Positions 1 to 64,000 of a stretch of DNA of 64,000 nt are shown here, piece after piece. Numbering within the stretch: position 1 is the first letter of the stretch; each line of letters starts with the position of its first letter. The translations under genes and the position numbers were made by a program. This DNA comes from Herbaspirillum aquaticum (GTDB taxonomy: Bacteria > Pseudomonadota > Gammaproteobacteria > Burkholderiales > Burkholderiaceae_D). Below the pieces are notes generated by a model. That model searched no databases. It saw only the letters and a list, made by a program, of their open reading frames with translations, and was not told the DNA's origin. The DNA is taken from positions 1 to 64,000 of the forward strand of contig NZ_NJGV01000011.1 in the NCBI RefSeq assembly GCF_002213425.1. The letters are read 5' to 3'.

Positions 1-93
1 AGCTATTTCGCTTCTTCTTTGCTTCACTCATTCTCGTCATCCCTTCCAGGACGACAGCTTAAATCAGTGTCTCAAATTCGGGGTCCACTTTAG

Positions 94-312
94 GGAGTAG
101 GCGTTGTTCAACTCCAAGCGGTGGCCGATCAGATCGTACTTACCGGCTTCAACATCAATCGCGGCAATTGCAAAAGCAAACTCGGAGGAATTTATCCTCT
201 CCCGCTCACCTTCAAATACGGGCAAGGTGTGAAGCTCTTCGCCTTTAGCTGCAGCGTCAAGGAAGTTGTCTTAACCACCAATCAAGGGAGTTTCACCTAT
301 TCATTCCGATAG
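94..312 (+). pseudogene. Small conserved hypothetical protein, 5' end probably missing
   Basis: An open frame runs from just after a stop at 91-93 to the stop at 312. The only good initiator is the GTG at 121, which has no clear ribosome binding site and gives 63 residues. The translated part has a compact beta-strand pattern (INRGNC, LTFKYGQ, TTNQGSFTYSF) that resembles short conserved bacterial proteins with an N-R-G-N-C motif and a C-terminal TTxxGxxT(F/W)xF strand. Those are usually longer at the N-terminus, so I read this as the 3' remainder of a gene whose start was lost. Bases 60-90 just upstream look unrelated and could be the end of an inserted element. Function unknown. Confidence 0.4.
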
Positions 313-419
313 GATCAATTCCCGCACACAGCACTTTGCATTACGCGATTTTCTTCAATAAGAAACCGGAGGGCGCCCGACAAGTGCCACTCCGATTCCC
401 TCATAGATCATTTCTTCAC

Positions 420-584
420 ATGCGTGCCATTCCAATTCTCTTTATTTTTTGGCTTTTTGGATCATTTCTAGTTGGCCTAGCTGCCAAGTCTTCTGGAAGA
501 AGCTTCCTTGTCTGGTTCTTCCTTTCGATGCTGGTCGATCCGATCCTGGGATTTCTTTTCCTTCAAGTGAGCAAAGGAAAATGA
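420..584 (+). CDS. Tiny two-segment membrane protein A
   Basis: Encodes 54 residues with two hydrophobic stretches (about residues 3-22 and 30-49) separated by a short polar AKSSGRS turn. I chose the ATG at 420 because the first membrane segment starts directly after it. A GTG at 384 with a better-placed GGAGGG (368-373) would add 12 residues and cannot be excluded. The next gene begins 3 bp after the stop and encodes a protein of the same plan sharing the GRSxxxWxFLS core, so the two are probably diverged tandem duplicates that are co-translated. Function unknown. The cargo position at the left side of a mobile-element-like segment suggests accessory DNA. Confidence 0.55.
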   Translation: MRAIPILFIFWLFGSFLVGLAAKSSGRSFLVWFFLSMLVDPILGFLFLQVSKGK

Positions 585-587
585 CCA

Positions 588-776
588 ATGGCTATCATTA
601 TCGGACTACTCGCGATGACATATCTAGGGATGTTTGTAGTCATCGGCATATATGCGAAGCGAACTGGTAGAAGTGCGATATGGTGGATTTTTCTGTCGTT
701 AACTCTGACACCATTCATCTCTTTGATTATTCTACGCGGTAGCGAGCTAGAGAGACGGCGGCGCATTACACGCTGA
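588..776 (+). CDS. Tiny two-segment membrane protein B (paralogue of A)
   Basis: Encodes 62 residues: a membrane segment (about 2-20), a YAKRTGRS turn, a second segment (about 29-49) and a basic tail ending ELERRRRITR. The central pattern (AKxxGRSxxxWxFLSLxxxP) matches the preceding gene, so I infer duplication. The positive tail after segment two predicts both ends in the cytoplasm (positive-inside rule). No family name can be given. Small paired proteins of this plan occur in mobile elements, but this sequence alone does not show toxin or immunity activity. Confidence 0.55.
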   Translation: MAIIIGLLAMTYLGMFVVIGIYAKRTGRSAIWWIFLSLTLTPFISLIILRGSELERRRRITR

Positions 777-837
777 CCGCCATCGCCACTGATTTATAAT
801 AAAAAAGCCCGCGAGATGCTACCCCAAAAAAGGTTGG

Positions 838-864
838 ATTCATCTCCGATCTTTGGGGATGAAT
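838..864 (-). terminator. Rho-independent terminator of the leftward island genes
   Basis: ATTCATCTCC (838-847) and GGGGATGAAT (855-864) form a 10-bp stem with one G-T-type mismatch and a 7-nt loop. Read on the minus strand the stem is followed within a few bases by a T run (complement of the A run at 826-831). It lies 43 bp past the stop of the gene at 907-1230. Confidence 0.6.
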
Positions 865-906
865 TTCACCGATGGCATTTTATTTTCTGGTTTTAAGTAA
901 ATACTA

Positions 907-1230
907 TCAACGTCTTTGTCCCGCCAACAACGCCTGCTGCATAGCTGATACTGGCCCTGATAGTTTCTCGGACTGTTCACGAGCTTCCTTCAAATAGCGC
1001 ATGAGAGTCGCATGCGAGATGCTTAATCCATTCCGCTGCAGTATTTGCTGCAGCTGCTTGACGGTCAGGCCATCAGTCAAGCGCTTTTGGATGACCGGGT
1101 ACAGTTCCAGGAATGCCCCCTTCTTCGGGTTACGAGGCGCAAGTTGATAGTCCTGCAGCGCTGCACGCAGCTTGTCAATATCAAAAGATTTATCAGCTTC
1201 GGTATCAGTCGTTTGAAAAGAGTGTGTCAT
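907..1230 (-). CDS. Small HTH-like protein of the mobile segment (MobC/KfrA-like pattern)
   Basis: Encodes 107 residues. I chose the ATG at 1230 because an AGGGA lies 6 nt upstream on the minus strand; a longer frame to 1332 lacks this. The central part (VIQKRLTDGLTVKQLQQILQRNGLSISHATLMRYLKE) has the pattern 'repetitive target, low-complexity helix, G-ls-s-TLxRYL' seen in small plasmid and island DNA-binding proteins that act in mobilisation or copy control. It is the last gene before a terminator and lies 169 bp after the Gp2-like replication gene on the same strand, so it may be co-transcribed with it. DNA binding is inferred from the helix-turn-helix pattern, not from a confirmed family match. 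Confidence 0.5.
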   Translation of the reverse strand: MTHSFQTTDTEADKSFDIDKLRAALQDYQLAPRNPKKGAFLELYPVIQKRLTDGLTVKQLQQILQRNGLSISHATLMRYLKEAREQSEKLSGPVSAMQQALLAGQRR

Positions 1231-1399
1231 TAGTAGTCCCTGTGCAGGTACATAATTAGGAATGGTGCCATTCGCGCTGTTCCGCGCGTCAACAAAAATC
1301 CGCCTGGAGTCGACCATAAGACGGACCGGCAATGGCCGCTCCAGGCTACTGAGATAGTTCGCATTTTCGCAGTCGAACCATCTCAGTACTCCCCAGTTA

Positions 1400-2647
1400 C
1401 TACGAAGAATCCAAATCCACCTCCGCTAGGCCGTCCTTCTTTGATCGAGGACGTCCAGAGCGCTTCAAAGACATCTGACCGGTGCTAAAGGTCTTAGAGT
1501 GTGGAGACGCCTTGACCTTCGCTAGTTGGCTCTTCTTGGCCAAGTACAGCAAGGCACGCCATAAATTGGATAACTTGGCGCTATCCCAGTACTCTACGAT
1601 CCCGCAGGCGGGCCGCTCGTACTTCTTCCGATTGCAGTTGAAGTAATACCCAGCACCCTCGGTGTGCTTTACCCAGGCGGCTCCCAGCCTCTCGGCCAGT
1701 CCAACATGATCAAATCCATTAACGACAGATCCGTCGTAGCAAAATGCGATATGCAGGTGATATCCTTCAATAGTGGCAAATTCCAAGGACCAGACACAGC
1801 CGACGTAGCCCTTCTTAAGCTGCTTATGATGACGAATACCATCCAGGTACTCGGTCCTCGCCTTAGCAATCTCGAAGAAGCTAACACGGTCAACGCCAAA
1901 GTCGATCTCATGGGCGCTGACTCCGTCCATGAAGTCCAGGTATTCGCGCTCTCTTTTTTCAATAAGCTCCTGCTCAAGATCAGCTAAGCGATAGGCCTCA
2001 AGAGGATCGCCTTTTCGCAGATGTAGATCCAAGCGTATCCAGACCATCCTCGCGGTCTTGCCTACAATCCACTTCAGATAGCTACGCAGCTTCTTCACGT
2101 TCTTATCCGCGTTACGCGACCACTGATTCATTCGGTAGGCAAGTTTGGTTTCCTTTGCTCTTTTCTTCAGATGCAAAATAAAAGCATTGGCCGTCTCGGC
2201 AAACTCTCTACCACTGGCATCCCCGCCTAAGTTTCGGTAGTACGCTACCGGATGATCACGGTACTCATTGATGACCAGGGAAACATCGGGAGCAGATGCC
2301 AAGTCACTATCCATCAACCGAGCAAACAAGGGCATCATCTTGATCATGCTAGCCATTTTTTGCTCTTCGTAGCTCCTTACGCCGTGCTTATTGATCTTCA
2401 CGCGGTATGGCAGTTCTTTACCCTTGAATACCATCTCTGTGAACGACAACAAAGTGGAAATCAACCTGGTCTTGTTTGGAGTTATTCTCGCTGTTCCATC
2501 TTCTAGAAAGACCGTGTCTTTCTTCTGATGAAATAGCATCACAAGCTCCCTTGTGGGTAAATCATCTTTTAGTATCGTAGATAAGTCAGGAGCAGCACTG
2601 TCTACTTCATTTTCGCCAGCGCCGCTGCTATGCAGCTCAGCACTCAT
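1400..2647 (-). CDS. Inovirus Gp2 / YagK-YfjJ-type replication initiation protein
   Basis: Encodes 415 residues. The C-terminal half carries the hallmarks of the Gp2/YagK-YfjJ family: a tryptophan-rich strand VWSLEF, then GYHLHIAFCYDGS with the HxH metal motif of HUH-type nickases, then a W...T.G.GYYFNCN segment and a GI.EY.D tail. A Tyr-rich region with YxxxK-like spacing (NRKKYERP) follows. The first 150 residues are less conserved. Members act in rolling-circle replication of filamentous phages or persist in integrated elements and satellites. Upstream lies a 365-bp AT-rich stretch with small palindromes that could hold its promoter and origin. Replication of this element is inferred, and the active tyrosine cannot be assigned by eye. 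Confidence 0.7.
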   Translation of the reverse strand: MSAELHSSGAGENEVDSAAPDLSTILKDDLPTRELVMLFHQKKDTVFLEDGTARITPNKTRLISTLLSFTEMVFKGKELPYRVKINKHGVRSYEEQKMASMIKMMPLFARLMDSDLASAPDVSLVINEYRDHPVAYYRNLGGDASGREFAETANAFILHLKKRAKETKLAYRMNQWSRNADKNVKKLRSYLKWIVGKTARMVWIRLDLHLRKGDPLEAYRLADLEQELIEKREREYLDFMDGVSAHEIDFGVDRVSFFEIAKARTEYLDGIRHHKQLKKGYVGCVWSLEFATIEGYHLHIAFCYDGSVVNGFDHVGLAERLGAAWVKHTEGAGYYFNCNRKKYERPACGIVEYWDSAKLSNLWRALLYLAKKSQLAKVKASPHSKTFSTGQMSLKRSGRPRSKKDGLAEVDLDSS

Positions 2648-3012
2648 GATCAGTGCGGCACCACATGCCTTTGCAGGTGATTCATCGATTCATTTCCTTT
2701 CATTTCATCACAATCAATGAATTGATTGATGATGGTTGGTTGTGGACAGCTCAGATTGATATTTGGATGAATATTCAGATTGAATTTATTAGGTATGTAG
2801 TTTGAGTAAATTAAATAGATTGATTTTCTTTATCTTATTTAAAACCAGAAATGCCAACGTTTTGAGAGATGGAGAGTGTTCGACAAATGGCAGGCCAAAC
2901 ACCCTCCTTTTCCGAGGATTTATTTAACTGATGATCTTTCCGAGATATCTCTTAAAATAAATTAAAAATAATAAGAAATTTCTTCCCGGTTTCCTGCGAA
3001 TCCCGGACGCGG
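2648..3012. other. AT-rich intergenic stretch with palindromes, possible replication origin
   Basis: No coding frame is supported. The 365 bp are much richer in A+T than either flank and contain repeated GATT/TGAT words, a 7-bp inverted repeat CAATCAA-TGAA-TTGATTG at 2711-2728 and the short palindrome AAGAAATTTCTT near 2978-2989. It separates two leftward genes: it lies downstream of the DUF3987-type ATPase and upstream of the Gp2-like gene. It must contain the promoter of the latter and is a reasonable place for an origin or nick site. Confidence 0.4.
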
Positions 3013-4428
3013 CTAGCACAACTTGAAATGCACCCCTCCCGGTGTTTCAATCTGTTTTAAACGCCGTTCTTTGAGCAAACAGGCGATCCCATTACGGAGC
3101 CGCAAATTGCTCATCGACAGCTCAAGCCCCATGCTCTTCATCTGCGAAATTGGGAAGGGGCGATTCCGTCCTCGCCTGAAAAGCAATTCAGCGATACGAT
3201 CGGCATCTTCCAGATGAAGATAGGATTTATCAGTACGCTCGAACAGCAAGCGGAAGTTATCGATATGCCAGATCACACGTTCTAATGCATTTTCGATCTC
3301 TTCAGCGGTAATGTCGCCGTCGACACCTTCAAAAGCGTGATCAACCGCCGCCATCCGGATCACGCGCTCGTAAGCACGAACTGGATAATTTAGCTCATCG
3401 AAGAACGGAGCATATTCGGCCACAACCGACCTGATGCAACGCTCAGCGGACTCGGCAACATGAGTAGCCCGACGCGACACCTTTAAGATTGGCCTCATGT
3501 CGTAACCCTTTTCTCCCTGCTTGACCCCTTCCTCGAAGAAATGGCGCATTGTCGAAAAGTAAGCTTCAGATGCTCGTCCCGGCTCAGCCGTTTCAAATTT
3601 CTTTGCACGAGCCACGTCATCTGCATCCACATAGACGACCGCAAACCGATTAAAGAATCCGGTACCGAGGCAAAGCGCTCCCATGGCAGAGTCTAGAAAT
3701 TGATCTAATGGCTTTCTCTGGGTCGCGATCGAGATAGTCAAAATCGGTTTCACCGGCTCTGAGGAGGTGTTAGCCGTCAGACTCTTGTGCGGCTGGCCGC
3801 TGTAGCTACTATTAAAAAGAGAGACAGTCGCGTCATTTTGCTTAGCAAAGAACAGCGCGCCTTCGTCAACGCAGATCCACAGGTTCGGGTTCTCGGTGAC
3901 TCGCTTCTTCATCCCAGCGAAAGAAGCATCATTACCTCTACACGGCGCGGTTAAAGGTTCAACGGGCTCTTCGCTAAGAAGCTGCTGCCGCCGCTGCTCA
4001 ACGTCCTGAAGCCGTTCATTACGCTCCTCATCAGACATGTCATGGTGGGACTCAATCTGTTTGATCCGCCTAGTCAGACCCGATTGCCGTGCCTGCCAAG
4101 CGATAAGATTATCCTGATAACAACGCAACATCTCTCCGCGTTCTCGCTCGTGCTGCTGGACAAGTTCACCGTAGAACCGTCGTATTGCCTCACCCGCGTC
4201 CGTCTTGCCGCATCCTGGTGGTGCAACGATGAGACTATAGGTATTGAGCGGTCGAGGCATCTTGCTCTTGGGGTCTTCTACCTGAAAGCACGAGCCTGTT
4301 AGGTGGGTGGCACAATCGGACACGTGGGCTATCATCAATCGGTCTGCCACATCGGACCACGAGTTCTCTTCAAGAAAAAGGCGAGAAGTACGAGACAGAG
4401 TTTCAATAGGAGCCAATGGGGTCGTCAC
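3013..4428 (-). CDS. DUF3987-type P-loop ATPase (primase/helicase-associated protein of mobile elements)
   Basis: Encodes 471 residues. Walker A is APPGCGKT (69-76), Walker B is LWICVDEG (183-190) and a sensor-like strand TISIATQ follows at 231-237, with GTGFFNRF at 255-262, as in DUF3987 proteins. Residues 90-155 are charged and predicted helical. The last 70 residues (DRIAELLFRRG..., ISQMKSMGLELSMSNLRLRNGI) look like a winged helix. Proteins of this class occur in integrated phage-like elements next to AlpA regulators and are thought to act in element DNA replication. Its ATG overlaps the stop of the AlpA-like gene by 4 bp (ATGA), so the two are translationally coupled. Confidence 0.7.
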   Translation of the reverse strand: MTTPLAPIETLSRTSRLFLEENSWSDVADRLMIAHVSDCATHLTGSCFQVEDPKSKMPRPLNTYSLIVAPPGCGKTDAGEAIRRFYGELVQQHERERGEMLRCYQDNLIAWQARQSGLTRRIKQIESHHDMSDEERNERLQDVEQRRQQLLSEEPVEPLTAPCRGNDASFAGMKKRVTENPNLWICVDEGALFFAKQNDATVSLFNSSYSGQPHKSLTANTSSEPVKPILTISIATQRKPLDQFLDSAMGALCLGTGFFNRFAVVYVDADDVARAKKFETAEPGRASEAYFSTMRHFFEEGVKQGEKGYDMRPILKVSRRATHVAESAERCIRSVVAEYAPFFDELNYPVRAYERVIRMAAVDHAFEGVDGDITAEEIENALERVIWHIDNFRLLFERTDKSYLHLEDADRIAELLFRRGRNRPFPISQMKSMGLELSMSNLRLRNGIACLLKERRLKQIETPGGVHFKLC

Positions 4429-4649
4429 AGCACACCCCCTTCCATGTCATCACCGTTGCTCAGCAACTTTTCTTGATAGGCATTTAGCTCACTTTCAGAC
4501 CAACGCTTTGAGCGCTTACCAACGGAGACCGGGCGCGGAAAAAACTCATCAAAATATTCCCCTTCTTCATTCAGCCTCTCGTATACCGATGAACGACTAA
4601 TAGAAAACATCTCACAGACATACTTGATGTCTACCATGCGATTCTGCAT
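4425..4649 (-). CDS. AlpA-family helix-turn-helix regulator
   Basis: Encodes 74 residues from the ATG at 4649, which has GGAG 7 nt upstream; a longer frame to 4802 has no supporting site. The sequence VDIKYVCEMFSISRSSVYERLNEEGEYFDEFFPRPVSVGKRSKRWSESEL is split here into motifs: YVCEMFSISRSSVY is the helix-turn-helix, FPRPVSVG the wing, and RWSESEL the closing helix typical of AlpA proteins. AlpA homologues control excision or integrase expression in cryptic phages and islands. It overlaps the next gene by 4 bp. No integrase is found beside it, which is unusual for such a pair. Confidence 0.75.
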   Translation of the reverse strand: MQNRMVDIKYVCEMFSISRSSVYERLNEEGEYFDEFFPRPVSVGKRSKRWSESELNAYQEKLLSNGDDMEGGVL

Positions 4650-4872
4650 ATTCACTCCGAAATGCGCGACAGTACTTTGCGCTATTGCCGCGCGGATTAA
4701 TCGATAAATTTTGGATTTTTGGTCGCGTAGGCCGAATGAACTCAAATGAGTCATGGAGCCGGGTGAGCAGCAAAAGCCGCTCTGAGTCGTTTGAAGGCGC
4801 AAGTCTTACGAGACACTACGCCTGACTCTAGGTGAATTTTTGTGGGATCAACTGCAAATTACTTGCGGCTGA

Positions 4873-5106
4873 TTTTTAGAGAGGTGTACTGGCCGAACGT
4901 TAACGGCTTGGCTCGAAGAGGAACAGAACCTAGCTCAGCTCAGATATTTGTTCGCAGATCGAATTGACACGTCAGAGGTGCCAATCGACTCGCTAAGTGG
5001 CGTCAGTTTTGAAAAACAGGCCATTAATACGGTGTATGGTGGGTGCCTACAACAAAACTTTGTCGCAAGCTTTATGGCACTAAGTGCTCACGCGAACTCC
5101 CCATAG
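4873..5106 (+). pseudogene. Open frame remnant without a start codon
   Basis: A 77-codon frame is open from just after a stop at 4870-4872 to TAG at 5104-5106. It reads as plausible protein (TAWLEEEQNLAQL, RYLFADRIDTSEVPIDSL) with no ATG until near the end. No ribosome binding site is seen. It may be the 3' end of a decayed gene at the island edge, or chance. I recognise no family. The rest of 4650-5502 shows no convincing gene. Confidence 0.25.
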
Positions 5107-5372
5107 CACAGTCCAATAAGAGGAACCGTACCTAGGTCGCATATTTTAATTTTGATACTTCAATAAACCCTTCTTTCAGTTTTCACCAAGTAAATCCCAT
5201 CTGTCTATTTCGGATGCAGTAAAACTATGATGAACGATTGCCCCTATGTAAGTCAAGCCGGGACAAGGACGAAATTTACACCAGAAAAATGGGTGAGCGG
5301 GGACGAATGGCATTCAAAGGTACGCCGATTTATCCGATAGCATCCAACGAAGCTCGACTGCAATCGACAGTC

Positions 5373-5393
5373 TTAGGGGTATTTTTAGGGGTA
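5373..5393. repeat. Direct repeat TTAGGGGTA, two copies at the island edge
   Basis: TTAGGGGTA occurs at 5373-5381 and again at 5385-5393, separated by TTT. Short G-rich repeats of this kind are often found between an island attachment site and a tyrosine integrase gene, where they can be arm sites. Here no integrase remains, so this is only suggestive. Confidence 0.3.
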
Positions 5394-5447
5394 ATTTTTT
5401 CGGCCAGAATGGAAAAGCGTCGTATATTCAAGACATTCCGAGTGCTG

Positions 5448-5469
5448 TTTGAGTGTCGCCGGCCCACCA
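5448..5469 (+). other. tRNA-3'-end-like string, possible attachment-site remnant
   Basis: The bases read TTTGAGT, then GTCGC, then CGGCCCACCA: a T-loop-like heptamer followed by a segment ending in CCA. It lies 33 bp before a perfect terminator, as expected for the duplicated 3' end of a tRNA target left at the far end of an integrated island. The T-stem does not pair with the bases to the left, which fits a remnant but also fits chance. The intact tRNA would have to lie left of the window. Confidence 0.25.
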
Positions 5470-5502
5470 AACATCAGTCCAGCTAGTTCCAGTGGAGTCT
5501 AA

Positions 5503-5537
5503 AATCCCCAAGAATTCAAACGCTTGGGGATTTTTTT
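5503..5537 (+). terminator. Strong rho-independent terminator
   Basis: AATCCCCAAG (5503-5512) and CTTGGGGATT (5523-5532) form a perfect 10-bp stem with a 10-nt loop, followed by further Ts to 5537. No rightward gene ends directly before it in this window, so its original gene was probably displaced. It marks the boundary between the AT-rich segment and the chromosome-like part. Confidence 0.75.
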
Positions 5538-5702
5538 CGTCTATCGGCAACCATTGAGGTCAAGGCACATGCCGCTGCGCTTGTATGCAACGGCATGCAG
5601 CAGGTCTTTGCAACCCGAGCAAAAGCCTTTTCTGCCCTGACGAGGTTCTCTCTTCAGCACATCTGCGGCATATTGAGGTCAGCAAAATAATGGCGACTCA
5701 TC

Positions 5703-6878
5703 ATGGCCCACCACTCTCCTGTCAACCCGGAATCCTCGGGACACCAACCTCGAGCCATCATCATTGGCGGCTCGCTAAGCGGACTATTCGTCGGCACACT
5801 GTTGCGTCAGATAGGCTGGAAAGTTGATATATATGAGCGTTCTACAGGTGATTTCGACAGCCGCGGCGGTGGTATCGTCCTGCAGCCTGAGGTACTGGAG
5901 GTCTTCAGGCGCATCGGGATCAACAAGCATCGGAAAGCCTGGGGTGTCCCTTCGATGGACCGCGTGGTGCTCGATAGGGGCGGGAACATCCGATCAAGAC
6001 GATATGCACCGCAAATCCAGACCTCCTGGCCCCTGATATACGGTGCTCTCAAGTCGGCTTTCGACATGAAGCATTACCACCAGGATAAAACCCTCACCCA
6101 CGTGGAACAGGACGATGGACTGCGCCATGTGACGGCCTACTTTGAGGACGGCAGTGAAGCCAGTGGCGACCTGTTAGTCGGCGCAGACGGCGGAAACTCA
6201 CAGGTCCGTTCGCAAATCTGGCCATCGCAGCTACCCGGTTATGCCGGCTATTTGGCTTGGCGCGGCCTCCTGCCAGAATCAGCAATGACAAATTCGATGC
6301 GCTCCGAATTACACGGCAATTTCGGATTCGCGAACAATGTGGGATCACACATCCTGGGTTATCTGGTACCTGGGGCCGGCAACAGCATATGGCCCGAAGA
6401 ACGTCTCTACAACTGGGTCTGGTACCGAGTCGCCAGTGCCACCCTGCTTGAACAGGTGATGCTGGACCGTGACGGACGACAGCGCGCTTATTCGGTTCCG
6501 GAAGGTCGACTTGCCGCGCGCTGGCGAGACTACTTGCATAAAGAAGCAGGGTCGCTCTTGCCGCCCCAATTTCAAGAGATTGTCCGCGCAACTGATGCAC
6601 CATTTGTACAGGCCGTGCGCGATTTGGCTGTCGACAAGATGGTGACCGGACGAGTGTTGATCCTTGGCGATGCCGCTTCGATTCCACGCCCGCATACAGC
6701 GGCAAGTACCTTGAAAGCCGCCGCCAATGCCTTAAGCCTGGCTGATGCCTTGCAGGCCAACACAACCGATATTGATGCCGCGCTGGCAAGTTGGGAACCG
6801 CGCCAGGTTGCGTTCGGAAAACAATTGCTAATGCAGGGAATGAGGACCGGGAAGTTGCTGATGTTCCACCAGGCCTAG
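5703..6878 (+). CDS. FAD-dependent monooxygenase (dihydroxypyridine-hydroxylase-like)
   Basis: Encodes 391 residues with the class A flavoprotein monooxygenase layout: a Rossmann dinucleotide motif IIGGSLSGL near residues 20-28, the DG motif LVGADGGNSQVR around 158-169 and the GD motif VLILGDAASIPRPHTAAST around 313-331. The RPHTAAST form of the last motif is typical of the subgroup containing 2,6-dihydroxypyridine 3-hydroxylase, so an aromatic or N-heterocyclic substrate is likely, but which one is not shown. The start lacks a clear ribosome binding site; no better in-frame start exists before the Rossmann motif. A LysR gene follows 276 bp downstream on the same strand and may be its regulator. 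Confidence 0.75.
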   Translation: MAHHSPVNPESSGHQPRAIIIGGSLSGLFVGTLLRQIGWKVDIYERSTGDFDSRGGGIVLQPEVLEVFRRIGINKHRKAWGVPSMDRVVLDRGGNIRSRRYAPQIQTSWPLIYGALKSAFDMKHYHQDKTLTHVEQDDGLRHVTAYFEDGSEASGDLLVGADGGNSQVRSQIWPSQLPGYAGYLAWRGLLPESAMTNSMRSELHGNFGFANNVGSHILGYLVPGAGNSIWPEERLYNWVWYRVASATLLEQVMLDRDGRQRAYSVPEGRLAARWRDYLHKEAGSLLPPQFQEIVRATDAPFVQAVRDLAVDKMVTGRVLILGDAASIPRPHTAASTLKAAANALSLADALQANTTDIDAALASWEPRQVAFGKQLLMQGMRTGKLLMFHQA

Positions 6879-7087
6879 ACAAAACAAACGGTATCTTCGT
6901 CGCCTTATCTGCTACGGTCCTGACCATATCGGGACGTTGACGCAACGCTCCCAACCTGCACAGCCAGCACAAACTACGCGTCTGGCCAGAAAGTACATCA
7001 ACCGCACACCGCATGCTGCTGCCGCTGGCGGAGCAAGTCTTTTCCTTTCACATTACACCGGTACAATGCCTTCCAGCGGACGGGGTG

Positions 7088-7101
7088 CCTCCAGCTGGAG
7101 G
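7088..7101. promoter_or_regulatory. 14-bp perfect palindrome upstream of a LysR gene
   Basis: CCTCCAGCTGGAGG at 7088-7101 is a perfect palindrome in the 276-bp gap before the LysR gene at 7155. It could be an autoregulatory operator. The rest of the gap (6879-7154) shows no gene. Confidence 0.35.
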
Positions 7102-7154
7102 AGCGTCTGCCCCTCATTGATCATTGATGCTGGTTTCAAAGGATATGACGCGGC

Positions 7155-8081
7155 ATGGACAGGTTTTCTGAGCTCAAGGCATTTTCAGTTGTTGCCAGTA
7201 CTGGCGGCTTTTCCGCAGCCGCCCGCAATCTCGGCATCGCGCCCTCATCAGTGGTACGTCTTGTCGATGCGTTGGAAAGACGTGTCGGCGTCAGACTGCT
7301 CAATCGATCCACCCGTACCGTGACACTGACTGACAGCGGACGTTTTTATTACGACAGCGTACTGCTCATTCTGGAACAGATCGAAGAGGCGGAGAATTTC
7401 GCCTCACAAGAAGGCGTACCGCAGGGACGACTGACGATCTCCGCACCGGTAACCTTCAGCACCATTTATCTGGGCCCGGCTCTTTGTGAATTGCAGCAGA
7501 CGTATCCCAAGCTCAAAGTGCATCTCGACCTCAATGACGGAATCAGCGACCTGGCAGAAGACTCGGTGGACGTTGCCATTCGTATCGGCAAGCCCGTCCC
7601 GCACCCCGGCCTGACTACACGCTGGCTTGCCAGGCACGAGAGGATCATCTGCGGCAGCCCCGACTACTTCGATGAATTTGGCACACCCTTGGCACCAGCC
7701 GATCTTGCCAGGCATGATTGCCTCATCTTTTCGTATGGCGGCCAAGCGCACCAATGGCGATTCCGTCCCTTGGGCAACCCGGATGGATCTGTTCAGGCTG
7801 TTGACGTACGTGGCTCATTGTCGGTCAACAATTCCGAGATGCTACGCCAGGCCTGCCTGGGTGGTTATGGCGTAGCACTATTACCCGTCTGGCTAGTCAT
7901 GGAAGATGTCCTGGCAGGTCGGCTGATGAGGATCCTTCCAGACTACGAAGCCAATCCCGGCCCCATGGACGTTGGTTTGTATGCGGTATATCCCCCCAAT
8001 CGCGAAGCTGCTCTCAAAGTACAAGCCTTCATTGCTGTGTTGGAACAGCATCTTTCCAGAACGCTTCCGGTACTTTCGTAG
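7155..8081 (+). CDS. LysR-family transcriptional regulator
   Basis: Encodes 308 residues. The N-terminal winged helix (residues 1-60; GGFSAAARNLGIAPSSVVRLVDALERRVGVRLLNRSTR in pattern) is followed by a periplasmic-binding-protein-like effector domain to residue ~295. It is a clear paralogue of the LysR gene at 13,623: both share SAAAR.., APSSV.RLVDALE, PVTFST.YL and YEANPGPMDVG. AAAGGA lies about 11 nt before the ATG. The neighbour upstream is the FAD monooxygenase on the same strand, which is not the classical divergent arrangement, so the target is uncertain. Downstream it converges on a chemoreceptor gene with a 9-bp gap. Confidence 0.85.
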   Translation: MDRFSELKAFSVVASTGGFSAAARNLGIAPSSVVRLVDALERRVGVRLLNRSTRTVTLTDSGRFYYDSVLLILEQIEEAENFASQEGVPQGRLTISAPVTFSTIYLGPALCELQQTYPKLKVHLDLNDGISDLAEDSVDVAIRIGKPVPHPGLTTRWLARHERIICGSPDYFDEFGTPLAPADLARHDCLIFSYGGQAHQWRFRPLGNPDGSVQAVDVRGSLSVNNSEMLRQACLGGYGVALLPVWLVMEDVLAGRLMRILPDYEANPGPMDVGLYAVYPPNREAALKVQAFIAVLEQHLSRTLPVLS

Positions 8082-8090
8082 CCCCGCCTT

Positions 8091-9755
8091 CTATGCGCGC
8101 ACCAGCTTCAGATGTCGCGGTGGAACAAATACGGGGGGAGTCCCGTTTGATGGAGAGGATGCTTCTACCGGCCCTAGCGATACTGTGGGGTCAACGAGAT
8201 CCCTCGCACCGAGCTGAAATTGGCTGACCAGTTGGGACAATACCGCAGCCAGATCTCGCAGACTGGCGGCAGAGGCTGCAGCCTCTTCCACCAGCGCAGC
8301 ATTCTGCTGGGTAACGCTATCCATCTCCGAGATCGCTACGTTGATGTGACCAATACCAGTGCGCTGTTCAGTCGAAGAAGCGGAAATGGCCGCAATCATC
8401 GAAACCACTTCGCTCACGCTGTGCACGACATCGCTAATTGTGCCGTCGGCTTCCTTCACGATACTGGCTCCCATAGCGATGCTGGCTGAAGAGGCGTCGA
8501 TGAGCCCCTTGATTTCCTTGGCAGCTGCGGCGCTTCGTTGCGCCAACACACGCACTTCCGATGCAACCACCGCGAAGCCCCGGCCTTGTTCGCCGGCACG
8601 GGCTGCCTCTACCGCAGCATTTAGCGCAAGGATATTTGTCTGGAACGCGATACCATCGATGGAAGAAATGATGGCTTCAATCCGTCCGGCGCTAGCGCTG
8701 ATCATTTCCATCGTCTGGCTCACCTTCTGCATGGCCATCCCGCCTCGTCGTGCGAGATCTGAAGTCGATAATGCCAACTGGTTGGCGTCAAGCGCATGCT
8801 GGGTGTTGGAAGCTACCGTCTGGGTCAGCTGCTCCATGGACGCAGCTGTTTCCTCAAGGGAACCTGCCTGACTTTCAGTGCGGGCCGACAAATCCAGGTT
8901 CCCGCTGGCAATCTGCGTTGAGGCGGCCGCAATGGCCTCGGCACTGCCTCGGATAGAGGCAATCATCCGCGCCAGCCGGTCCTGCATCACGGCCATCGAT
9001 GCGATCAGGCTGCTGCTGTCCCCCTTGCGCAACTTTACTGGCTGACTCAAATCTTGCTCAGCAATTCGCATCGCGACCGACACGGCATATTCGGGACTGC
9101 CGCCCAAGGTGCGGATCAGACTGCGATTGACCAGCGCGACAATCATCGAGAGCAACAGACTCACAAGCGCAAGCCCCCCTGCACTCCTCGCCAGCGAAGC
9201 GTAGAAAGCCTCCTCGATGTCATCCACGAATACTCCCGCCACCAGCGCCCAGCCCCAAGGTTTGTAGCTGACGATGCGCGCCAGTTTGGCCGAGGGCAAA
9301 TCTGTCCCGGGACGCAGCCAAAGATACCGCATGAACCCTTCTCCTTCAGGAGAAGCGGCTAACCGGGCAATTTCCAAGAACACGGGGAAGCCCGCTGGGT
9401 CCTTGAAACCGCTCATGTCCTTGCCATCGTTCTCGGGCCGGCCTGGATTTTGGATCGCTGTCGCATTCATTCCGAGAATTGCGATGTAACCGTCTTTTCC
9501 ATAGCGAATATTCTTGAGTACGGCCTTGGCCTGCCGCTGCGCCTCTTCAGTACTGAGATTGCCTTTTGCGGCTTCATCAGCAAAGCCCTCAACGATCTTC
9601 AAGGCGGCTCTATCCAGATTGGTCAAATCTGTTTGCCGCTCTTCGTAACGCTGCTGCCGCGCCTCCATGATGTGAAGCAAAGACACGGCACACAGGCAGC
9701 AAAGGCTGGCAAGCAAAGGAAGCCAGAGTTTTTTCTGAAAGCTTAGCCTGACCAT
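8091..9755 (-). CDS. Methyl-accepting chemotaxis protein with a Cache sensor
   Basis: Encodes 554 residues. I took the ATG at 9755, preceded by AAGGA, over a longer frame to 9800. Order: membrane segment 1 (~8-30); periplasmic single Cache-type domain (~35-190; [27 protein letters not shown]); membrane segment 2 (~192-215); HAMP (~216-270); the signalling hairpin with the canonical tip [26 protein letters not shown]. The C-terminus lacks a CheR-binding pentapeptide. Such receptors sense small organic ligands directly. The gene lies 41 bp downstream of a GGDEF-EAL gene on the same strand, suggesting joint expression of chemotaxis and c-di-GMP control. Confidence 0.9.
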
Positions 9756-9796
9756 ACGATTTCCTTTTTTTGAGATGAGATGATAGTTCCCGCCTG

Positions 9797-12340
9797 TCAC
9801 GCAGCGCGGATAGCGGGGAAAGGCAGCTGCTGACGAGATAGGACTGCTGCTGCCTCTTCATGAACGATGCCTTGGCCAAAATAGAAACCCTGCGCCTGGT
9901 CGCATCCGTGATGACGGAGAAAATCAAGCTGCACGCTATCCTCAACGCCTTCAGCAATAATGTTGCGATTCATTGCATGCGCCAACGCGATGACTGCCTT
10001 GACGATCTCTGCATCGTTGCCATCGATCGAGATATCACGAATGAAGCTTCGATCGATTTTCAGCGTATGTATCGGAAAGCGTTTCAGGTAGCTCAGGCTT
10101 GAATAGCCAGTGCCAAAGTCATCTATTGCCAGCTGGAGGCCGAACGAACTCAGTGCATTGAGAATCTCTACAGTTGACTCTGGCGAATCCATGATCACAC
10201 TCTCGGTGATCTCCAAAACCAGGCAACGTGCTGGGCACTTGCTTGCAGAAAGCACCCGGCGCACCGTATCCACCATATCGGCCTGGCGAAACTGGGTAGC
10301 AGAGAGATTGACCGACATCTTTATGTCGTCCGGACAAAGGCCAGCGCGTTGCCATGCCACCAGTTGATGGCATGCGGTCTGAAGCACCCATTCTCCGATC
10401 TGGACGATCAATCCGGTCTCTTCGGCCAAACCGATGAATTGGTCCGGCGGAATCACCGCCTCGCCCGGAGGTTGCCAGCGCAACAGGGCCTCAAAACCGA
10501 TAATGCGGCCGTCAGCAATACTCACTTGTGGCTGATACACCAGGTGAAACTCTTTACGCTCCATCGCGCGTCGCAACGCGGCATCCATACGCAGGAACTG
10601 AAGGGCGTCCTTGCTCATTTCGTTGACGTAGAAGGTATAGCGCCCTTTCCCGCTTTGCTTCGCCTGGTACATCGCGGTGTCGGCATTTTTGAGCAAGGTG
10701 GCGCTATCGGTACCATCCCGGTCATACAGGCTGATACCGATACTTCCACCGAGGAACAGTTCGTGGCCGTTGAGCAGCATGGGGGCGCAAATGGCCTTGA
10801 GTATGCGGTCGGCAACGAGAGCAATATGGTGCTGCTGACCAGCATTGACCAGAACCACGACGAACTCGTCGCCACCGAGACGCGCCACGGTATCACCAGG
10901 ACGAACACATGCCAGCAAGCGTCGTCCGATTTCGATGATCACCTGGTCACCCACATCGTGGCCGAGACTGTCGTTGATGTTCTTGAAGCGATCCAGGTCG
11001 ACAAACAGGACCGCCAACGTTTGCCTGGATGGGTACGCCTGCCGCGACTGCTCAATCGCCATGGCCAGCCGGTCCATCATGAGGCTGCGATTGGGCAGCC
11101 CGGTCAGGTGGTCATGACTGGCCAGATGACGCATGCGGTATTCCGTCGCCTTGCGTTCGGTTATATCCTCGATAGCTGCGATGAAATGAATCTCACCGCT
11201 ACTTTCGCGCATTGATGAGACCGTCACCTGTCCCCAGATCGACTCGCCATCCTTGCGGACATAGCGTTTCTCGCTCACGTAGTCCTGGATCTCTCCGTTG
11301 AGGATACGTTGCGTCATCTGGTCGTAATCACACTCTTCCTCCGGGTCGGCCAAATCGCATAAATACAAGGCCTGCATCTCGGCTGCGTCGTAACCCAGTA
11401 CTTGTTGAAGTTTTCGGTTACTGCGCAAAATGCGACCGCTGGCGTCAAAATGCACCAGTCCGACCGCAGCCTGATGAAAAGAGAGCCTGAAACGCTCTTC
11501 GCTGTCTGACAGCGCAGCTTTAGCTTCCAGTACACGCGCAATATCATGCGCCACCAGCAGCAGTAGCGACTCGTCACGATCATTGAAGCGAGAAAGGCCG
11601 AGCTGGTATTGCTCACAATATCTGCGCCCGTCCTCATCCATCATATTGATCCCCTGGTGCGGTACGCCGCTGGCAAGCACCTCCTTGGCAGCGTCATGCA
11701 GAGCAGGTACCTTCAATAGCGTCGATAACGCCACACCGTCCACAGATTCATCCGGAGACAGGTCGAGAATCCGACGCATCACAGGATTGATAGTCCGGAT
11801 GCGGAACTGGGCATCCATGACCAGCAATCCATTGGGGGTGTAATTGAAAATGTGCTCCGCATAATTCCGGTAGCGGTCCAACAACTTCCATTCAGCGGAG
11901 AGACTCGCCTCGATAAGAGTGCCTGCGTCGTGCAGTGCCTGGGCAAGAATCATGTTGAGGGATTCGATGCTCTGGCTGGTATTTCGAAGCTCCACTTTTT
12001 GCAGTGTCGGGATCAGAGCTCGCAGGTAGTCCCGACAATCCTCTACATGGGCCAGAGCCAGATGGGGTATTCCCTGCCCCGCGTTGTCCAGAGCGCGCTG
12101 CAGACATGCCAACGTCTCACTGCGTCCGTCATGCATCGCATCGGGAGGATTGACAGGCCCGCGCTGCATCAGCAACGATCGCCCGATACGCATATTGCGC
12201 GCTTCCTTCTTGAGCAAGCGCCGCATTCGCAAAGTGCGGGGTAAGGAGCTGAACTGTCCTCGCTGATCAAACTGAGTGCCATGGACTTGACGAGGGGTGA
12301 TAGACAAGTGGGGTAGGCGCAATCTGGGGTTGCGATTCAT
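9797..12340 (-). CDS. PAS-PAS-GGDEF-EAL bifunctional c-di-GMP protein
   Basis: Encodes 847 residues from the ATG at 12,340 (GGAG about 9 nt upstream); a GTG at 12,400 is the alternative. Order: helical N-terminus, PAS 1 (~160-275), PAS 2 (~283-405), GGDEF (~405-575), EAL (~590-840). The cyclase motif is intact (GGDEF near residue 490) and is preceded five residues upstream by RPGD, a product-inhibition I-site. The phosphodiesterase half has [27 protein letters not shown] and KIDRSF, so both activities are possible. There is no membrane segment, so it is probably a cytoplasmic sensor. It sits between an Old Yellow Enzyme gene and a chemoreceptor on the same strand. Confidence 0.9.
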
Positions 12341-12421
12341 AAGGTCACGCTCCGGCAAGAGTTGAGAAGACGATGCGGGATGCCTGCGCAGGAACGCCAC
12401 TCGTGATGGCCCTGCGTACAG

Positions 12422-13516
12422 TCAGCTCAGGCTGGGGTAATCGGTGTAGCCGACATGGTCCCCGCCATAGAACGTAGATGGATCGGGTTCGTTGAACGGA
12501 CCTCCCTGCGCAACACGCATCACAAGATCCGGATTGGCGATGTACTGGCGACCGAAAGCCACGACGTCTGCTCTTCCCGAAGCAATCAATTTTTCGGCGT
12601 CTTCGAAAGTCAAGCCGCCATTTGCAACGAGCATGCCGTGGAAATTCGGACGCACAATGTCCAGAATCTGCGGCATGTCCTTGATTCCGCCCCATGCATT
12701 GGTATCTGCAGCATGCACATAACCGACCCCATATTCATTGAGCATCTGCGCCACATAGGTGTACGTGCGATGCGTATCACCATCAATGGCATTGTTATAC
12801 AGGGCGAAGGGAGAGAGGCGCACACCAATCTGCTGTGCTGATAATTCTTTCAGTACAGCTTCGATGACCAACCGGAGGAAGCGTGCCCGGTTCTCCAGGC
12901 TGCCGCCGAATTCATCTCCCCTCCGATTGACATGGGAAGAGAGGAACTGCTGTGGAAGATATCCATTTGCCGCATGGATCTCCACACCGTCGATCCCGGC
13001 CAATACCGCGTTGCGTGCGGCGGTACGAAATTCTTCTATCGCCTGGTAGATCTCCTGGACGTCCATGGCGCGTGATGGGGAAGCTGCGATACGCGTGTAG
13101 TAACCATTGCGCAGAGCGCCATAGACCTGCAAAAGACCGAGGTCTTCGTTGATCCCGGAGGGTGAGAGAGGTGCAGCTCCGTCAAGCAGGGAGTAGGAGC
13201 TCACCCGACCGCTATGCCACAACTGAACAAAGAGCTTTCCTCCCGCCTCATGGACAGCGCTGGCGACCTCACGCCAGCCGGCCGCCTGGTCTGAATGGTA
13301 GAGACCTGGCGCATTCTCAAAGGCGGACGACATCGGGGACACATTGGTCGCTTCGGTGATGATGAGTCCGGCCGAAGCGCGCTGCCGGTAGTATTGCGCG
13401 GTCAGCGCCGTAGGCACGCCATCGGAACCGACACGGGCGCGTGTGACTGGTGCCATGGCGATTCGGTTGGACAGGCAAAGTGAGCCAATGTTGACTGGCC
13501 GGAGTAATGCGTTCAT
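12422..13516 (-). CDS. Old Yellow Enzyme family alkene reductase (NemA-like)
   Basis: Encodes 364 residues from the ATG at 13,516, which has a GGGGG site upstream; the longer frame to 13,798 runs through the divergent LysR gene. It is an FMN TIM-barrel oxidoreductase: LLRPVNIGSLCLSNRIAMAPVTRAR at the start in pattern, substrate-anion-binding HAANGYL near residue 177, QFLSSHVNRR and GGSLENRARF following, and a C-terminal phosphate-binding GRxxIANPDL. The family reduces activated C=C bonds, N-ethylmaleimide and nitro compounds with NADPH. It is divergent from a LysR gene with a 106-bp shared promoter region, so that LysR is the likely regulator, perhaps responding to electrophiles. Confidence 0.88.
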   Translation of the reverse strand: MNALLRPVNIGSLCLSNRIAMAPVTRARVGSDGVPTALTAQYYRQRASAGLIITEATNVSPMSSAFENAPGLYHSDQAAGWREVASAVHEAGGKLFVQLWHSGRVSSYSLLDGAAPLSPSGINEDLGLLQVYGALRNGYYTRIAASPSRAMDVQEIYQAIEEFRTAARNAVLAGIDGVEIHAANGYLPQQFLSSHVNRRGDEFGGSLENRARFLRLVIEAVLKELSAQQIGVRLSPFALYNNAIDGDTHRTYTYVAQMLNEYGVGYVHAADTNAWGGIKDMPQILDIVRPNFHGMLVANGGLTFEDAEKLIASGRADVVAFGRQYIANPDLVMRVAQGGPFNEPDPSTFYGGDHVGYTDYPSLS

Positions 13517-13555
13517 GGTGAGCCCCCGTTGGGTGTAATGAGCGCACACTCTAAC

Positions 13556-13586
13556 TTTCCAGCTCGGCGCTGATAATATCTGGAAA
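13556..13586. promoter_or_regulatory. Candidate LysR operator between the reductase and LysR genes
   Basis: TTTCCAG (13,556-13,562) and CTGGAAA (13,580-13,586) form a perfect 7-bp inverted repeat with a 17-bp spacer; 8 of 10 bases match in the extended arms. It lies in the middle of the 106-bp divergent region and could serve both promoters. Confidence 0.45.
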
Positions 13587-13622
13587 TTGACGAAGGCTCT
13601 TGCGTAGAACGCAAAGGTGCTC

Positions 13623-14555
13623 ATGAACAAATTTTCCGAAATGCAAGCATTCGTGGCAGTGGCCGACACCGCGGGTTTTTCCGCTGCCGCCCGCCAGATG
13701 GACCTCGCTCCCTCTTCCGTGTTGAGGCTGGTGGATGCATTGGAAGAAAGGCTCGGTGTAAAGCTGCTCCACCGAAGCACACGCAGCGTTACGCTCACCG
13801 AAGGTGGCCGCGAATTCTATGAACGGGTGGTCGCTGTTCTGCAGCAGCTGGAGAGCGCTGATGCGCAAGCTGCCAATCTGGAGCAGGAGCCACATGGCGT
13901 TTTGAAAGTCACGGCTCCGGTGACCTTCAGTACGCTCTATCTGGCACCCATCTGCCGCGAGCTACATCGTCGCTATCCTCATCTGCAACTTGATTTACAG
14001 TTGAGCGACGGGATGAGCAACATGATTGACGAGTCTATCGATGTAGCGGTACGAATCGGCGTGCTGGGCGACCAGCCCAATATGATCGCTCGCAGGCTGG
14101 CCGCGCATGCCCGGGTCATCTGTGCCAGTCCCGATTATCTGCGCACGCACAGCCCGGCAGAGCGGCCCTCTGACCTGCTGGCGCACAGCTGCTTGCAGTT
14201 CAGTTACGATGGGCCGCGCAGGGGATGGCGCTTCCGCCACCACGAGGATGACAGTGCAGATATAGAAGAGGTTGACGTCCAAGGAAATTTTTTCGCAAAC
14301 AACGCGGAGATGATCCGTCAGGCGGCCATCTCCGGAAGAGGCGTGGCTATGCTGGCTCGATGGCTGGTTGGAGAAGATTTGCGTGCCGGACGACTGGTTT
14401 CCATGTTGGACAATTACGAAGCAAATCCTGGCCCGATGGACGTAGGGATCTACGTCATCTATCCAGCTAACCGGCGTGGCTCGGTAAAGGTCAAGGCCTT
14501 CATCGAATTGCTGACAGAACAGCTATCCTCGCATCCCGGCGTGATGGAAAAATAA
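13623..14555 (+). CDS. LysR-family regulator, divergent to the alkene reductase
   Basis: Encodes 310 residues from the ATG at 13,623, which has AAAGG 7 nt upstream; a GTG two codons earlier overlaps that site and is less likely. The winged helix spans residues 1-60 (TAGFSAAARQMDLAPSSVLRLVDALEERLGVKLLHRSTR pattern) and the effector domain ~90-300. It closely resembles the LysR at 7,155 along its whole length (PVTFSTLYLAP, NNAEM.RQA, YEANPGPMDVG), so the two arose by duplication. Divergent placement and the shared inverted repeat make the alkene reductase gene its probable target. Confidence 0.88.
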   Translation: MNKFSEMQAFVAVADTAGFSAAARQMDLAPSSVLRLVDALEERLGVKLLHRSTRSVTLTEGGREFYERVVAVLQQLESADAQAANLEQEPHGVLKVTAPVTFSTLYLAPICRELHRRYPHLQLDLQLSDGMSNMIDESIDVAVRIGVLGDQPNMIARRLAAHARVICASPDYLRTHSPAERPSDLLAHSCLQFSYDGPRRGWRFRHHEDDSADIEEVDVQGNFFANNAEMIRQAAISGRGVAMLARWLVGEDLRAGRLVSMLDNYEANPGPMDVGIYVIYPANRRGSVKVKAFIELLTEQLSSHPGVMEK

Positions 14556-15104
14556 TCCTCATCACCTCATCCCCATGCTCCGGTGGTGGGTTGCAATATC
14601 TTTGCCAGCGCGACCAGAATGCCCCAGGTTCAGACTTCCGGGATTGCATCGGTTCCTGATGCTCATTGGAATAAAAAAATCCGCACACGGGATAGCCCCA
14701 TGTGCGGTGAACGCCAGAGGGAAGTGCTGGCGGGAGACATACATCGGATAACACACAGGAGACATGGGTGCCGATGGCACATGATGCTGCCGCCCTTCGC
14801 CTGGCCGCTGACAATGCGTCATGCATCATTTGAACGCTGGCGAAATTTACGGAATCATTGCATCCAACAACTTTAAAAAAATGAGATGAAATGGTTCATG
14901 CCGTTTCCTGAATATCGCTGGCCAGTTGAGTCGTACCAAGCATAGGGCTTGCAGCAGCATTCGCGTCAGGGAGGGAGTGTCTCAGAGCCGTCCAGCGATC
15001 GTCTAGTTATACCTAAGGATGAGCCCGCACTCTCCGCTCTTTTATTTTGATGGAATCCCGATTCACCGCGGGGCAAGAGAGGCCAGGGACATGTCTGGCG
15101 CATG
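14556..15104. other. 549-bp intergenic stretch with one hairpin
   Basis: No gene is supported on either strand; the frames present lack ribosome sites and protein-like composition. The only structure seen is the hairpin at 14,673-14,707 listed separately. Confidence 0.5.
14673..14707 (-). terminator. Minus-strand hairpin followed by a T run
   Basis: CCGCACACGGGA (14,681-14,692) pairs with CCCCATGTGCGG (14,696-14,707), 12 positions with two wobble-type mismatches and a 3-nt loop. On the minus strand it is followed by seven Ts (complement of 14,673-14,679). No leftward gene ends here, so it either terminates an untranslated transcript starting near 14,750-14,900 or is a remnant. Confidence 0.5.
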
Positions 15105-15575
15105 CTATTTTCTTCCCCTGTGCAATTTGCGGGAGAAGAAATCGAGCAGCGGATCCTTGCAGGGAAGCAGGCTTAACGTTCTGGTCCACTTGCCCGCAAT
15201 ACAAATTTCGATGTAGAGCCGCCGTCCGTCAAGGAACTCGGCGCTTCCGTTGAAATGATTCTCATCGAAAAAAAAGAGAACGTGCGACGAAAGAGGCGCA
15301 ATCGTTATGCGGTGCGCCCCCGATTCGGCTCGGTCAATCTCTTTAACGTCGCGCTGGTGTCGCAGACCCGATGCCATGTAGATCCTCCAATGCGTAATGA
15401 TGATCGGACGATCAGTCACATTGTGCAGATACACTTTGTTTCCCAGCTTTGATGTCGAGGACAAGGCCACGCTAGCATCGATCTGGCGTAGCGCTCGCCA
15501 CCGCTCCACGATCTTGATCAGCACCAACGTTGCCGACGTCGTTGCAGCCCATCTTGCCAATGCGTGCGAATCCAT
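15105..15575 (-). CDS. Hypothetical protein with one N-terminal membrane segment
   Basis: Encodes 156 residues. The ATG at 15,575 follows a strong GGAGGGG site. Residues ~9-24 (WAATTSATLVLIKIVE) are weakly hydrophobic and may anchor it. The rest is beta-rich: VYLHNVTDRPIIITHWRIY, a variable loop, ITIAPLSSHVLFFFDE, LYIEICIAGKWTRTLSLL. This pattern occurs in uncharacterised bacterial proteins with an immunoglobulin-like fold. It stands alone, with 430-550 bp of non-coding DNA on each side. I recognise no function. Confidence 0.6.
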   Translation of the reverse strand: MDSHALARWAATTSATLVLIKIVERWRALRQIDASVALSSTSKLGNKVYLHNVTDRPIIITHWRIYMASGLRHQRDVKEIDRAESGAHRITIAPLSSHVLFFFDENHFNGSAEFLDGRRLYIEICIAGKWTRTLSLLPCKDPLLDFFSRKLHRGRK

Positions 15576-16006
15576 TACCCCTCCAAGCGAACGCGTGACT
15601 TCTCAATCCAGTGACCGCCCCGATTGCTGAGTGCGCATTCATTGACGGCATACGCATTAAAAGCACAGTCGAGATGTTGATGCACTTCAAGCGCCAGATT
15701 ATCACCGACGGACTTGGACTTTTCTGTAACACCAAGGTATGAACCAAGCAGGGCTTTGGTTTGAATGGTTCCTGTTTTTCAGGATTGCCCATCGTGGCAA
15801 CAGCAGTTGCTTTGGGCGCGCGCATGCAATCACTTGCGCGGTTTGATCAGGACGATTGCGCGTTGCCGATTGCAATCCGGCATGTCACAAAAAAAGAGGT
15901 CTGATACCAACGTATGATTTTTCACAACAGGCCCACTTGCTAATCTTCATCGCATGGTCGCAGTTCCATGCGACCCCACCGCGAGACTCGCAAGAAAGGA
16001 CGGCAT
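15576..16006. other. 431-bp intergenic stretch
   Basis: No gene, terminator or clear repeat is seen. It must contain the promoters of the hypothetical gene to the left and of the CheY gene to the right, but I cannot pick convincing -35/-10 or FliA-type sites by eye. Confidence 0.4.
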
Positions 16007-16417
16007 ATGGCCACCGCAGACCTCCACTTCCTGATCGTTGATGATTTCGCTCCGATGCGTCGCATTGTCAGCGCACTGCTCAAAGACATTGGCTATTCTC
16101 GCCAAACGGAGGCAGATGACGGCAGCACGGCGTGGAAGATCCTGGAATCTGGGGCCAGTTCCATCAACTTCGTTTTGACCGATTGGAACATGCCGCTCTT
16201 GGATGGGATCGGGCTGCTCAAGAAGATCCGCAGCAACCCTGACCTGGCGCATCTCCCGGTGATCATGGTTACTGCTGAGACCCATAAGGACAACATCCTC
16301 CATGCTGCAGAGTGTGGAGCGGACGGCTATATCGTCAAGCCCTTCAACGCAGATACGCTGGAGCGCAAGATTCGCAAGATCACGGCACGCAGGGAGCAGA
16401 TGCTGGCGATTGCCTGA
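16007..16417 (+). CDS. cheY: CheY-family chemotaxis response regulator
   Basis: Encodes 136 residues, a single receiver domain. The ATG at 16,007 follows AAGGA; a longer frame to 15,968 is not supported. It has the acidic pair (IVDDF, residues ~11-13), phospho-acceptor Asp in LTDWNMPLLDG, the conserved Thr in MVTAET and the Lys in VKPF. The DWNMP signature and the AETHKDNILHAAECGADGYIVKPF region are those of CheY proteins that bind the flagellar switch. It is isolated from other che genes here, so it may be an extra CheY copy. It converges on the tannase-like gene. Confidence 0.85.
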   Translation: MATADLHFLIVDDFAPMRRIVSALLKDIGYSRQTEADDGSTAWKILESGASSINFVLTDWNMPLLDGIGLLKKIRSNPDLAHLPVIMVTAETHKDNILHAAECGADGYIVKPFNADTLERKIRKITARREQMLAIA

Positions 16418-16475
16418 ACCGATGTACGAAGGCGTGCCTCACGTCCGGCGTACGATCTGTCAGGCCTCGGCTTGA

Positions 16476-18212
16476 TCACCGCACCACACAGACAAAACTC
16501 CCCGCCTCATTGACCGACCCGCTCCCGCGATACTGCGGCCAAGCCGGATACCGGCACAACGGCCGGCTGCGGCCCGGTACCACGGTGGTATCCACCACGA
16601 TCTGATCCACCGGTGCCTTCCCCTGCTCCACCCATTGCTCCAGCGCCGTCAGTGAATCCCAGGACGCATTGAAAGCCGTACCGAACACATGCCCATAGCC
16701 GGGGATTTCGTAGTAGCGCACGAAGCCTTCAAGCTGATCTTGTCCCATCGCTTTCTGCAAGCGCCCCAGATACTGCCGCGTAGCCTGCGTGCTGACCAGC
16801 GCATCGGCCGTACCATGCGCGATCAGGATCTTGCCGCCCTTGTTGCGGAAGGCCGAGAGATCCGTCTGGTTCACATCCTGCAAGCCGTTCAATGCCACCA
16901 CCCGCGCCTGGTATTGACCGGGCCGCAGCGGATCCAGCGCCAGCGGATTGAAGTTCACATCGCGCGTAACGAAGTAGCGCACCCACTGGTCCCAGAAGGT
17001 ACTGTGATACGGCGGACTGCTTTTGCCGCTCACAGCCGGCATCGGATTGGCGGGCTGCTCGGTGCCCAGCCCCAATGTCTGGATGATGGCCTGGAAAGGG
17101 CTGCCCGTACCCGTGCCCCAATCCGTGCCCCAGGTGTTGAAACCGGGATAGCGCGTCTCGCCGCTGGCCAGTGGATAAGGCAACTCCAGCGGCGTGCTGA
17201 AGACCTTGAAGGTGGCGATCTGCGCGTCCGACAGGCAGCCGTCACCGCCTTCTGATCCGCCCTCGCAACGCAAGGGCTTGCCGTTCACCGACGCCGTGGC
17301 CGGATCGAAACGCGCGTTGCAGGCATCGACGTTGCTGATGACGCCATCGGCCACGCCGTCGAGGCGGTCGCACGTCGCCATGGCGGCATCGAACAGGAGC
17401 TTGCGCTTGGCCGCATCGGGATAGGCTCCCGGCTGCGCCATGGCCTGCGTCATGCGGCCGAACTGCAGGTTCAGCGCGACGGCATTCCAGGCCGGATACA
17501 GGGCAATCACGCCATCCACATCGGAGTGCCACCGGCTGGCCATGGCCAGGGCTTCGCGTCCGCCCGTGGAGCCGCCGGCGAAATACACGCGCGCCGGGCG
17601 CTTCCCATAATGCGCGGTGACAATCGCCAGCGCCGCGTCGCGCGTCTTCTTCAAGGCATCGCCCGCGAAATTGCGCAAGGCTTCGTCATTGCTGCCAAAC
17701 GAACCATCGCGCGAGGTGGTGGCATTGGCCTGGTGGCCGGAATCGCTGGCGAAGGTGGCATAGCCGCGCCCCAGGGGACCGGGCTGCGTGGCCGCACCGG
17801 CGGGGACGTTGGCGGCGACATCCGGAATGGTGCCGTCATAGCCGCCACCACCGAACATCAACGCCTTGCCATTCCATTGCGCCGGCAGGTCCACCTGGAA
17901 ACGGATCGCCGGTGCAGCGGGATCTACCGGGCTGATCTCGCCGCTCACCTTGCAGTAAGCACCGATGGCCTTGGCCCCCTCGCCGCTGGCGGCCACCGTG
18001 TCGGTCGCAGTCACGCGCGCGCCACCGGTGGGCAAGCCGATGGCCGCAGCCGGGAGCGTCATCTCGCGCAACTGGCTGCAGCTTTGTGGCGTGCCCGCCG
18101 ACTGATCATTGGCAGGCTTTTCAGGTGCGCTGCTGCAAGCGGCCAGCAACGCGATGAGGAAAGGACTCAACAAGGCCGGATGCAGCATCGGCCTGCGGGT
18201 GGTTCGTGGCAT
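16476..18212 (-). CDS. Tannase/feruloyl esterase family lipoprotein
   Basis: Encodes 578 residues from the ATG at 18,212 (AGGAGA 6 nt upstream). A lipoprotein signal ends in LLAAC with Cys26. The nucleophile motif GGSTGGRE (Ser215) is that of the tannase family; the Asp and His are likely in AHGTADALVS and GYGHVFG near the C-terminus, and CDRLDGVADGVISNVDAC is the family's Ca-binding/lid segment with paired cysteines. Members hydrolyse gallate, ferulate or other aromatic esters outside the cytoplasm. It is followed on the same strand by nothing, but the maleylacetate reductase and ring-cleavage genes lie directly upstream, so I infer that it releases an aromatic acid for that pathway. Confidence 0.85.
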   Translation of the reverse strand: MPRTTRRPMLHPALLSPFLIALLAACSSAPEKPANDQSAGTPQSCSQLREMTLPAAAIGLPTGGARVTATDTVAASGEGAKAIGAYCKVSGEISPVDPAAPAIRFQVDLPAQWNGKALMFGGGGYDGTIPDVAANVPAGAATQPGPLGRGYATFASDSGHQANATTSRDGSFGSNDEALRNFAGDALKKTRDAALAIVTAHYGKRPARVYFAGGSTGGREALAMASRWHSDVDGVIALYPAWNAVALNLQFGRMTQAMAQPGAYPDAAKRKLLFDAAMATCDRLDGVADGVISNVDACNARFDPATASVNGKPLRCEGGSEGGDGCLSDAQIATFKVFSTPLELPYPLASGETRYPGFNTWGTDWGTGTGSPFQAIIQTLGLGTEQPANPMPAVSGKSSPPYHSTFWDQWVRYFVTRDVNFNPLALDPLRPGQYQARVVALNGLQDVNQTDLSAFRNKGGKILIAHGTADALVSTQATRQYLGRLQKAMGQDQLEGFVRYYEIPGYGHVFGTAFNASWDSLTALEQWVEQGKAPVDQIVVDTTVVPGRSRPLCRYPAWPQYRGSGSVNEAGSFVCVVR

Positions 18213-18271
18213 GGCGGTCTCCTGGTGGTTTGAACGTCGTCTACGTAACGCTTGCACCGCCACACTATACG

Positions 18272-19342
18272 TCACCCGGGCGCACGCCCCTGCCAGGCGT
18301 TCTCCAGCAAGGCCCGCAGCGCCACGCGCTCCAGCGGGCGCGGATTGGCATAGGCATTCTGCAGGGCGATGTCGGTGCAGCGATCCAGCTCGTCATAAGG
18401 CATGCCCAGCTCGCGCAAGGACAGCGGGGCCTGCAGCCCGGCAGCCAATGCATGCACGCCCTGCGCGGCATCGTCGGCCCCTAAAGCCCGCGCGATGCGC
18501 TGCATGGCTTCAGGTGCAGCTGGCGCGTTGTAGGCCAGCGCGTGCGGCAGGATCACGGTATGTGTTTCGGCATGCGGCAGGTTGTAGCTGCCGCCCAGGG
18601 TGTGGCACAGCTTGTGATGCAGCGACATGCCGACATTGCCCAGCACCGTGCCGCACAGCCAGGCGCCATACAGGCATTGGCTGCGGGCAGCGATGTCCTC
18701 GCTGCGCACGACCAGCTGCGGCAACCCCGCGGCCAACGCACGCAATCCCTCTTCGGCCAGCAGCGACATGATGGGATTGGCGTCCGGTGCATAGAGGCCT
18801 TCGGCCGCATGGGCCATGGCATTGATGCCGCTGGTTACCGACAGCTTCAGCGGCAAGCCCACGCTCAGTTCGGGATCGTAGATCACCGTGCGCGGCAGCA
18901 CGCGGGCTGCGCGTCCGGTCTTCTTGAGGCCGGCTTCGGTGATGCCGTAGATGGGCGTCATCTCGCTGCCGGCATAGGTGGTCGGGATGGCCAGGATGGG
19001 CAGCTCGGACTCCAGCGCGATGGCCTTGCCCAATCCCATGGTGGAGCCGCCACCGATGGCGATGGCGCAATCCGCACCGAGTTCGCGTGCAACTTCGCGG
19101 GCATGGCGCGCGGTCTCGATGGGCACGTGCATGACAGCCTGGTCAAACACGCCGGCACAACGATCCCCGATCAGGGCCGCAACGCGCTCGGCCTCGGCGC
19201 GCTGGCCGGGTGTGCATAGCACGAGGGCGCGGCGCGCGCCCAGCAGCTCGGTTTCGCGCACGAGGTGCTGCAAGCTGCCGGCCCCGAAGATCACACGGGC
19301 GGCAGCGCTGGTATAGGTGAAGCGATGCGTGGGCAAGGTCAT
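18272..19342 (-). CDS. Maleylacetate reductase
   Basis: Encodes 356 residues from the ATG at 19,342 (MTLPTHRFTYTSAAARVIFG in pattern); longer frames run into the upstream gene. It is an iron-containing-alcohol-dehydrogenase-fold enzyme: GAGSL near residue 20, the nucleotide-binding AIGGGSTMGLGKAIAL around 88-103, PTTYAGSEMTPIYGIT around 112-128, and the metal-site-like HAAEGLYA and HHKLCHTLGG segments. The last two match maleylacetate reductases, which reduce maleylacetate to 3-oxoadipate. Only 7 bp separate it from the dioxygenase gene upstream, so the two form an operon for the lower hydroxyquinol/chlorocatechol-type route. Confidence 0.88.
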   Translation of the reverse strand: MTLPTHRFTYTSAAARVIFGAGSLQHLVRETELLGARRALVLCTPGQRAEAERVAALIGDRCAGVFDQAVMHVPIETARHAREVARELGADCAIAIGGGSTMGLGKAIALESELPILAIPTTYAGSEMTPIYGITEAGLKKTGRAARVLPRTVIYDPELSVGLPLKLSVTSGINAMAHAAEGLYAPDANPIMSLLAEEGLRALAAGLPQLVVRSEDIAARSQCLYGAWLCGTVLGNVGMSLHHKLCHTLGGSYNLPHAETHTVILPHALAYNAPAAPEAMQRIARALGADDAAQGVHALAAGLQAPLSLRELGMPYDELDRCTDIALQNAYANPRPLERVALRALLENAWQGRAPG

Positions 19343-19349
19343 GGCAGGG

Positions 19350-20216
19350 TCAGGTGCGCTGGGGATTGAGGATGAAATCATAGTCCAATGTGTAGAACGG
19401 CTGGTCGCACAGGCTGCCATCGGGCGCCGGTCCGGCCTCGTGGCGCGGCCAGTCGGCAATGAGCGTGGAGCGTACGCCGAAGACGGCATCGGACTCCAGG
19501 TATTCGTCGCCCCGGCGGAAGACGTGGGTGATCAGCGTTTCATGGCCCTCGGCCTGGATGCGGAAATGCAGGTGCGCCGGCCGCCACGGATGACGGCCCA
19601 GGGTCTCCAGCATCTTGCCCACCGGCCCGTCATGCGGGATCGGATAGGAATTGGCAAGGATGCTGCGGAAGTGGTAACGCCCCTGCGCATCGGTGTGCAG
19701 CGTGCCGCGCGCCTGCAACTGGTCCAGGTCAGGATACTGGACGTCGTAGAACCCATCCTCATCGGCTTGCCACACTTCCATTTTGGCATGGGCGATGGGC
19801 TGGCCATCCAGCCCGCGCACGGTGCCGCTGACGAAGCAGGGCTGACCCTTGGCGCCGTTGGAAATATCCGCGCCCAGGGGATAGATCGGCGAGTTCTCCA
19901 CATGGAAGGGACCGAACACGGTGGCTTCGGTGCAGCCGGCCGGCTTGTGGTTCTGCTGCGCCATCACCAGGGTCGACAGACCCAGGGTGTCGGAGAGGAG
20001 GATGAATTCCTGGCGCTTGTCCGAGCAGAGCTGGCCGGTCTCGGTCAGGAAGCGGATCCCCTCGAACCACTCCTCCTCGGTCAGTTTCACCTCGCGGGCG
20101 AAGGCGTGCAGGTGCTGCACCAGGCTGGTCATGATCTGGCGCAGTCGTTCGTCGGGCATGCCGGCATGGCGCGCCAGCACAGCCTGGGTGATGGTGTCTT
20201 CATTGAGATTGAGCAT
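19350..20216 (-). CDS. Intradiol dioxygenase, hydroxyquinol 1,2-dioxygenase type
   Basis: Encodes 288 residues. It has the N-terminal helical dimer domain (~1-95), then the catalytic beta-sandwich. The Fe(III) ligands expected in the family are visible: Tyr in GFYDVQ, Tyr in NSYPIPHDGPVG, and His-x-His in RPAHLHF. The WQADEDGFYDVQYPDLDQLQARG pattern and PVGKMLETLGRHPWRPAHLHF fit hydroxyquinol rather than catechol enzymes. The product would be maleylacetate, which the next gene product reduces. It is first in the operon and divergent from a LysR gene across a 138-bp region with a perfect 10-bp palindrome. Confidence 0.88.
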   Translation of the reverse strand: MLNLNEDTITQAVLARHAGMPDERLRQIMTSLVQHLHAFAREVKLTEEEWFEGIRFLTETGQLCSDKRQEFILLSDTLGLSTLVMAQQNHKPAGCTEATVFGPFHVENSPIYPLGADISNGAKGQPCFVSGTVRGLDGQPIAHAKMEVWQADEDGFYDVQYPDLDQLQARGTLHTDAQGRYHFRSILANSYPIPHDGPVGKMLETLGRHPWRPAHLHFRIQAEGHETLITHVFRRGDEYLESDAVFGVRSTLIADWPRHEAGPAPDGSLCDQPFYTLDYDFILNPQRT

Positions 20217-20299
20217 GGTCTCCTCGTCGTTGTTGTCATCAGACTGATTTTTCCGCTGAGCGGTAATATAGGTCTTATCTTTTCGCAGATATATGACGA

Positions 20300-20322
20300 A
20301 AGTGGAAAACTGTTTTCCACTT
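20300..20322. promoter_or_regulatory. 23-bp operator-like palindrome in the divergent promoter
   Basis: AAGTGGAAAA (20,300-20,309) and TTTTCCACTT (20,313-20,322) are perfect inverted arms around CTG. It lies 33 bp before the LysR start and 84 bp before the dioxygenase start, the expected place for a regulator of both genes. Confidence 0.55.
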
Positions 20323-20354
20323 CAGACCGTCCACCTCGCCAGGAAGCCCGCCCT

Positions 20355-21272
20355 ATGGACCGCTGGAATCAATTCGAACTCTTCGTGCAGGTCGCCGAGC
20401 TGGGCAGCCTCTCGCGCGCGGCCGAGGTGCTGGGCATGTCCAATGCCGCCGCCAGCCGCAGCCTGGCCGCGCTGGAAGAACGCCTGGGCGCGCGCCTGGT
20501 GGAACGCAGTACGCGCCGCCTGGGGCTGAGCCAGACCGGCGAGGCCTTCTATCGCCAGTGCAAGGCGGCCTTGACGCAGATGAAGGAGGCCGAAGCCCTG
20601 GTCAATGCCAACAGCGTCGCCCCCGGCGGGCTGCTGCGGGTGACGTCCTCGCTGTCTTTCTGCATGAAGCACATCAGCCCGCTGCTACCGCGCTTTCATC
20701 GCCTCTATCCGGACATCACGCTGGACGTGGTCTCGGCCAACCGCTATGTCGACCTGCTCGACAGCGGCATCGACGTGGCCATCCGTACCCGCGAGTTCGA
20801 GCCCGATTCCAACATCGCCGTACGCCGGCTGGCCGCCACCCGCCGCATCCTGGCGGCCTCGCCCGGCTACCTGGCCGCGCGCGGCGTGCCGCGTTCGCTG
20901 GAAGAACTGGCCACCCATGACCTGCTGGTCTACAGCCATTCCAACAATCCCAACCAGTTGCGCTTCACCCATCGCGATGGCCGCGAGCAACAGCTCGACA
21001 TCGCCGCCCTGATGCAATCCAACGATGGCCAGATCATCCGCGCCGCTGCGCTGGAGGGCCTGGGCATCCTGATCCAGCCCAACTACATCATCTATGACGA
21101 CGTGGTGGCAGGCCGCCTGGTACCGGTGCTGGATGAATGGGACTTGCCGCGCCTGACCATCAACATCGCCTACCAGGGCCGCAAGCACCTGCCCGCCAAG
21201 GTGCGGGTCTTCGTCGATTTCCTGGTACAGCATTTTGCGGAGATGGACTACGAGCGCAAATGGACGCGCTGA
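20355..21272 (+). CDS. LysR-family regulator of the hydroxyquinol-type operon
   Basis: Encodes 305 residues. The ATG at 20,355 follows AGGAAG; the frame continues upstream but only through the dioxygenase gene on the other strand. The winged helix spans residues 1-60 (SLSRAAEVLGMSNAAASRSLAALEERLGARLVERSTR pattern), the effector domain ~88-300. It is not a close paralogue of the two other LysR genes here; the DNA-recognition helix (SNAAASRS) differs. The divergent position makes the dioxygenase-reductase operon its probable target, perhaps with a pathway intermediate as co-inducer (inference). Confidence 0.85.
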   Translation: MDRWNQFELFVQVAELGSLSRAAEVLGMSNAAASRSLAALEERLGARLVERSTRRLGLSQTGEAFYRQCKAALTQMKEAEALVNANSVAPGGLLRVTSSLSFCMKHISPLLPRFHRLYPDITLDVVSANRYVDLLDSGIDVAIRTREFEPDSNIAVRRLAATRRILAASPGYLAARGVPRSLEELATHDLLVYSHSNNPNQLRFTHRDGREQQLDIAALMQSNDGQIIRAAALEGLGILIQPNYIIYDDVVAGRLVPVLDEWDLPRLTINIAYQGRKHLPAKVRVFVDFLVQHFAEMDYERKWTR

Positions 21273-21308
21273 GAAGCGCCGGCGATGCAGTTCCGCCCAT
21301 GCATACCA

Positions 21309-21355
21309 ACCAGTAAATATAAAATACCAATTGGTAGCTTTTATCTTATACTGGT
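21309..21355. promoter_or_regulatory. Nested inverted repeats before the photolyase operon
   Basis: The 12-bp palindrome TACCAATTGGTA (21,325-21,336) is flanked by an outer pair, ACCAGTA (21,309-21,315) and TACTGGT (21,349-21,355), centred within 2 bp of it. The four half-sites share ACCA(A/G)T. A TATACT hexamer at 21,347-21,352 could be the -10 box. It lies 32 bp before the first gene of the operon, so repressor binding here could control it. Confidence 0.45.
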
Positions 21356-21386
21356 AGTCATCTTGTTGCCCATGAGGAGACATCCG

Positions 21387-21962
21387 ATGTCCAACGCCAC
21401 CGTCCGTGCCCTTGACTGCCAGCCGCTGCGCCTGGCGTGCTGCGCCTTCCTGCTGGCCCTGTTCGCGCTCTGGCCGGGCCGCGCCGCACAGGCCGCCCAG
21501 CCTTGGCGCGAGGCCCTGCCGGCGCAGTTGCAGACGGTGGGCAGCGGCACCATGACCTGGCTGGGTTTCCGCATTTACCAGGCCACCCTGTGGGCGCCGC
21601 AGAAACCGCTGGATGAAAGCCAGCCGTTTGCCTTGCAGCTGGACTACAAGGTCAAGATCAGCCGCGACAAGCTGGCCTCCACCTCCATCGAAGAGATCCA
21701 GCGCATGAGCCCGGCCCCCATCGCCGGCACCACCCTGGCGCGCTGGAAGAGCGAATTGAACCGCGCCTTCGTCGACGTGGCCGATGGTGACGAGCTGGTC
21801 GGCGTCTACCTGCCCCAGCGCGGCATGCGCCTGTATGACCGCGACAAGATGCTGGCCGAGATTGCCGATCCGGAACTGGCTCGCTCCTTCTTCAACATCT
21901 GGCTGGGCCAGCCCAGCCGCGATGAAAACCTGCGCCGACGCCTGCTCGGGGAGGCGCCTTGA
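21387..21962 (+). CDS. Chalcone-isomerase-like secreted protein
   Basis: Encodes 191 residues from the ATG at 21,387, preceded by AGGAGA. A signal peptide (~1-36, ending AAQAAQ) precedes a single chalcone-isomerase-like domain (GSGTMTWLGFRIYQATLWAP, LDYKVKISRDKLASTSIEEI in pattern; DGDELVGVYLP; FFNIWLG). Bacterial members of this fold are not flavonoid enzymes; heme or fatty-acid binding has been proposed. It is the first gene of a rightward set with the MFS carrier (4-bp TTGA overlap) and the photolyase. In Burkholderiales such genes commonly accompany photolyases in light- or envelope-stress operons. Confidence 0.8.
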   Translation: MSNATVRALDCQPLRLACCAFLLALFALWPGRAAQAAQPWREALPAQLQTVGSGTMTWLGFRIYQATLWAPQKPLDESQPFALQLDYKVKISRDKLASTSIEEIQRMSPAPIAGTTLARWKSELNRAFVDVADGDELVGVYLPQRGMRLYDRDKMLAEIADPELARSFFNIWLGQPSRDENLRRRLLGEAP

Positions 21963-23212
21963 GCGCAGTGCCGCAATCCTCGCCAGCGCCCGCCTCCGGC
22001 TGGAGCAACGCCGCCTATGGCATGCTGGGCGCGCCCCTGGCCATGGCGGCGCTGCCGCTGTTCGTGCAGATCCCGGCGTATTACGCCAGCCATGTGGGCC
22101 TGGCCCTGGCGCCGCTGGGCTGGGTGCTGTTCGCCGCGCGACTCTTGGACATGCTGCAGGATCCCCTGTTTGGTCACTTGCTGGATCGCTCGGCGCAACG
22201 GCAGAAGCGCTGGATGGCGGCCGCAGGCGTGGTGCTTGCAGCAGCCTTCATTTGCCTCTGGAAACCGCCGTCCTCGCCGCAGGCCGCCATGGTATGGCTG
22301 GTGGCGATGCTGGTGCTGGCCTATGGCGCGCACAGCATGCTGAGCATCGCCTACCTCTCGTTGGGTTCGCGCCTGCCGGAGCAAGGCCTGCGCGCCGTCC
22401 CCTGGCGTGAAGGCGCGGGCCTGGCCGGGGTGATCCTGGCCAGCGTGGTGCCGGTCGGCATCCTGGCCGCCGATCCGGCATTGATCGACCAGCGCATCAC
22501 CTGGTACTGCCTGTTCTTTGGCGCGGTGCTGGCTTTGTCGTTGCTGTTGCTGCTGCGCCAGCCGGCCCCGCCAATGATGGCGCAGGGCGAGCGCTGGGGC
22601 GCTTCGCTGCGCGCACTGTGGGCCAACCGGGCGTTTCGTTCGCTGCTGCCCCCCTATCTGCTCAATGCCCTGTCGGCCGCCATTCCGGCCACGCTGGCGC
22701 TGTTCTTCATCGAGGATCAACTCCAGGAACGCGCGCTGGCCGGCGGCTTCCTGGCGGCTTACTTCGGCGCGGCCGCGCTGGGGCTGCCGCTGTGGAGCGC
22801 CCTGGCGCGCCGCGTCGGCACCATCGCCTGCTGGCGCCAGGCCATGCTGCTCTCCATTGCCGGCTTCGTCGGGGCGGTCCTGCTGGGGCCGGGGGACCGC
22901 TGGGCTTTCCTGCTCGTCTGCCTGGCCACCGGCGCCGCGCTGGGTGCCGACCTGCTGCTGCCACCCGTCCTGCTGGCACGCGTGGTCACGCAGCGCGCCT
23001 CGGTGGGGGCGGCCTTCGGCATCCTGACCATGCTGGGCAAGCTGGCCCTGGCACTGGCGGGCATTGCCCTGCCCTTGCTGTCGGCGCTGGATTACCAGCC
23101 CGGGCAAGGGCCCAGCAGCAGCCTGCCGCTGGTCTACGCGGCCCTGCCCTGCGTGCTGAAACTGGCGGCCTTCGTGGCACTGGGGCGCTATGGGCGCCAG
23201 CACGCTGCCTGA
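21959..23212 (+). CDS. MFS transporter of the photolyase operon
   Basis: Encodes 417 residues with about 12 hydrophobic segments. It starts at TTG within the stop of the previous gene (TTGA overlap), so translation is probably coupled. The DPLFGHLLDRS segment near residue 67 is the loop 2-3 motif of GPH/MFS-2-type carriers (sugar:cation symporter fold), and the second half repeats the pattern (GLPLWSALARRVG). The substrate is unknown. Similar carriers recur beside chalcone-isomerase-like and photolyase genes in related bacteria, so its role is probably linked to membrane lipid or pigment changes rather than sugar uptake (inference). Confidence 0.8.
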   Translation: MSAVPQSSPAPASGWSNAAYGMLGAPLAMAALPLFVQIPAYYASHVGLALAPLGWVLFAARLLDMLQDPLFGHLLDRSAQRQKRWMAAAGVVLAAAFICLWKPPSSPQAAMVWLVAMLVLAYGAHSMLSIAYLSLGSRLPEQGLRAVPWREGAGLAGVILASVVPVGILAADPALIDQRITWYCLFFGAVLALSLLLLLRQPAPPMMAQGERWGASLRALWANRAFRSLLPPYLLNALSAAIPATLALFFIEDQLQERALAGGFLAAYFGAAALGLPLWSALARRVGTIACWRQAMLLSIAGFVGAVLLGPGDRWAFLLVCLATGAALGADLLLPPVLLARVVTQRASVGAAFGILTMLGKLALALAGIALPLLSALDYQPGQGPSSSLPLVYAALPCVLKLAAFVALGRYGRQHAA

Positions 23213-23233
23213 GCAATTTTCCGTTCGCAGATC

Positions 23234-24808
23234 ATGAAGAAAAAGACCGACGCGCAAGCCACTCCCGCTTCCACCCTGCGCCTGATCCTGGGCGACCAGT
23301 TGAACGCACAGCATTCCTGGTTCGACCAGCCCGATCCCGAGGTGGTCTACGTGCTCATGGAAGTGCGTTCCGAAACTGATTACGTGCTGCACCATGCGCA
23401 GAAGATCCTGGCCATCTTCGCGGCCATGCGCGCCTTCGGCGAGCACTTGCGCGAGTCGGGCCACCGGGTACGCTACATCCGGCTGGACGACCCCAGCAAC
23501 CGGCAGTCGCTGGTGGACAATCTCGACGCCCTGGCCGCGCACTACCAGGCTGGCTGCATCCAATGGCAGTCGCCCGATGAATGGCGCGTCGACCAGGCCC
23601 TGCGGCAGTGGGGCGAGGCCTGGGCGCACGCCCACCAGGGCGCGACCGCCGTGGTCGACAGTGAACACTTCCTCACCGCCCGCAACGAACTGCCGCGCCT
23701 CTTCGAAGGCCGCAAGCAGTGGCTGATGGAACATTTCTACCGGCAGATGCGGCGCCGCTTCGAGTTGCTGCTCGATGCCGATGGCAAGCCTGAAGGCGGC
23801 CAATGGAATTTCGACCATGACAATCGCAAACGCTGGCCCGGCAATCCCCCCGAGCCCCGGGATTGGCGACAGCCCCACGACCATGGCGCCCTGTGGGAGA
23901 TGCTGCAGGCACAAGGCGTACGCAGCTTTGGCGATCCCCAGGCCACGCAGCTGCGCTGGCCGCTGGACCGCAGCGAAGCCCTGCAGCATCTCGATCATTT
24001 CATCACTACCGTCCTGCCGCATTTCGGCGACTATGAAGACGCCATGAGCAGCAAGGCCCAGCGCCTGTTTCACTCGCTGCTGTCTTTCGCGCTCAATGTG
24101 AAGATGCTACATCCGCTGGAAGTGGTGCGCCGCGCCGAGGAGGCCTATCGGGAAGGCCGCGCGCCGCTGGCGGCGGTGGAAGGTTTCATTCGCCAGATCA
24201 TCGGATGGCGTGAATATGTGCGCGGCATCTACTGGTCGCAGATGCCCGGCTACGAGGAACGCAACGCCCTGGCGCACCGCCTGCCGCTGCCGGCCTGGTT
24301 CTGGACTGGCCAGACCCGCATGAACTGCCTGCGCCACGCCATCGGCCAGTCGCTGGAGACGGCGCATGCGCATCACATCCAGCGCCTCATGGTAATCGGC
24401 AATTTCGCGCTCCTGGCCGGGCTTGATCCCAAAGAACTGCATCACTGGTACCTGGGCATCTACATCGATGCCTTCGAGTGGGTGGAACTGCCCAATACCC
24501 TGGGCATGAGCCAATGGGCCGATGGCGGCATCATCGCCACCAAACCCTACGTCAGCAGCGCCGCCTATATCGGCCGCATGAGCGACTACTGCCAGGGTTG
24601 CGCCTACGATCCCAAGCAAAAGACCAGCAGCGATGCCTGCCCCTTCAACGCCCTGTACTGGGACTTCTTCCTGCGCCACCAGTCCACCTTCGGCAACAAC
24701 CCGCGCATGGGCATGGCCTATCAGCAGATCAGGAAAATGCAGGCGGAGGATGTCCAGGCCCTGCAACAACGCGCCGCCGACCTGCGCAGCCAGCTGGATA
24801 CCCTGTGA
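23234..24808 (+). CDS. phrB: FeS-type (6-4) photolyase / cryptochrome (FeS-BCP, PhrB-like)
   Basis: Encodes 524 residues. The N-terminus (LRLILGDQLNAQHSWF, residues 17-32 in pattern) begins the antenna domain of deoxyribodipyrimidine-photolyase-related proteins. The C-terminal FAD domain contains the cysteines expected to ligate a 4Fe-4S cluster: MNCLRHAIGQSL, then YCQGCAYDPKQKTSSDACPFN. Members repair (6-4) photoproducts with light, using FAD and a ribolumazine antenna. The AUG at 23,234 lies 21 bp after the MFS stop with only a weak ribosome site, consistent with operon expression. The protein is close to the usual ~510 residues and appears intact. Confidence 0.88.
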   Translation: MKKKTDAQATPASTLRLILGDQLNAQHSWFDQPDPEVVYVLMEVRSETDYVLHHAQKILAIFAAMRAFGEHLRESGHRVRYIRLDDPSNRQSLVDNLDALAAHYQAGCIQWQSPDEWRVDQALRQWGEAWAHAHQGATAVVDSEHFLTARNELPRLFEGRKQWLMEHFYRQMRRRFELLLDADGKPEGGQWNFDHDNRKRWPGNPPEPRDWRQPHDHGALWEMLQAQGVRSFGDPQATQLRWPLDRSEALQHLDHFITTVLPHFGDYEDAMSSKAQRLFHSLLSFALNVKMLHPLEVVRRAEEAYREGRAPLAAVEGFIRQIIGWREYVRGIYWSQMPGYEERNALAHRLPLPAWFWTGQTRMNCLRHAIGQSLETAHAHHIQRLMVIGNFALLAGLDPKELHHWYLGIYIDAFEWVELPNTLGMSQWADGGIIATKPYVSSAAYIGRMSDYCQGCAYDPKQKTSSDACPFNALYWDFFLRHQSTFGNNPRMGMAYQQIRKMQAEDVQALQQRAADLRSQLDTL

Positions 24809-24976
24809 CACTCCCGGGCGCCGCTCCCATGGCGCGATAAAGCTGCCGGATCCTGTAAAAGCAGGCAAAATACACAAAATCTGACGAAGTCACGAAATTC
24901 TCTGCATAATGGGCCGCGAAAGTCTTGCCTGACGGCAGCACTGTTGCTTTTCGTCGAAAACCGATTATACCGAATT

Positions 24977-24998
24977 CAAATTCTAAATAATGAATTTG
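24977..24998. promoter_or_regulatory. AT-rich inverted repeat before the HTH-receiver gene
   Basis: CAAATTC (24,977-24,983) and GAATTTG (24,992-24,998) form a perfect 7-bp inverted repeat around 8 bp. A further GAATTT lies at 25,024, directly before the ATG at 25,031. The stretch 24,957-25,030 is very AT-rich. The downstream protein has a DNA-binding domain and may regulate itself here. Confidence 0.4.
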
Positions 24999-25030
24999 AT
25001 TTATTTGGGTAAAATACCGATAATGAATTT

Positions 25031-25672
25031 ATGAAAACCGCAAAGACAACCAGCTCCGAGGTGTGCACCACGCAGGAAGCGGCGCACATCCTGGGTATCT
25101 CGGTGTCCTCCGTCCAGCAACTGGTGGAGGCCGGCATCATCGAGGCCTGGAAGACCAAGGGTGGACATCGCCGCATTCCGCTGGCGGCCGTGCATGCCTA
25201 CAAGTCCACGCCCGGCTCGTCGTCGGCGGGCGAGGCCGCAGAACATGGCCGCAGCAGTGCGGCGCCACGCCCTAGCAACGGCCGCACGGCAGTCCTGGTG
25301 ATCGAAGACAACCGGCTGCAGCGCGAGCTTTATGCCGGTGCAATGGGTTCCTGGGGCTTGCCGCTGGACCTGGTGTATTGCGACAACGGTTACAAGGCGC
25401 TGCTGGAGATCGCGCGCAGCAAACCCGATGTGGTGCTGGCCGATATCGTGATGGAAGGCATGGATGGCTACGAAGTGGTCAAGACCATCCTCCACGATCC
25501 GGAGCTGCAGGATGTGAGCATTGCCATCGTCAGCAGCCTGGACGAGGAAGAGATGACCATGCGCGGTGGTATCCCGGCCGGGGTGGTGTTTTTCCCCAAA
25601 CCGGTCAATTTTGATGAATTGCGCGGTTACATGCGGGCCTGCTGTGCCCGCAGGGAGCGCGAGACCCGCTAA
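25031..25672 (+). CDS. Excisionase-type HTH fused to a receiver domain
   Basis: Encodes 213 residues. The N-terminus (9-58) is a MerR/excisionase-like HTH: TTQEAAHILGISVSSVQQLVEAGIIEAWKTKGGHRRI in pattern, with the typical wing GGHRRIP. A Ser/Ala linker (~62-84) leads to a receiver (86-205) with the acidic pair IEDN, phospho-acceptor in LADIVMEGMDG (Asp ~138) and Lys in FPKPV. This order, DNA-binding domain before receiver, is the reverse of most response regulators. A membrane kinase, a free Hpt protein and a hybrid kinase follow in the same direction, so it is probably the output of that relay. Confidence 0.85.
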   Translation: MKTAKTTSSEVCTTQEAAHILGISVSSVQQLVEAGIIEAWKTKGGHRRIPLAAVHAYKSTPGSSSAGEAAEHGRSSAAPRPSNGRTAVLVIEDNRLQRELYAGAMGSWGLPLDLVYCDNGYKALLEIARSKPDVVLADIVMEGMDGYEVVKTILHDPELQDVSIAIVSSLDEEEMTMRGGIPAGVVFFPKPVNFDELRGYMRACCARRERETR

Positions 25673-25701
25673 GGGCCCACACAGGAAAGGCCAGCAGTGC
25701 C

Positions 25702-27363
25702 ATGGATGACCGGAAACACCCCCCTCTCTCCCTCCGGTTCGTGCGCATCGACCTGCGCCTGGCCCTGGGCCTGTTTTCGCTGTTGCTGATCTGCGGCCTG
25801 TGGCTGGGCGCGTTCAAGGAACTCAACGCCAGCCGCGAGAACCACCTGCAGGACGCCCGCCGCGATGCCCAGTCGCTGTCGCGGTTGTTCCTCGAACACG
25901 CCTACCGCACTGTCGAGGCTGCCGACCAGGCCGCACTCTACCTGCGCTATCGCTATGCCGAGCGCGGCCAGTCCCTGGACCTGGCCACCGAAATCTCCAA
26001 CGGCCTGGTGGCGCGCAATGTCTACAACCTCTTCACCATCGTCGACGCCAAGGGTGACGTGGTGCTCTCCAGCAAACCCTTTACCCCGCTGAACCTGGCC
26101 GACCGCGAACACGTGCAGGTGCAAGGCGGCGAGGACAAGCTCTTCATCAGCAAGCCGGTGCTGGGGCGCGTGTCCAAGAAATGGTCGCTGCAGCTCACGC
26201 GCCGCATCAACCGTCCTGACGGCAGCTTTGGCGGCGTGATCGTGGTGTCCATCGATCCGCAGTATTTCACCAGCCTGTACCACCAGATCGATGTGGGCCA
26301 CCACGGTGTCATCACCCTGGTCGGGGCCGACGGTATCGCGCGCGTGCGCCGCACGGGAGACATGGATGCCATGGGCGAGCAGGTCAACGGCGGCAAGGTC
26401 TACGCCGCCATGCTGGCGCAAGGCAAGGGGGTGGTTGAAGCCTTCAGCCGGGTCGATGGCCGCGAGCGCATCTACGCCTTCCACAAGCTGCGCGACTATC
26501 CGCTCTACGCCTCGGTGGGCATCGACATCGAAGAGCGCCTGGCCCCCTACTACCGCGAACGCAACCGCACCCTGACGCTGGCCTCGCTCATTACCCTGGC
26601 CGTTCTGGTTTTCAATGCGGTGCTGATCTGGATGGCCGGCTCGCTGGTGAGGAGCCGCCAGGAAGCCATGCAGGCCAGCCAGGCCAAGTCACGCTTCCTG
26701 TCCAACATGTCGCATGAATTCCGCACTCCGCTCAACGGCGTGCTGGGCTATTCGGATGCGCTGCGCGAAGAGCTGGATGAGTCGCCGCTGGCGCAATATG
26801 CCACTGCCATCCATGACAGCGGCAACCGCCTCTTGGGACTGGTCGAGTCCATCCTCGAAGTCACCGCCCTGGAAGACCGCCGCGTGGCCGTGCACAGCGA
26901 ACCCGAGAACATCCGCGAACTGGTCAGCCAGGCCATCGCCCGCCATTACCAGGCGGCCCAGACCAAGGGCCTGCAGCTGGAATGCCGCATCAGCGACGAT
27001 GTTCCGCAGATCATCGTATGCGACCAGCGCAAGGTACTGCGCGTGCTGGAAAACCTGATCGGCAATGCCGTACGCTACACCGACACCGGGCGCGTACTGG
27101 TGGAAGTCGACCGCAGCAGCGACCAGCTGGCCATCCGCATCAAGGACACCGGCATCGGCATTGCCGCCGGACAAGTCGATACCATCTTCGAGAAGTTCAC
27201 CCAGGCTGATGACAGCGAACAGCGCGCCAGGGACGGCGCGGGCCTGGGACTGACCATTGCGCAGCGCCTCGTGACGCTCATGGGCGGCCAACTCATGTTA
27301 CAGTCGAAACAACATCAAGGATCGACGTTCAGCTTCACATTGCCGCTGCAAGAGCCGAAGTAA
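25702..27363 (+). CDS. Membrane sensor histidine kinase with a Cache-like domain
   Basis: Encodes 553 residues. Membrane segment 1 (~16-36), a ~250-residue periplasmic double-Cache-like sensor (YNLFTIVDAKGDVVLSS, VSIDPQYFTSLYHQ, GVITLVGADGIARVR), membrane segment 2 (~290-317), HisKA with SRFLSNMSHEFRTPLNG, and HATPase (NLIGNAVRYTDTG, DTGIGI, GAGLGLTIAQRLV). There is no receiver. The ATG lies 29 bp after the HTH-receiver gene. The phosphoryl group could pass to that receiver directly or through the Hpt protein encoded next. Confidence 0.88.
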   Translation: MDDRKHPPLSLRFVRIDLRLALGLFSLLLICGLWLGAFKELNASRENHLQDARRDAQSLSRLFLEHAYRTVEAADQAALYLRYRYAERGQSLDLATEISNGLVARNVYNLFTIVDAKGDVVLSSKPFTPLNLADREHVQVQGGEDKLFISKPVLGRVSKKWSLQLTRRINRPDGSFGGVIVVSIDPQYFTSLYHQIDVGHHGVITLVGADGIARVRRTGDMDAMGEQVNGGKVYAAMLAQGKGVVEAFSRVDGRERIYAFHKLRDYPLYASVGIDIEERLAPYYRERNRTLTLASLITLAVLVFNAVLIWMAGSLVRSRQEAMQASQAKSRFLSNMSHEFRTPLNGVLGYSDALREELDESPLAQYATAIHDSGNRLLGLVESILEVTALEDRRVAVHSEPENIRELVSQAIARHYQAAQTKGLQLECRISDDVPQIIVCDQRKVLRVLENLIGNAVRYTDTGRVLVEVDRSSDQLAIRIKDTGIGIAAGQVDTIFEKFTQADDSEQRARDGAGLGLTIAQRLVTLMGGQLMLQSKQHQGSTFSFTLPLQEPK

Positions 27364-27391
27364 TCGGCCGCAAAGAAGAGAGGGGAATACC

Positions 27392-27766
27392 GTGCAACCG
27401 GGCCAGCCACTGACCGACTATCACCATATCGACCCGAGCCAGCTGCTCGATGCCGTGGGCGGGGACGCCGGCACCGTGGCGTCGCTGGCGCGCACTTTCC
27501 TGGAGAGCGCGCCGCCCATCTTCGCCCGCCTGCAAGAAGCTGCCCTGGCCGGCAACGCCGAGCGCATCCGGCATGAGAGCCATGCCTTGAAAGGCATGAG
27601 TGCCATGTTCCAGGCGCAGCCGCTGACGGCGCTGCTGCAGCAGACCGAACAGGCCGCCCGCCAAGGACAGTCACCGCGTCCGGAGGACCTGGTGCAGCTG
27701 CAGGCCAGCTTTGCACCGGTGCTGGATGAGATCGGGCGCTGCGCGCGCTCGCAGCCCCAGTCCTGA
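27392..27766 (+). CDS. Stand-alone Hpt phosphotransfer protein
   Basis: Encodes 124 residues from a GTG with a GAGGGGA site 7 nt upstream. The helical Hpt core carries RHESHALKGMSAMFQA, in which the His of HALKG (about residue 63) is the phosphorylation site. Free Hpt proteins shuttle phosphoryl groups between the receiver of a hybrid kinase and a separate response regulator. Its place between a kinase without a receiver and a hybrid kinase with one makes it the likely hub of the 25.0-30.1 kb relay. Confidence 0.85.
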   Translation: MQPGQPLTDYHHIDPSQLLDAVGGDAGTVASLARTFLESAPPIFARLQEAALAGNAERIRHESHALKGMSAMFQAQPLTALLQQTEQAARQGQSPRPEDLVQLQASFAPVLDEIGRCARSQPQS

Positions 27767-27801
27767 CCTGCGGGGGCACTCCCTGCCCTGCCTGCCCGTC
27801 C

Positions 27802-30090
27802 ATGACACCCTCCACGCCCGCCTCCGGCCCGCTTCCCGCCCCGCCGCGCATCCGCAAGTCCGCCGTTACCCTGGGCGCCTTGCTGCTGGCGCTGCTGGCG
27901 GCCACTGTCATCATTTCCGGCAGCCTGCTGTACCGTGCCAGCCTCAACGACTGGCGCAACGACCTCGCCACGCTTTCCACGGTGCTGGCCGAGAGCACCG
28001 CCCAGACCATTTCCTCGGCCCGGCTGGTGCTGGACAGCATCCAGTCCGACATCGAAGCCGCCAACGTCAACGACGACACCCAGCTGCGCGAACACGTCAG
28101 CACGCCCGAGTATTCCCGCACCATGCGCGAAAAGATCCGCGGCCTGCCCTTCATCTCGGGCATCGGCATCAGCAATGCCCAGGGCCGCATCGTGAGCCTG
28201 TCGCGGGTATTCCCGGCGCCGCCGCTGGACCTGACCGACCGCGACTATTTTTTCCATCACAGCCAGAATGCCTCGACCGAGGATTTCCTGAGCGAAACCG
28301 TCAATTCGCGCGCGGCCGGCGTGCCGACCTTCTACCTCACCCGCCGCATCAATGACCGCCAGGGCCGCATGCTGGCCATCGTGGTGGTGGCCCTGCCCAA
28401 CTCGTTCTTTGAAGAGTTCTTCAGTGCCGTGACCAAGGACAAGCCCTTTTCCATCCTGCTGGCGCGGGAAGACGAGAAGCCCCTCATCACCACATCCCTG
28501 GTGCACGACACCACGGTGCGGCGTGACATCAAGCCGCTGGCTGACCTGCACCTGCCGCGCCCGGCCGGCACCAGCGCCAAGCAACCCTACTACTTCATGC
28601 AGGCGCACTGGCTGGGTATCCACCGGCCGGTGCGCAATGCGCCGATGTACCTGGAGATCGGGGTCACCGACAAGGTCTATTTCACCGAATGGCTGGAGTC
28701 GATGTATCCCTTGATGCTGGTGGCCGCCATCAGCCTGGTGGGCCTCATCGGCGGTTTTGGCATGGCCCTGCGCCAGGTCCAGCGACGCGAGCAGGATGCG
28801 CAACTGGCCTTGCATCTCAAGGAAGAAGCAGACCAGGCCAACCAGGCCAAGTCGCGCTTCCTGGCCATGGTCAGCCATGAAGTGCGCACGCCCATGAATG
28901 GCATCCTGGGCTTGTCCGAACTGCTGATGGAGTCAGGCCTGTCGAGCAAGCAGCAGCACTATGCCGACAGCATCCACAGCGCCACCGGCGGACTGGTGCG
29001 CATCATCAACGACATCCTTGATTTTTCCAAGATCGAATCCGGCAAGCTCGATCTGGAGGGCGTGGCCTTCCATCCGGCGCGGCTGGTGCGCGAAGTTGCC
29101 GAGCTGTACCGGCCTTCGATCCACAACAAGGAGGTGCAGCTGGATGTGCGCATCGATTGCGATGACGCGCTCTGCCTGGTGGGCGACCCGTCGCGGCTCA
29201 AGCAGGTGCTGGGCAACCTGCTGAGCAATGCCATCAAGTTCACCCAGGCCGGCTACGTGCGGCTGAGCATGTCGGCGCAACGGGAAGAATCCTCGCCTGC
29301 GCGCTGGCGGGTCTTCTTTACCGTGGCCGACAGCGGCATCGGCATTTCCCCGGAAGCCCTGGCCCAGCTGTTCCAGCCCTTCACCCAGGCCGACACCTCG
29401 ATTTCGCGCCGCTTTGGCGGGACCGGACTGGGCTTGGCCATGAGCAAGAACCTGGTGGAACTGATGGGCGGCAAGATCGCCTGCCAGAGCGTGCCCGGAC
29501 AATCCACCAAATTCAGTTTCGACATCCTTTGCCCGGAAGGCGTGACCACGGATCGCCCCGAGGCCCCGCCGCAGGCGGCCATGAAGAATGATGCTTCACC
29601 TGCCCCGCAACCCGCCGCCAGCCCTGCCCCCGCTGCACCGGTATCGCCGGCCCAGGTGAACCCGCTCGCCCCACTGACGCCGACCACCACGGCCGCCCCC
29701 TCTGCCCTGACCGGCGCCCGCATCCTGGTGGCCGAGGATACCGAGATCAACCGCCAGTTGCTGCGCATCCTGCTGGCGCGGCGCGGCTGCATCCTGCAGG
29801 AGGTGGAGAACGGCCAGCTGGCGCTGGAGGCCATCCGCAACGGCAACTATGACCTGGTGCTCATGGATTGCATGATGCCCATCATGGACGGCTACCAGGC
29901 CACCAGCGAGATCCGCAGCTTCGAGCAAGCCCATGGCCGCCCGCGCACGCCCATCATCGCCCTGACCGCCAGCGCCATCGAAGGCGACCGCCAGCGCTGC
30001 CTCGATGCCGGCATGGACGACTACCTCAGCAAGCCCTTCACCCAGGTCGGCCTGATGAATGCCGTGGAAAAGTGGCTGCAAAAAGCCTGA
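27802..30090 (+). CDS. Hybrid sensor histidine kinase (Cache-HisKA-HATPase-REC)
   Basis: Encodes 762 residues. Membrane segment 1 (~17-40), periplasmic Cache-like sensor (~45-295; GIGISNAQGRIVSLSRVFP, DRDYFFHH), membrane segment 2 (~300-323), HisKA with MVSHEVRTPMNGILG (~355), HATPase to ~575 ([25 protein letters not shown]), a Pro/Ala-rich linker (~590-635), and a receiver (~638-760; VAEDTEINR, LMDCMMPIMDG, SKPF). It follows the Hpt gene by 35 bp and ends a probable four-gene operon. DRDYF is a feature of Cache domains that bind small ligands. Confidence 0.9.
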   Translation: MTPSTPASGPLPAPPRIRKSAVTLGALLLALLAATVIISGSLLYRASLNDWRNDLATLSTVLAESTAQTISSARLVLDSIQSDIEAANVNDDTQLREHVSTPEYSRTMREKIRGLPFISGIGISNAQGRIVSLSRVFPAPPLDLTDRDYFFHHSQNASTEDFLSETVNSRAAGVPTFYLTRRINDRQGRMLAIVVVALPNSFFEEFFSAVTKDKPFSILLAREDEKPLITTSLVHDTTVRRDIKPLADLHLPRPAGTSAKQPYYFMQAHWLGIHRPVRNAPMYLEIGVTDKVYFTEWLESMYPLMLVAAISLVGLIGGFGMALRQVQRREQDAQLALHLKEEADQANQAKSRFLAMVSHEVRTPMNGILGLSELLMESGLSSKQQHYADSIHSATGGLVRIINDILDFSKIESGKLDLEGVAFHPARLVREVAELYRPSIHNKEVQLDVRIDCDDALCLVGDPSRLKQVLGNLLSNAIKFTQAGYVRLSMSAQREESSPARWRVFFTVADSGIGISPEALAQLFQPFTQADTSISRRFGGTGLGLAMSKNLVELMGGKIACQSVPGQSTKFSFDILCPEGVTTDRPEAPPQAAMKNDASPAPQPAASPAPAAPVSPAQVNPLAPLTPTTTAAPSALTGARILVAEDTEINRQLLRILLARRGCILQEVENGQLALEAIRNGNYDLVLMDCMMPIMDGYQATSEIRSFEQAHGRPRTPIIALTASAIEGDRQRCLDAGMDDYLSKPFTQVGLMNAVEKWLQKA

Positions 30091-30243
30091 GATCGATAAA
30101 CCTGAGTTGAATTCAGGAAAATCCTTACGAAAATAAAACAACTGATTAAATCGTTTTATTTGATTTATTTGTTTAGCCGTCTTATGATGGTTCCTGAGCG
30201 CACATGAATATTCCAACACGGCGCATTTATCAGGAGTGTCATC

Positions 30244-31989
30244 ATGAAATGGTTCTACGATCTGAAGATAGCCCACAAACTCAATGCCGGCTTCCTCGTC
30301 GTGCTGATGTTCATCGTGGCGCTGGGCGGTTTCTCCATTGCGCAATTGGCGCAGGTCAACCAGAGTTCCACCGACATCGCGCGCAACTGGCTGCCCAGCA
30401 TCGACACCCTGTCCAAGATCAGCCTGGCACTGGCGCGCTCGCGCAGTTTCGACATGCAGCAAGTGCTGACTGAAGACAAGAAGGAAGAGCAGGCTGCACG
30501 TGAGCGTGGCAACAAGCAGATGGCCGTGCTGGAAAAGGAAGTGGCGCATTACGGCAGCCTGATCTCGGAGCCGCGCGAAAAGGAGCTTTACCCGGAAATC
30601 CAGCGCAACATCGCCGCCTACAAGGCCGCCCATGACCGCATGGAGAAACTGTTCATCGATGGCCAGAAGCAGGCTGCCTACGCCGTCCTGATGACCGACT
30701 CCACCCCCGTCTACCGCAAGCTGCAGGACCAGATCAATGAACTGAGCGAGGTCAACAGCAAAGGCGCGGCCGCCTCGGAACAGCAGGCCAGCACCGTCTA
30801 CGAACAGGCCCGTATGGCCATCTTTGCCCTGATCGCCACCTGCGTCGTGCTGGCCATGACCCTGTCCTGGTGGATTGCCCGCCTGGTGGCCCGTCCGCTG
30901 ACCCAGGCCGTCTCGATTGCCCGGCAGGTGGCCGAAGGCGACTTGACCGCCCGCATTCCCGAGAACACGGGTCGCGACGAAACCGCCCAACTGATGGGCG
31001 CCTTGAAGCAGATGAACGACAACCTGCTCACCATCGTGCAGGAAGTGCGCATCGGTACCGACACCATCAGCACCGCCTCGGCCGAAATCGCCACCGGCAA
31101 CATGGACTTGTCTTCCCGCACCGAGCAACAGGCCGGTGCCCTGGAAGAAACTGCCTCGGCCATGGAAGAACTGACCTCCACCGTACGCCAGAACTCCGAC
31201 AATGCCCGCCAGGCCAACCAGTTGGCGGTCACCGCGTCCGAGGTGGCCCAGGCCGGCGGCCAGGTAGTGGGCAAGGTTGTTCACACCATGGATGCCATCA
31301 ATGAATCTTCGCGCAAAATCGCCGACATCATCGGCGTCATCGACGGGATCGCTTTCCAGACCAACATCCTGGCCCTGAACGCCGCCGTGGAAGCGGCCCG
31401 AGCCGGGGAGCAGGGACGCGGTTTCGCGGTGGTCGCCTCGGAAGTGCGTTCGCTGGCCCAGCGCAGTGCCTCCGCAGCGCATGAAATCAAGGCCCTGATC
31501 GACGACTCGGTGAGCAAGGTGGATACCGGCACCAAGCTGGTCGGCGAAGCCGGCCAGACCATGGACGAGGTGGTGGCCAGCGTCAAGCGCGTCTCCGACA
31601 TCGTGGCCGAAATCACCGCCGCCGGTGCCGAGCAGAGCCAGGGCATCGAGCAGATCAACAATGCGGTCGTGCACATGGATGAAAACACCCAGCAGAATGC
31701 CGCCCTGGTCGAACAGGCTGCCGCTGCCGCCAAGGCCCTGCAGGAACAGGCAGCGCGCCTGAGCCAGACGGTGGGCGTGTTCCGCCTCGATGCCAGCGAC
31801 GTGCCGGCAACGGTGAGCGCCAAGCCGACCATGATGTCCGCTGCCCCGCGCAACATCACCCCGGCACGCCCGGCAGTGAGCGCAGCGCGCCCCAAGGCCA
31901 TCGCCCCGTCAGCCCCGGCAGCACGTCCGTCGGCACCGGCCAAGAGCCAGCACGACAGCGCCGACAACGGTGACTGGGAACAATTCTGA
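30244..31989 (+). CDS. Methyl-accepting chemotaxis protein with CheR-binding-like tail
   Basis: Encodes 581 residues. Membrane segment 1 (~10-32), four-helix-bundle sensor (~35-185), membrane segment 2 (~188-212), HAMP (~213-265), and the signalling hairpin with [26 protein letters not shown] at the tip. A Pro/Ala-rich tether (~520-575) ends in DWEQF, which matches the xWxxF form of the NWETF pentapeptide that recruits CheR/CheB in enteric receptors. The site GGAG precedes the ATG. CheV follows 15 bp downstream, so the two are probably co-transcribed. The upstream 150 bp are AT-rich. Confidence 0.9.
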
Positions 31990-32004
31990 AGACCTGAGGA
32001 CACC

Positions 32005-32967
32005 ATGGACGCCTTCCAAAAAGAAATCGACGAACGGACCAACCTGACCTCCAGCAACAAGTTCGAGCTGCTGCTGTTCCGCCTCGGCAACCCCGAAGGC
32101 AGCACCGACAAGCCGGGCGAACTGTACGGCATCAACGTCTTTAAGATCCGCGAGATCGTCCCGATGATGGACATCACCGCCGCCGCCGGCATGCGCTCCC
32201 CGATGCTGGGCATGGTCAACATCCGCGGCCAGGTGATGTCGGTGGTGGACCTGCCGGCGGTGGCTGGCTGCAAGCCGGGCCACGGCTTGAACATCCTGCT
32301 CATCACCGAGTTCGCCCGGCATACCCAGGCCTTCGCGGTCGAGTCGGTGGAAGAAATCGTGCGCCTGGACTGGAGCCAGGTCCTGCCGGCCGACTCCAAT
32401 GCCTCCGGCAACGTGGTCACCAGCATCGCCCGTCTCGATTCGGCCCAGGACGGTGGCCGGCTGGTGCAGGTGCTGGACGTGGAGCAGATCCTCAACATGG
32501 TCTCGCCGGTCAAGGAACAGATGCAGCCGCCCGCGCCGGGCAACAACGAACTCAAGATCAAGCCGGGCTCGGTGGTACTGGCGGCCGACGACTCGCGCAT
32601 GGCGCGTGCCCTCATCGAGCAATGCCTGAACGATCTCAAGCTGCCCTATGTGATGGCCACCGATGGCTTGCAAGCCTGGAAGAAATTGCAGGAGCTGGCC
32701 CGCGAAGCGGAACAGGAACACAAGCCCCTCACCGACAAGGTCGCCATGGTGCTGACCGACCTGGAAATGCCGGAGATGGATGGCTTCACCCTGACCCGCA
32801 AGATCAAGGCCTCGGACCTCTACAAACAATTGCCGGTGGTGATCCATTCTTCACTCACCGGCGCGGCCAACGAAGACCATGTGCGCTCGGTAGGCGCCAA
32901 TGGTTACGTCGCCAAGTTTTCACCGCCTGAACTGGCAGCAATGCTGCGCAAGGTGCTGCCCCCCTGA
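32005..32967 (+). CDS. cheV: Chemotaxis coupling protein CheV (CheW-REC)
   Basis: Encodes 320 residues with a CheW domain (~15-170; ELYGINVFKIREIV, NIRGQVMSVVDLP) joined to a receiver (~190-315; AADDSRMAR, LTDLEMPEMDG, conserved Lys in VAKFSPPEL). CheV couples receptors to CheA like CheW and adapts through phosphorylation of its receiver. GAGGA lies before the ATG. It is directly downstream of the chemoreceptor, and a rho-independent terminator at 33,041-33,077 closes the unit. Confidence 0.92.
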   Translation: MDAFQKEIDERTNLTSSNKFELLLFRLGNPEGSTDKPGELYGINVFKIREIVPMMDITAAAGMRSPMLGMVNIRGQVMSVVDLPAVAGCKPGHGLNILLITEFARHTQAFAVESVEEIVRLDWSQVLPADSNASGNVVTSIARLDSAQDGGRLVQVLDVEQILNMVSPVKEQMQPPAPGNNELKIKPGSVVLAADDSRMARALIEQCLNDLKLPYVMATDGLQAWKKLQELAREAEQEHKPLTDKVAMVLTDLEMPEMDGFTLTRKIKASDLYKQLPVVIHSSLTGAANEDHVRSVGANGYVAKFSPPELAAMLRKVLPP

Positions 32968-33040
32968 CGGCACCTACTGCAGAGCCAGGAACGGCGCTTT
33001 TTACAAGCGCACGGCCGACACCCTGTCGGCCAGCAGGACA

Positions 33041-33077
33041 AGCCCCACGCCACCCTCCCGGTGCCGTGGGGCTTTTT
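33041..33077 (+). terminator. Terminator of the receptor-cheV unit
   Basis: AGCCCCACG (33,041-33,049) and CGTGGGGCT (33,065-33,073) pair perfectly around a 15-nt loop and are followed by a T run to 33,077. A second hairpin, GGCCGACA-CCC-TGTCGGCC, sits just before it at 33,013-33,031. Confidence 0.8.
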
Positions 33078-33253
33078 GCCAGCCTGGCTGGCTCCAGCGC
33101 CTGACCAATCCCGACTGGCTTGAGCTACCTCAAATTATTTCGAGACCAGGCTCCTAGAATCAGGACTGAACATCCCTCCGGCACGCCTGGGCCGGCGATG
33201 CGGATGTCTCCGCCCCGACCCGCGTGCGGTCGTCCTGTCCCAGGAGGCTGGCC

Positions 33254-33700
33254 ATGGTTCCCACTTCTGAACGTGTCGTTTCCCTCGTCCCTTGCGCCGG
33301 CAGCAAGGGACCGGCCCAAGGCATCCCGGCCCTGCTGGCTGCGATGGATGCCGAGCATCGTGAAGTCCTGGAGAGCGTGGCCGCGCTGGCGGTGGTGCCG
33401 CCGACGCGGTTTGCCAGCGCCTATGCGGCCCTGGTAGCGCAGATCGAAGCAGGATTCCGGGAAGAAGAAGAGATGATGGACCAGATCGGCTACGGCGAGA
33501 TCCGTGCCCATCGCCGCGACCATGCCGAGCTGCTGGCACTGCTGCATCGCCTGCGGCCCTACCTGGATGATGGCAATGCGCCCCTGGCCGACATCGTCAT
33601 GGGCATGATCCCGGCCATGCTGGTGCGGCACATGGCGGGGATGGACCAGGCGCTGGCGCTGGCCTTGCGCATGCAGGGCACAGGCTCGGGCAAGCGCTGA
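33254..33700 (+). CDS. Hemerythrin-like protein with one altered metal ligand
   Basis: Encodes 148 residues from the ATG at 33,254, which has CAGGAGG 7 nt upstream. The four-helix pattern of bacteriohemerythrins is clear: MDAEHREV, then FREEEEMMDQIGYGEIRAHRRDH, then LVRHMAGMD at the C-terminal helix. The usual HFxxEExLM motif reads GFREEEEMM, so the first His of helix 2 is replaced by Gly, while the HxxxH and HxxxxD sites remain. Di-iron and O2 binding may therefore be changed or lost. It lies between cheV and a phosphodiesterase gene and may be an oxygen or redox sensor linked to motility (inference). Confidence 0.65.
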   Translation: MVPTSERVVSLVPCAGSKGPAQGIPALLAAMDAEHREVLESVAALAVVPPTRFASAYAALVAQIEAGFREEEEMMDQIGYGEIRAHRRDHAELLALLHRLRPYLDDGNAPLADIVMGMIPAMLVRHMAGMDQALALALRMQGTGSGKR

Positions 33701-33751
33701 TGCGCCGTAGGCGGATCAGGCCATCAAGAATGGCGGGGAAGCCAGGTCAGG

Positions 33752-35362
33752 TCAGGCCAGGCCGGGCTCGGGGACGCGGATGTTCTCCGGCCCGGTGCCG
33801 TAATCGGCCAGCGTGGACCGATAGAAATCAATGAACTCATCTGCCGGCAAGGGCTTGGCGAACAGCCAGCCCTGGGCGAAATTGACCCCGTGCTCGCTCA
33901 GGTAGGCGGCCTGCGCCAGGGTTTCCACGCCTTCGGCGACGATGAACAGGTTCAGGCTCTTGGCCATGGCGATGATGTGATCGATCACCGCACTGGTGGC
34001 CGCGCCCGTACCGATGGTGCTGACGAAGGACTTGTCGATCTTGAGCGCATCCATGGGCAGCCCCTGCAGGTACTGCAGGTTGGAATAACCGGTCCCGAAG
34101 TCATCGAGCGCCATCGAATGTCCCAGTTCGCGCGCCCGCGCCAGCGTCACGCGGGCCGAGGCGATGTCCATGCAGCCGCGCTCGGTGGCTTCCATCCAGA
34201 GCTGTTCGGTACGGATGTCGGTACCGGCCAGCGTCTGGCTGACCACGTCGATGATGCGCCCGGTCTTGATATCCTGGGCCGCCACGTTCACGGCCACATG
34301 CAGTGCACGGTCAGCGCGCAAGGTGTCGCCCAGTTCATCCACCACGGCGGCGATCACGAGGTCGGTCATGGGCAGGATCAGGCCGCTCTCCTCGGCCAGC
34401 GGCACGAACAGGTCCGGCCGCACGATGCTGCCGTCCGGCCTGCGCCAGCGGATGAGCGCCTCGGCACCGATGCAACGTCCGGTGGCCAGTTCGATGATGG
34501 GCTGGTAGAAGACGATGAATTCCTTCTTGCGCACCGCCAGCTGCAAATCGGCCAGCGGCGACAGGCGTGCCTGCGACACCCGCAGCACCAGCAGGACCAG
34601 GCCCAGGCCCAGCAGCACGCCCACCGGCAGGAACCAGCGTTGTTCACTGGTCATGGTCTCCACCACCTGCTGGCCATCGATGATGGCGGCGGCGGTCCAG
34701 CCATCGCGGCTGACAGTCGAGACGAAGAAACCATCGAAATCCTGGGTGCCCAGCCCGCGCAGCGCGCGGCCGGCCATGCCGGCCGACACCGGCATGCCGT
34801 ATTGCGCGACCAGCCCGAAACCATTGCGTGCCAGCACCACGTGCACACCATCTTCCAGCACCACGTCGATGAATCGTTGGCGCTGGACCAGCGCCACGTG
34901 AGCACCGTACTGGAGCGCCATCATGCTGGGCCCGTCGGTGACGAAGGAGTTTTCGGCCAGCGCCACACCGATGCCGTCCTCGGTGGTAAAGGCCAGTTCC
35001 GGCAGTGGTCGGCGCAGCGCCTGGGCACGGCGATCCCAGGAAGTGCATTTCAACTGCCCGGACTCGTAATAGCCCATTTCCTCGATGGCACCGGAATTGA
35101 CCGCGATCAGCCGCATCTGTGCGATGTGCTCATCCGAGCAGGGCAAGAGCAGCAAGGGCGACAGCGACCGCAGCGCGCGCTGGCTGTTCTGGAAGGTGGC
35201 CTCGGCGCGGTCCACCACGCTTTCCGCATAGCGAGCCAGGCGTTCATGTTCGGACTGGATCACTGCCTGGCGCGACAGCCACAGCATGCCGATCACCGGC
35301 ACCGTGGCCGCCACGATGGTGGCGATGATGGTCAGGACCACCACCTTGCTTTTGTTGTTCAC
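33752..35362 (-). CDS. CSS-motif membrane c-di-GMP phosphodiesterase (EAL)
   Basis: Encodes 536 residues from a GTG at 35,362 preceded by GGGGGAGG. Membrane segment 1 (~8-30), periplasmic CSS domain (~35-240) with Cys residues in LLPCSDEH and KCTSWD, the latter being the CSS-like signature; membrane segment 2 (~248-268), and EAL (~285-525). Catalytic motifs are present: [36 protein letters not shown]. In CSS-EAL proteins the disulfide state of the periplasmic domain controls activity through DsbA-type enzymes. It is transcribed against its neighbours and is alone on its strand. Confidence 0.9.
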   Translation of the reverse strand: MNNKSKVVVLTIIATIVAATVPVIGMLWLSRQAVIQSEHERLARYAESVVDRAEATFQNSQRALRSLSPLLLLPCSDEHIAQMRLIAVNSGAIEEMGYYESGQLKCTSWDRRAQALRRPLPELAFTTEDGIGVALAENSFVTDGPSMMALQYGAHVALVQRQRFIDVVLEDGVHVVLARNGFGLVAQYGMPVSAGMAGRALRGLGTQDFDGFFVSTVSRDGWTAAAIIDGQQVVETMTSEQRWFLPVGVLLGLGLVLLVLRVSQARLSPLADLQLAVRKKEFIVFYQPIIELATGRCIGAEALIRWRRPDGSIVRPDLFVPLAEESGLILPMTDLVIAAVVDELGDTLRADRALHVAVNVAAQDIKTGRIIDVVSQTLAGTDIRTEQLWMEATERGCMDIASARVTLARARELGHSMALDDFGTGYSNLQYLQGLPMDALKIDKSFVSTIGTGAATSAVIDHIIAMAKSLNLFIVAEGVETLAQAAYLSEHGVNFAQGWLFAKPLPADEFIDFYRSTLADYGTGPENIRVPEPGLA

Positions 35363-35449
35363 ATCCTCCCCCTTTTACCGCCGCTTGCGTCGCGACCAGT
35401 TCGCCCCGGAATTCCCTTCTGATGCTCATCATTAGAGCGCAAATAAACA

Positions 35450-35465
35450 ATTAAATCAATTTAAT
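35450..35465. promoter_or_regulatory. 16-bp AT palindrome in the divergent promoter region
   Basis: ATTAAATCAATTTAAT is a perfect palindrome (7-2-7) in the 361-bp AT-rich gap between the CSS-EAL gene and the Aer-like receptor gene. The octamer ATTAAATC recurs in the promoter region of the chemoreceptor at 30,146-30,153. The rest of 35,363-35,723 is AT-rich without a gene. Confidence 0.4.
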
Positions 35466-35723
35466 CATTTTAAGAATCAAGGAACGGTCTTTCCAATGCT
35501 TGGGAAAGGCGCCTCAACAAGGCCGCGCCAATTAGCATTTATCCTTAAAAATCAATGACAAAGGATGTCAACACGAAGATCTGCAGCAGACTTTTCGCCT
35601 TGACAACACAGTGGGGTCGGAGCAACGAATTTATCGTTTATTCCCATAAAGAATCATTTTTTTAGTGATTTCAATGATTTTGTGCTTTAATGATTCCATC
35701 AAACAATTTTTCGGGGAATGAAC

Positions 35724-37355
35724 ATGCGCCTGAACCTGCCGGTCACTCAACAAGAGCGCGAAATCGATGCTCATTGCTCCATCGTGTCCAAGACCGACAC
35801 CAAGGGGCGCATCACCTACGTCAACCCGACCTTCATCCACATCAGCGGCTTCACGGAAGAAGAGCTCATCGGTGCGCCGCAGAACATCGTGCGCCATCCC
35901 GACATGCCTGAACTGGCCTTCGCCGACCTGTGGAGCACCCTCAAGGCTGGCCTGCCCTGGACCGGACTGGTCAAGAACCGCTGCAAGAATGGCGACTTCT
36001 ACTGGGTCAAGGCCAACGTCACGCCCATCTGGGAACGCGGCAAATGCACCGGCTACATGTCGGTCCGCACCAAGCCCGCACGCGCCGAGATCGCCGCCGC
36101 CGAGCAGGCCTACCAGGAACTGAAGAAGGAAGGCGCCCGCATCGCCGTACATCGCGGAGAAGTGGTGCCGACCGGCCTGCGCGGCAAGTTGCGCCAGGTT
36201 TCGCAGGTCTCGCTGAAGACACGCCTGGATCTGGGACTGGGCACGGCTGCGGCCGGTATCTGTGCGCTGGCCTTCTTGAACGGGCAGTGCGCCGATCACG
36301 CCAGCAGCCTGCCAACCCTGGTCGCCACGGGCGCCGCCCTGGGCAGCCTGGCGCTGCTGCGCATGACCTTGGCCAAGCGCATCTTCACCCCCTTGCGGCG
36401 TGCCGTGGGGCAGGCGCGCCGGGTCGCGGGTGGCGACCTGTCCGCGGCCGACCTGCAGGCCCGCCGCGATGAAATGGGCGCCCTGCTGCAGGCCATGGAA
36501 CAGATGCGGGTCAACCTGGTGGCATCGGTGGGCGACGTGCGCCGCAGCGGCTTGCACATTGCCCAGGCCACCGGCGAGATCGCACGCGGCAACATGGACC
36601 TGTCCTCCCGCACCGAATCGCAAGCCAGCAGCCTCGAAGAAACCGCTGCCAGCATGGAAGAGCTGGCCTCCACCGTGACCCAGAACAGCGAGAACGCGCG
36701 CCAGGCCAACCGCCTGGTGGAAGAAGCGCTGGCCACCACGCGCGATGGCGAAGCCTCCATCCACCACATCAACGACACCATGGATGCGATCCACAAAAGC
36801 GCCGAGCAGATCAAGCAGATCACCGGGCTGATCGACGGGATCGCCTTCCAGACCAATATCCTGGCCTTGAATGCGGCCGTGGAAGCGGCACGCGCCGGTG
36901 AGCAGGGACGCGGCTTTGCAGTGGTGGCCGGTGAGGTGCGCAACCTGGCACAGCGCTCGGCCCAGGCCACCAAGGAAATCAAGCTGCTCATCGACGAATC
37001 CTCGCAGCGGGTCAGCACCGGCGTGAAGCTGGCCGGCGACATGCGCGACACCATGGGCGGCATCATGCGCTCGGTGACGCAGGCCGCTACCGCCGTGGCC
37101 GAGATCACCGCCGCGTCGGGCGAACAGCAGACCGGCATCCAGCAGGTCAACGAAGCCGTGGTCCTGATGGATGAAGTGACCCAGCGCAATGCAGCGCTGG
37201 TGGAGGAGGCTGCGGCCGCCGCCGGCAGCCTGGAAGAGTCGACGCAGCAGATGATCCAGGCCATCAGCGTATTCAACCTGGATGGCATGGCCGCGACGGT
37301 CGTGGCCTTGCCCACGCAAGAAGACAAGCGCATGGCCCTGCCCCGCGCCGCATGA
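35724..37355 (+). CDS. Aer-like PAS chemoreceptor
   Basis: Encodes 543 residues from the ATG at 35,724, 7 nt after GGGG; an ATG two codons earlier is too close to that site. Order: PAS (~20-125; TYVNPTFIHISGFTEEELIG, NIVRHPDMPE, WTGLVKNRCKNGDFYWVKANV in pattern), linker, two adjacent hydrophobic segments (~170-215), HAMP-like, and the chemoreceptor hairpin ([26 protein letters not shown]). The PAS motifs match Aer, which binds FAD and senses redox and energy state. There is no CheR-binding tail. The next gene, a PAS kinase, follows 54 bp downstream. Confidence 0.9.
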   Translation: MRLNLPVTQQEREIDAHCSIVSKTDTKGRITYVNPTFIHISGFTEEELIGAPQNIVRHPDMPELAFADLWSTLKAGLPWTGLVKNRCKNGDFYWVKANVTPIWERGKCTGYMSVRTKPARAEIAAAEQAYQELKKEGARIAVHRGEVVPTGLRGKLRQVSQVSLKTRLDLGLGTAAAGICALAFLNGQCADHASSLPTLVATGAALGSLALLRMTLAKRIFTPLRRAVGQARRVAGGDLSAADLQARRDEMGALLQAMEQMRVNLVASVGDVRRSGLHIAQATGEIARGNMDLSSRTESQASSLEETAASMEELASTVTQNSENARQANRLVEEALATTRDGEASIHHINDTMDAIHKSAEQIKQITGLIDGIAFQTNILALNAAVEAARAGEQGRGFAVVAGEVRNLAQRSAQATKEIKLLIDESSQRVSTGVKLAGDMRDTMGGIMRSVTQAATAVAEITAASGEQQTGIQQVNEAVVLMDEVTQRNAALVEEAAAAAGSLEESTQQMIQAISVFNLDGMAATVVALPTQEDKRMALPRAA

Positions 37356-37409
37356 CCTGGAGGGCGCGGCTCCAGCCCCTGATCCGGAGCCATCGCTGAG
37401 GAGGCGAAC

Positions 37410-38774
37410 ATGGGACACAGCGAAGCATTGATGGCCAACGAGTGCGCCAGCCAACGCACCCATGCCGATGACGCGCCCGACACCCGGGCGCTGGTCAAGG
37501 CCAACGCACGGTATCGCCACATCATCGGCAATACCCCTGCCATCATCTACAGCAGCGTGCCCTCGGGCGATTTCCAGCTCACCTTCGTGAGCGAAAACGC
37601 CTCCCGCGTGCTGGGTTACGAGCCCTGGGAAATGCTGGACGATCCCAACTTCTGGTTCAACCACATCCACCCCGACGACACGGCAGCGATCTTCTCCAGC
37701 CTGGCCATGCTGTTCGTGGAGGACCAGAAGATCTACGAATACCGTTTCCGCACCCACGACGGCAGCTACCTGTGGATGCACGACACCCTGCGCCTGATTC
37801 GCGATGCCGAGGGGACACCGCTGGAAGTGATCGGTCTCATGACCGACATCACCGGCCGCAAGCAGATGGAAGACACCCTGCAGCGCCAGGCCGAGGAGCA
37901 GAGCGCTTTGATCGAACAGCTCAAGATGGCCCAGGCCCAGCTGATGCAGTCCGAGAAGCTGGCCTCCATCGGGCAGCTGGCCGCCGGGGTGGCGCATGAG
38001 ATCAACAATCCGATCGGCTTCGTCAACGCCAACCTCAACACCTTGGGCAACTACGTGGCCACGCTGCTGGAAGGCATCAAGCTGTACCAGTGCGTCACCA
38101 ACGGCAGCCTGCCTTCCAGCGTGGCGCAGTCGGAGATGCAGGCCTTCGAGGAACGGGCCGACCTGCAGTTCCTGAGCGAAGACGTCACCGAACTGCTGGC
38201 TGAATCCAACGAGGGCTTGCAACGCGTCAAGAACATCGTGCAGTCCCTGAAGGATTTCTCCCGTACCGGCGAAAGCAACTGGCAGATGGCCGACCTGCAT
38301 CGCGGCCTGGACAGTACCCTCAACATCGCCAACAACGAACTGAAGTACAAGGTCACCATCATCAAGCAATATGGCGAGCTGCCCATGATCAAGTGCCTGG
38401 CGTCGGAACTGAACCAGGTCTTCATGAACCTGCTGGTCAATGCGGCCCAGGCCATCCAGGAACGCGGCAGCGTGACCATCCGCACCGAACGCTGCGGCCA
38501 GCGCGTGGCCGTCTCCATCAGCGATACCGGACACGGCATCGCGCCGGAACACATCAACCGCATCTTCGAACCTTTCTTCACCACCAAGCCGGTCGGCAGC
38601 GGGACCGGGCTTGGATTGTCGCTGTCCTACGGCATCATCAAGAAGCATGGCGGCGATATTCATGTCAGCAGTGAAATGGGCAAAGGCACCACCTTCCGGA
38701 TCGAACTGCCCATCGATCCCGCCAGCGCCCAGCCACCGAGCACAGCATCGGACGAACCAGGAGACGCATCATGA
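37410..38774 (+). CDS. Cytoplasmic PAS sensor histidine kinase
   Basis: Encodes 454 residues; GAGGAGG precedes the ATG. PAS (~30-150; YSSVPSGDFQLTFVSENASRVLGYEPWEM in pattern), a coiled-coil linker (~150-185), HisKA of the type SIGQLAAGVAHEINNPIGF, and HATPase (NLLVNAAQAIQERGSV, DTGHGIAPE, GSGTGLGLSLSYGIIKKHGG). There is no membrane segment. Its stop overlaps the start of the REC-HD gene by 4 bp (ATGA), so that protein is almost certainly its partner. Confidence 0.9.
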   Translation: MGHSEALMANECASQRTHADDAPDTRALVKANARYRHIIGNTPAIIYSSVPSGDFQLTFVSENASRVLGYEPWEMLDDPNFWFNHIHPDDTAAIFSSLAMLFVEDQKIYEYRFRTHDGSYLWMHDTLRLIRDAEGTPLEVIGLMTDITGRKQMEDTLQRQAEEQSALIEQLKMAQAQLMQSEKLASIGQLAAGVAHEINNPIGFVNANLNTLGNYVATLLEGIKLYQCVTNGSLPSSVAQSEMQAFEERADLQFLSEDVTELLAESNEGLQRVKNIVQSLKDFSRTGESNWQMADLHRGLDSTLNIANNELKYKVTIIKQYGELPMIKCLASELNQVFMNLLVNAAQAIQERGSVTIRTERCGQRVAVSISDTGHGIAPEHINRIFEPFFTTKPVGSGTGLGLSLSYGIIKKHGGDIHVSSEMGKGTTFRIELPIDPASAQPPSTASDEPGDAS

Positions 38775-40117
38775 CCGCCATCCAGAGCCAGGAACTCCAG
38801 ACCCTGCAACAAGCCGACCCGTTCGCCCTGCCGCCGCCCTGCGTGCTGCTGGTCGATGATGAACAGAGCATCCTGTCGGCACTCAAACGCACCTTCCGGC
38901 CGCAGGGCTACCGCCTGCTCACGGCCACCAGCGCCGAAGCCGGGCTCGATATCCTGGCCAGCGCCGAGGTCGACCTGGTGATCTCCGACATGCGCATGCC
39001 CGGCATGAACGGCGCCCAGTTCCTGGCCCAGGTCAAGCAGCAATGGCCGGCCACCATGCGCATCCTGCTGACCGGCTACTCCGAGATCGGCAGCACCATC
39101 TCGGCCATCAACGATGGCGGCATCCACCATTACCTCTCCAAGCCCTGGGAAGACCGCGAGCTGCTCATGATCGTAGCCCACGCGCTGGAGGAACAGCAGC
39201 TGCGCAAGCAGAAGATGTCACTGGAACGCAAGGTACGCGAACAGAACCTGCAACTGGCCGATTTCAACCGCCAGCTGGAACGCCAGGTGCAAGCCCGCAC
39301 GGAAGAGCTGCGGCAGACGGTCCTGTTCCTGGAGAACGCCCAGGAAGAGGAACAGAAGGCCTTCCTCTCGATGCTGCACGTGTTCTCCGACATCAGTGAA
39401 CTGCGCGCCGGCCTGGCCAATGGCCAGTCAGCCCGCATCGCGCGCTGGTGCGAACAGCTGGCGCTGCGCATGGGCATGAACAGCCACCACGCCAAGGACA
39501 CCATGATGGCCGGCATGCTGCACGGCATCGGCAAGCTGGATCTCTCCGATGAACTGGTCAGGAAACCCATCGAAAAGATGAGCAGCGAGGAACTGCAGCG
39601 TTTCCTGTGGCACCCGGTGAAGGGCCAGATGCTGCTCACGCCCATCCCGACCCTGGCCGAGACCGGCGAGATCATCCGCCACCAGCACGAGCGCTATGAC
39701 GGCCGTGGCGTGCCGGAAAGCCTCTCGGGCGACGCCATCCCGATGGGCTCGCGCATCCTGGCCGTGGTGCGCGACTTCGAGGGCCTGTGCAATGGCGGCA
39801 TCACCAGCCACAACGTGAGTCCCGAAAAAGCCCTGTCCATGCTGCGCACGCACGCCGGCCATCGCTATGACCCGGTGATAGTCAACACCTTCATCGCCAT
39901 GATGGAAGAACAACGGCTGGCACTCGAACAGCAGACCCGCCTGCTGGCGCCGCAAGACCTGCGCGTGGGCATGAAGCTGGCCGAGGATCTGCGCACCCGG
40001 TCCGGCGTGTTGCTGCTGAACAAGGAACACGTGCTGGACGAAGCCATCCTGGCGCGGTTGCGGCGCTTTGAAGAGATCGATGAAATGCCGCTGAAGGCCA
40101 GGATCCTGTTGCATTGA
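38771..40117 (+). CDS. Response regulator with a degenerate HD-GYP domain
   Basis: Encodes 448 residues: receiver (~24-140; VDDEQS, ISDMRMPGMNG, LSKPW), a coiled coil (~140-205), then an HD-GYP-like domain (~210-385). The metal-binding HD is HG (MLHGIGKLDL), HHE is QHE (RHQHERYDG) and GYP is GVP (GRGVPE), so c-di-GMP hydrolysis is unlikely. A C-terminal ~60 residues (QDLRVGMKLAEDLRT) resembles tails found on HD-GYP or HDOD regulators. The translationally coupled kinase upstream is its presumed phosphodonor. A binding or scaffold role is more plausible than catalysis (inference). Confidence 0.85.
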   Translation: MTAIQSQELQTLQQADPFALPPPCVLLVDDEQSILSALKRTFRPQGYRLLTATSAEAGLDILASAEVDLVISDMRMPGMNGAQFLAQVKQQWPATMRILLTGYSEIGSTISAINDGGIHHYLSKPWEDRELLMIVAHALEEQQLRKQKMSLERKVREQNLQLADFNRQLERQVQARTEELRQTVLFLENAQEEEQKAFLSMLHVFSDISELRAGLANGQSARIARWCEQLALRMGMNSHHAKDTMMAGMLHGIGKLDLSDELVRKPIEKMSSEELQRFLWHPVKGQMLLTPIPTLAETGEIIRHQHERYDGRGVPESLSGDAIPMGSRILAVVRDFEGLCNGGITSHNVSPEKALSMLRTHAGHRYDPVIVNTFIAMMEEQRLALEQQTRLLAPQDLRVGMKLAEDLRTRSGVLLLNKEHVLDEAILARLRRFEEIDEMPLKARILLH

Positions 40118-40300
40118 CGCATCAGCATTCGTACAGCAACACCCAGGCGTCGAAGCAAGCCTGCCAGCTGGCGGGTGCACCCGGGAATTTCCCGATTGCC
40201 GACGCGCCGTGAGGCTGGTGCAATCAGCAAGACGTTCAGGCGCATGGCGCCTGTTCGCGTTGGGGGACGCGATGCAGTTTCACAAGAAAAATGGAAAACC

Positions 40301-43300
40301 ATGACCAGAATCACCAGAAATACCGGACTTTTCCTGCTGATCGCCTTGAGTCTGCTGCTGGCCGGCGTCGCCGGCCTGTCCCAGCTGAACCAGAGGGAGG
40401 TGCACGACAGCCTGTCGCGGGACAGCCGCTGGATTCGCGACGATATCGAATCCCTGCTGCGCCGCTATGAACATGGACTGCGTGGCACCCGAGGCGCCAT
40501 CCTGGCCATCGGGGCCAACGACCTGAACCGGGAAAAGCTGCTGCGCTACGTGGACAGCCGCGACCTGACCCAGGAGTTCCCCTGGGCCGGTGGCTTCGGT
40601 TTCATCCGCTACGTCTCCCAGGCCGAACGCGCGGCCTATGAAAAGAAGATGCGGGAGGATCACTTCCTCTTCTCCAACATTACCGAGATGACCAGCAATC
40701 CCGGCGAGCGCTACGTCATCGAATACATCGAGCCCATCGGGCCCAACCGCCAGGCGCTGGGACTGGACATCGCCTCCTCGCCGCAGCGCCGCTCGGCGGC
40801 CGACCACGCCATGCTCACCGGCCGCGCCGAACTGACCACGCCGATCAGGCTGGTGCAAAGGCAAGGCAATACCGCCAACGGCTACCTGTTCCTGCTGCCC
40901 ATCTATGCCGGCTCGTTCACCCCGCCGACCATGGAACAGCGCCAGGAGAAGATCATCGGCTGGGCCTATGCCCCCTTGTCGGTGCATGACATCCTCTCCG
41001 AACTGAACCGGCGCTGGAGCATGCATTCGCTGGAGATCCGGGTGGAGGACGTGGCCACTGGCGAACCCGCCGTCGAACTGTTCCGCAGCGACGGCTTTGA
41101 CCAGCTCAATGACGCCGTCAGCCTGGACACTGCGGTGCCCCTCTACGGACGGGCCTGGAAACTGGTCGTGCGGGCGGCGCCCGAATACACCTATGCGCAC
41201 CAGTTCGTCAGCGACCGCGCCATGCTGCTCTCGTGCGCGACGCTGGTCATGCTGATCGTGGCCATCGCCCTGGCCTACCATAGTTTCTCCACTCGCGAAG
41301 GCAAGCTGCAGGAAGCACGTGCGCTGCTGGCCGCCGTAGTGGACAGCTCACCGGATGCCATCGTGACCACCGACGCCCAGGGCCGCATCACTTCCTGGAA
41401 CAAGGGCGCTACCGACACCTTGCGGGTACCCGAATCCATGGCGCTGGGCACGCCCCTGTCCACGCACGCGGCATTGCACGATCTGGACCAGCGCCGCAGC
41501 GGGCTGCAACCGCAACCCGGCCTGGGCGCCGCCGCTGAGCGGCACGAGTCGCCACACGTGATCAGCCTGCCGGGCGAAGCCGTGGGCTATGCCTCGGCAC
41601 TGCTGTTCCCCTTGCGCGACAGGAGCGGAAAACAGATCGGCAAAGCCTTCATGCTGCGCGATGTGACCCGCGAAAAACGCATCGAACGTGAACTGCACCG
41701 CATCAACGAGGAACTGGAGCTGACCGTGCAACAGCGCACCGATGCGCTGCACCAGGCCAAGACCATGCTGCAGACCGTGCTCAACGTGATGCCCTCGCTG
41801 GTCGGCTACTGGGACAAGCATCTCATCAACCGCTTCGCCAATGCCTCCTACGAACGCGTCTTCGGGCGCGGCCCCGGCGAGATCACGGGCATGTACATGC
41901 CCGACCTGGTCGGCTACGAGCTGTTCGAATCGGCCTTGCCGCATATCGATGCCGTGCTGGCCGGCGAGAAGCAGACCTTCGAGCGGACGTTCACCGATGC
42001 CGTCAACGGTTACAAGCACGTCCTGACCACCTACATCCCCGACATCACCGAGGAAGGCGAGGTGATCGGCTTCTATGTGGTGGCCCACGACGTCACCGAA
42101 ATCACCCACAACCGCAACCAGCTCAGCGATGCACTGGCACAGAACCAGTCGCTGCTGGACCAGGTGCAGCAAGCCAATGCCCTGCTCAACAACGTGCTCA
42201 GTTCGGCCACCGGCGTGGCCATCATCGCCACCGCACCGGATGGCATGATCACGCTGTTCAATCGCGGTGCCGAACGGATGCTGGGCTATCGCGCCGAGGA
42301 AGTGATCGGGCAGATGAAGGAAGAGGCCTTCTCGGGCCGCCTCAACAATCCCGCCATCCGCGCCCAGGCGGCGCTGGAAGAGAAGGCCGTGAGCGACCTG
42401 CGCTACCGCCGCAAGGATGGCGTGACGCTGCCGGTCACCCGTCAGCAGACGTCCATGCTGGATCACCGCCAGCGCCACCTGGGCGACCTCTACATTGCCG
42501 TGGACATGAGCCTGCAGCGCCAGCAGGAAGCCGAGCTGGCGGCGGCTCGCGACCAGCTCATGCTGGCCGCCGAAGTGGCCAAGCTGGGCGTGTGGGTCTG
42601 GGATCGTGCCGGCGACACGTTCGAATTCAACCGCCAGATCGCCGAGATCTACGGCATCGGCGATGGCAGCAGCGGCCAGGTCACCACCTATGAAGGCTGG
42701 CGCAGGCGCGTGCATCCGGACGATGTCGGCTATGTGGAATCGGCCCTGCAGGCTGCGCTGGCCGGCACCGGGGAGTTCGAACCGGTGTTTCGCGTGGTGC
42801 GCGCCGACGGCAGCATCCGCTTCGTGCAGGCACGCGCCCACGTCGACCGCAACGGCATGGGTGTGCCGGTGCGTGTGATCGGTATCAACCTGGACATCAC
42901 CCAGCGCATCGAATTTGAAAACAACCTGGTCGAAGCGCGCCTCAAGGCCGAACAGGCCAACTCCGCCAAGAGCATGTTCCTGGCCAGCGTCAGCCACGAG
43001 ATCCGCACCCCGATGAATGGCGTGCTGGGCATGATCCAGCTGCTGCAGAGAACGCAACCGCAGCCGGCCCAGCGAGACTACCTGAACAAGGCCGAGATAT
43101 CGGCCAAGTCCCTGCTCAACCTGCTCAATGACCTGCTGGATTTCTCCAAGATGGATGCCCGGCAGGTGCACCTGGATCTGCAGCCGTTCTCGCTGGAGCA
43201 TTTCCGCAGCGACCTGGCGGCGATCCTGGCCGGCAACCCGCCGCAGGAGGGCGTGAGCCTGGATATCGTGCTGGATGGCGACCTGCCGCAACGCGTGGTG

Positions 43301-44818
43301 GGCGATGTCTATCGCCTCCAGCAAGTGCTGGTGAACCTGATCAGCAACGCCCTCAAGTTCACGCACCTGGGGCGCGTCGACGTGGCCCTGCGGCGCCTGG
43401 CGGGGGACAATGCCCGGCAAGTGATGCTGCGAATAGAAGTCAGCGACACCGGCATCGGCATTGCTCCGGAACGCCTGCAGGACATCTTCGATGCCTTTAC
43501 CCAGGCCGAAGCCTCCACCACCCGCCGCTACGGCGGCACCGGACTGGGACTGGCCATCAGCCGCCATCTGGTAGAGCTCATGGGCGGACAGCTGCAGGTG
43601 AGCAGCGAACCGGGACGCGGCAGCCGCTTCTGGTTCGACCTGTCCATGGAGATCGATGACCCCACGCCGCTCTCGCAGGCGCGCGCGGCGGACCAGCCCA
43701 CGCCGGCCGACCATCCGCCCGCCGGCGAGACTGCACGCGAACTGGAGGGCGTGCGCATCCTGCTGGTGGAAGACAATGCCGTCAATCGCCAGGTCGCCAC
43801 CGGCCTGCTCGCGCTGTACGGCGCGCAGGTCAGCTGCGCCGAGAACGGCAGTGCGGGCGTGGCCATGGCCAGCGATCCCGAACGCTGCTTCGACCTGATC
43901 CTGATGGACCTGCAGATGCCGGGGATCGACGGCATTGAAGCCACCCGCCGCATCCGCCGCCAGCCGGACCTGCGCCACATCCCCATCCTGGCCATGACCG
44001 CCAACGCCTCGCCGGAAGACCGTCGCCGTTGTATCGATGCCGGCATGGCCGGCCACATCGCCAAGCCCATCGACGTGAGCACGCTGGTGCCGACACTGCT
44101 GTCGCACCTCCAGCATGACCGCAGCACACCTGTGCTGGAGAGGGAGCCGGATGAGACCACGCCCGTTGAAGAGCAGCCCGCCGATCGCCAGCAGGTCGAC
44201 ACCCATGCCGAACTGATGCGCCGCTTCCGCCAGGCCAGTGACGTGTATCGCACCACGCTGGACGCTGCCGGGCCGGAACTGCAGCGCCTCTTCGCGGACT
44301 ACGAGGCAGCGCTGGCGCAGTCCTCGCAAGGCGGCATCGAACAGGTCGCGCACGCGCTCAAGGGCTTGTGTGCCACCATCGGAGCCAGTGGCCTGGCCGG
44401 GTATTTCGCCGGGATCGAGCGCGTGTGCCGGGCTGGCCAAAGTACAAGCTCCAATGTCATTCCCACGGCCTGGAAAGAGGAGTTGGGCGCGGTACGGCGC
44501 GATGCGGGTGTGGTCTTGCAGCAACTGGCGGTACAGGCGCTGCAGGGGATATCCACTGCCCCTGGCACGGCGACGCCGCCGGTTGGCGCGGAGCCGGCCG
44601 ATGCCACTGCAGAGGCTTCCGATTTTCCTGATAGGCAAGCACTGCGGGCCTTGTTATTGTCGAGCAATCTCGAAGCACTGGACCTGGCTGAAGCGCTGGG
44701 CAAGCGCCATGGACTGCTGCAACAGCCCAGCTACCAGCAGTTGTGGGCGCTGATCGAACGACTCGATTTTCCGGCAGCCTTGGCGCATCTCGATCAACAT
44801 TTCGGAGAACCCCGTTGA
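40301..44818 (+). CDS. Giant CHASE-PAS4-HisKA-HATPase-REC-Hpt hybrid kinase
   Basis: Encodes 1,505 residues from the ATG at 40,301; an upstream in-frame start at 40,175 lacks a ribosome site. Order: membrane segment 1 (~8-28), CHASE domain (~45-215), membrane segment 2 (~307-328), PAS ~340-450, PAS ~486-610, PAS ~625-740, PAS ~752-875, HisKA ([15 protein letters not shown], ~893), HATPase (~1000-1115), receiver (~1150-1270; [25 protein letters not shown]), and a C-terminal Hpt with HALKG (His ~1352). It thus carries a full phosphorelay in one chain. The REC-GGDEF gene follows with a 4-bp overlap and is the obvious acceptor. CHASE domains sense extracellular small molecules. Confidence 0.92.
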
Positions 44819-45786
44819 AACGCATCCTGGAAGAACTCTCTTCGCTGCGTGGCAGCCGCCCGCGCGTGCTGTTGTGTGACGATCAGCCCATCAACATCCG
44901 CCTGGCCAATGCCCTGCTCAAAGGGGACTACGAGATCTTCATGGCCACCAGCGGCATGCAGGCCATGGAGCTGTGCGAAAAGGTGGTGCCGGACCTGATC
45001 CTGATGGATGTGAAAATGCCCGGCCTGAACGGCTATGAGACCTGCGAACGGCTCAAGCAGAACACCGCCACGCTGGGCATTCCGGTGATTTTCCTGACGG
45101 GGCTGCAAAGCGAAGAAGACGAGGTCAAGGGCTTCGATGCGGGCGGGGTGGACTTCATCAGCAAGCCCATCAACGGCACGGTCCTCAAGGCGCGGGTGCT
45201 GACCCACCTGACGCTGAAGCTGCAATCCGATTTCTATCGCAATATCGCCGTCACCGATTCGCTCACGGGTCTGTTCAACCGCCGCAAGTTCGACAGCGAG
45301 CTGGCCGAGAAGTGGGAGCTGTGCAAGCGTTCCGGCCAGGCCATGTCGCTCTTGATGATCGATATCGATTACTTCAAGAAATACAACGACCACTATGGCC
45401 ACCAGGCCGGCGACCGCTGCCTGGCCGACGTGGCGCACGCCATCCGCAGCAATTTCCACCGCAGCTACGATTGCGTGGCGCGCTATGGCGGTGAGGAGTT
45501 TGCCTGCATCCTGCCCATGGCCGGCCCTGAGCAGGCCGTGATGCTGGCCAAGGCCGTCTGCGAATCCGTGGCCCGCTTGCATCTGCCGCATGCCCGCTCG
45601 GAGGCCAGCGAATTCGTCACCCTCAGCATCGGCGTGGCCTCGGTGCAGGCCCCCGGCCACAGCAGCACGCCGGCCGCGCTGGTGGCCCTGGCCGACAAGA
45701 ACCTGTACCAGGCCAAAGCCCTGGGACGCGCCCAGGTCGTTGGCGGGATCCAGGTTGATACCGCCGCCCCGGCCCCGCTGCCCTGA
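44815..45786 (+). CDS. REC-GGDEF diguanylate cyclase response regulator
   Basis: Encodes 323 residues from a TTG at 44,815 that overlaps the kinase stop (TTGA) and has GGAG upstream; longer frames start inside the kinase gene. The receiver (~15-135; [26 protein letters not shown]) is joined to a GGDEF domain (~155-315) whose active site reads GGEEF. RSYD lies five residues before it, an RxxD inhibition site. The protein is PleD-like with one receiver. It is the likely endpoint of the giant kinase, turning its signal into c-di-GMP. Confidence 0.92.
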
Positions 45787-46174
45787 CCAGGCAATACGCC
45801 CGGCCGGCCACTGCACCTGCTGACACTACCGCCCCACCCAACGCCGCAATGCCGGCGCCGCACCGCCTCGGCCACATGGCCCCAGGCGCAATGTCCGCTT
45901 GTTCCGTTCCGCGTTGAGGGGCTTGTGGGGGCATGCCGCGACCGTATCGCACATTGCACTGCGACACACTCTCGAAATATCACGAGGTAATTTCCGAATA
46001 AATTTGAACTCACCGGCCTGAATTTCGAGCTTCGTCGACTATTTTCGACATCCCGGTAAAACTGCGTTTTTCTTCCCGCATGTCCTCGCCAACTACAACA
46101 GTCTCATCCGGCGAGGGAGCGGTGAAGCCCATTAGACCCGTTCGATGCGTTCCTATCGGTCAAGGAAGAAAAAC
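45787..46174. other. 388-bp intergenic stretch
   Basis: No gene or clear terminator is seen. The right part (46,000-46,150) is less GC-rich and should hold the promoter of the FixJ-like gene. Confidence 0.4.
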
Positions 46175-46813
46175 ATGACAACTGCACATCTCGCTCATAT
46201 CGTCGGTGGTGAAGATTCCCACGGTGGACCGCTGGTCCGCCTGCTGGAAGCCGCCGGATTCCACGTCGCCCACCACCGCTCGGCCGACCAGTTCCTGCAA
46301 CAGACCAACGGCAACGCCCCTGGCGGCCTGGTGCTGGAAGTTCACATGCAGAACCTGGATGCCCCGCGCTTGCGCTCGCTGCTCGATGAACGTGAACTGG
46401 GCCGTCCCCTGATCGTCATCACCGGTGCGGCGGCCGCCAATGCCCCGGAAGCGCCCCGCTACGGCGGCCTCCAGGAAGAAGGACAACACATCCCGCTGGC
46501 ATCCACCGCAGAGCACGGCCCCCAACCGATGCTGCGCCAGCAGTTGGTGGAGGCCTTCCGTGGCGCTCTCATGCCCTTCGACGAATCCGGCCCGCAGATG
46601 CAGCAGCGGCAGGAGCACTACCAGCGGCTCAAGACCCTGACCCGGCGGGAACGCGAAGTGCTGGAAAGATTGGTGAAGGGACGGCTCAACAAGCAGATCG
46701 CCGCCGAACTGGGCACCTCCGAACGCACCGTGAAAGCCCATCGCCAGCAGGTCATGCGCAAGATGCATGCTGGCTCGCTGGCCGCGCTGGTGGCAGCGAT
46801 GACCCGTTACTGA
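46175..46813 (+). CDS. FixJ/NarL-like regulator with a degenerate receiver
   Basis: Encodes 212 residues from the ATG at 46,175 (AAGGAAG upstream). The C-terminus (~140-205) is a LuxR-type helix-turn-helix: LTRREREVLERLVKGRLNKQIAAELGTSERTVKAHRQQVMRKM in pattern. The N-terminal ~110 residues align with FixJ-type receivers (FLQQTNGNAPGGLVLEVHMQNLDA), but the acidic pair is GG and the phospho-acceptor Asp is Glu (LEVHMQN). The residue expected at the Lys position is also not evident. It is therefore probably not phosphorylated by a kinase, and the Glu may mimic the active state (inference). It is alone on its strand, facing siaD. Confidence 0.85.
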   Translation: MTTAHLAHIVGGEDSHGGPLVRLLEAAGFHVAHHRSADQFLQQTNGNAPGGLVLEVHMQNLDAPRLRSLLDERELGRPLIVITGAAAANAPEAPRYGGLQEEGQHIPLASTAEHGPQPMLRQQLVEAFRGALMPFDESGPQMQQRQEHYQRLKTLTRREREVLERLVKGRLNKQIAAELGTSERTVKAHRQQVMRKMHAGSLAALVAAMTRY

Positions 46814-46888
46814 GAAAGCCGGCCGGTCAGGAACCCGCCCCTGGCTTGCCTGCCCGCGCTACCCTGCATCCATGACGGCCACCGGCGC

Positions 46889-47611
46889 TCAGCCGGTGAC
46901 CGACTCCTCCGATTCCACCCGATTGCGTCCGCTGCGCTTGGCCTGGTACAAGGCCTGGTCCGCACGCGCATAGGCTTCTTCGAAATCCGTGCCCGCTGCC
47001 GCCCAGGCCACGCCGAAGCTGGAAGTGACCGGACGAGCCGGCAGGCACTGGAAGCGTTCGCCAGCGATGGCCTGGCGGATCTTGCCGGCCAGAACCACCG
47101 CCTGCTCCAGCGCCACGCCGGCCAGCAGGATGGTGAATTCTTCGCCACCTACGCGGCCGATGACGCCCTGGCCGGCAAGCCCGGTGCGCAGGCGCGCGAC
47201 CAGTTCACGGATCACCGCATCGCCGGCCGGATGGCCGAATTCATCGTTGATGCGCTTGAAGAAATCAATGTCCAGCACGATCAGCGACATCGCCGAATTT
47301 TCCAGGATCCGGTGTGCCTGCTCGAACACGGCGCCGCGATTGAGGGCGCCCGTAAGATTGTCGTGGCGCGCCTTGTAATCGAGCTCATCGCTCAATTGCG
47401 TCAGGCGTGCATTGAGCAGGTTCAGCTCGCGCTCGGTGCGGTCGCTGCGCGAAATCAGGCGGCGACTCTGGCGCATCAGCTGGCCATAGTGCTGCACCAG
47501 TTCTTCCAGCGCCGCACGATGGCTGGCGGGCTCGCTGGCAGGATCGGCCAGCACCGCTGTGGCGCGATGCAGGGCTTCGGCTTCGGCCGCAAAAAGGTCG
47601 CCGCCGTCCAT
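46889..47611 (-). CDS. siaD: SiaD-type diguanylate cyclase
   Basis: Encodes 240 residues: a helical N-terminus (~1-80) predicted as a coiled coil, then a GGDEF domain (~85-235) with GGEEF. There is no RxxD inhibition site: the bases five residues before encode AGQG. It is the last gene of the siaABCD set, overlapping siaC by 1 bp. In Pseudomonas aeruginosa unphosphorylated SiaC binds and activates SiaD, driving aggregation and biofilm formation. The helical N-terminus here is the expected SiaC-docking part. The assignment rests on gene order plus domain content. Confidence 0.85.
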   Translation of the reverse strand: MDGGDLFAAEAEALHRATAVLADPASEPASHRAALEELVQHYGQLMRQSRRLISRSDRTERELNLLNARLTQLSDELDYKARHDNLTGALNRGAVFEQAHRILENSAMSLIVLDIDFFKRINDEFGHPAGDAVIRELVARLRTGLAGQGVIGRVGGEEFTILLAGVALEQAVVLAGKIRQAIAGERFQCLPARPVTSSFGVAWAAAGTDFEEAYARADQALYQAKRSGRNRVESEESVTG

Positions 47612-48000
47612 CAGCTCTGGACCGCGTGATCGTGGAAGACCAGCGCGGAGAAATCTTCCTGAAGCTCCTGGCCGAATTCGAAGATGGTGTCGTCTTCCTC
47701 GTCGTGGTACCAGTTCAGGACCACTTCGGTGCCGCTTTCGGCCTTTTCGTTCAGGGCGTCGAAAAGCGAGAACAGCATCTTGGTGCTGGAGCTGTTGAAG
47801 TAGGCCAGCGCCACGTTGACGGTAATCGTGCTGCCCTGCTCATCGTCGGCCAGGAAGCGGCGCAAGGTGGTGATGATCTCGCCCCAGAACTGGGCGGCAT
47901 TCTCGGGATAGGATTCGCCCTTCAGCGAAAGCGTGCGCTGGTCGAAGCGGAAGTCCACTTCGGGAGAGCTGGCGCTGGCGGCGATGAATAGATTGTCCAT
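47611..48000 (-). CDS. siaC: SiaC-family regulatory phosphoprotein
   Basis: Encodes 129 residues from the ATG at 48,000; longer frames overlap siaB. The sequence matches the SiaC family (DUF1987): PEVDFRFDQRTLSLKGESYPENAAQFW in pattern, then ITVNVALAYFNSSSTKMLF. The Thr of NSSSTK (Thr73) is at the place of the Thr that SiaB phosphorylates and SiaA dephosphorylates in P. aeruginosa. It is an anti-sigma-antagonist-like partner-switch protein. It overlaps siaD by 1 bp. Confidence 0.88.
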   Translation of the reverse strand: MDNLFIAASASSPEVDFRFDQRTLSLKGESYPENAAQFWGEIITTLRRFLADDEQGSTITVNVALAYFNSSSTKMLFSLFDALNEKAESGTEVVLNWYHDEEDDTIFEFGQELQEDFSALVFHDHAVQS

Positions 48001-48028
48001 GATGTCGTGTGTCAGAGGCAGCGGGCCC

Positions 48029-48592
48029 TCAGATGGTGGCCCGGAGATAGAAGGTCTGCGCGCCATCGTCGGCGGGCCGGGAGAATTCGAAGTCCAGCGG
48101 CGCACTGGCATCGCGCGCCACCGTCAGGAAACCCAGGCCCGCACCCTTGCTGTCGGCCGGTGTTTCGGCACGCAGCATTTCCTTGTAGGCGGCCTTGATT
48201 TCGTCGTTGGTCAGCGAGCGCAGGTGTTCCAGTTTTTCGCGCAGCTTGTCGGCCATCTCGGTGTCGACCGGGTTGGCGCAATGCAGGAAGTAGCGGCCAT
48301 CGGTCTGGGTGATGTAGACCGCACCGTGACGCATCGGCGGCTCTGTGACTTTTCCTTCCTTCTCGTGCAGGTCTGCCGAATAGTGCACGATGTTCTGCGC
48401 CATCTCGATGAAGGAAGAGAACAACTTGCGTCGGGTCTGCGCCAGCGCGCCGGTGTGCTCGGCGCGCAGCTTCACGGCCTCGGCCATGGCGGCGATGATG
48501 GTTTGGGAAAAATAGCCGACGTAGTAGAAGACGATATCGCGCCGTGCGACATAGCTGTGGAACTCCGCCCACTCCTGCTGGATGCTGTTCAT
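48029..48592 (-). CDS. siaB: SiaB-family protein kinase
   Basis: Encodes 187 residues. It has a GHKL-like ATP-binding fold with the N-box IEMAQNIVHYS and a G-box KGAGLGFLTVAR. The family (DUF6272/SiaB) phosphorylates SiaC. It starts inside the end of siaA (4-bp ATGA overlap) and ends 28 bp before siaC, so it is part of one operon. The PPMRHGAVYITQTDGRYFLHCANPV segment is typical of the family. Confidence 0.87.
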   Translation of the reverse strand: MNSIQQEWAEFHSYVARRDIVFYYVGYFSQTIIAAMAEAVKLRAEHTGALAQTRRKLFSSFIEMAQNIVHYSADLHEKEGKVTEPPMRHGAVYITQTDGRYFLHCANPVDTEMADKLREKLEHLRSLTNDEIKAAYKEMLRAETPADSKGAGLGFLTVARDASAPLDFEFSRPADDGAQTFYLRATI

Positions 48593-49860
48593 GCCTGTGT
48601 TCCGTGTTGAGAATCTTGATGGGCGGCGTCCAGGCGGACGCCGAAGAAGCAGATGTCGTCACGCCGCCGCTGCGTGCCCTGGTAATGCGCATGGATGTCC
48701 ATGACCACGCGGCCCAGCTCAGGCATGGCCAGCTTGCCGTGCTCCAGCAGGGTGCGGCGCAGGCGCTGCTTGCCGAAGGCGATGTGCTTGGGGCCGCCGA
48801 TCTGGTCGATCACGCCATCGGTACAGACGAAGATCATGGCCCCCGGTGCCAGGTGCTGGCTGTGGTTGTCCCACTGCATGTCGTCGGGCGTATCGACGTA
48901 GCCCAGGCCGACGCGCTTGCCTTCGATGGTCAGTACCTCGGTGCCATCGGCCACCAGCAGGAACAGCGGCATCTTGGCGCTGCTGCTGGTGAGGGTACGG
49001 GTGGCGCGGTCGAACCAGAAGAAGCAGGCATCCATGCCATCGTCCGATTCGGAGGGCTTGCCGGACTGGCCGTGCTGCCCCAGCACGCGCTTCATGCTGC
49101 GGTTGACGTCGCGCATGAGGCGCGCCGGATCGTGCGGGCCGTGCAGTTCCAGCGCCTGCTTCAACGCCGAGGAAGCGATCAGGGTCAGGAACGCGCCCGG
49201 CACGCCATGGCCGGTGCAGTCTGCGACCGCAGCAAACCAGCCACCGGGATGCGCTTCGAAATGATAGAAGTCGCCGCCGACCACGTCGCGCGGTTCCCAG
49301 ACCAGGCAGGCATCGTCCAGCGCCTCGGTCATGGCCGCGCGCGAGGCGCTCAACATGGCGCGCTGGATCACGCTGGCGTAGTCGATGCTTTGCATGACCT
49401 GGCGGTTCTTCTCTTCCTGCATCGCCACCAGTTCACGCATCAAGGCCAGTCCCGCACCGAGCCCGGCCAGCTGGCCCTGATCGACGATGATGAAACCATC
49501 GGCCAGGGTCTTGTCGCCCGAGGCCACGGCCAGCGCGCCCAGGGTTTCGATGGGGGTATCGGCTTCGACGATGAGGGGGTCCTTGTCCATGAACGCGATG
49601 CAGCTCTTGCGCTCGTAGAGCTCGCGGTGATACGGCTTGGACATCTGGGACATGAAGATGTGGCGGCTGATGAGCCCGATGGGCCGCTGCCGCTCCACCA
49701 CGGGCAGGCTCACCAGCTCCTTGTGCTGGCCGAAGATCTCCAGGACGGTAGCATTGTTCTCATCGAACTGGACCACCGGCACCTGGACCGCCAGCGCTCC
49801 CGCTGTCGGTTGGAACAACTTGCTCCCTGTCGCCGGAGTCAGACTGAAATGACTTTCCAC
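48589..49860 (-). CDS. siaA: SiaA-type PP2C phosphatase with an N-terminal CBS-like pair
   Basis: Encodes 423 residues. The C-terminal half (~180-410) is a SpoIIE/PP2C phosphatase with metal-site motifs VVGGDFYHF, VADCTGHGVPGAF, GMDACFF and FVCTDGVID, RRRDDICFF. The N-terminal ~160 residues are not the membrane-HAMP sensor of P. aeruginosa SiaA. They show two CBS-like repeats: LVSLPVVERQRPIGLISRHIFM, then VEADTPIETLGALAVASGDKTLADGFIIVDQGQLAGL. No membrane segment is present. Because SiaA dephosphorylates SiaC, this version would be controlled by a cytoplasmic ligand, perhaps an adenine nucleotide (inference). It is first in the operon. Confidence 0.82.
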   Translation of the reverse strand: MESHFSLTPATGSKLFQPTAGALAVQVPVVQFDENNATVLEIFGQHKELVSLPVVERQRPIGLISRHIFMSQMSKPYHRELYERKSCIAFMDKDPLIVEADTPIETLGALAVASGDKTLADGFIIVDQGQLAGLGAGLALMRELVAMQEEKNRQVMQSIDYASVIQRAMLSASRAAMTEALDDACLVWEPRDVVGGDFYHFEAHPGGWFAAVADCTGHGVPGAFLTLIASSALKQALELHGPHDPARLMRDVNRSMKRVLGQHGQSGKPSESDDGMDACFFWFDRATRTLTSSSAKMPLFLLVADGTEVLTIEGKRVGLGYVDTPDDMQWDNHSQHLAPGAMIFVCTDGVIDQIGGPKHIAFGKQRLRRTLLEHGKLAMPELGRVVMDIHAHYQGTQRRRDDICFFGVRLDAAHQDSQHGTQA

Positions 49861-49975
49861 CGTGCTCGCCCGCGTCGTGATTTTTGGATAGACCGCGGAT
49901 CATATTTCATTCCTGTGACAGCAATGTGACGCTGTTAAGCGACAGTCAACCAATTGCACGACACGGGTCGTCTTG

Positions 49976-51586
49976 TCAAATCACGAAGAACCCATGCGTC
50001 CCATCCCGCCCCAGCTGTTCCACCAATCCGAATTCCCAATCGAGATAAGCCTGCATCGCGCTGGCCGGATTGTCGGTACCTTCATAGGGACGGCGATAAC
50101 GGTCGATACGCGGCGAGAGCAGATGGGCCTCGCCTTTCTCCAGCGGCAGGCCGGCCTGTGACCAGGCTGCGTTGCCGCCTTCGAGCAAGAACACCGGCTG
50201 GCTCACCAGCGCCTGCAAATCCGGTACTGCAAACTGCGCCAGCAAGGCGCTGCCGCAAGTGATCACGAAGCGCGTGGCCGAGGGGAAGCGGCGCGCTGCT
50301 GCCGCAATCTCCGAGCGCAGCACGAACCAGGCCCCCGGAACATGTCCGGCCACATAACGCGCGCTCAGGGCCACATCCAGCACCACCGTACCGTCATCGG
50401 CCTCCAGCCAGCGCTGCAGCTGCTGCGCGCTGATGCGCTGCTCAGGCCGCAGTGCCACCTCCGGCAAGTCGCGCGGGGCGTCGCCGCTGACCGTGAAATC
50501 GGCCGCCGTCACGCCGTCGACCACATGGACTTCCCACGCCATCTGCGCCAGCCATGAGGCAGTCATGTCAGCGCGCACGCCATCGTCATCGACCAGCACG
50601 ATGCGCGCACCGCGCACGGGGGCATTCATCTCGGTTTCCTGCACCAGCTGCCCGCCGGGCGCGGACAGGAAATCCGGCAGATGTCCGGATCGGTATTGCT
50701 CGGGCGTCCGTACATCGAAGCGATAGACGGTGCGGTCCGGTTGCGCCAGGTCGCCCAAGCGTGCCAGCGCAATGCGCTTGACGCCCGCCCGGTCAGCGAC
50801 GCTGCGCGCCTGCCGACGCGCCTGTTCACGCTGGCTGGCCTCGACCGTTTCCGGGAAGCGGCGCGCCTGACCGTGTTCCAGCGCCTGCCCTGCCAGGGTC
50901 CAGCCGATGGTGCCATTGCGCAATGCATGGACCGGATTGGGCAGCCCTGCATTGACCAGCGACTGCGTACCGATGATGCTGCGCGTGCGGCCTGCACAGT
51001 TGACGATCACACGCGTCTTCGGATCGGGGGCAATGGCAGGCAGGCGCAGCACCAGTTCCGCACCGGGCACGCTGATGGAACCGGGAATGTTCATGTTCTG
51101 GTATTCGTCGAAGCGGCGCGCATCGACCACCACCACATCCTCGCCGCTGTCGAGCAGGGCCTGGACCTCTTCGGCCGCCAGCGAGGGGGTATGCCGCTTC
51201 GATTCGACCAGTTCGCCAAAGGCCTTGCTGGGTACGTTCACATCCTGGAACAGTTCGCCTCCTGCTTCCCTCCAGCCCCGCACGCCGCCAGCCAGCACGC
51301 CGACGTGACTATAACCGAGCGCACGCAGGCGCAGCGCGGCGCGCACGGCCAGGCCTTCGCCGTCGTCGAGCGTGACGATGCGCACATCGCGGCGCGGCAG
51401 GCGTGCAAAGGCATTCAACTCCAGATGCGAGAACGGGAAATTGGCTGCGAACAGCGGATGGGATTGCGCATGCGGCGCTTCCTCGCGCACGTCGAGCAGG
51501 GCGATTTCCTCGCGCGCCAGCAAGGCGGCGCGCACTTCGGCATAACTCACGACGGGCAGGACGGCAGTAGCGTGTTCTTGACTCAT
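49976..51586 (-). CDS. Multi-domain rhodanese sulfurtransferase
   Basis: Encodes 536 residues with four rhodanese-like domains (~10-110, ~130-240, ~270-370, ~385-490) and a C-terminal extension. A cysteine is in the active loop of domain 2 (VNCAGRTRS) and of domain 4 (ITCGSALLA). Domains 1 (TLDDGEG) and 3 (LVDDDGV) lack it and are probably structural. Its start overlaps the stop of the thiol dioxygenase gene by 4 bp, so it works on the same sulfur route, probably moving or trapping sulfane sulfur from thiol breakdown. Confidence 0.87.
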   Translation of the reverse strand: MSQEHATAVLPVVSYAEVRAALLAREEIALLDVREEAPHAQSHPLFAANFPFSHLELNAFARLPRRDVRIVTLDDGEGLAVRAALRLRALGYSHVGVLAGGVRGWREAGGELFQDVNVPSKAFGELVESKRHTPSLAAEEVQALLDSGEDVVVVDARRFDEYQNMNIPGSISVPGAELVLRLPAIAPDPKTRVIVNCAGRTRSIIGTQSLVNAGLPNPVHALRNGTIGWTLAGQALEHGQARRFPETVEASQREQARRQARSVADRAGVKRIALARLGDLAQPDRTVYRFDVRTPEQYRSGHLPDFLSAPGGQLVQETEMNAPVRGARIVLVDDDGVRADMTASWLAQMAWEVHVVDGVTAADFTVSGDAPRDLPEVALRPEQRISAQQLQRWLEADDGTVVLDVALSARYVAGHVPGAWFVLRSEIAAAARRFPSATRFVITCGSALLAQFAVPDLQALVSQPVFLLEGGNAAWSQAGLPLEKGEAHLLSPRIDRYRRPYEGTDNPASAMQAYLDWEFGLVEQLGRDGTHGFFVI

Positions 51587-52209
51587 GGGGTGGCAGTTTC
51601 GATGGACAGGTCCCAGATGTTGGGCAAGGTGGAATTGGAATATCCCGAGATGAACGGCACCCGCCGACCATCGGGATGGTAGACCGAACGCCGCACCGCG
51701 CCGATGTTGGCGCCATAGACGTGGATGCTGACGGACACCTGGTCGGCATGCGCATTGCTGACCTGGTGCACATCGTGCAGGGAGGGCAGGTCCGGCGACA
51801 CCGCCTCCACCTGCCCCGCCTGCAGGAGCGTGCGTTCGCCTGCGGGCTGCAGTTGCTGGTGTTCCCAGGCAAAGGATTGCGCATGCTCGGCACCGCGCAG
51901 CACGCCGATCAAGCCCCAGACCGTGTGGTCATGTATGGGGGTGCGCTGTCCAGGTCCCCATACAAAGCTCACCACCGAGAAGCGCTGCGCCGAATCGGCA
52001 TGCAGCAGGAATTGCTGGTAACGCTCGGGATGCGGCTGGGCATAGGCATCGGGCAGCCAGTCATCATGGGCGACCAGTTGGCGCAGCAAGGCGGCGCCGC
52101 CGTGCAGGATCGCAGCCTGGTCGGCACGCGCATCGAGCAGGCCGGCAAACCCGGTCACGAATTCGCGCAAGCGCCAGAGCTGCTTGCCAGCTGGATGGGG
52201 TGTTGACAT
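51583..52209 (-). CDS. Thiol dioxygenase (cysteine / 3-mercaptopropionate dioxygenase type)
   Basis: Encodes 208 residues, a cupin with the iron motif PIHDHTVWG (~91-99) and a third His in VHQVSNA (~146). In the strand before the motif the residues are YQQFLL, i.e. the Gln-type seen in 3-mercaptopropionate dioxygenases rather than the Arg-type of cysteine dioxygenases; this suggests but does not prove the substrate. The product is a sulfinic acid. AAAGGGAG precedes the ATG. A 266-bp structured element begins 16 bp upstream of the ATG, between this gene and its promoter. It is coupled to the rhodanese gene. Confidence 0.82.
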   Translation of the reverse strand: MSTPHPAGKQLWRLREFVTGFAGLLDARADQAAILHGGAALLRQLVAHDDWLPDAYAQPHPERYQQFLLHADSAQRFSVVSFVWGPGQRTPIHDHTVWGLIGVLRGAEHAQSFAWEHQQLQPAGERTLLQAGQVEAVSPDLPSLHDVHQVSNAHADQVSVSIHVYGANIGAVRRSVYHPDGRRVPFISGYSNSTLPNIWDLSIETATP

Positions 52210-52224
52210 GTCTCCCTTTCTCTA

Positions 52225-52490
52225 GGGCCTGTTCACATTAAATCTGCGAGTGCGAGAGGTCGCCAAGCGTTGTCTGCCTAGGCGCGGCGACGCGCCGTGG
52301 TGGTGCCACGGCAAGGAGCTGCAACAACGGCAGGCGACGCTTGGCGGCCTCTCCCGGAGGGTTGCCCCCAGAAGGCGCGCTGGCCGCGTTGCACGTCAGG
52401 GCTGGTGGCACCACCACCAGCCCTGACGCGCGCCTTGCCACCACGCCTTCTGGGGGCAACGCATCTCGCAGATTTAATGTGAACAGGCCC
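52225..52490. mobile_element. MITE-like element with 26-bp perfect terminal repeats and stacked hairpins
   Basis: The 26-bp ends, 52,225-52,250 (GGGCCTGTTCACATT...) and 52,465-52,490, are perfect inverted repeats, each bordered outside by TA (52,223-52,224 and 52,491-52,492), as expected for a TA target duplication. Inside are four further stem-loops: 52,254-52,270 with 52,337-52,353 (one mismatch); 52,361-52,377 with 52,444-52,460 (17 bp perfect); 52,396-52,408 with 52,414-52,426 (13 bp perfect); and 52,281-52,296 (6 bp). It has no coding frame of note. TA duplication and short size fit a mariner/IS630-derived MITE, but I have not seen its parent. Confidence 0.75.
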
Positions 52491-52759
52491 TAAAACGGAT
52501 GTTGCGGCCTGCCGCGACCGGGCTGCGCCGGTTCAAAGCACGACTATAAATCATTTGCAGCGCTTTCCATGGGCCTGACAGTGTGTGTGCGCACACCACT
52601 GCCGTCAACGAACCGCTGTGCATAACAATATGCGATGACCTCATCTTCAGCCTCTCCGTCATCACCGTCAGTGCGCGACCGCACCCAACTCACGGTGCGG
52701 GACTACAGACCGGTTCGTATGGACTTTTTACTATAAGTAATCCATACAAGGAGGACAGC

Positions 52760-53620
52760 ATGAGCGAAACCAGACCCGAAGGCCTTCCGCCCCAGCACCA
52801 AACCCATCAACCGGGCAGCGAACAGGAGATGCAGCCGCGCCCGCACAGCGCACCGGCCGGCGAACCCGGGCGACGGCTGGCGGGCAAGGTCGCGCTCATC
52901 ACGGGTGGCGACAGCGGCATCGGCCGCGCCGTGGCGCTGGCCTACGCGCGCGAAGGGGCGAGACTGGCCATCGTCTATCTGGATGAGGAGGAAGACGCCC
53001 GCCAGACCCAAAAGGATATCCAGGCCATGGATGCGCCCTGCCTGCTGATCCCCGGCGACGTCGGTTCGCCCGATTTCTGCCGCAGCGCCGTGCGCGCCGT
53101 GATGGATGCCTACGGCCGCCTGGACGTGCTGGTCAACAATGCGGCCCAGCAGTACCCGGCACAGAGCATCGAACAGATCTCGGCCGAGCAGCTGGAGCAC
53201 ACCTTCCGCACCAACATCTTCTCGATGTTCTACCTGGTCAAGGAAGCCATGCCCTTCCTCACGCGTGGCGCGCGCATCATCAACACCACCTCGGTGACCG
53301 CTTATCGCGGCAGCAAGCACCTGGTGGACTACGCGGCCACCAAGGGGGCCATCGTGGCCTTCACGCGCTCACTGTCACAGCAGCTGGCCCCGGCCGGCAT
53401 CCACGTCAATGCGGTGGCACCGGGGCCGATCTGGACACCCTTGATTCCCGCCAGCTTCAGTGAGGAAGAAGTGGCCAGCTTCGGCAAGAACGTACCGCTG
53501 GGGCGGCCCGGCCAGCCAGATGAGGTGGCGCCGGCCTATGTCTTTCTCGCCACCGAAGGCGCCTCCTACATGACCGGGCAGGTACTGCATCCCAATGGCG
53601 GGGAGATCGTCAACACCTGA
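52760..53620 (+). CDS. SDR oxidoreductase of the general-stress type
   Basis: Encodes 286 residues; AAGGAGGA precedes the ATG. It has an N-terminal extension (~1-40, rich in Pro/His/Gln), then a Rossmann fold with TGGDSGIG (nucleotide binding), NNAAQQ, and the catalytic set Ser in TTSVTAYRG, Tyr-x-x-x-Lys in YAATKGA. The long N-terminus and the HQPG/GDSGIG pattern match a family of stress-induced SDRs near YhdF/YghA. Substrate unknown. It stands alone on the plus strand and lies downstream of the MITE-like element. Confidence 0.87.
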   Translation: MSETRPEGLPPQHQTHQPGSEQEMQPRPHSAPAGEPGRRLAGKVALITGGDSGIGRAVALAYAREGARLAIVYLDEEEDARQTQKDIQAMDAPCLLIPGDVGSPDFCRSAVRAVMDAYGRLDVLVNNAAQQYPAQSIEQISAEQLEHTFRTNIFSMFYLVKEAMPFLTRGARIINTTSVTAYRGSKHLVDYAATKGAIVAFTRSLSQQLAPAGIHVNAVAPGPIWTPLIPASFSEEEVASFGKNVPLGRPGQPDEVAPAYVFLATEGASYMTGQVLHPNGGEIVNT

Positions 53621-53752
53621 TCTTGTCTGCAGGCATCGCCCCACGCTACCCCTGCATGCGCAGGCGACAGTTGCCTCAGGAAAACCCCGATGGCGGCCAT
53701 GTTGCCGCCAGCGCATGATGAGCTTGCCCCATGACTTCGCGCGAGCCCAATC

Positions 53753-54112
53753 ATGCACAAGACCGCCCTGATCGCCACCACCCAGCCGGAAGTCAGCCGC
53801 GCGCTGACGGAATGGCTGGCCATCAACGACATCGACATCCAGATCGCCAGCAGCGGCAACGACGCCATCGAGCACATTGCCCTGGACCGCCCTGACGTGG
53901 TGCTGGCGCAACTGGCCATGGAAGGCATGAGCGGCCTGCGCCTGGCGCATTACCTCAAGGCGCAGGCGCAACTGGCCGACGTGCCGGTGATCCTGCTGTG
54001 CCGCGACGAGCGCGAGATGGATCTGGTCAAGGGGCAGTGGCCGGCCTTCCTGTGTGCAGGCTCGCTGCACCCCGCCCTCATCTCCGAATTGAAGCGCGAG
54101 CTGGTCAACTGA
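53753..54112 (+). CDS. Single-domain pseudo-receiver
   Basis: Encodes 119 residues with the receiver fold pattern, but the acidic pair is TT (IATTQPE) and the phospho-acceptor Asp is Gln (VLAQLAMEGMSG). The Thr/Ser and Lys positions are also changed (LLCRDER; CAGSL). It cannot be phosphorylated in the usual way, so it is probably a decoy or adaptor. It converges with the lipoprotein gene, ending 3 bp before that gene's stop. Confidence 0.8.
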   Translation: MHKTALIATTQPEVSRALTEWLAINDIDIQIASSGNDAIEHIALDRPDVVLAQLAMEGMSGLRLAHYLKAQAQLADVPVILLCRDEREMDLVKGQWPAFLCAGSLHPALISELKRELVN

Positions 54113-54115
54113 AGA

Positions 54116-56647
54116 TCAAGCGACCGTCTTGGGCGCACGTCGGCGGCGCCACTGCGCCACGCCGAATCCTGTGCCCGCCACCGCCGCCAGCAACAGCGCT
54201 GCACTGAGGGCGCGATGCTGCGCCACCCAGCGACGGGTGGTGCGCCATGCCTGTACGTACGGGAAGCGGGCCGCGGCAGCAAAATCCGGCTCCACACAAT
54301 TCTGGCCGAAGTCGGCCGAGAACGGCACGGCCGCCCCTTCCTTCACGTAGCGCAGGTAGAGCTGTTCTGCGCGCGGCTGATCGTAATACACGAAATTCAC
54401 CCCCTGGCACAGCACCGCCGCGAAGGCTTGTGAGCGCGCGGGCAAGGCATCGGCGGACTTCATGACGTAGTCCGCCGCGATATCCCGGTAATGGAAACGC
54501 TTGTAGGGCTTGGCTTCCGTGGCGGCATAGCGCTGGCGCTCGCCGTCTGTCACCAGCGGACCCGGGAGATCGGCCTGGGCCCTGGCTTGCGGGTTGTCCG
54601 GCAAGGGCTTGTCTTCGTTGCCATACATGCCCATGCCACGTCCAACACCCCCCGGCAGGCTGCCTGAAAAGACGGTGAAATCCGGGCCCTGTTCATACCC
54701 CATGATCTCCATGCCCTGGCGGCGCGCGATCACGGCGGCCTCGTACCAGCCTTGGGCGCGACTGTTGGCGCGCCAGGCATGCTGGCCGCGCTCCAGTGCC
54801 TGGCCGTACTCGCGCGCCTTGGCCCGCAGTCGCCAAGTGGCAAGGACCTCACGCCCCTCGGCATCATAGGTACTCTGCGCAAAGCGCTCGTCGCGATCAT
54901 CCGGGAAATAGGGCAGTGCCTCCTCCACCCGCCCCTCGCGCACCAGGCGTCGCGCAAGCAGCTGGCGCAGGTTGTCTTCCACGGTGACGGGCGACAGGCC
55001 CACCGCCACCCAGTGCAGCGAGGACTGGCCTTGCCCCTCCTTCTGAGCCGCCTTGGCCACGGCTTCCGGAGCGGGCATGGGCGAGGCCGGGGCATGGGCA
55101 TCGACGTAGGTCTTCAGTTCATCGGTGGTCAGTACACGTTCGGCCACATAAGACAAATCACTGGCATAGCTAGCCCCACCGAAATAGTTGTAGTAAGTAC
55201 CGCGTGACTGGCGCTCGCTCTCGCTGGCCGCTCGGTGGAACTGCGCCAGGGCTTCCACGTACTGCCCTCGCGAGAGCGTCAGCACGCCCTGTTCACCCAT
55301 GAGCAAGCTGGCATTGGCCGGGTCCAGGCTGTCATCGTTGCGCGGGAAGGCTTGCGCGGCGCGCGCGTAGGCTTGCACGGCGGCGGCGGTGTCGCCACGA
55401 CGCAGCGCCAGCTTGGCGCGCACCCACCAGGACAAGGCAGTCTCCTGCCGGTTCGCCAGCGTGGCAGCGAGGTCGTAGCGGCCGGTGCGATAGGCCAGCG
55501 CGGCCACGCGGTCGGCCCCTTCGATCTTTTCCAGGCCGCGCCGCTTGAGGGCATCGACCAGCGTCACCAGCACGCTGTTGGGCTTGACCTTGGGGCTGCG
55601 CGCCGCATCGGGATAGCCGGACGAACCGGAGTTGGGCGCGGACGGATCGTAGTAGCTGTCGCCGTTGCCGCTGCCTTCGGCCAGGTCGCCCACGCGCGCC
55701 AGCGCATAGGCCACCAGCAGCCGCTGTGCGACCGGATCATCGATGAGCGCGGCGCTGGTGTCGGCGTGGCCCAGGCTCCATGCGGCCAGCGCCGTCAGGG
55801 AATCCCGGGCGCTGCTTGAGCAGCGTGCGGCCTGCTCTGCATACAAGCGAATGGCCTCTTTGAAATCGACCGGCGCGATGGTCTCGCCGCAATCGCGCCC
55901 TTCATTGAAATCGGACCAGTTGCAGGGACCGCTCTGCCCCACCAGCATCAGCCGCGCCTGTTCGCCGTAACTGGCCACGGCCAGCCCCAGCGGATCGGGC
56001 GCACCGCCCACGGCCAGCGCACGCGCCTTGGTGAAACTGGCGATGGCCTCGGCGCGGCGGCCCTCGATGGCGTGCAGGCGGCCCAGCATGAAGGCCGCCC
56101 ACACCGCGCGTTCGCTGGCCTGTTGCGGCGGCAGCGCCAGCACCGCTTCAAAACGCTGGCGTGCCGCTGCCAGGGCATTGGCGCGGAAGTCCTGGGCGCC
56201 GGCCGTGTAGAGACGAATGGCCGGTGGCAAGGCAGCACCGGCCGCATAGGCGGCCTCGCCATCGGGCGCAGCGCGCATGGCCTGCAAAGCCGCCCACTGT
56301 GCGCCCTCCAGCTGCCCCTTCTCGATCATGCGCAGCGAGTGCGGATCGTCAGGCCGGCCCGCGACCTGCTCGTAGCCGCTGCCTTCATCGGCTTGCAGCT
56401 TGTCGGCCGGGGTCACCAGATGGGCGGCTTCCCAGGCGAAAGAGTTGGCGGGCGTATTGCTGAGGGTACCGGCGCGGTCATCCAGCAACTGCAGCGGGAA
56501 ATCCGGCCCGCAGGCCACCACCGTGGCCGCGCCCAACACCAGCAGGCTGCTGGCGGCGCAGGCGATCTTGGTCATGCGGCCCAGGCGGGGCAGGCTGCGC
56601 TGGCCCGTGGCACGGGGGGCAGCGGCAGAAAACTTCATGTTGGTCAT
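54116..56647 (-). CDS. Large lipoprotein with TPR-like repeats
   Basis: Encodes 843 residues from the ATG at 56,647; an ATG three codons later is possible. A signal with GRMTKIACAASSLLVLGAATVVAC predicts a lipoprotein whose lipid Cys is near residue 46 (the motif is 'VVAC'). The body is helical with tetratricopeptide-like pairs (FRANALAAARQRFEAVLAL, ALAQFHRAASESE), and a C-terminal membrane segment (~815-832) is followed by RRRR. It overlaps the DUF3142 gene by 1 bp, so the two probably act together in the envelope. Function unknown. Confidence 0.75.
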   Translation of the reverse strand: MTNMKFSAAAPRATGQRSLPRLGRMTKIACAASSLLVLGAATVVACGPDFPLQLLDDRAGTLSNTPANSFAWEAAHLVTPADKLQADEGSGYEQVAGRPDDPHSLRMIEKGQLEGAQWAALQAMRAAPDGEAAYAAGAALPPAIRLYTAGAQDFRANALAAARQRFEAVLALPPQQASERAVWAAFMLGRLHAIEGRRAEAIASFTKARALAVGGAPDPLGLAVASYGEQARLMLVGQSGPCNWSDFNEGRDCGETIAPVDFKEAIRLYAEQAARCSSSARDSLTALAAWSLGHADTSAALIDDPVAQRLLVAYALARVGDLAEGSGNGDSYYDPSAPNSGSSGYPDAARSPKVKPNSVLVTLVDALKRRGLEKIEGADRVAALAYRTGRYDLAATLANRQETALSWWVRAKLALRRGDTAAAVQAYARAAQAFPRNDDSLDPANASLLMGEQGVLTLSRGQYVEALAQFHRAASESERQSRGTYYNYFGGASYASDLSYVAERVLTTDELKTYVDAHAPASPMPAPEAVAKAAQKEGQGQSSLHWVAVGLSPVTVEDNLRQLLARRLVREGRVEEALPYFPDDRDERFAQSTYDAEGREVLATWRLRAKAREYGQALERGQHAWRANSRAQGWYEAAVIARRQGMEIMGYEQGPDFTVFSGSLPGGVGRGMGMYGNEDKPLPDNPQARAQADLPGPLVTDGERQRYAATEAKPYKRFHYRDIAADYVMKSADALPARSQAFAAVLCQGVNFVYYDQPRAEQLYLRYVKEGAAVPFSADFGQNCVEPDFAAAARFPYVQAWRTTRRWVAQHRALSAALLLAAVAGTGFGVAQWRRRRAPKTVA

Positions 56648-57921
56648 CAGGATCCCATTTCCAGTGTGAGTTCGGGGGCCGGCGTGCCGTCGGCACAGCG
56701 CAGCCATCCGATGGTGCGGCTGCTGCCGGCGCGCAGCAGGCCGGCTTGGCCCAGGCGCAGGTAGCGTCCCCGGGCATCGCTTTCCAGCGTGTAGCCATTG
56801 ATGCCGTCACCGCTGCAGACGTTCCCTGAAAAGGCGGCCTCACGCGGTGCAAGGTTCACGCGCACGCGCAATGGCAAGGGCAGGTCGGCATTGCCGGCAT
56901 TGTCGATACGGATATCGGCGGGAGCATTGCTCCCCTGCCCGGCGACCAGCTGCACGGCCAGGCCGCCCTTGAGTGGCTTGCGTTCCAGCACCGCCAGCCA
57001 GGTCGACAGACTCCAGGCGCGGCGGTCATCCCCGGTCGGCAGGCGGAACCAGACCAGGCCGGCCAGTCCCGGCGGCGGCGCCGCTTCCACCTCGGCCACG
57101 AAGCGCGCCATCACCTGCGGTTCGGCCATCAGTTCGCGCCCCAGGCCACCGGCCAGGAGCGGACGTTCGCTTTCCACTGCGGCGACACGGCCCTGGGCAT
57201 CCCAGCTCACGCGCGAGCCGTAGGCCGGCAGCGCCACGTGCCAGGGGCGGCGCGTCTGCGCGGCGTACTGGCCCATCCAGTCCCGGGCGCGCTCGCCATC
57301 GAAGAGACCCAGGCGCGGATCGAGCACGGCGTGTACCTGCAGCGTGGAGGCATCGGCCACCGCCAGCAGCGATGCCAGCTGCGGGCTGGCCAGCCAGGTC
57401 GGCAAGGCGGTCACGGTCAGGTCGGTCGGCGCAATGCGGGCCTTGAGGCTGCGCAGGAAGGCGGTGTATTCGGGCAGGCGCGCCGTGGCGCAGTCGTAGT
57501 CGATCTCCAGCGCAGCCGGTTGCAGGCCGCGCTGGCGCCAGGCGGCCAGCAGTTCGAGCAGATGGTCCTGGATCGCGGCGGCATCGAAGCGCGCCAGCTG
57601 GCCGTTGATGCGCACCGTCATGATCAACGGGCGACCGGTATTGGCCAGCGCCTCGGCATCCGGTGCGATATCGATCCAGCGGCCGGAGGCCCCCAGTTCG
57701 GCGGCCAGCACGTGCCAGCGCGCCACCTGGGCATTGGAGGCAGAGAGCGCCGTGCGCAGGGCCGGGGTCCACTGGCGCTGCCAGATGTAGACATCCTGGG
57801 AAAGCTTTTCGGCAGGCAGGGGATGGCGGGAACACGCCGCCAGCAGCAAGGCCAGCAGCATCCAGGTCAGGCACAGGCAACTGCGCCTGGCAAAGCGCGC
57901 GGGCAGGAAGACGAGGGGCAT
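56647..57921 (-). CDS. DUF3142 lipoprotein, TIM-barrel-like
   Basis: Encodes 424 residues from the ATG at 57,921; the GTG at 57,975 is an alternative. Lipoprotein signal: LLALLLAAC. The core (DVYIWQRQWTPALRTAL, LEIDYDCATARLPEYTAFLRSLK, VTALPTWLASPQL in pattern) matches the DUF3142 family, which has a glycosidase-like barrel: the EIDYD motif suggests an acidic catalytic pair. The C-terminal ~100 residues form a beta domain (ADIRIDNAGNADLPLPLRVRVNL). Polysaccharide processing is possible but not shown. It is first in a two-gene unit with the TPR-like lipoprotein. Confidence 0.72.
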   Translation of the reverse strand: MPLVFLPARFARRSCLCLTWMLLALLLAACSRHPLPAEKLSQDVYIWQRQWTPALRTALSASNAQVARWHVLAAELGASGRWIDIAPDAEALANTGRPLIMTVRINGQLARFDAAAIQDHLLELLAAWRQRGLQPAALEIDYDCATARLPEYTAFLRSLKARIAPTDLTVTALPTWLASPQLASLLAVADASTLQVHAVLDPRLGLFDGERARDWMGQYAAQTRRPWHVALPAYGSRVSWDAQGRVAAVESERPLLAGGLGRELMAEPQVMARFVAEVEAAPPPGLAGLVWFRLPTGDDRRAWSLSTWLAVLERKPLKGGLAVQLVAGQGSNAPADIRIDNAGNADLPLPLRVRVNLAPREAAFSGNVCSGDGINGYTLESDARGRYLRLGQAGLLRAGSSRTIGWLRCADGTPAPELTLEMGS

Positions 57922-57974
57922 GGTCAACGCTGAGGGGAGTTCCGGTTGGCCGGCATTGTACGCGAGGCGAGGCA

Positions 57975-58016
57975 CAAAAAAACCAGGCCCGGTACCTTGC
58001 GGTTACCGGGCCTGGT
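57975..58016 (-). terminator. Terminator of the MHS transporter gene
   Basis: ACCAGGCCCGGTA (57,982-57,994) and TACCGGGCCTGGT (58,004-58,016) pair perfectly over 13 bp around a 9-nt loop; on the minus strand a T run (complement of 57,975-57,982) follows. Confidence 0.85.
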
Positions 58017-58038
58017 CAGCCTTGCTTTACGGGAGCGG

Positions 58039-59358
58039 TCAGGCCTTGTAGCCCTTGCTGCTCATCGGCACGAAGGCCAGCAGCACGCCCAGGATGGACA
58101 AGCCGATCACATACAGCGCCGGCCCCTGCGGATCGGCCTTGATCCACAGCGAGATCAGCACCGGCGTGAGGCCGCCGAAGACGGCATAGGCCATGTTGTA
58201 GGCGAAGGACAGGCCGGTAAAGCGCACCGGCGGCGGGAAAGCGCGGGTGGAGACGATGGGGGTGAGCGAGATGCTGCCCACGAACAGGCCCACCAGCGCA
58301 TAGCCCCAGATCAGCGACTCGGGCGAACCCGGCAGCTGGCCGTAGAACCACCAGGTCGACAGGCCCAGGCCACCCCAGCCGATGATCATGCTGGCGCGGG
58401 TGCCGATGCGGTCGCACAGCCAGCCGATGGCCAGGCAGCCGATGGTCAGCATCAAGGTGCCGGCGCAGTTGGCCTGCATCACCAGCTTGGCCGGCAGGTG
58501 GTGCACGGTCTGCAGGTAGGACGGCGTCATCAGGATCACCACCACCACCGCGCCCGACAGGCACCAGGTCATGCCGGCGGTCAGGACGCTGGCGGCGCGG
58601 TGTTCGCGCAGCACGGTCTTGAGCGGCAGTTCATTGGACTCCTTGCGGCGCGCGGCCAGCTCGCGAAACACCGGGGTCTCTTCCAGGTAGCGGCGCAGGT
58701 ACACCGACACCAGTCCGAACACGCCACCCAGGATGAAGGGAATGCGCCAGGCGTAGCCCGCCACTTCCTCCGGCGCGTAGACGCTGTTGATGAAGATGCC
58801 CATGAGCGAACCCAGCAGGATGCCGCCGGTGATGCCGGCGGTCAGCGAACCGACGCCGAAACTGTAGCGGTTGGCCGGTACGTGCTCGGCCACGAAGACC
58901 CAGGCGCCCGGCATTTCACCGCCGATGGCAGCGCCCTGCAGGGTGCGCATCAACAGCAGCAGGATGGGTGCGGCCACGCCGATGCTGGCATAGGTCGGCA
59001 AGAGGCCGATGACCAGGGTCGGCACCGCCATCAGGAAGATGGAGAGCGTGAACATGCGCTTGCGGCCGATCACGTCGCCGTAGTGGGCGATGATGATGCC
59101 GCCCACCGGACGCGCCAGGTAACCGGCGGCGAAGATGCCGAAGGTCTGCAGCATGCGCAGCCATTCCGGCATGTCGGCGGGGAAGAACAGCTTGCCGACC
59201 ACCGCCGCGAAGAACACGTAGATGACGAAGTCGTAGAACTCCAGCGTGCCGCCCAGGGCGGACAGGCCCAGCGTGCGGTAGTCGGAGGAAGTGAGCGGGC
59301 GGTGCTGGGACTCGTTCAGAGCCCCGGTAAATTCAGCAGATCGGGCGGAAGTGGTCAT
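58039..59358 (-). CDS. MHS-family metabolite:proton symporter (MFS)
   Basis: Encodes 439 residues with about 12 membrane segments. It has the MHS hallmarks: LGGTLEFYDFVIYVFFAA in segment 1 in pattern, ARPVGGIIIAHYGDVIGRKRMF at loop 2-3, LQGAAIGGEMPGAWVFVAEH in segment 4-5, and RRYLEETPVF after segment 6. The family includes transporters for citrate, 2-oxoglutarate, shikimate and proline/betaine; the cargo cannot be told from the sequence. It forms a single-gene unit with a strong terminator. Confidence 0.88.
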   Translation of the reverse strand: MTTSARSAEFTGALNESQHRPLTSSDYRTLGLSALGGTLEFYDFVIYVFFAAVVGKLFFPADMPEWLRMLQTFGIFAAGYLARPVGGIIIAHYGDVIGRKRMFTLSIFLMAVPTLVIGLLPTYASIGVAAPILLLLMRTLQGAAIGGEMPGAWVFVAEHVPANRYSFGVGSLTAGITGGILLGSLMGIFINSVYAPEEVAGYAWRIPFILGGVFGLVSVYLRRYLEETPVFRELAARRKESNELPLKTVLREHRAASVLTAGMTWCLSGAVVVVILMTPSYLQTVHHLPAKLVMQANCAGTLMLTIGCLAIGWLCDRIGTRASMIIGWGGLGLSTWWFYGQLPGSPESLIWGYALVGLFVGSISLTPIVSTRAFPPPVRFTGLSFAYNMAYAVFGGLTPVLISLWIKADPQGPALYVIGLSILGVLLAFVPMSSKGYKA

Positions 59359-59811
59359 GATGGTTCACTAACGGCAAAGCGGGTCGACAGTCCGCCGCCA
59401 GCATCACCGGGACCAGGAGGTCCATGGCAATGCCGCAGCGGGCCGGGTGGCCTGCTTCAACTTGTTCGGTCGGGTGGCCGCAGAGGGCATGCCAGGAAAC
59501 CACGGGGCATGTCTGCGAAGGACAGATTCAGCGGAAAACGTAAAGCGAAGAAATACGATTTAGCGTCGAAACTTGCTTAATGATACCCGAAAAGCGGCGA
59601 AGCTTCCGCAACGCAGCATTTCTTGCCGCCTTCATGCAGGGTGGCAGCATCCATGCTGGTTCGGGATGATGTGAATTTTCCTGACCTGGAAAAGCAAAGA
59701 AGCCCGCCCGGCAGCCACTGCTGCAAAGCGAGCTTCAAGGGAAGGTGAAGCAAAAGCCGGATTGCACCAGCGCCCTGCCCGCCCATGCGAGCCCGGGGCA
59801 GCGGCGCGGGT
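59359..59811. other. 453-bp intergenic stretch
   Basis: No supported gene. It must contain the MHS transporter promoter. No strong hairpin or repeat is seen. Confidence 0.4.
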
Positions 59812-60522
59812 TCAGGATTCGAGCACGATATCGACCGCCGAGGAGCGGCGCAGCATCAGGAAACCTTCGCCGTAGATGTTGCGGATTTGCATGGGCGCTT
59901 CCTCCAGCGAGCGCAATTTCTGGCGCACGCGGTAGATCAGGGCGTCGATGCGATGCGCATCGTATTCCTCCCCGCCCGAACGCAGCAGGTCGAACAGTTG
60001 CGTGTGCGAGACCGGATAATTGGGGCTTTGCAGCAGCGCGGCCAGGGCGATGCTTTCCTTGTCGGTGAATTGCAGCGCCACCGAGCCATTGCTGGACAGG
60101 CGCCCCGAGCGGCGGTTGAAGGCCCACTTCTCCGACTGCGGCGAACTCTGGTGCGGCGCGGTCTTCATGCGGCGCGCCAGGGCGGTCAGCGTGGCCGAGA
60201 CTTCTTCCAGCTTGACCGGTTTGACCAGGTAGTAATCGGCGCCGTCGCTCATGCAGCGCACCCGCTCCTCGCTGCGCGTAGCTGCCGTGAGGATGATGAT
60301 GCCCATGGACGGGAAATTCTGCCGCAACGATGCCAGCTCGGGCAGCAGGCTGCCGTCTGGCAAGCCGATGTCGGATAACAGGATGTCGGGCTGACGACTC
60401 TTGAGGATATCCTTGGCCTGGCCCAGTGCCGAGCAGACCGAGATTTCGTAACCCAATTCCCCCACATGTGCGCTCAACGTATTACGCCAGTCGAGATCGC
60501 TTTCTACGATAAGTACTTTCAT
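59812..60522 (-). CDS. OmpR-like response regulator
   Basis: Encodes 236 residues from the ATG at 60,522 (a GTG one codon earlier is possible). Receiver (~1-120; VESDLDW, LLSDIGLPDGSLL, LTAAT, LVKPVKLEE) and a C-terminal winged helix (~140-225; LQFTDKESIALAALLQSPNYPVSHTQLFDLL, HRIDALIYRVRQKL in pattern). The wing closes with IRNIYGEGF. The usual OmpR 'VWG..DR..DVHI..LR.K' motif is atypical (YDAHRIDALIYRVRQK) but recognisable. No cognate kinase lies nearby, so it may be orphan or serve the KaiC-like locus. Confidence 0.85.
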   Translation of the reverse strand: MKVLIVESDLDWRNTLSAHVGELGYEISVCSALGQAKDILKSRQPDILLSDIGLPDGSLLPELASLRQNFPSMGIIILTAATRSEERVRCMSDGADYYLVKPVKLEEVSATLTALARRMKTAPHQSSPQSEKWAFNRRSGRLSSNGSVALQFTDKESIALAALLQSPNYPVSHTQLFDLLRSGGEEYDAHRIDALIYRVRQKLRSLEEAPMQIRNIYGEGFLMLRRSSAVDIVLES

Positions 60523-60687
60523 CACTCTTATGTTCCGGACGAAACCTGTTTTTATGACTGCCGGAGCATCCCCGCTCCCCGCCGGGAGGTGACCCCGGAA
60601 CCATCTGCAGGCGCGGAAATGCTTTCCATAATCACAACGTTATACAGAAAATATCTGCGCATAAAATCATAAAAACTCGCAGATGCC

Positions 60688-61098
60688 TTACACCTGAAAA
60701 CTCCACTGGGCGTGGCTTTGCGCGTGTTGGCGCAAGAGCCCCGTGACCGTTCCGAGGAGGTGGTCGACCGAACAGGGTTTGAGCAGGAAAGCGGCAATCG
60801 TTGGAATGCGCGCGCTGGCTGCCGGGAGGTGGGCGCTGATCAGCACCACCGGGATCTGGGAAAAACGTTCATGCGACTTGATGTAGCGCGCCAGCTCCAT
60901 GCCGTCCATGCGCGGCATGCGCAGGTCGGTCAGCACCAGGCTGGGGGCCTGCTCCTGCATGAGCGCAATGGCATCCACACCATCGGCCGCCCCCTTGGCC
61001 TGCAGTCCGCCCTGCTGCAATATCCCGCACAGCATCTCGCGCGACTCGGCATGATCTTCCACGACCAGGACGGTCGGTGCCTTGCTGCTAGTTCCCAT
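60688..61098 (-). CDS. Single-domain response regulator
   Basis: Encodes 136 residues from the ATG at 61,098, with AGGAGGAG upstream. It has all phosphorylation features: VVEDHAES, LTDLRMPRMDG, Ser in ISAHLP, Lys in LKPC. It has no output domain. It is on the same strand as, and 250 bp downstream of, the KaiC-linked receiver; a strong hairpin at 61,296-61,327 lies in between, so it may have its own promoter. Confidence 0.85.
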   Translation of the reverse strand: MGTSSKAPTVLVVEDHAESREMLCGILQQGGLQAKGAADGVDAIALMQEQAPSLVLTDLRMPRMDGMELARYIKSHERFSQIPVVLISAHLPAASARIPTIAAFLLKPCSVDHLLGTVTGLLRQHAQSHAQWSFQV

Positions 61099-61295
61099 CA
61101 CTTCTCCTCCTGCCCTCTATCCCGTACCTGATGTCACGGTGACTTGTCGTGATTGATGGTGATGGTTGGCGACAAAATGCGATATCAGGAAATTCCTGAA
61201 AGTTGGACAACATTGCGCTGGCGCAAGGCTGGTGCGCCCTGCACGCAACACAGGGGGCAGCCGGGCAAAAGCGAAGGGGGCGGCAGCACAAGTCC

Positions 61296-61327
61296 GCGCC
61301 CGGCCAAGGCTGAGCTTGGCCGGGCGC
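61296..61327. terminator. 13-bp perfect GC-rich hairpin between two receiver genes
   Basis: GCGCCCGGCCAAG (61,296-61,308) and CTTGGCCGGGCGC (61,315-61,327) pair perfectly around GCTGAG. There is no T run on either side, so it is either a transcription attenuator/processing site or a weak terminator of the KaiC-receiver pair, whose last stop is about 20 bp away. Confidence 0.5.
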
Positions 61328-61348
61328 AATGTCAGGAAGAGGGAGGAA

Positions 61349-61744
61349 TCAGGAACGCGGCGGCAGCAGGCGCGCAATCTCGGCCAGCAATTGCTCGAAG
61401 AAAACCGGCTTGCGCAGGAACAGGTTGTGACTGGATTGCGACAGATCGTGGCGCTCCGGGGCGCCGCTGCAGAGGATGATGGGCAGCGTAGTGCCGCCGG
61501 GCAGCGAGCGCAGGGCCGCACACAGCTCCAGCCCGTTCATCACCGGCATCATGCAGTCCGAGATGACCAGGTCGGGCCATTGCTGCTGCGCCTTGGCCAG
61601 CGCATCGGCGCCGTGCCCAGCCGTGATCACCCGATAGCCATGCAGCTCCAGCAGCATGGCATAGGTGTCGATGATATCAATCTCATCGTCGACGATCAGG
61701 AGCAGGGGCAGTGCCGCCTGCTGTGGGGGTGACACACCAGACAT
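61349..61744 (-). CDS. Response regulator coupled to the KaiC-like gene
   Basis: Encodes 131 residues from the ATG at 61,744, 2 bp after the KaiC-like stop. A single receiver: IVDDEIDI, phospho-acceptor in ISDCMMPVMNG, Ser in LCSGAPE, Lys in LRKPV. No output domain. KaiC-like proteins in proteobacteria are commonly paired with a receiver and act in stress or timing control without KaiA; the tight linkage suggests the same here. Confidence 0.87.
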   Translation of the reverse strand: MSGVSPPQQAALPLLLIVDDEIDIIDTYAMLLELHGYRVITAGHGADALAKAQQQWPDLVISDCMMPVMNGLELCAALRSLPGGTTLPIILCSGAPERHDLSQSSHNLFLRKPVFFEQLLAEIARLLPPRS

Positions 61745-61746
61745 GG

Positions 61747-63222
61747 TCAACGTCCATCCGCAACCGGCGCGGCATGTGGGGTTACCAGCCCATCGATCTC
61801 GATGCCGGCATCCGAAATGTTCATCAGGCGGCTGGCGCCGTCGTAGCCGTTTTCCCGCAGCTTCATCACCGAGATCTGGCGGCGGTTGACGTTGTCCTGC
61901 ACCACGTATTCCAGCAGCATCATGTTTTCGTACAGTTGCGAGGAATTGGGGTCGACCTGCGGCTGCGATTCGCGGAAATACGGCAGTTGTTCGGTGATGA
62001 AGGTGGTCACGCCGCGCGCGCGCAACTCATTGGTCAGCGCCACCAGGAAAGGCCGCATGCGCTGCTGCTGCACCACGATGCTGCGCAGGCCGTCCACGCC
62101 ATCGATCAACAGGCGCGTCACCCCACGGCGGGCGATGTTGTCCAGCATGCGCTTGGCCAGGTCGTCGCACAGCATCTCCAGCGGCAGCTGCCACATCATC
62201 TGCAATGCGCCGCTGTCGATATGTTCATCGAGCTGCATGCCGGCCTTGCGGGCCTTGGCCAGCAGGCGCTCGGGCGATTCGTAGAAGCCCAGGATCAGGC
62301 ATTGCTGGCCGTCCTTCAATCCCTGTTCGATGAAGTGCAGCCCCATGAGGGTCTTGCCCACGCCGGGACTGCCCAGCAGACAGGTCAGCGAACCGCTGAC
62401 CACGCCCCCGCCGATGCACTTGTCCCACGACGCAATGCCCACGCTGACATAGCGATCCGAGGTCCCCGGCACCTTGCCGGCGCGGGTGGCGGTGGCTTCG
62501 AAGCGGGGGAAGATTTCGACCCCGCTCTGGTTGATCTCGAAGACGTGCTTGCCCAGCAGGTGGTTGGCCCCGCGCAGCTTGAAGACCTTGATCTCGCGCA
62601 CCAGCTGCATGCCGGACTCGAGCTGGCTCAGTTCGATGACGCCGTCGACCAGGGTGTTCTCGGACTCGGGCATGTTGCCTTCCACCGGCGAGAGCAGCAA
62701 GGTGGTGCAATTCATGGTGAACACCAGTGCATTCAGGGAATGCATGAACTCCGACAGGTTCAGGTCCGACGGCCCGGAATCGCGCACCGAACGGAAACCG
62801 TCGATGATCAGCATGGCCGGGCGATGGCGATTCAGTTCGGCGCTGATCAGGCGCAGCAGGCCGCGCAGTCCTTCGCTGGCCAGCGCGCCATAGCCGCTTA
62901 ACAGCTGCATCTGGTCGCCGACCAGGTTTTCATCGAAGAAGTCAAAATTGCTCACATGATTGAGCATCTTGGCATGCGATTCGGCGATCAGCGTCAGGAG
63001 CATCACCTTGTTGCCGCTGCGCGCCACCGCAAACCCGACCTGCGAAGCCAGCGTGGTCTTGCCGCTGCCCGCCAGCCCCTGGATCAGGTAGAGGCTGCCG
63101 GCCGGCAGGCCACCGCCCAGGATCTCATCGAAACCGGCGATACCGGTACTGATCAACGAAATGCGACTGGGCCGCAGCGTCGACGGGGCGGCAGGTGGAT
63201 GGGACGGCAGGTGATCGCTCAT
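61747..63222 (-). CDS. KaiC-like double RecA-fold ATPase
   Basis: Encodes 491 residues with two KaiC domains. Domain 1: GLAGSGKT (49-56), Walker B LLIIDGF (~138-142). Domain 2: GSPGVGKT (284-291), FYESPERL (~315), Walker B LLIDGVDG. The pattern TGIAGFDEILGGGLPAGS opens domain 1 and SWDKCIGGGVVSGS opens domain 2, as in KaiC. The cyanobacterial phospho-sites (Ser431/Thr432) cannot be located by eye, and KaiA/KaiB are absent from the window. The gene starts at 63,222 with a weak ribosome site. It heads a unit with a receiver gene 2 bp downstream. Confidence 0.88.
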   Translation of the reverse strand: MSDHLPSHPPAAPSTLRPSRISLISTGIAGFDEILGGGLPAGSLYLIQGLAGSGKTTLASQVGFAVARSGNKVMLLTLIAESHAKMLNHVSNFDFFDENLVGDQMQLLSGYGALASEGLRGLLRLISAELNRHRPAMLIIDGFRSVRDSGPSDLNLSEFMHSLNALVFTMNCTTLLLSPVEGNMPESENTLVDGVIELSQLESGMQLVREIKVFKLRGANHLLGKHVFEINQSGVEIFPRFEATATRAGKVPGTSDRYVSVGIASWDKCIGGGVVSGSLTCLLGSPGVGKTLMGLHFIEQGLKDGQQCLILGFYESPERLLAKARKAGMQLDEHIDSGALQMMWQLPLEMLCDDLAKRMLDNIARRGVTRLLIDGVDGLRSIVVQQQRMRPFLVALTNELRARGVTTFITEQLPYFRESQPQVDPNSSQLYENMMLLEYVVQDNVNRRQISVMKLRENGYDGASRLMNISDAGIEIDGLVTPHAAPVADGR

Positions 63223-63292
63223 GTGGATGAAGGCCAGGTGTTTTTATTGTGCAAAGGATTAGTGATTTTTCGACATTATACGATTGCCCACG

Positions 63293-63313
63293 GTATGACT
63301 AAGGTTGTCATAC
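63293..63313. promoter_or_regulatory. 21-bp operator-like inverted repeat
   Basis: GTATGAC (63,293-63,299) and GTCATAC (63,307-63,313) are perfect 7-bp arms around a 7-bp spacer, 71 bp before the KaiC-like start on its upstream side. The spacing fits a dimeric repressor. Confidence 0.45.
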
Positions 63314-63494
63314 AGCGTAAAAGTTGCACCCTGGGGAGGTAAATACCGGCGCCGCGCGCAGCCTTGCGAGGCGGCACACCGCTGCACCAGCGAGCGCACT
63401 TCGGAATGATGGGGCAGATGCCTTGCTGCAACACCCTTCCTGCACCTCAAGGCAAACCCTGTTAACATGCGCACCGTTCATGCTGCAGCATCAC

Positions 63495-63584
63495 GTCAGC
63501 GAACGGTCAGCAAACAGTGAGCAATACAGTCGCAACGAAGCACCAATACAGTACCGATACAGAAGCAATACCACCAGCAATACA
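63495..63584. repeat. Array of about eight degenerate 11-12-bp direct repeats
   Basis: Units begin at 63,495, 63,506, 63,517, 63,529, 63,540, 63,551, 63,562 and 63,573, with the rough consensus GTCAGCAATACA. Spacing is 11, 11, 12, 11, 11, 11, 11, so the copies fall on nearly one face of the helix. They lie about 100 bp before the sorbitol-dehydrogenase-type gene. The remainder of 63,223-63,690 has no gene. Confidence 0.55.
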
Positions 63585-63690
63585 GCTTAAAGACAGCTGC
63601 ACGCATTCTCCACCACAATACGCATCGTCTTGGCCATCGAGGCCGCGGTCTTCGGCCCCTCCTCGCACCAGGCACATGCCAACGACGCCA

Positions 63691-64000
63691 ATGAACCGAT
63701 TTCCCCGCCAAGTCACCATGTCCCGGCGCAGCCTGCTGCTGACCGGGGTGAGCCTCTTGGGCAGCTACGTCGCCTTGTCCAGCCTGCCCTCCTGGGCCAT
63801 CCCGCAAGCTGACAGCCCGCAACTGGCGCCCTTCATGCGCCTGTCCGCGCTGCTGGTCAACCACCGCCTGAATCCCGCCGTGGGCGCGCGCATGCTCGAA
63901 GTGGCCGCGCGCGAACATGCCGACCTGGACACCCTGATGCGCCAGCTGCTGGCCATCGCCGAACAGAAGCAGGCCCGCCGTGTGGAAGACTTCTTCGCCG
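63691..64000 (+). CDS. FAD-SLDH-type sugar dehydrogenase small subunit, N-terminal part
   Basis: The reading frame is cut by the window end after 103 residues. It begins with a twin-arginine-like signal (SRRSLLLTGVSLLGSYVA) and then LAPFMRLSALLVNHRLNPAVGARMLE, the pattern of the small (sorbitol/fructose dehydrogenase family) subunit of membrane-bound FAD dehydrogenases. Such subunits carry the large flavoprotein subunit through the Tat system and are followed by it and a cytochrome c subunit; these would lie right of the window. I took the ATG at 63,691; an in-frame ATG at 63,676 is equally possible, and neither has a clear ribosome site. Confidence 0.7.
   Translation, partial: MNRFPRQVTMSRRSLLLTGVSLLGSYVALSSLPSWAIPQADSPQLAPFMRLSALLVNHRLNPAVGARMLEVAAREHADLDTLMRQLLAIAEQKQARRVEDFFA

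Follow-up and report, generated by a model that had tools for sequence, protein, structure and literature searches.

A mobile MITE with nested hairpins and IS5-type ends beside a thiol dioxygenase gene of Herbaspirillum

The dioxygenase locus and the architecture of the element

The window analysed here, a stretch of 64,000 nucleotides from Herbaspirillum aquaticum, contains a cysteine/thiol dioxygenase-type gene, a rhodanese-domain gene downstream of it and a divergent short-chain dehydrogenase gene (Table 1). Between the two divergent genes lies an element of 266 bp at 52225–52490, set between two TA dinucleotides and closed by perfect 26-bp inverted ends. The arms 52223–52250 and 52465–52492 are complementary at 28 of 28 positions including the flanking TAs, which leaves 26 bp for the ends proper, and the extent and ends given in a preliminary description of this DNA are therefore exact.

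Table 1. Window coordinates of the element, its parts and the neighbouring genes
Feature	Positions	Strand	Remark
Rhodanese-domain gene, downstream	49976..51586	-	Overlaps dioxygenase gene by 4 bases
Cysteine/thiol dioxygenase-type gene with element in probable leader	51583..52209	-	Pfam CDO_I, E 1e-9
Left TA (target duplication)	52223..52224	.	Single TA at G028 empty site
Left terminal inverted repeat, 26 bp	52225..52250	+	GGGCCTGTT, then variable part
Hairpin H1	52254..52353	+	Sequence-conserved internal loop TAGGCGC / GCAACAACG
Linker mini-hairpin CCCGGAGGG	52353..52361	+	Two pairs, invariant in 80 alignment rows
Hairpin H2	52361..52460	+	Part may be related to H1 in inverted form
Right terminal inverted repeat, 26 bp	52465..52490	-	Complementary to left end
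Right TA (target duplication)	52491..52492	.	Single TA at G028 empty site
Divergent short-chain dehydrogenase gene, other side of element	52760..53620	+	Start codon is the analysts' choice

The interior is built from two hairpins, H1 (arms 52254–52278 and 52329–52353, 88% complementary) and H2 (arms 52361–52384 and 52437–52460, 92% complementary), which are connected by the CCCGGAGGG linker; H2 has in addition an inner stem with arms 52391–52408 and 52414–52431 (94% complementary). The proposed stack of hairpins is confirmed by folding. The RNA MFE of the element is −214.5 kcal/mol against −118.7 ± 5.0 for shuffled sequences (z −19.1; 0 of 200 shuffles as good), and folding as DNA also sets it apart from shuffles (z −17.1). 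As for the 13-bp hairpin described earlier, the sole 13-bp perfect pair listed (52297–52309 with 52405–52417) joins the tips of H1 and H2 and is no local hairpin. When H1 was aligned with the reverse complement of H2, the likeness rose above shuffles in the window copy (z 4.9) and in one of four other copies (z 4.4), the remaining three being without clear excess (z 1.9, 1.1 and 0.1).

A search of the element against Rfam gave no match above the gathering score. The twelve matches at E ≤ 1 all fell below it, the best being MIR1858 (40.1 bits against 137, E 1.2e-5); seven of the twelve are microRNA precursors, and another is the DUF3800-IV sRNA (26.8 bits against a gathering score of 60.7). We rejected a known RNA family on this basis, as none of these weak matches reached gathering and they read as a chance product of long stems.

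The element ends 15 bp from the dioxygenase ATG (52209, minus strand) and leaves a ribosome-site-like stretch intact, which confirms the spacing first described. Fifteen base pairs are too short for a promoter. Hence, the gene's own promoter is probably on the far side of the element, which the mRNA leader would then carry. A consensus scan of 52150–52800 returned no promoter-like site.

Copies, insertion sites and related ends

The window genome (G000) contains 13 full 266-bp copies, one further copy apparently split across two contig ends and several tiny remnants. Matches at E ≤ 0.001 occur in 28 of 34 Herbaspirillum genomes, and 58 of the 59 named records with the end pattern are from this genus, the remaining one being an Oxalobacteraceae bacterium. 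A family-wide draw matched 74 of 294 genomes and 13 of 44 genera (12 besides Herbaspirillum), some of the matches being short; full-length copies were matched or aligned end to end from six other genera, mostly 262–266 bp long (a few 269–308) and 65–80% identical. Outside the family, a sample of 24 other families of the order, with one genome each, yielded a sole match of 37 bp (E 3e-4), probably a chance one. Among the matches listed from the open-licence literature no title concerns this element family, and the parts of a prokaryotic MITE review drawn on here do not name the genus (PMC10969869).

Plasmid and phage records searched with the element, and plasmid records searched with a copy from another genus, gave no match. 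An IMG/VR contig of 12,969 bp (L313) carries a full copy at 1804–2069, with neighbouring Zot-domain, secretin and G2P-type genes of the filamentous phage type; this copy may mark a vehicle for spread between species or the host flank of a prophage. On another contig (L314), which has tailed-phage baseplate, fibre and sheath genes, a 49-bp element remnant at 3626–3674 lies just after a chemotaxis receptor gene.

Insertion can be read from the empty site. Where the window has CTA-element-TAAAAC, the closest relative (G028) reads CTGTAGAC, with a single TA. For eleven other copies the two flanks were joined and searched against G028 and a second relative, G025, 40 candidates per relative being scored. 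The site is empty and has one TA for L008 in both relatives and for L014 in G028, so that the single TA expected in the preliminary description is present at the window locus and at two others. The sites of L009 (both relatives) and L002 (G028) are empty with no clean TA-for-TA match, G028 has an unrelated stretch of ~118 bp at the site of L004, and the remaining copies gave paralogous, partial, weak or no matches only. At 129 distinct end pairs, which are search hits and not a random sample, TA stands on both sides in 94, on one side in 30 and on neither in 5. The target is YTAR, with Y before the TA in 88 and R after it in 91 of the 94 two-TA pairs. The element is thus short, present in many copies and equipped with terminal inverted repeats, a target duplication and empty sites, the generic features of a MITE, which bears out its earlier assignment to this class and the copy number on which that turned. 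At 266 bp it is too short for a transposase gene.

Nine of the 129 elements overlap predicted genes. Of the other 120, 34 lie at a stop-codon TA, about twice the share expected from the 13% that such sites make up among available non-coding or stop YTAR sites; gene calls for both counts come from a simple hexamer script, not from annotation. The first base of the element is G, so TA plus G rebuilds a TAG stop. These insertions (L002, L003, L004, L005, L012 and 29 other sampled elements) lie in the same orientation as the gene in 17 cases and opposite in 15, with two unassigned. A function at gene 3′ ends was considered and rejected given this random orientation, which we read as that of harmless landing sites; the excess seems to stem from insertions that did no harm and so survived, rather than from recruitment. 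One copy, L010 (G000:C9:71671–71936), overlaps a predicted gene and may interrupt a gene-family member, its joined flanks matching several places in G028 and G025 at 76–79%. Two further copies (L007 and L031, the element at 1501–1766) share one insertion site in two species but face opposite ways; their flanks are 89% and the elements 98% identical, and either inversion in place or a second insertion may be the cause.

The ends match those of IS5-family elements. An 826-bp two-ORF insertion sequence in G025 (L248) matches the NCBIfam IS5 model NF033580 and is flanked by TA on both sides; one of its ends, GGGCCTGTTCACATT, has 15 bases in common with the element, the other is GGGTCTGTTTACATT, and its termini read GGGTCTGTTTACATTT and GGGCCTGTTCACATTT. 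Apart from L248, an end TAGGGCCTGTTAACAATCAA, TAGGGTCTGTTAAC or TAGGGCGTGTTCACAC is present in further IS5-family elements of the genus, among them L263, which has TAGGGCCTGTTAACAATCAA at the one end that was found. The ends of the element are thus IS5-type and IS427-like, the IS427 group being named by resemblance only. G025 also holds twelve near-identical IS5-family copies of ~850 bp (L250–L261) with a TA/GGGTCTGTTAAC end, some of them closely paired. In a third genome, G003, an IS5-type transposase model is matched 55 times over the same final portion, many of the matches lying at contig bases 3–95, and a single insertion sequence may cause breaks in many places of that assembly.

No matching helper was found in the window genome, a draft of 67 contigs in which the best NF033580 match scores 52.5 bits against a cut-off of 110; its sole DDE_Tnp_1 gene matches this model weakly and has no such ends in its flanks. 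Across the genus, NF033580 exceeds its cut-off in 6 of 34 genomes. The element is present in three of these six and in 25 of the 28 others (Fisher p 0.053), in the direction opposite to that expected of a helper. Loss of the helper, a location outside the draft assemblies or membership of another transposase group may account for this. Lone ends in G000 and G025 might have pointed to an autonomous element; this was considered and discarded, the inspected ends being element remnants or isolated end-like sequences and none an insertion sequence.

Paired change in the arms

All 13 full copies of the window genome have the same end variant on both sides over the first 18 bases, though the copies differ mutually, and 102 of the 129 end pairs are identical at 20 of 20 positions. 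We aligned 80 of 108 distinct full copies (alignment A1), 29 of the 80 from other genera. Over 97 pairs, 98.3% of cells are standard pairs and 63 pairs have changed on both sides, which is far above shuffled and slid controls, bearing in mind that relatedness alone can beat shuffles and that the structure was derived from the same alignment. All three long stems have remained paired between genera by changing on both sides. The 28 copies left out are 20 from Herbaspirillum, most near-identical to kept rows and including L012, and eight others that are rearranged, vary in length or at the edges or are similar to kept rows (L014, L048, L124, L156, L173, L175, L239 and L247); L012 and L014 are thus absent from the pair counts.

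Changes were counted on a tree by parsimony, with ties broken towards Watson–Crick pairs. In the terminal stem, 118 two-sided Watson–Crick changes stand beside 12 single steps leading to G-U and 12 leading to A-C, and columns 1–24 of this stem contain 14 G-U and 13 A-C cells; outer H2 behaves alike, with 70 two-sided changes and single steps of 9 to G-U and 10 to A-C. G-U pairs in RNA and A-C does not, and their equality in the terminal stem therefore argues against RNA as the main judge. The two-sided changes of this stem comprise 65 transversions and 53 transitions, the single changes 5 and 24, respectively; earlier bacterial data are cited in PMC8604942 as favouring transversions. Template switching is reported to homogenise arms and to be able to invert the spacer between them (PMC8604942); a part in the origin and upkeep of RNA stems has also been suggested for it (PMC8794818). 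Both kinds of event are represented among the copies. The core of H1 is inverted in L014, the sole such case among 101 full-size copies tested, none of which has H2 inverted, and one inner arm of L012 is overwritten by the other. The two-sided changes of the terminal and outer H2 stems, strand-symmetric and with transversions no rarer than transitions, together with the L014 inversion and the L012 arm copy, point to homogenisation of arms in DNA.

The remaining stems behave differently from the terminal one. Single steps to G-U outnumber those to A-C in outer H1 (12 against 4, with 39 two-sided changes), inner H1 (19 against 6) and inner H2 (20 against 8), an excess that counts against arm copying as a full account and fits constraint at the level of RNA. 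Across genera, the H1 internal loops keep their sequence (TAGGCGC and GCAACAACG), with similar motifs in reverse-complemented H2, and homogenisation leaves this conservation unexplained. Moreover, the orthologous pair L229/L235, with flank identities of 92% and 81%, has several changes in H2 that are mirrored on the opposite arm, which selection would also explain; in the terminal stem of the same pair one change is matched on both arms and another is not. The inner-stem G-U excess, the loop conservation and the matched changes of L229/L235 make some constraint on the interior likely.

A stronger form of this argument, which we regard as possible but doubtful, is that the fold itself is selected: the nested hairpins would act as single-stranded DNA or RNA in the spread of the element, for example by a factor binding the conserved loops, and the two-sided changes would be truly compensatory. 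The extent of two-sided change above controls, the surplus of G-U steps in outer H1 and the two inner stems, the AGGCGC and GCAAC motifs kept in H1 and echoed in reverse-complemented H2, and a length held mostly at 262–266 bp while identity falls to 65–80% in other genera all suit such selection. Against it speak the terminal and outer H2 stems, where G-U is not preferred (12:12 and 9:10), and end pairs that lack part or nearly all of the interior. There are 27 of these among the 129 sampled, spanning 31–236 bp, and 21 of them have TA on both sides.

The short forms include two similar 97-bp copies in strain CF444, a hint from sequence that this form may be able to move. A 144-bp form without H2 recurs in L160, L077 and L088 with the same junction, in three genomes and with different end variants, and represents either a recurrent deletion or a mobile sub-form. 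Selection and copying could also be combined, a tentative proposal that we place no higher than the selected fold: the two inner hairpins would be a working part kept from genus to genus, a folded DNA or RNA read by transposase or a host factor, and template switching in DNA would account for covariation of the outer stems. If this is true, both causes of paired change are separable within one family.

Interpretation and relation to known systems

The element is a real, mobile and structurally elaborate MITE with IS5-type ends. The reading that we favour, with a probability of roughly 0.7, is that of a non-autonomous MITE with IS5-family, IS427-like ends that is moved in trans, whose arms are matched by DNA copying and whose insertion at this locus is unrecruited. 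A transposase supplied in trans would insert the element at YTAR and duplicate the TA. The window copy would have inserted in the space that separates the dioxygenase gene from the divergent dehydrogenase gene, probably once its lineage had parted from H. huttiense. Within a given copy, complementarity of the terminal arms and of the outer arms of the inner hairpins would be maintained chiefly by template switching or recombination in DNA, through which one arm serves as template for the other. Of this reading, the mobility, the TA duplication, the target, the common ends and the paired change are observed, and the helper transposase, the mechanism of homogenisation and neutrality towards the gene are deduced. 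Against this reading count the lack of a matching transposase in the window genome and of helper and element co-occurrence in the 34 genomes.

The preliminary description suggested that the element may be a MITE recruited as a regulatory leader, a role in which it would act on the mRNA of the dioxygenase–rhodanese pair. The position just before the start codon with the ribosome-site-like stretch spared would suit this role, as would a separate 144-bp form found 26 bp before the same dioxygenase gene in another genome, G021. However, these are the only 2 of 27 loci of the dioxygenase gene in the genus that have the element, the closest relative has the site empty, and the two insertions are oppositely oriented relative to the gene. 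Nor do sampled copies show an orientation bias to genes, with 14 in the same and 22 in the opposite orientation within 60 bp of gene starts, 27 and 32 within 100 bp, and 54 and 47 within 250 bp. Flanks are common to only three pairs among the 129 sampled elements, which places most at different loci. Recruitment is thus very improbable, and the insertion before the dioxygenase gene seems ordinary. Least probable of all, and barely credible, is the IS630/mariner parent also suggested for this MITE. In its favour, a TA duplication is typical of that family too and an IS5-kind helper is likewise not found in the window genome. Against it, DDE_3 (IS630-type) occurs in 0 of 34 genus genomes by a search whose control was positive in 3 of 14 named genomes, and the ends match IS5-family elements instead.

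The MITE with IS5-type ends bears on how stems are read in general. Stems with paired change are usually read as signs of a functional RNA. Here the paired change is strong, yet the mismatches of the terminal stem have a spectrum that indicates copying of arms in DNA, and more than 100 natural copies are available for measurement. Moreover, in several genera of a single bacterial family this small mobile element has retained an elaborate hairpin architecture, and its likely helper is missing from genomes that hold many near-identical copies.

Other small bacterial repeats resemble the element at their borders. Correia/NEMIS elements are TA-flanked and ERIC inserts at TA; Correia/NEMIS is a different sequence family from the Herbaspirillum element. 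By its ends the element comes near the IS427 group of the IS5 family, for which 832–865 bp, ends of 13–21 bp, mostly 2-bp duplications and two overlapping frames with a frameshift motif are reported (PMC3281130). L248 resembles these in its length of 826 bp and its two frames, is flanked by TA at either end and has the end GGGCCTGTTCACATT, whereas the 266-bp element has no transposase gene, shares only its ~15 outermost bases and consists of hairpins inside.

In the account of small repeats given in PMC2229807, Correia/NEMIS elements of Neisseria likewise are small, lie beside genes and form hairpin RNA, with regulation through RNase III proposed; they differ in their length of 105–155 bp, and a two-hairpin interior is absent from that description. 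ERIC/RU-1 and RUP are also small repeats between genes, RUP inserting at TA, but are shorter (127 and 107 bp; PMC2229807). RUP is tied to IS630-Spn1, with a TA duplication (PMC2229807), whereas the Herbaspirillum element is tied to IS5-type ends. The earlier view that the nested design is richer than in common MITEs holds against the elements described in that source, and the design is conserved across genera. The closest likeness in plan is to the CIR repeats of Caulobacter and relatives, which have two long hairpin arms and a linker and are conserved between species, but measure ~110 bp and carry GANTC (PMC2229807). CIR repeats, whose mobility is called unclear there, are set apart in that source from other repeats, in which a stem joins the two ends (PMC2229807); unlike CIR as so described, the Herbaspirillum element combines both hairpin arms with an end-to-end stem.
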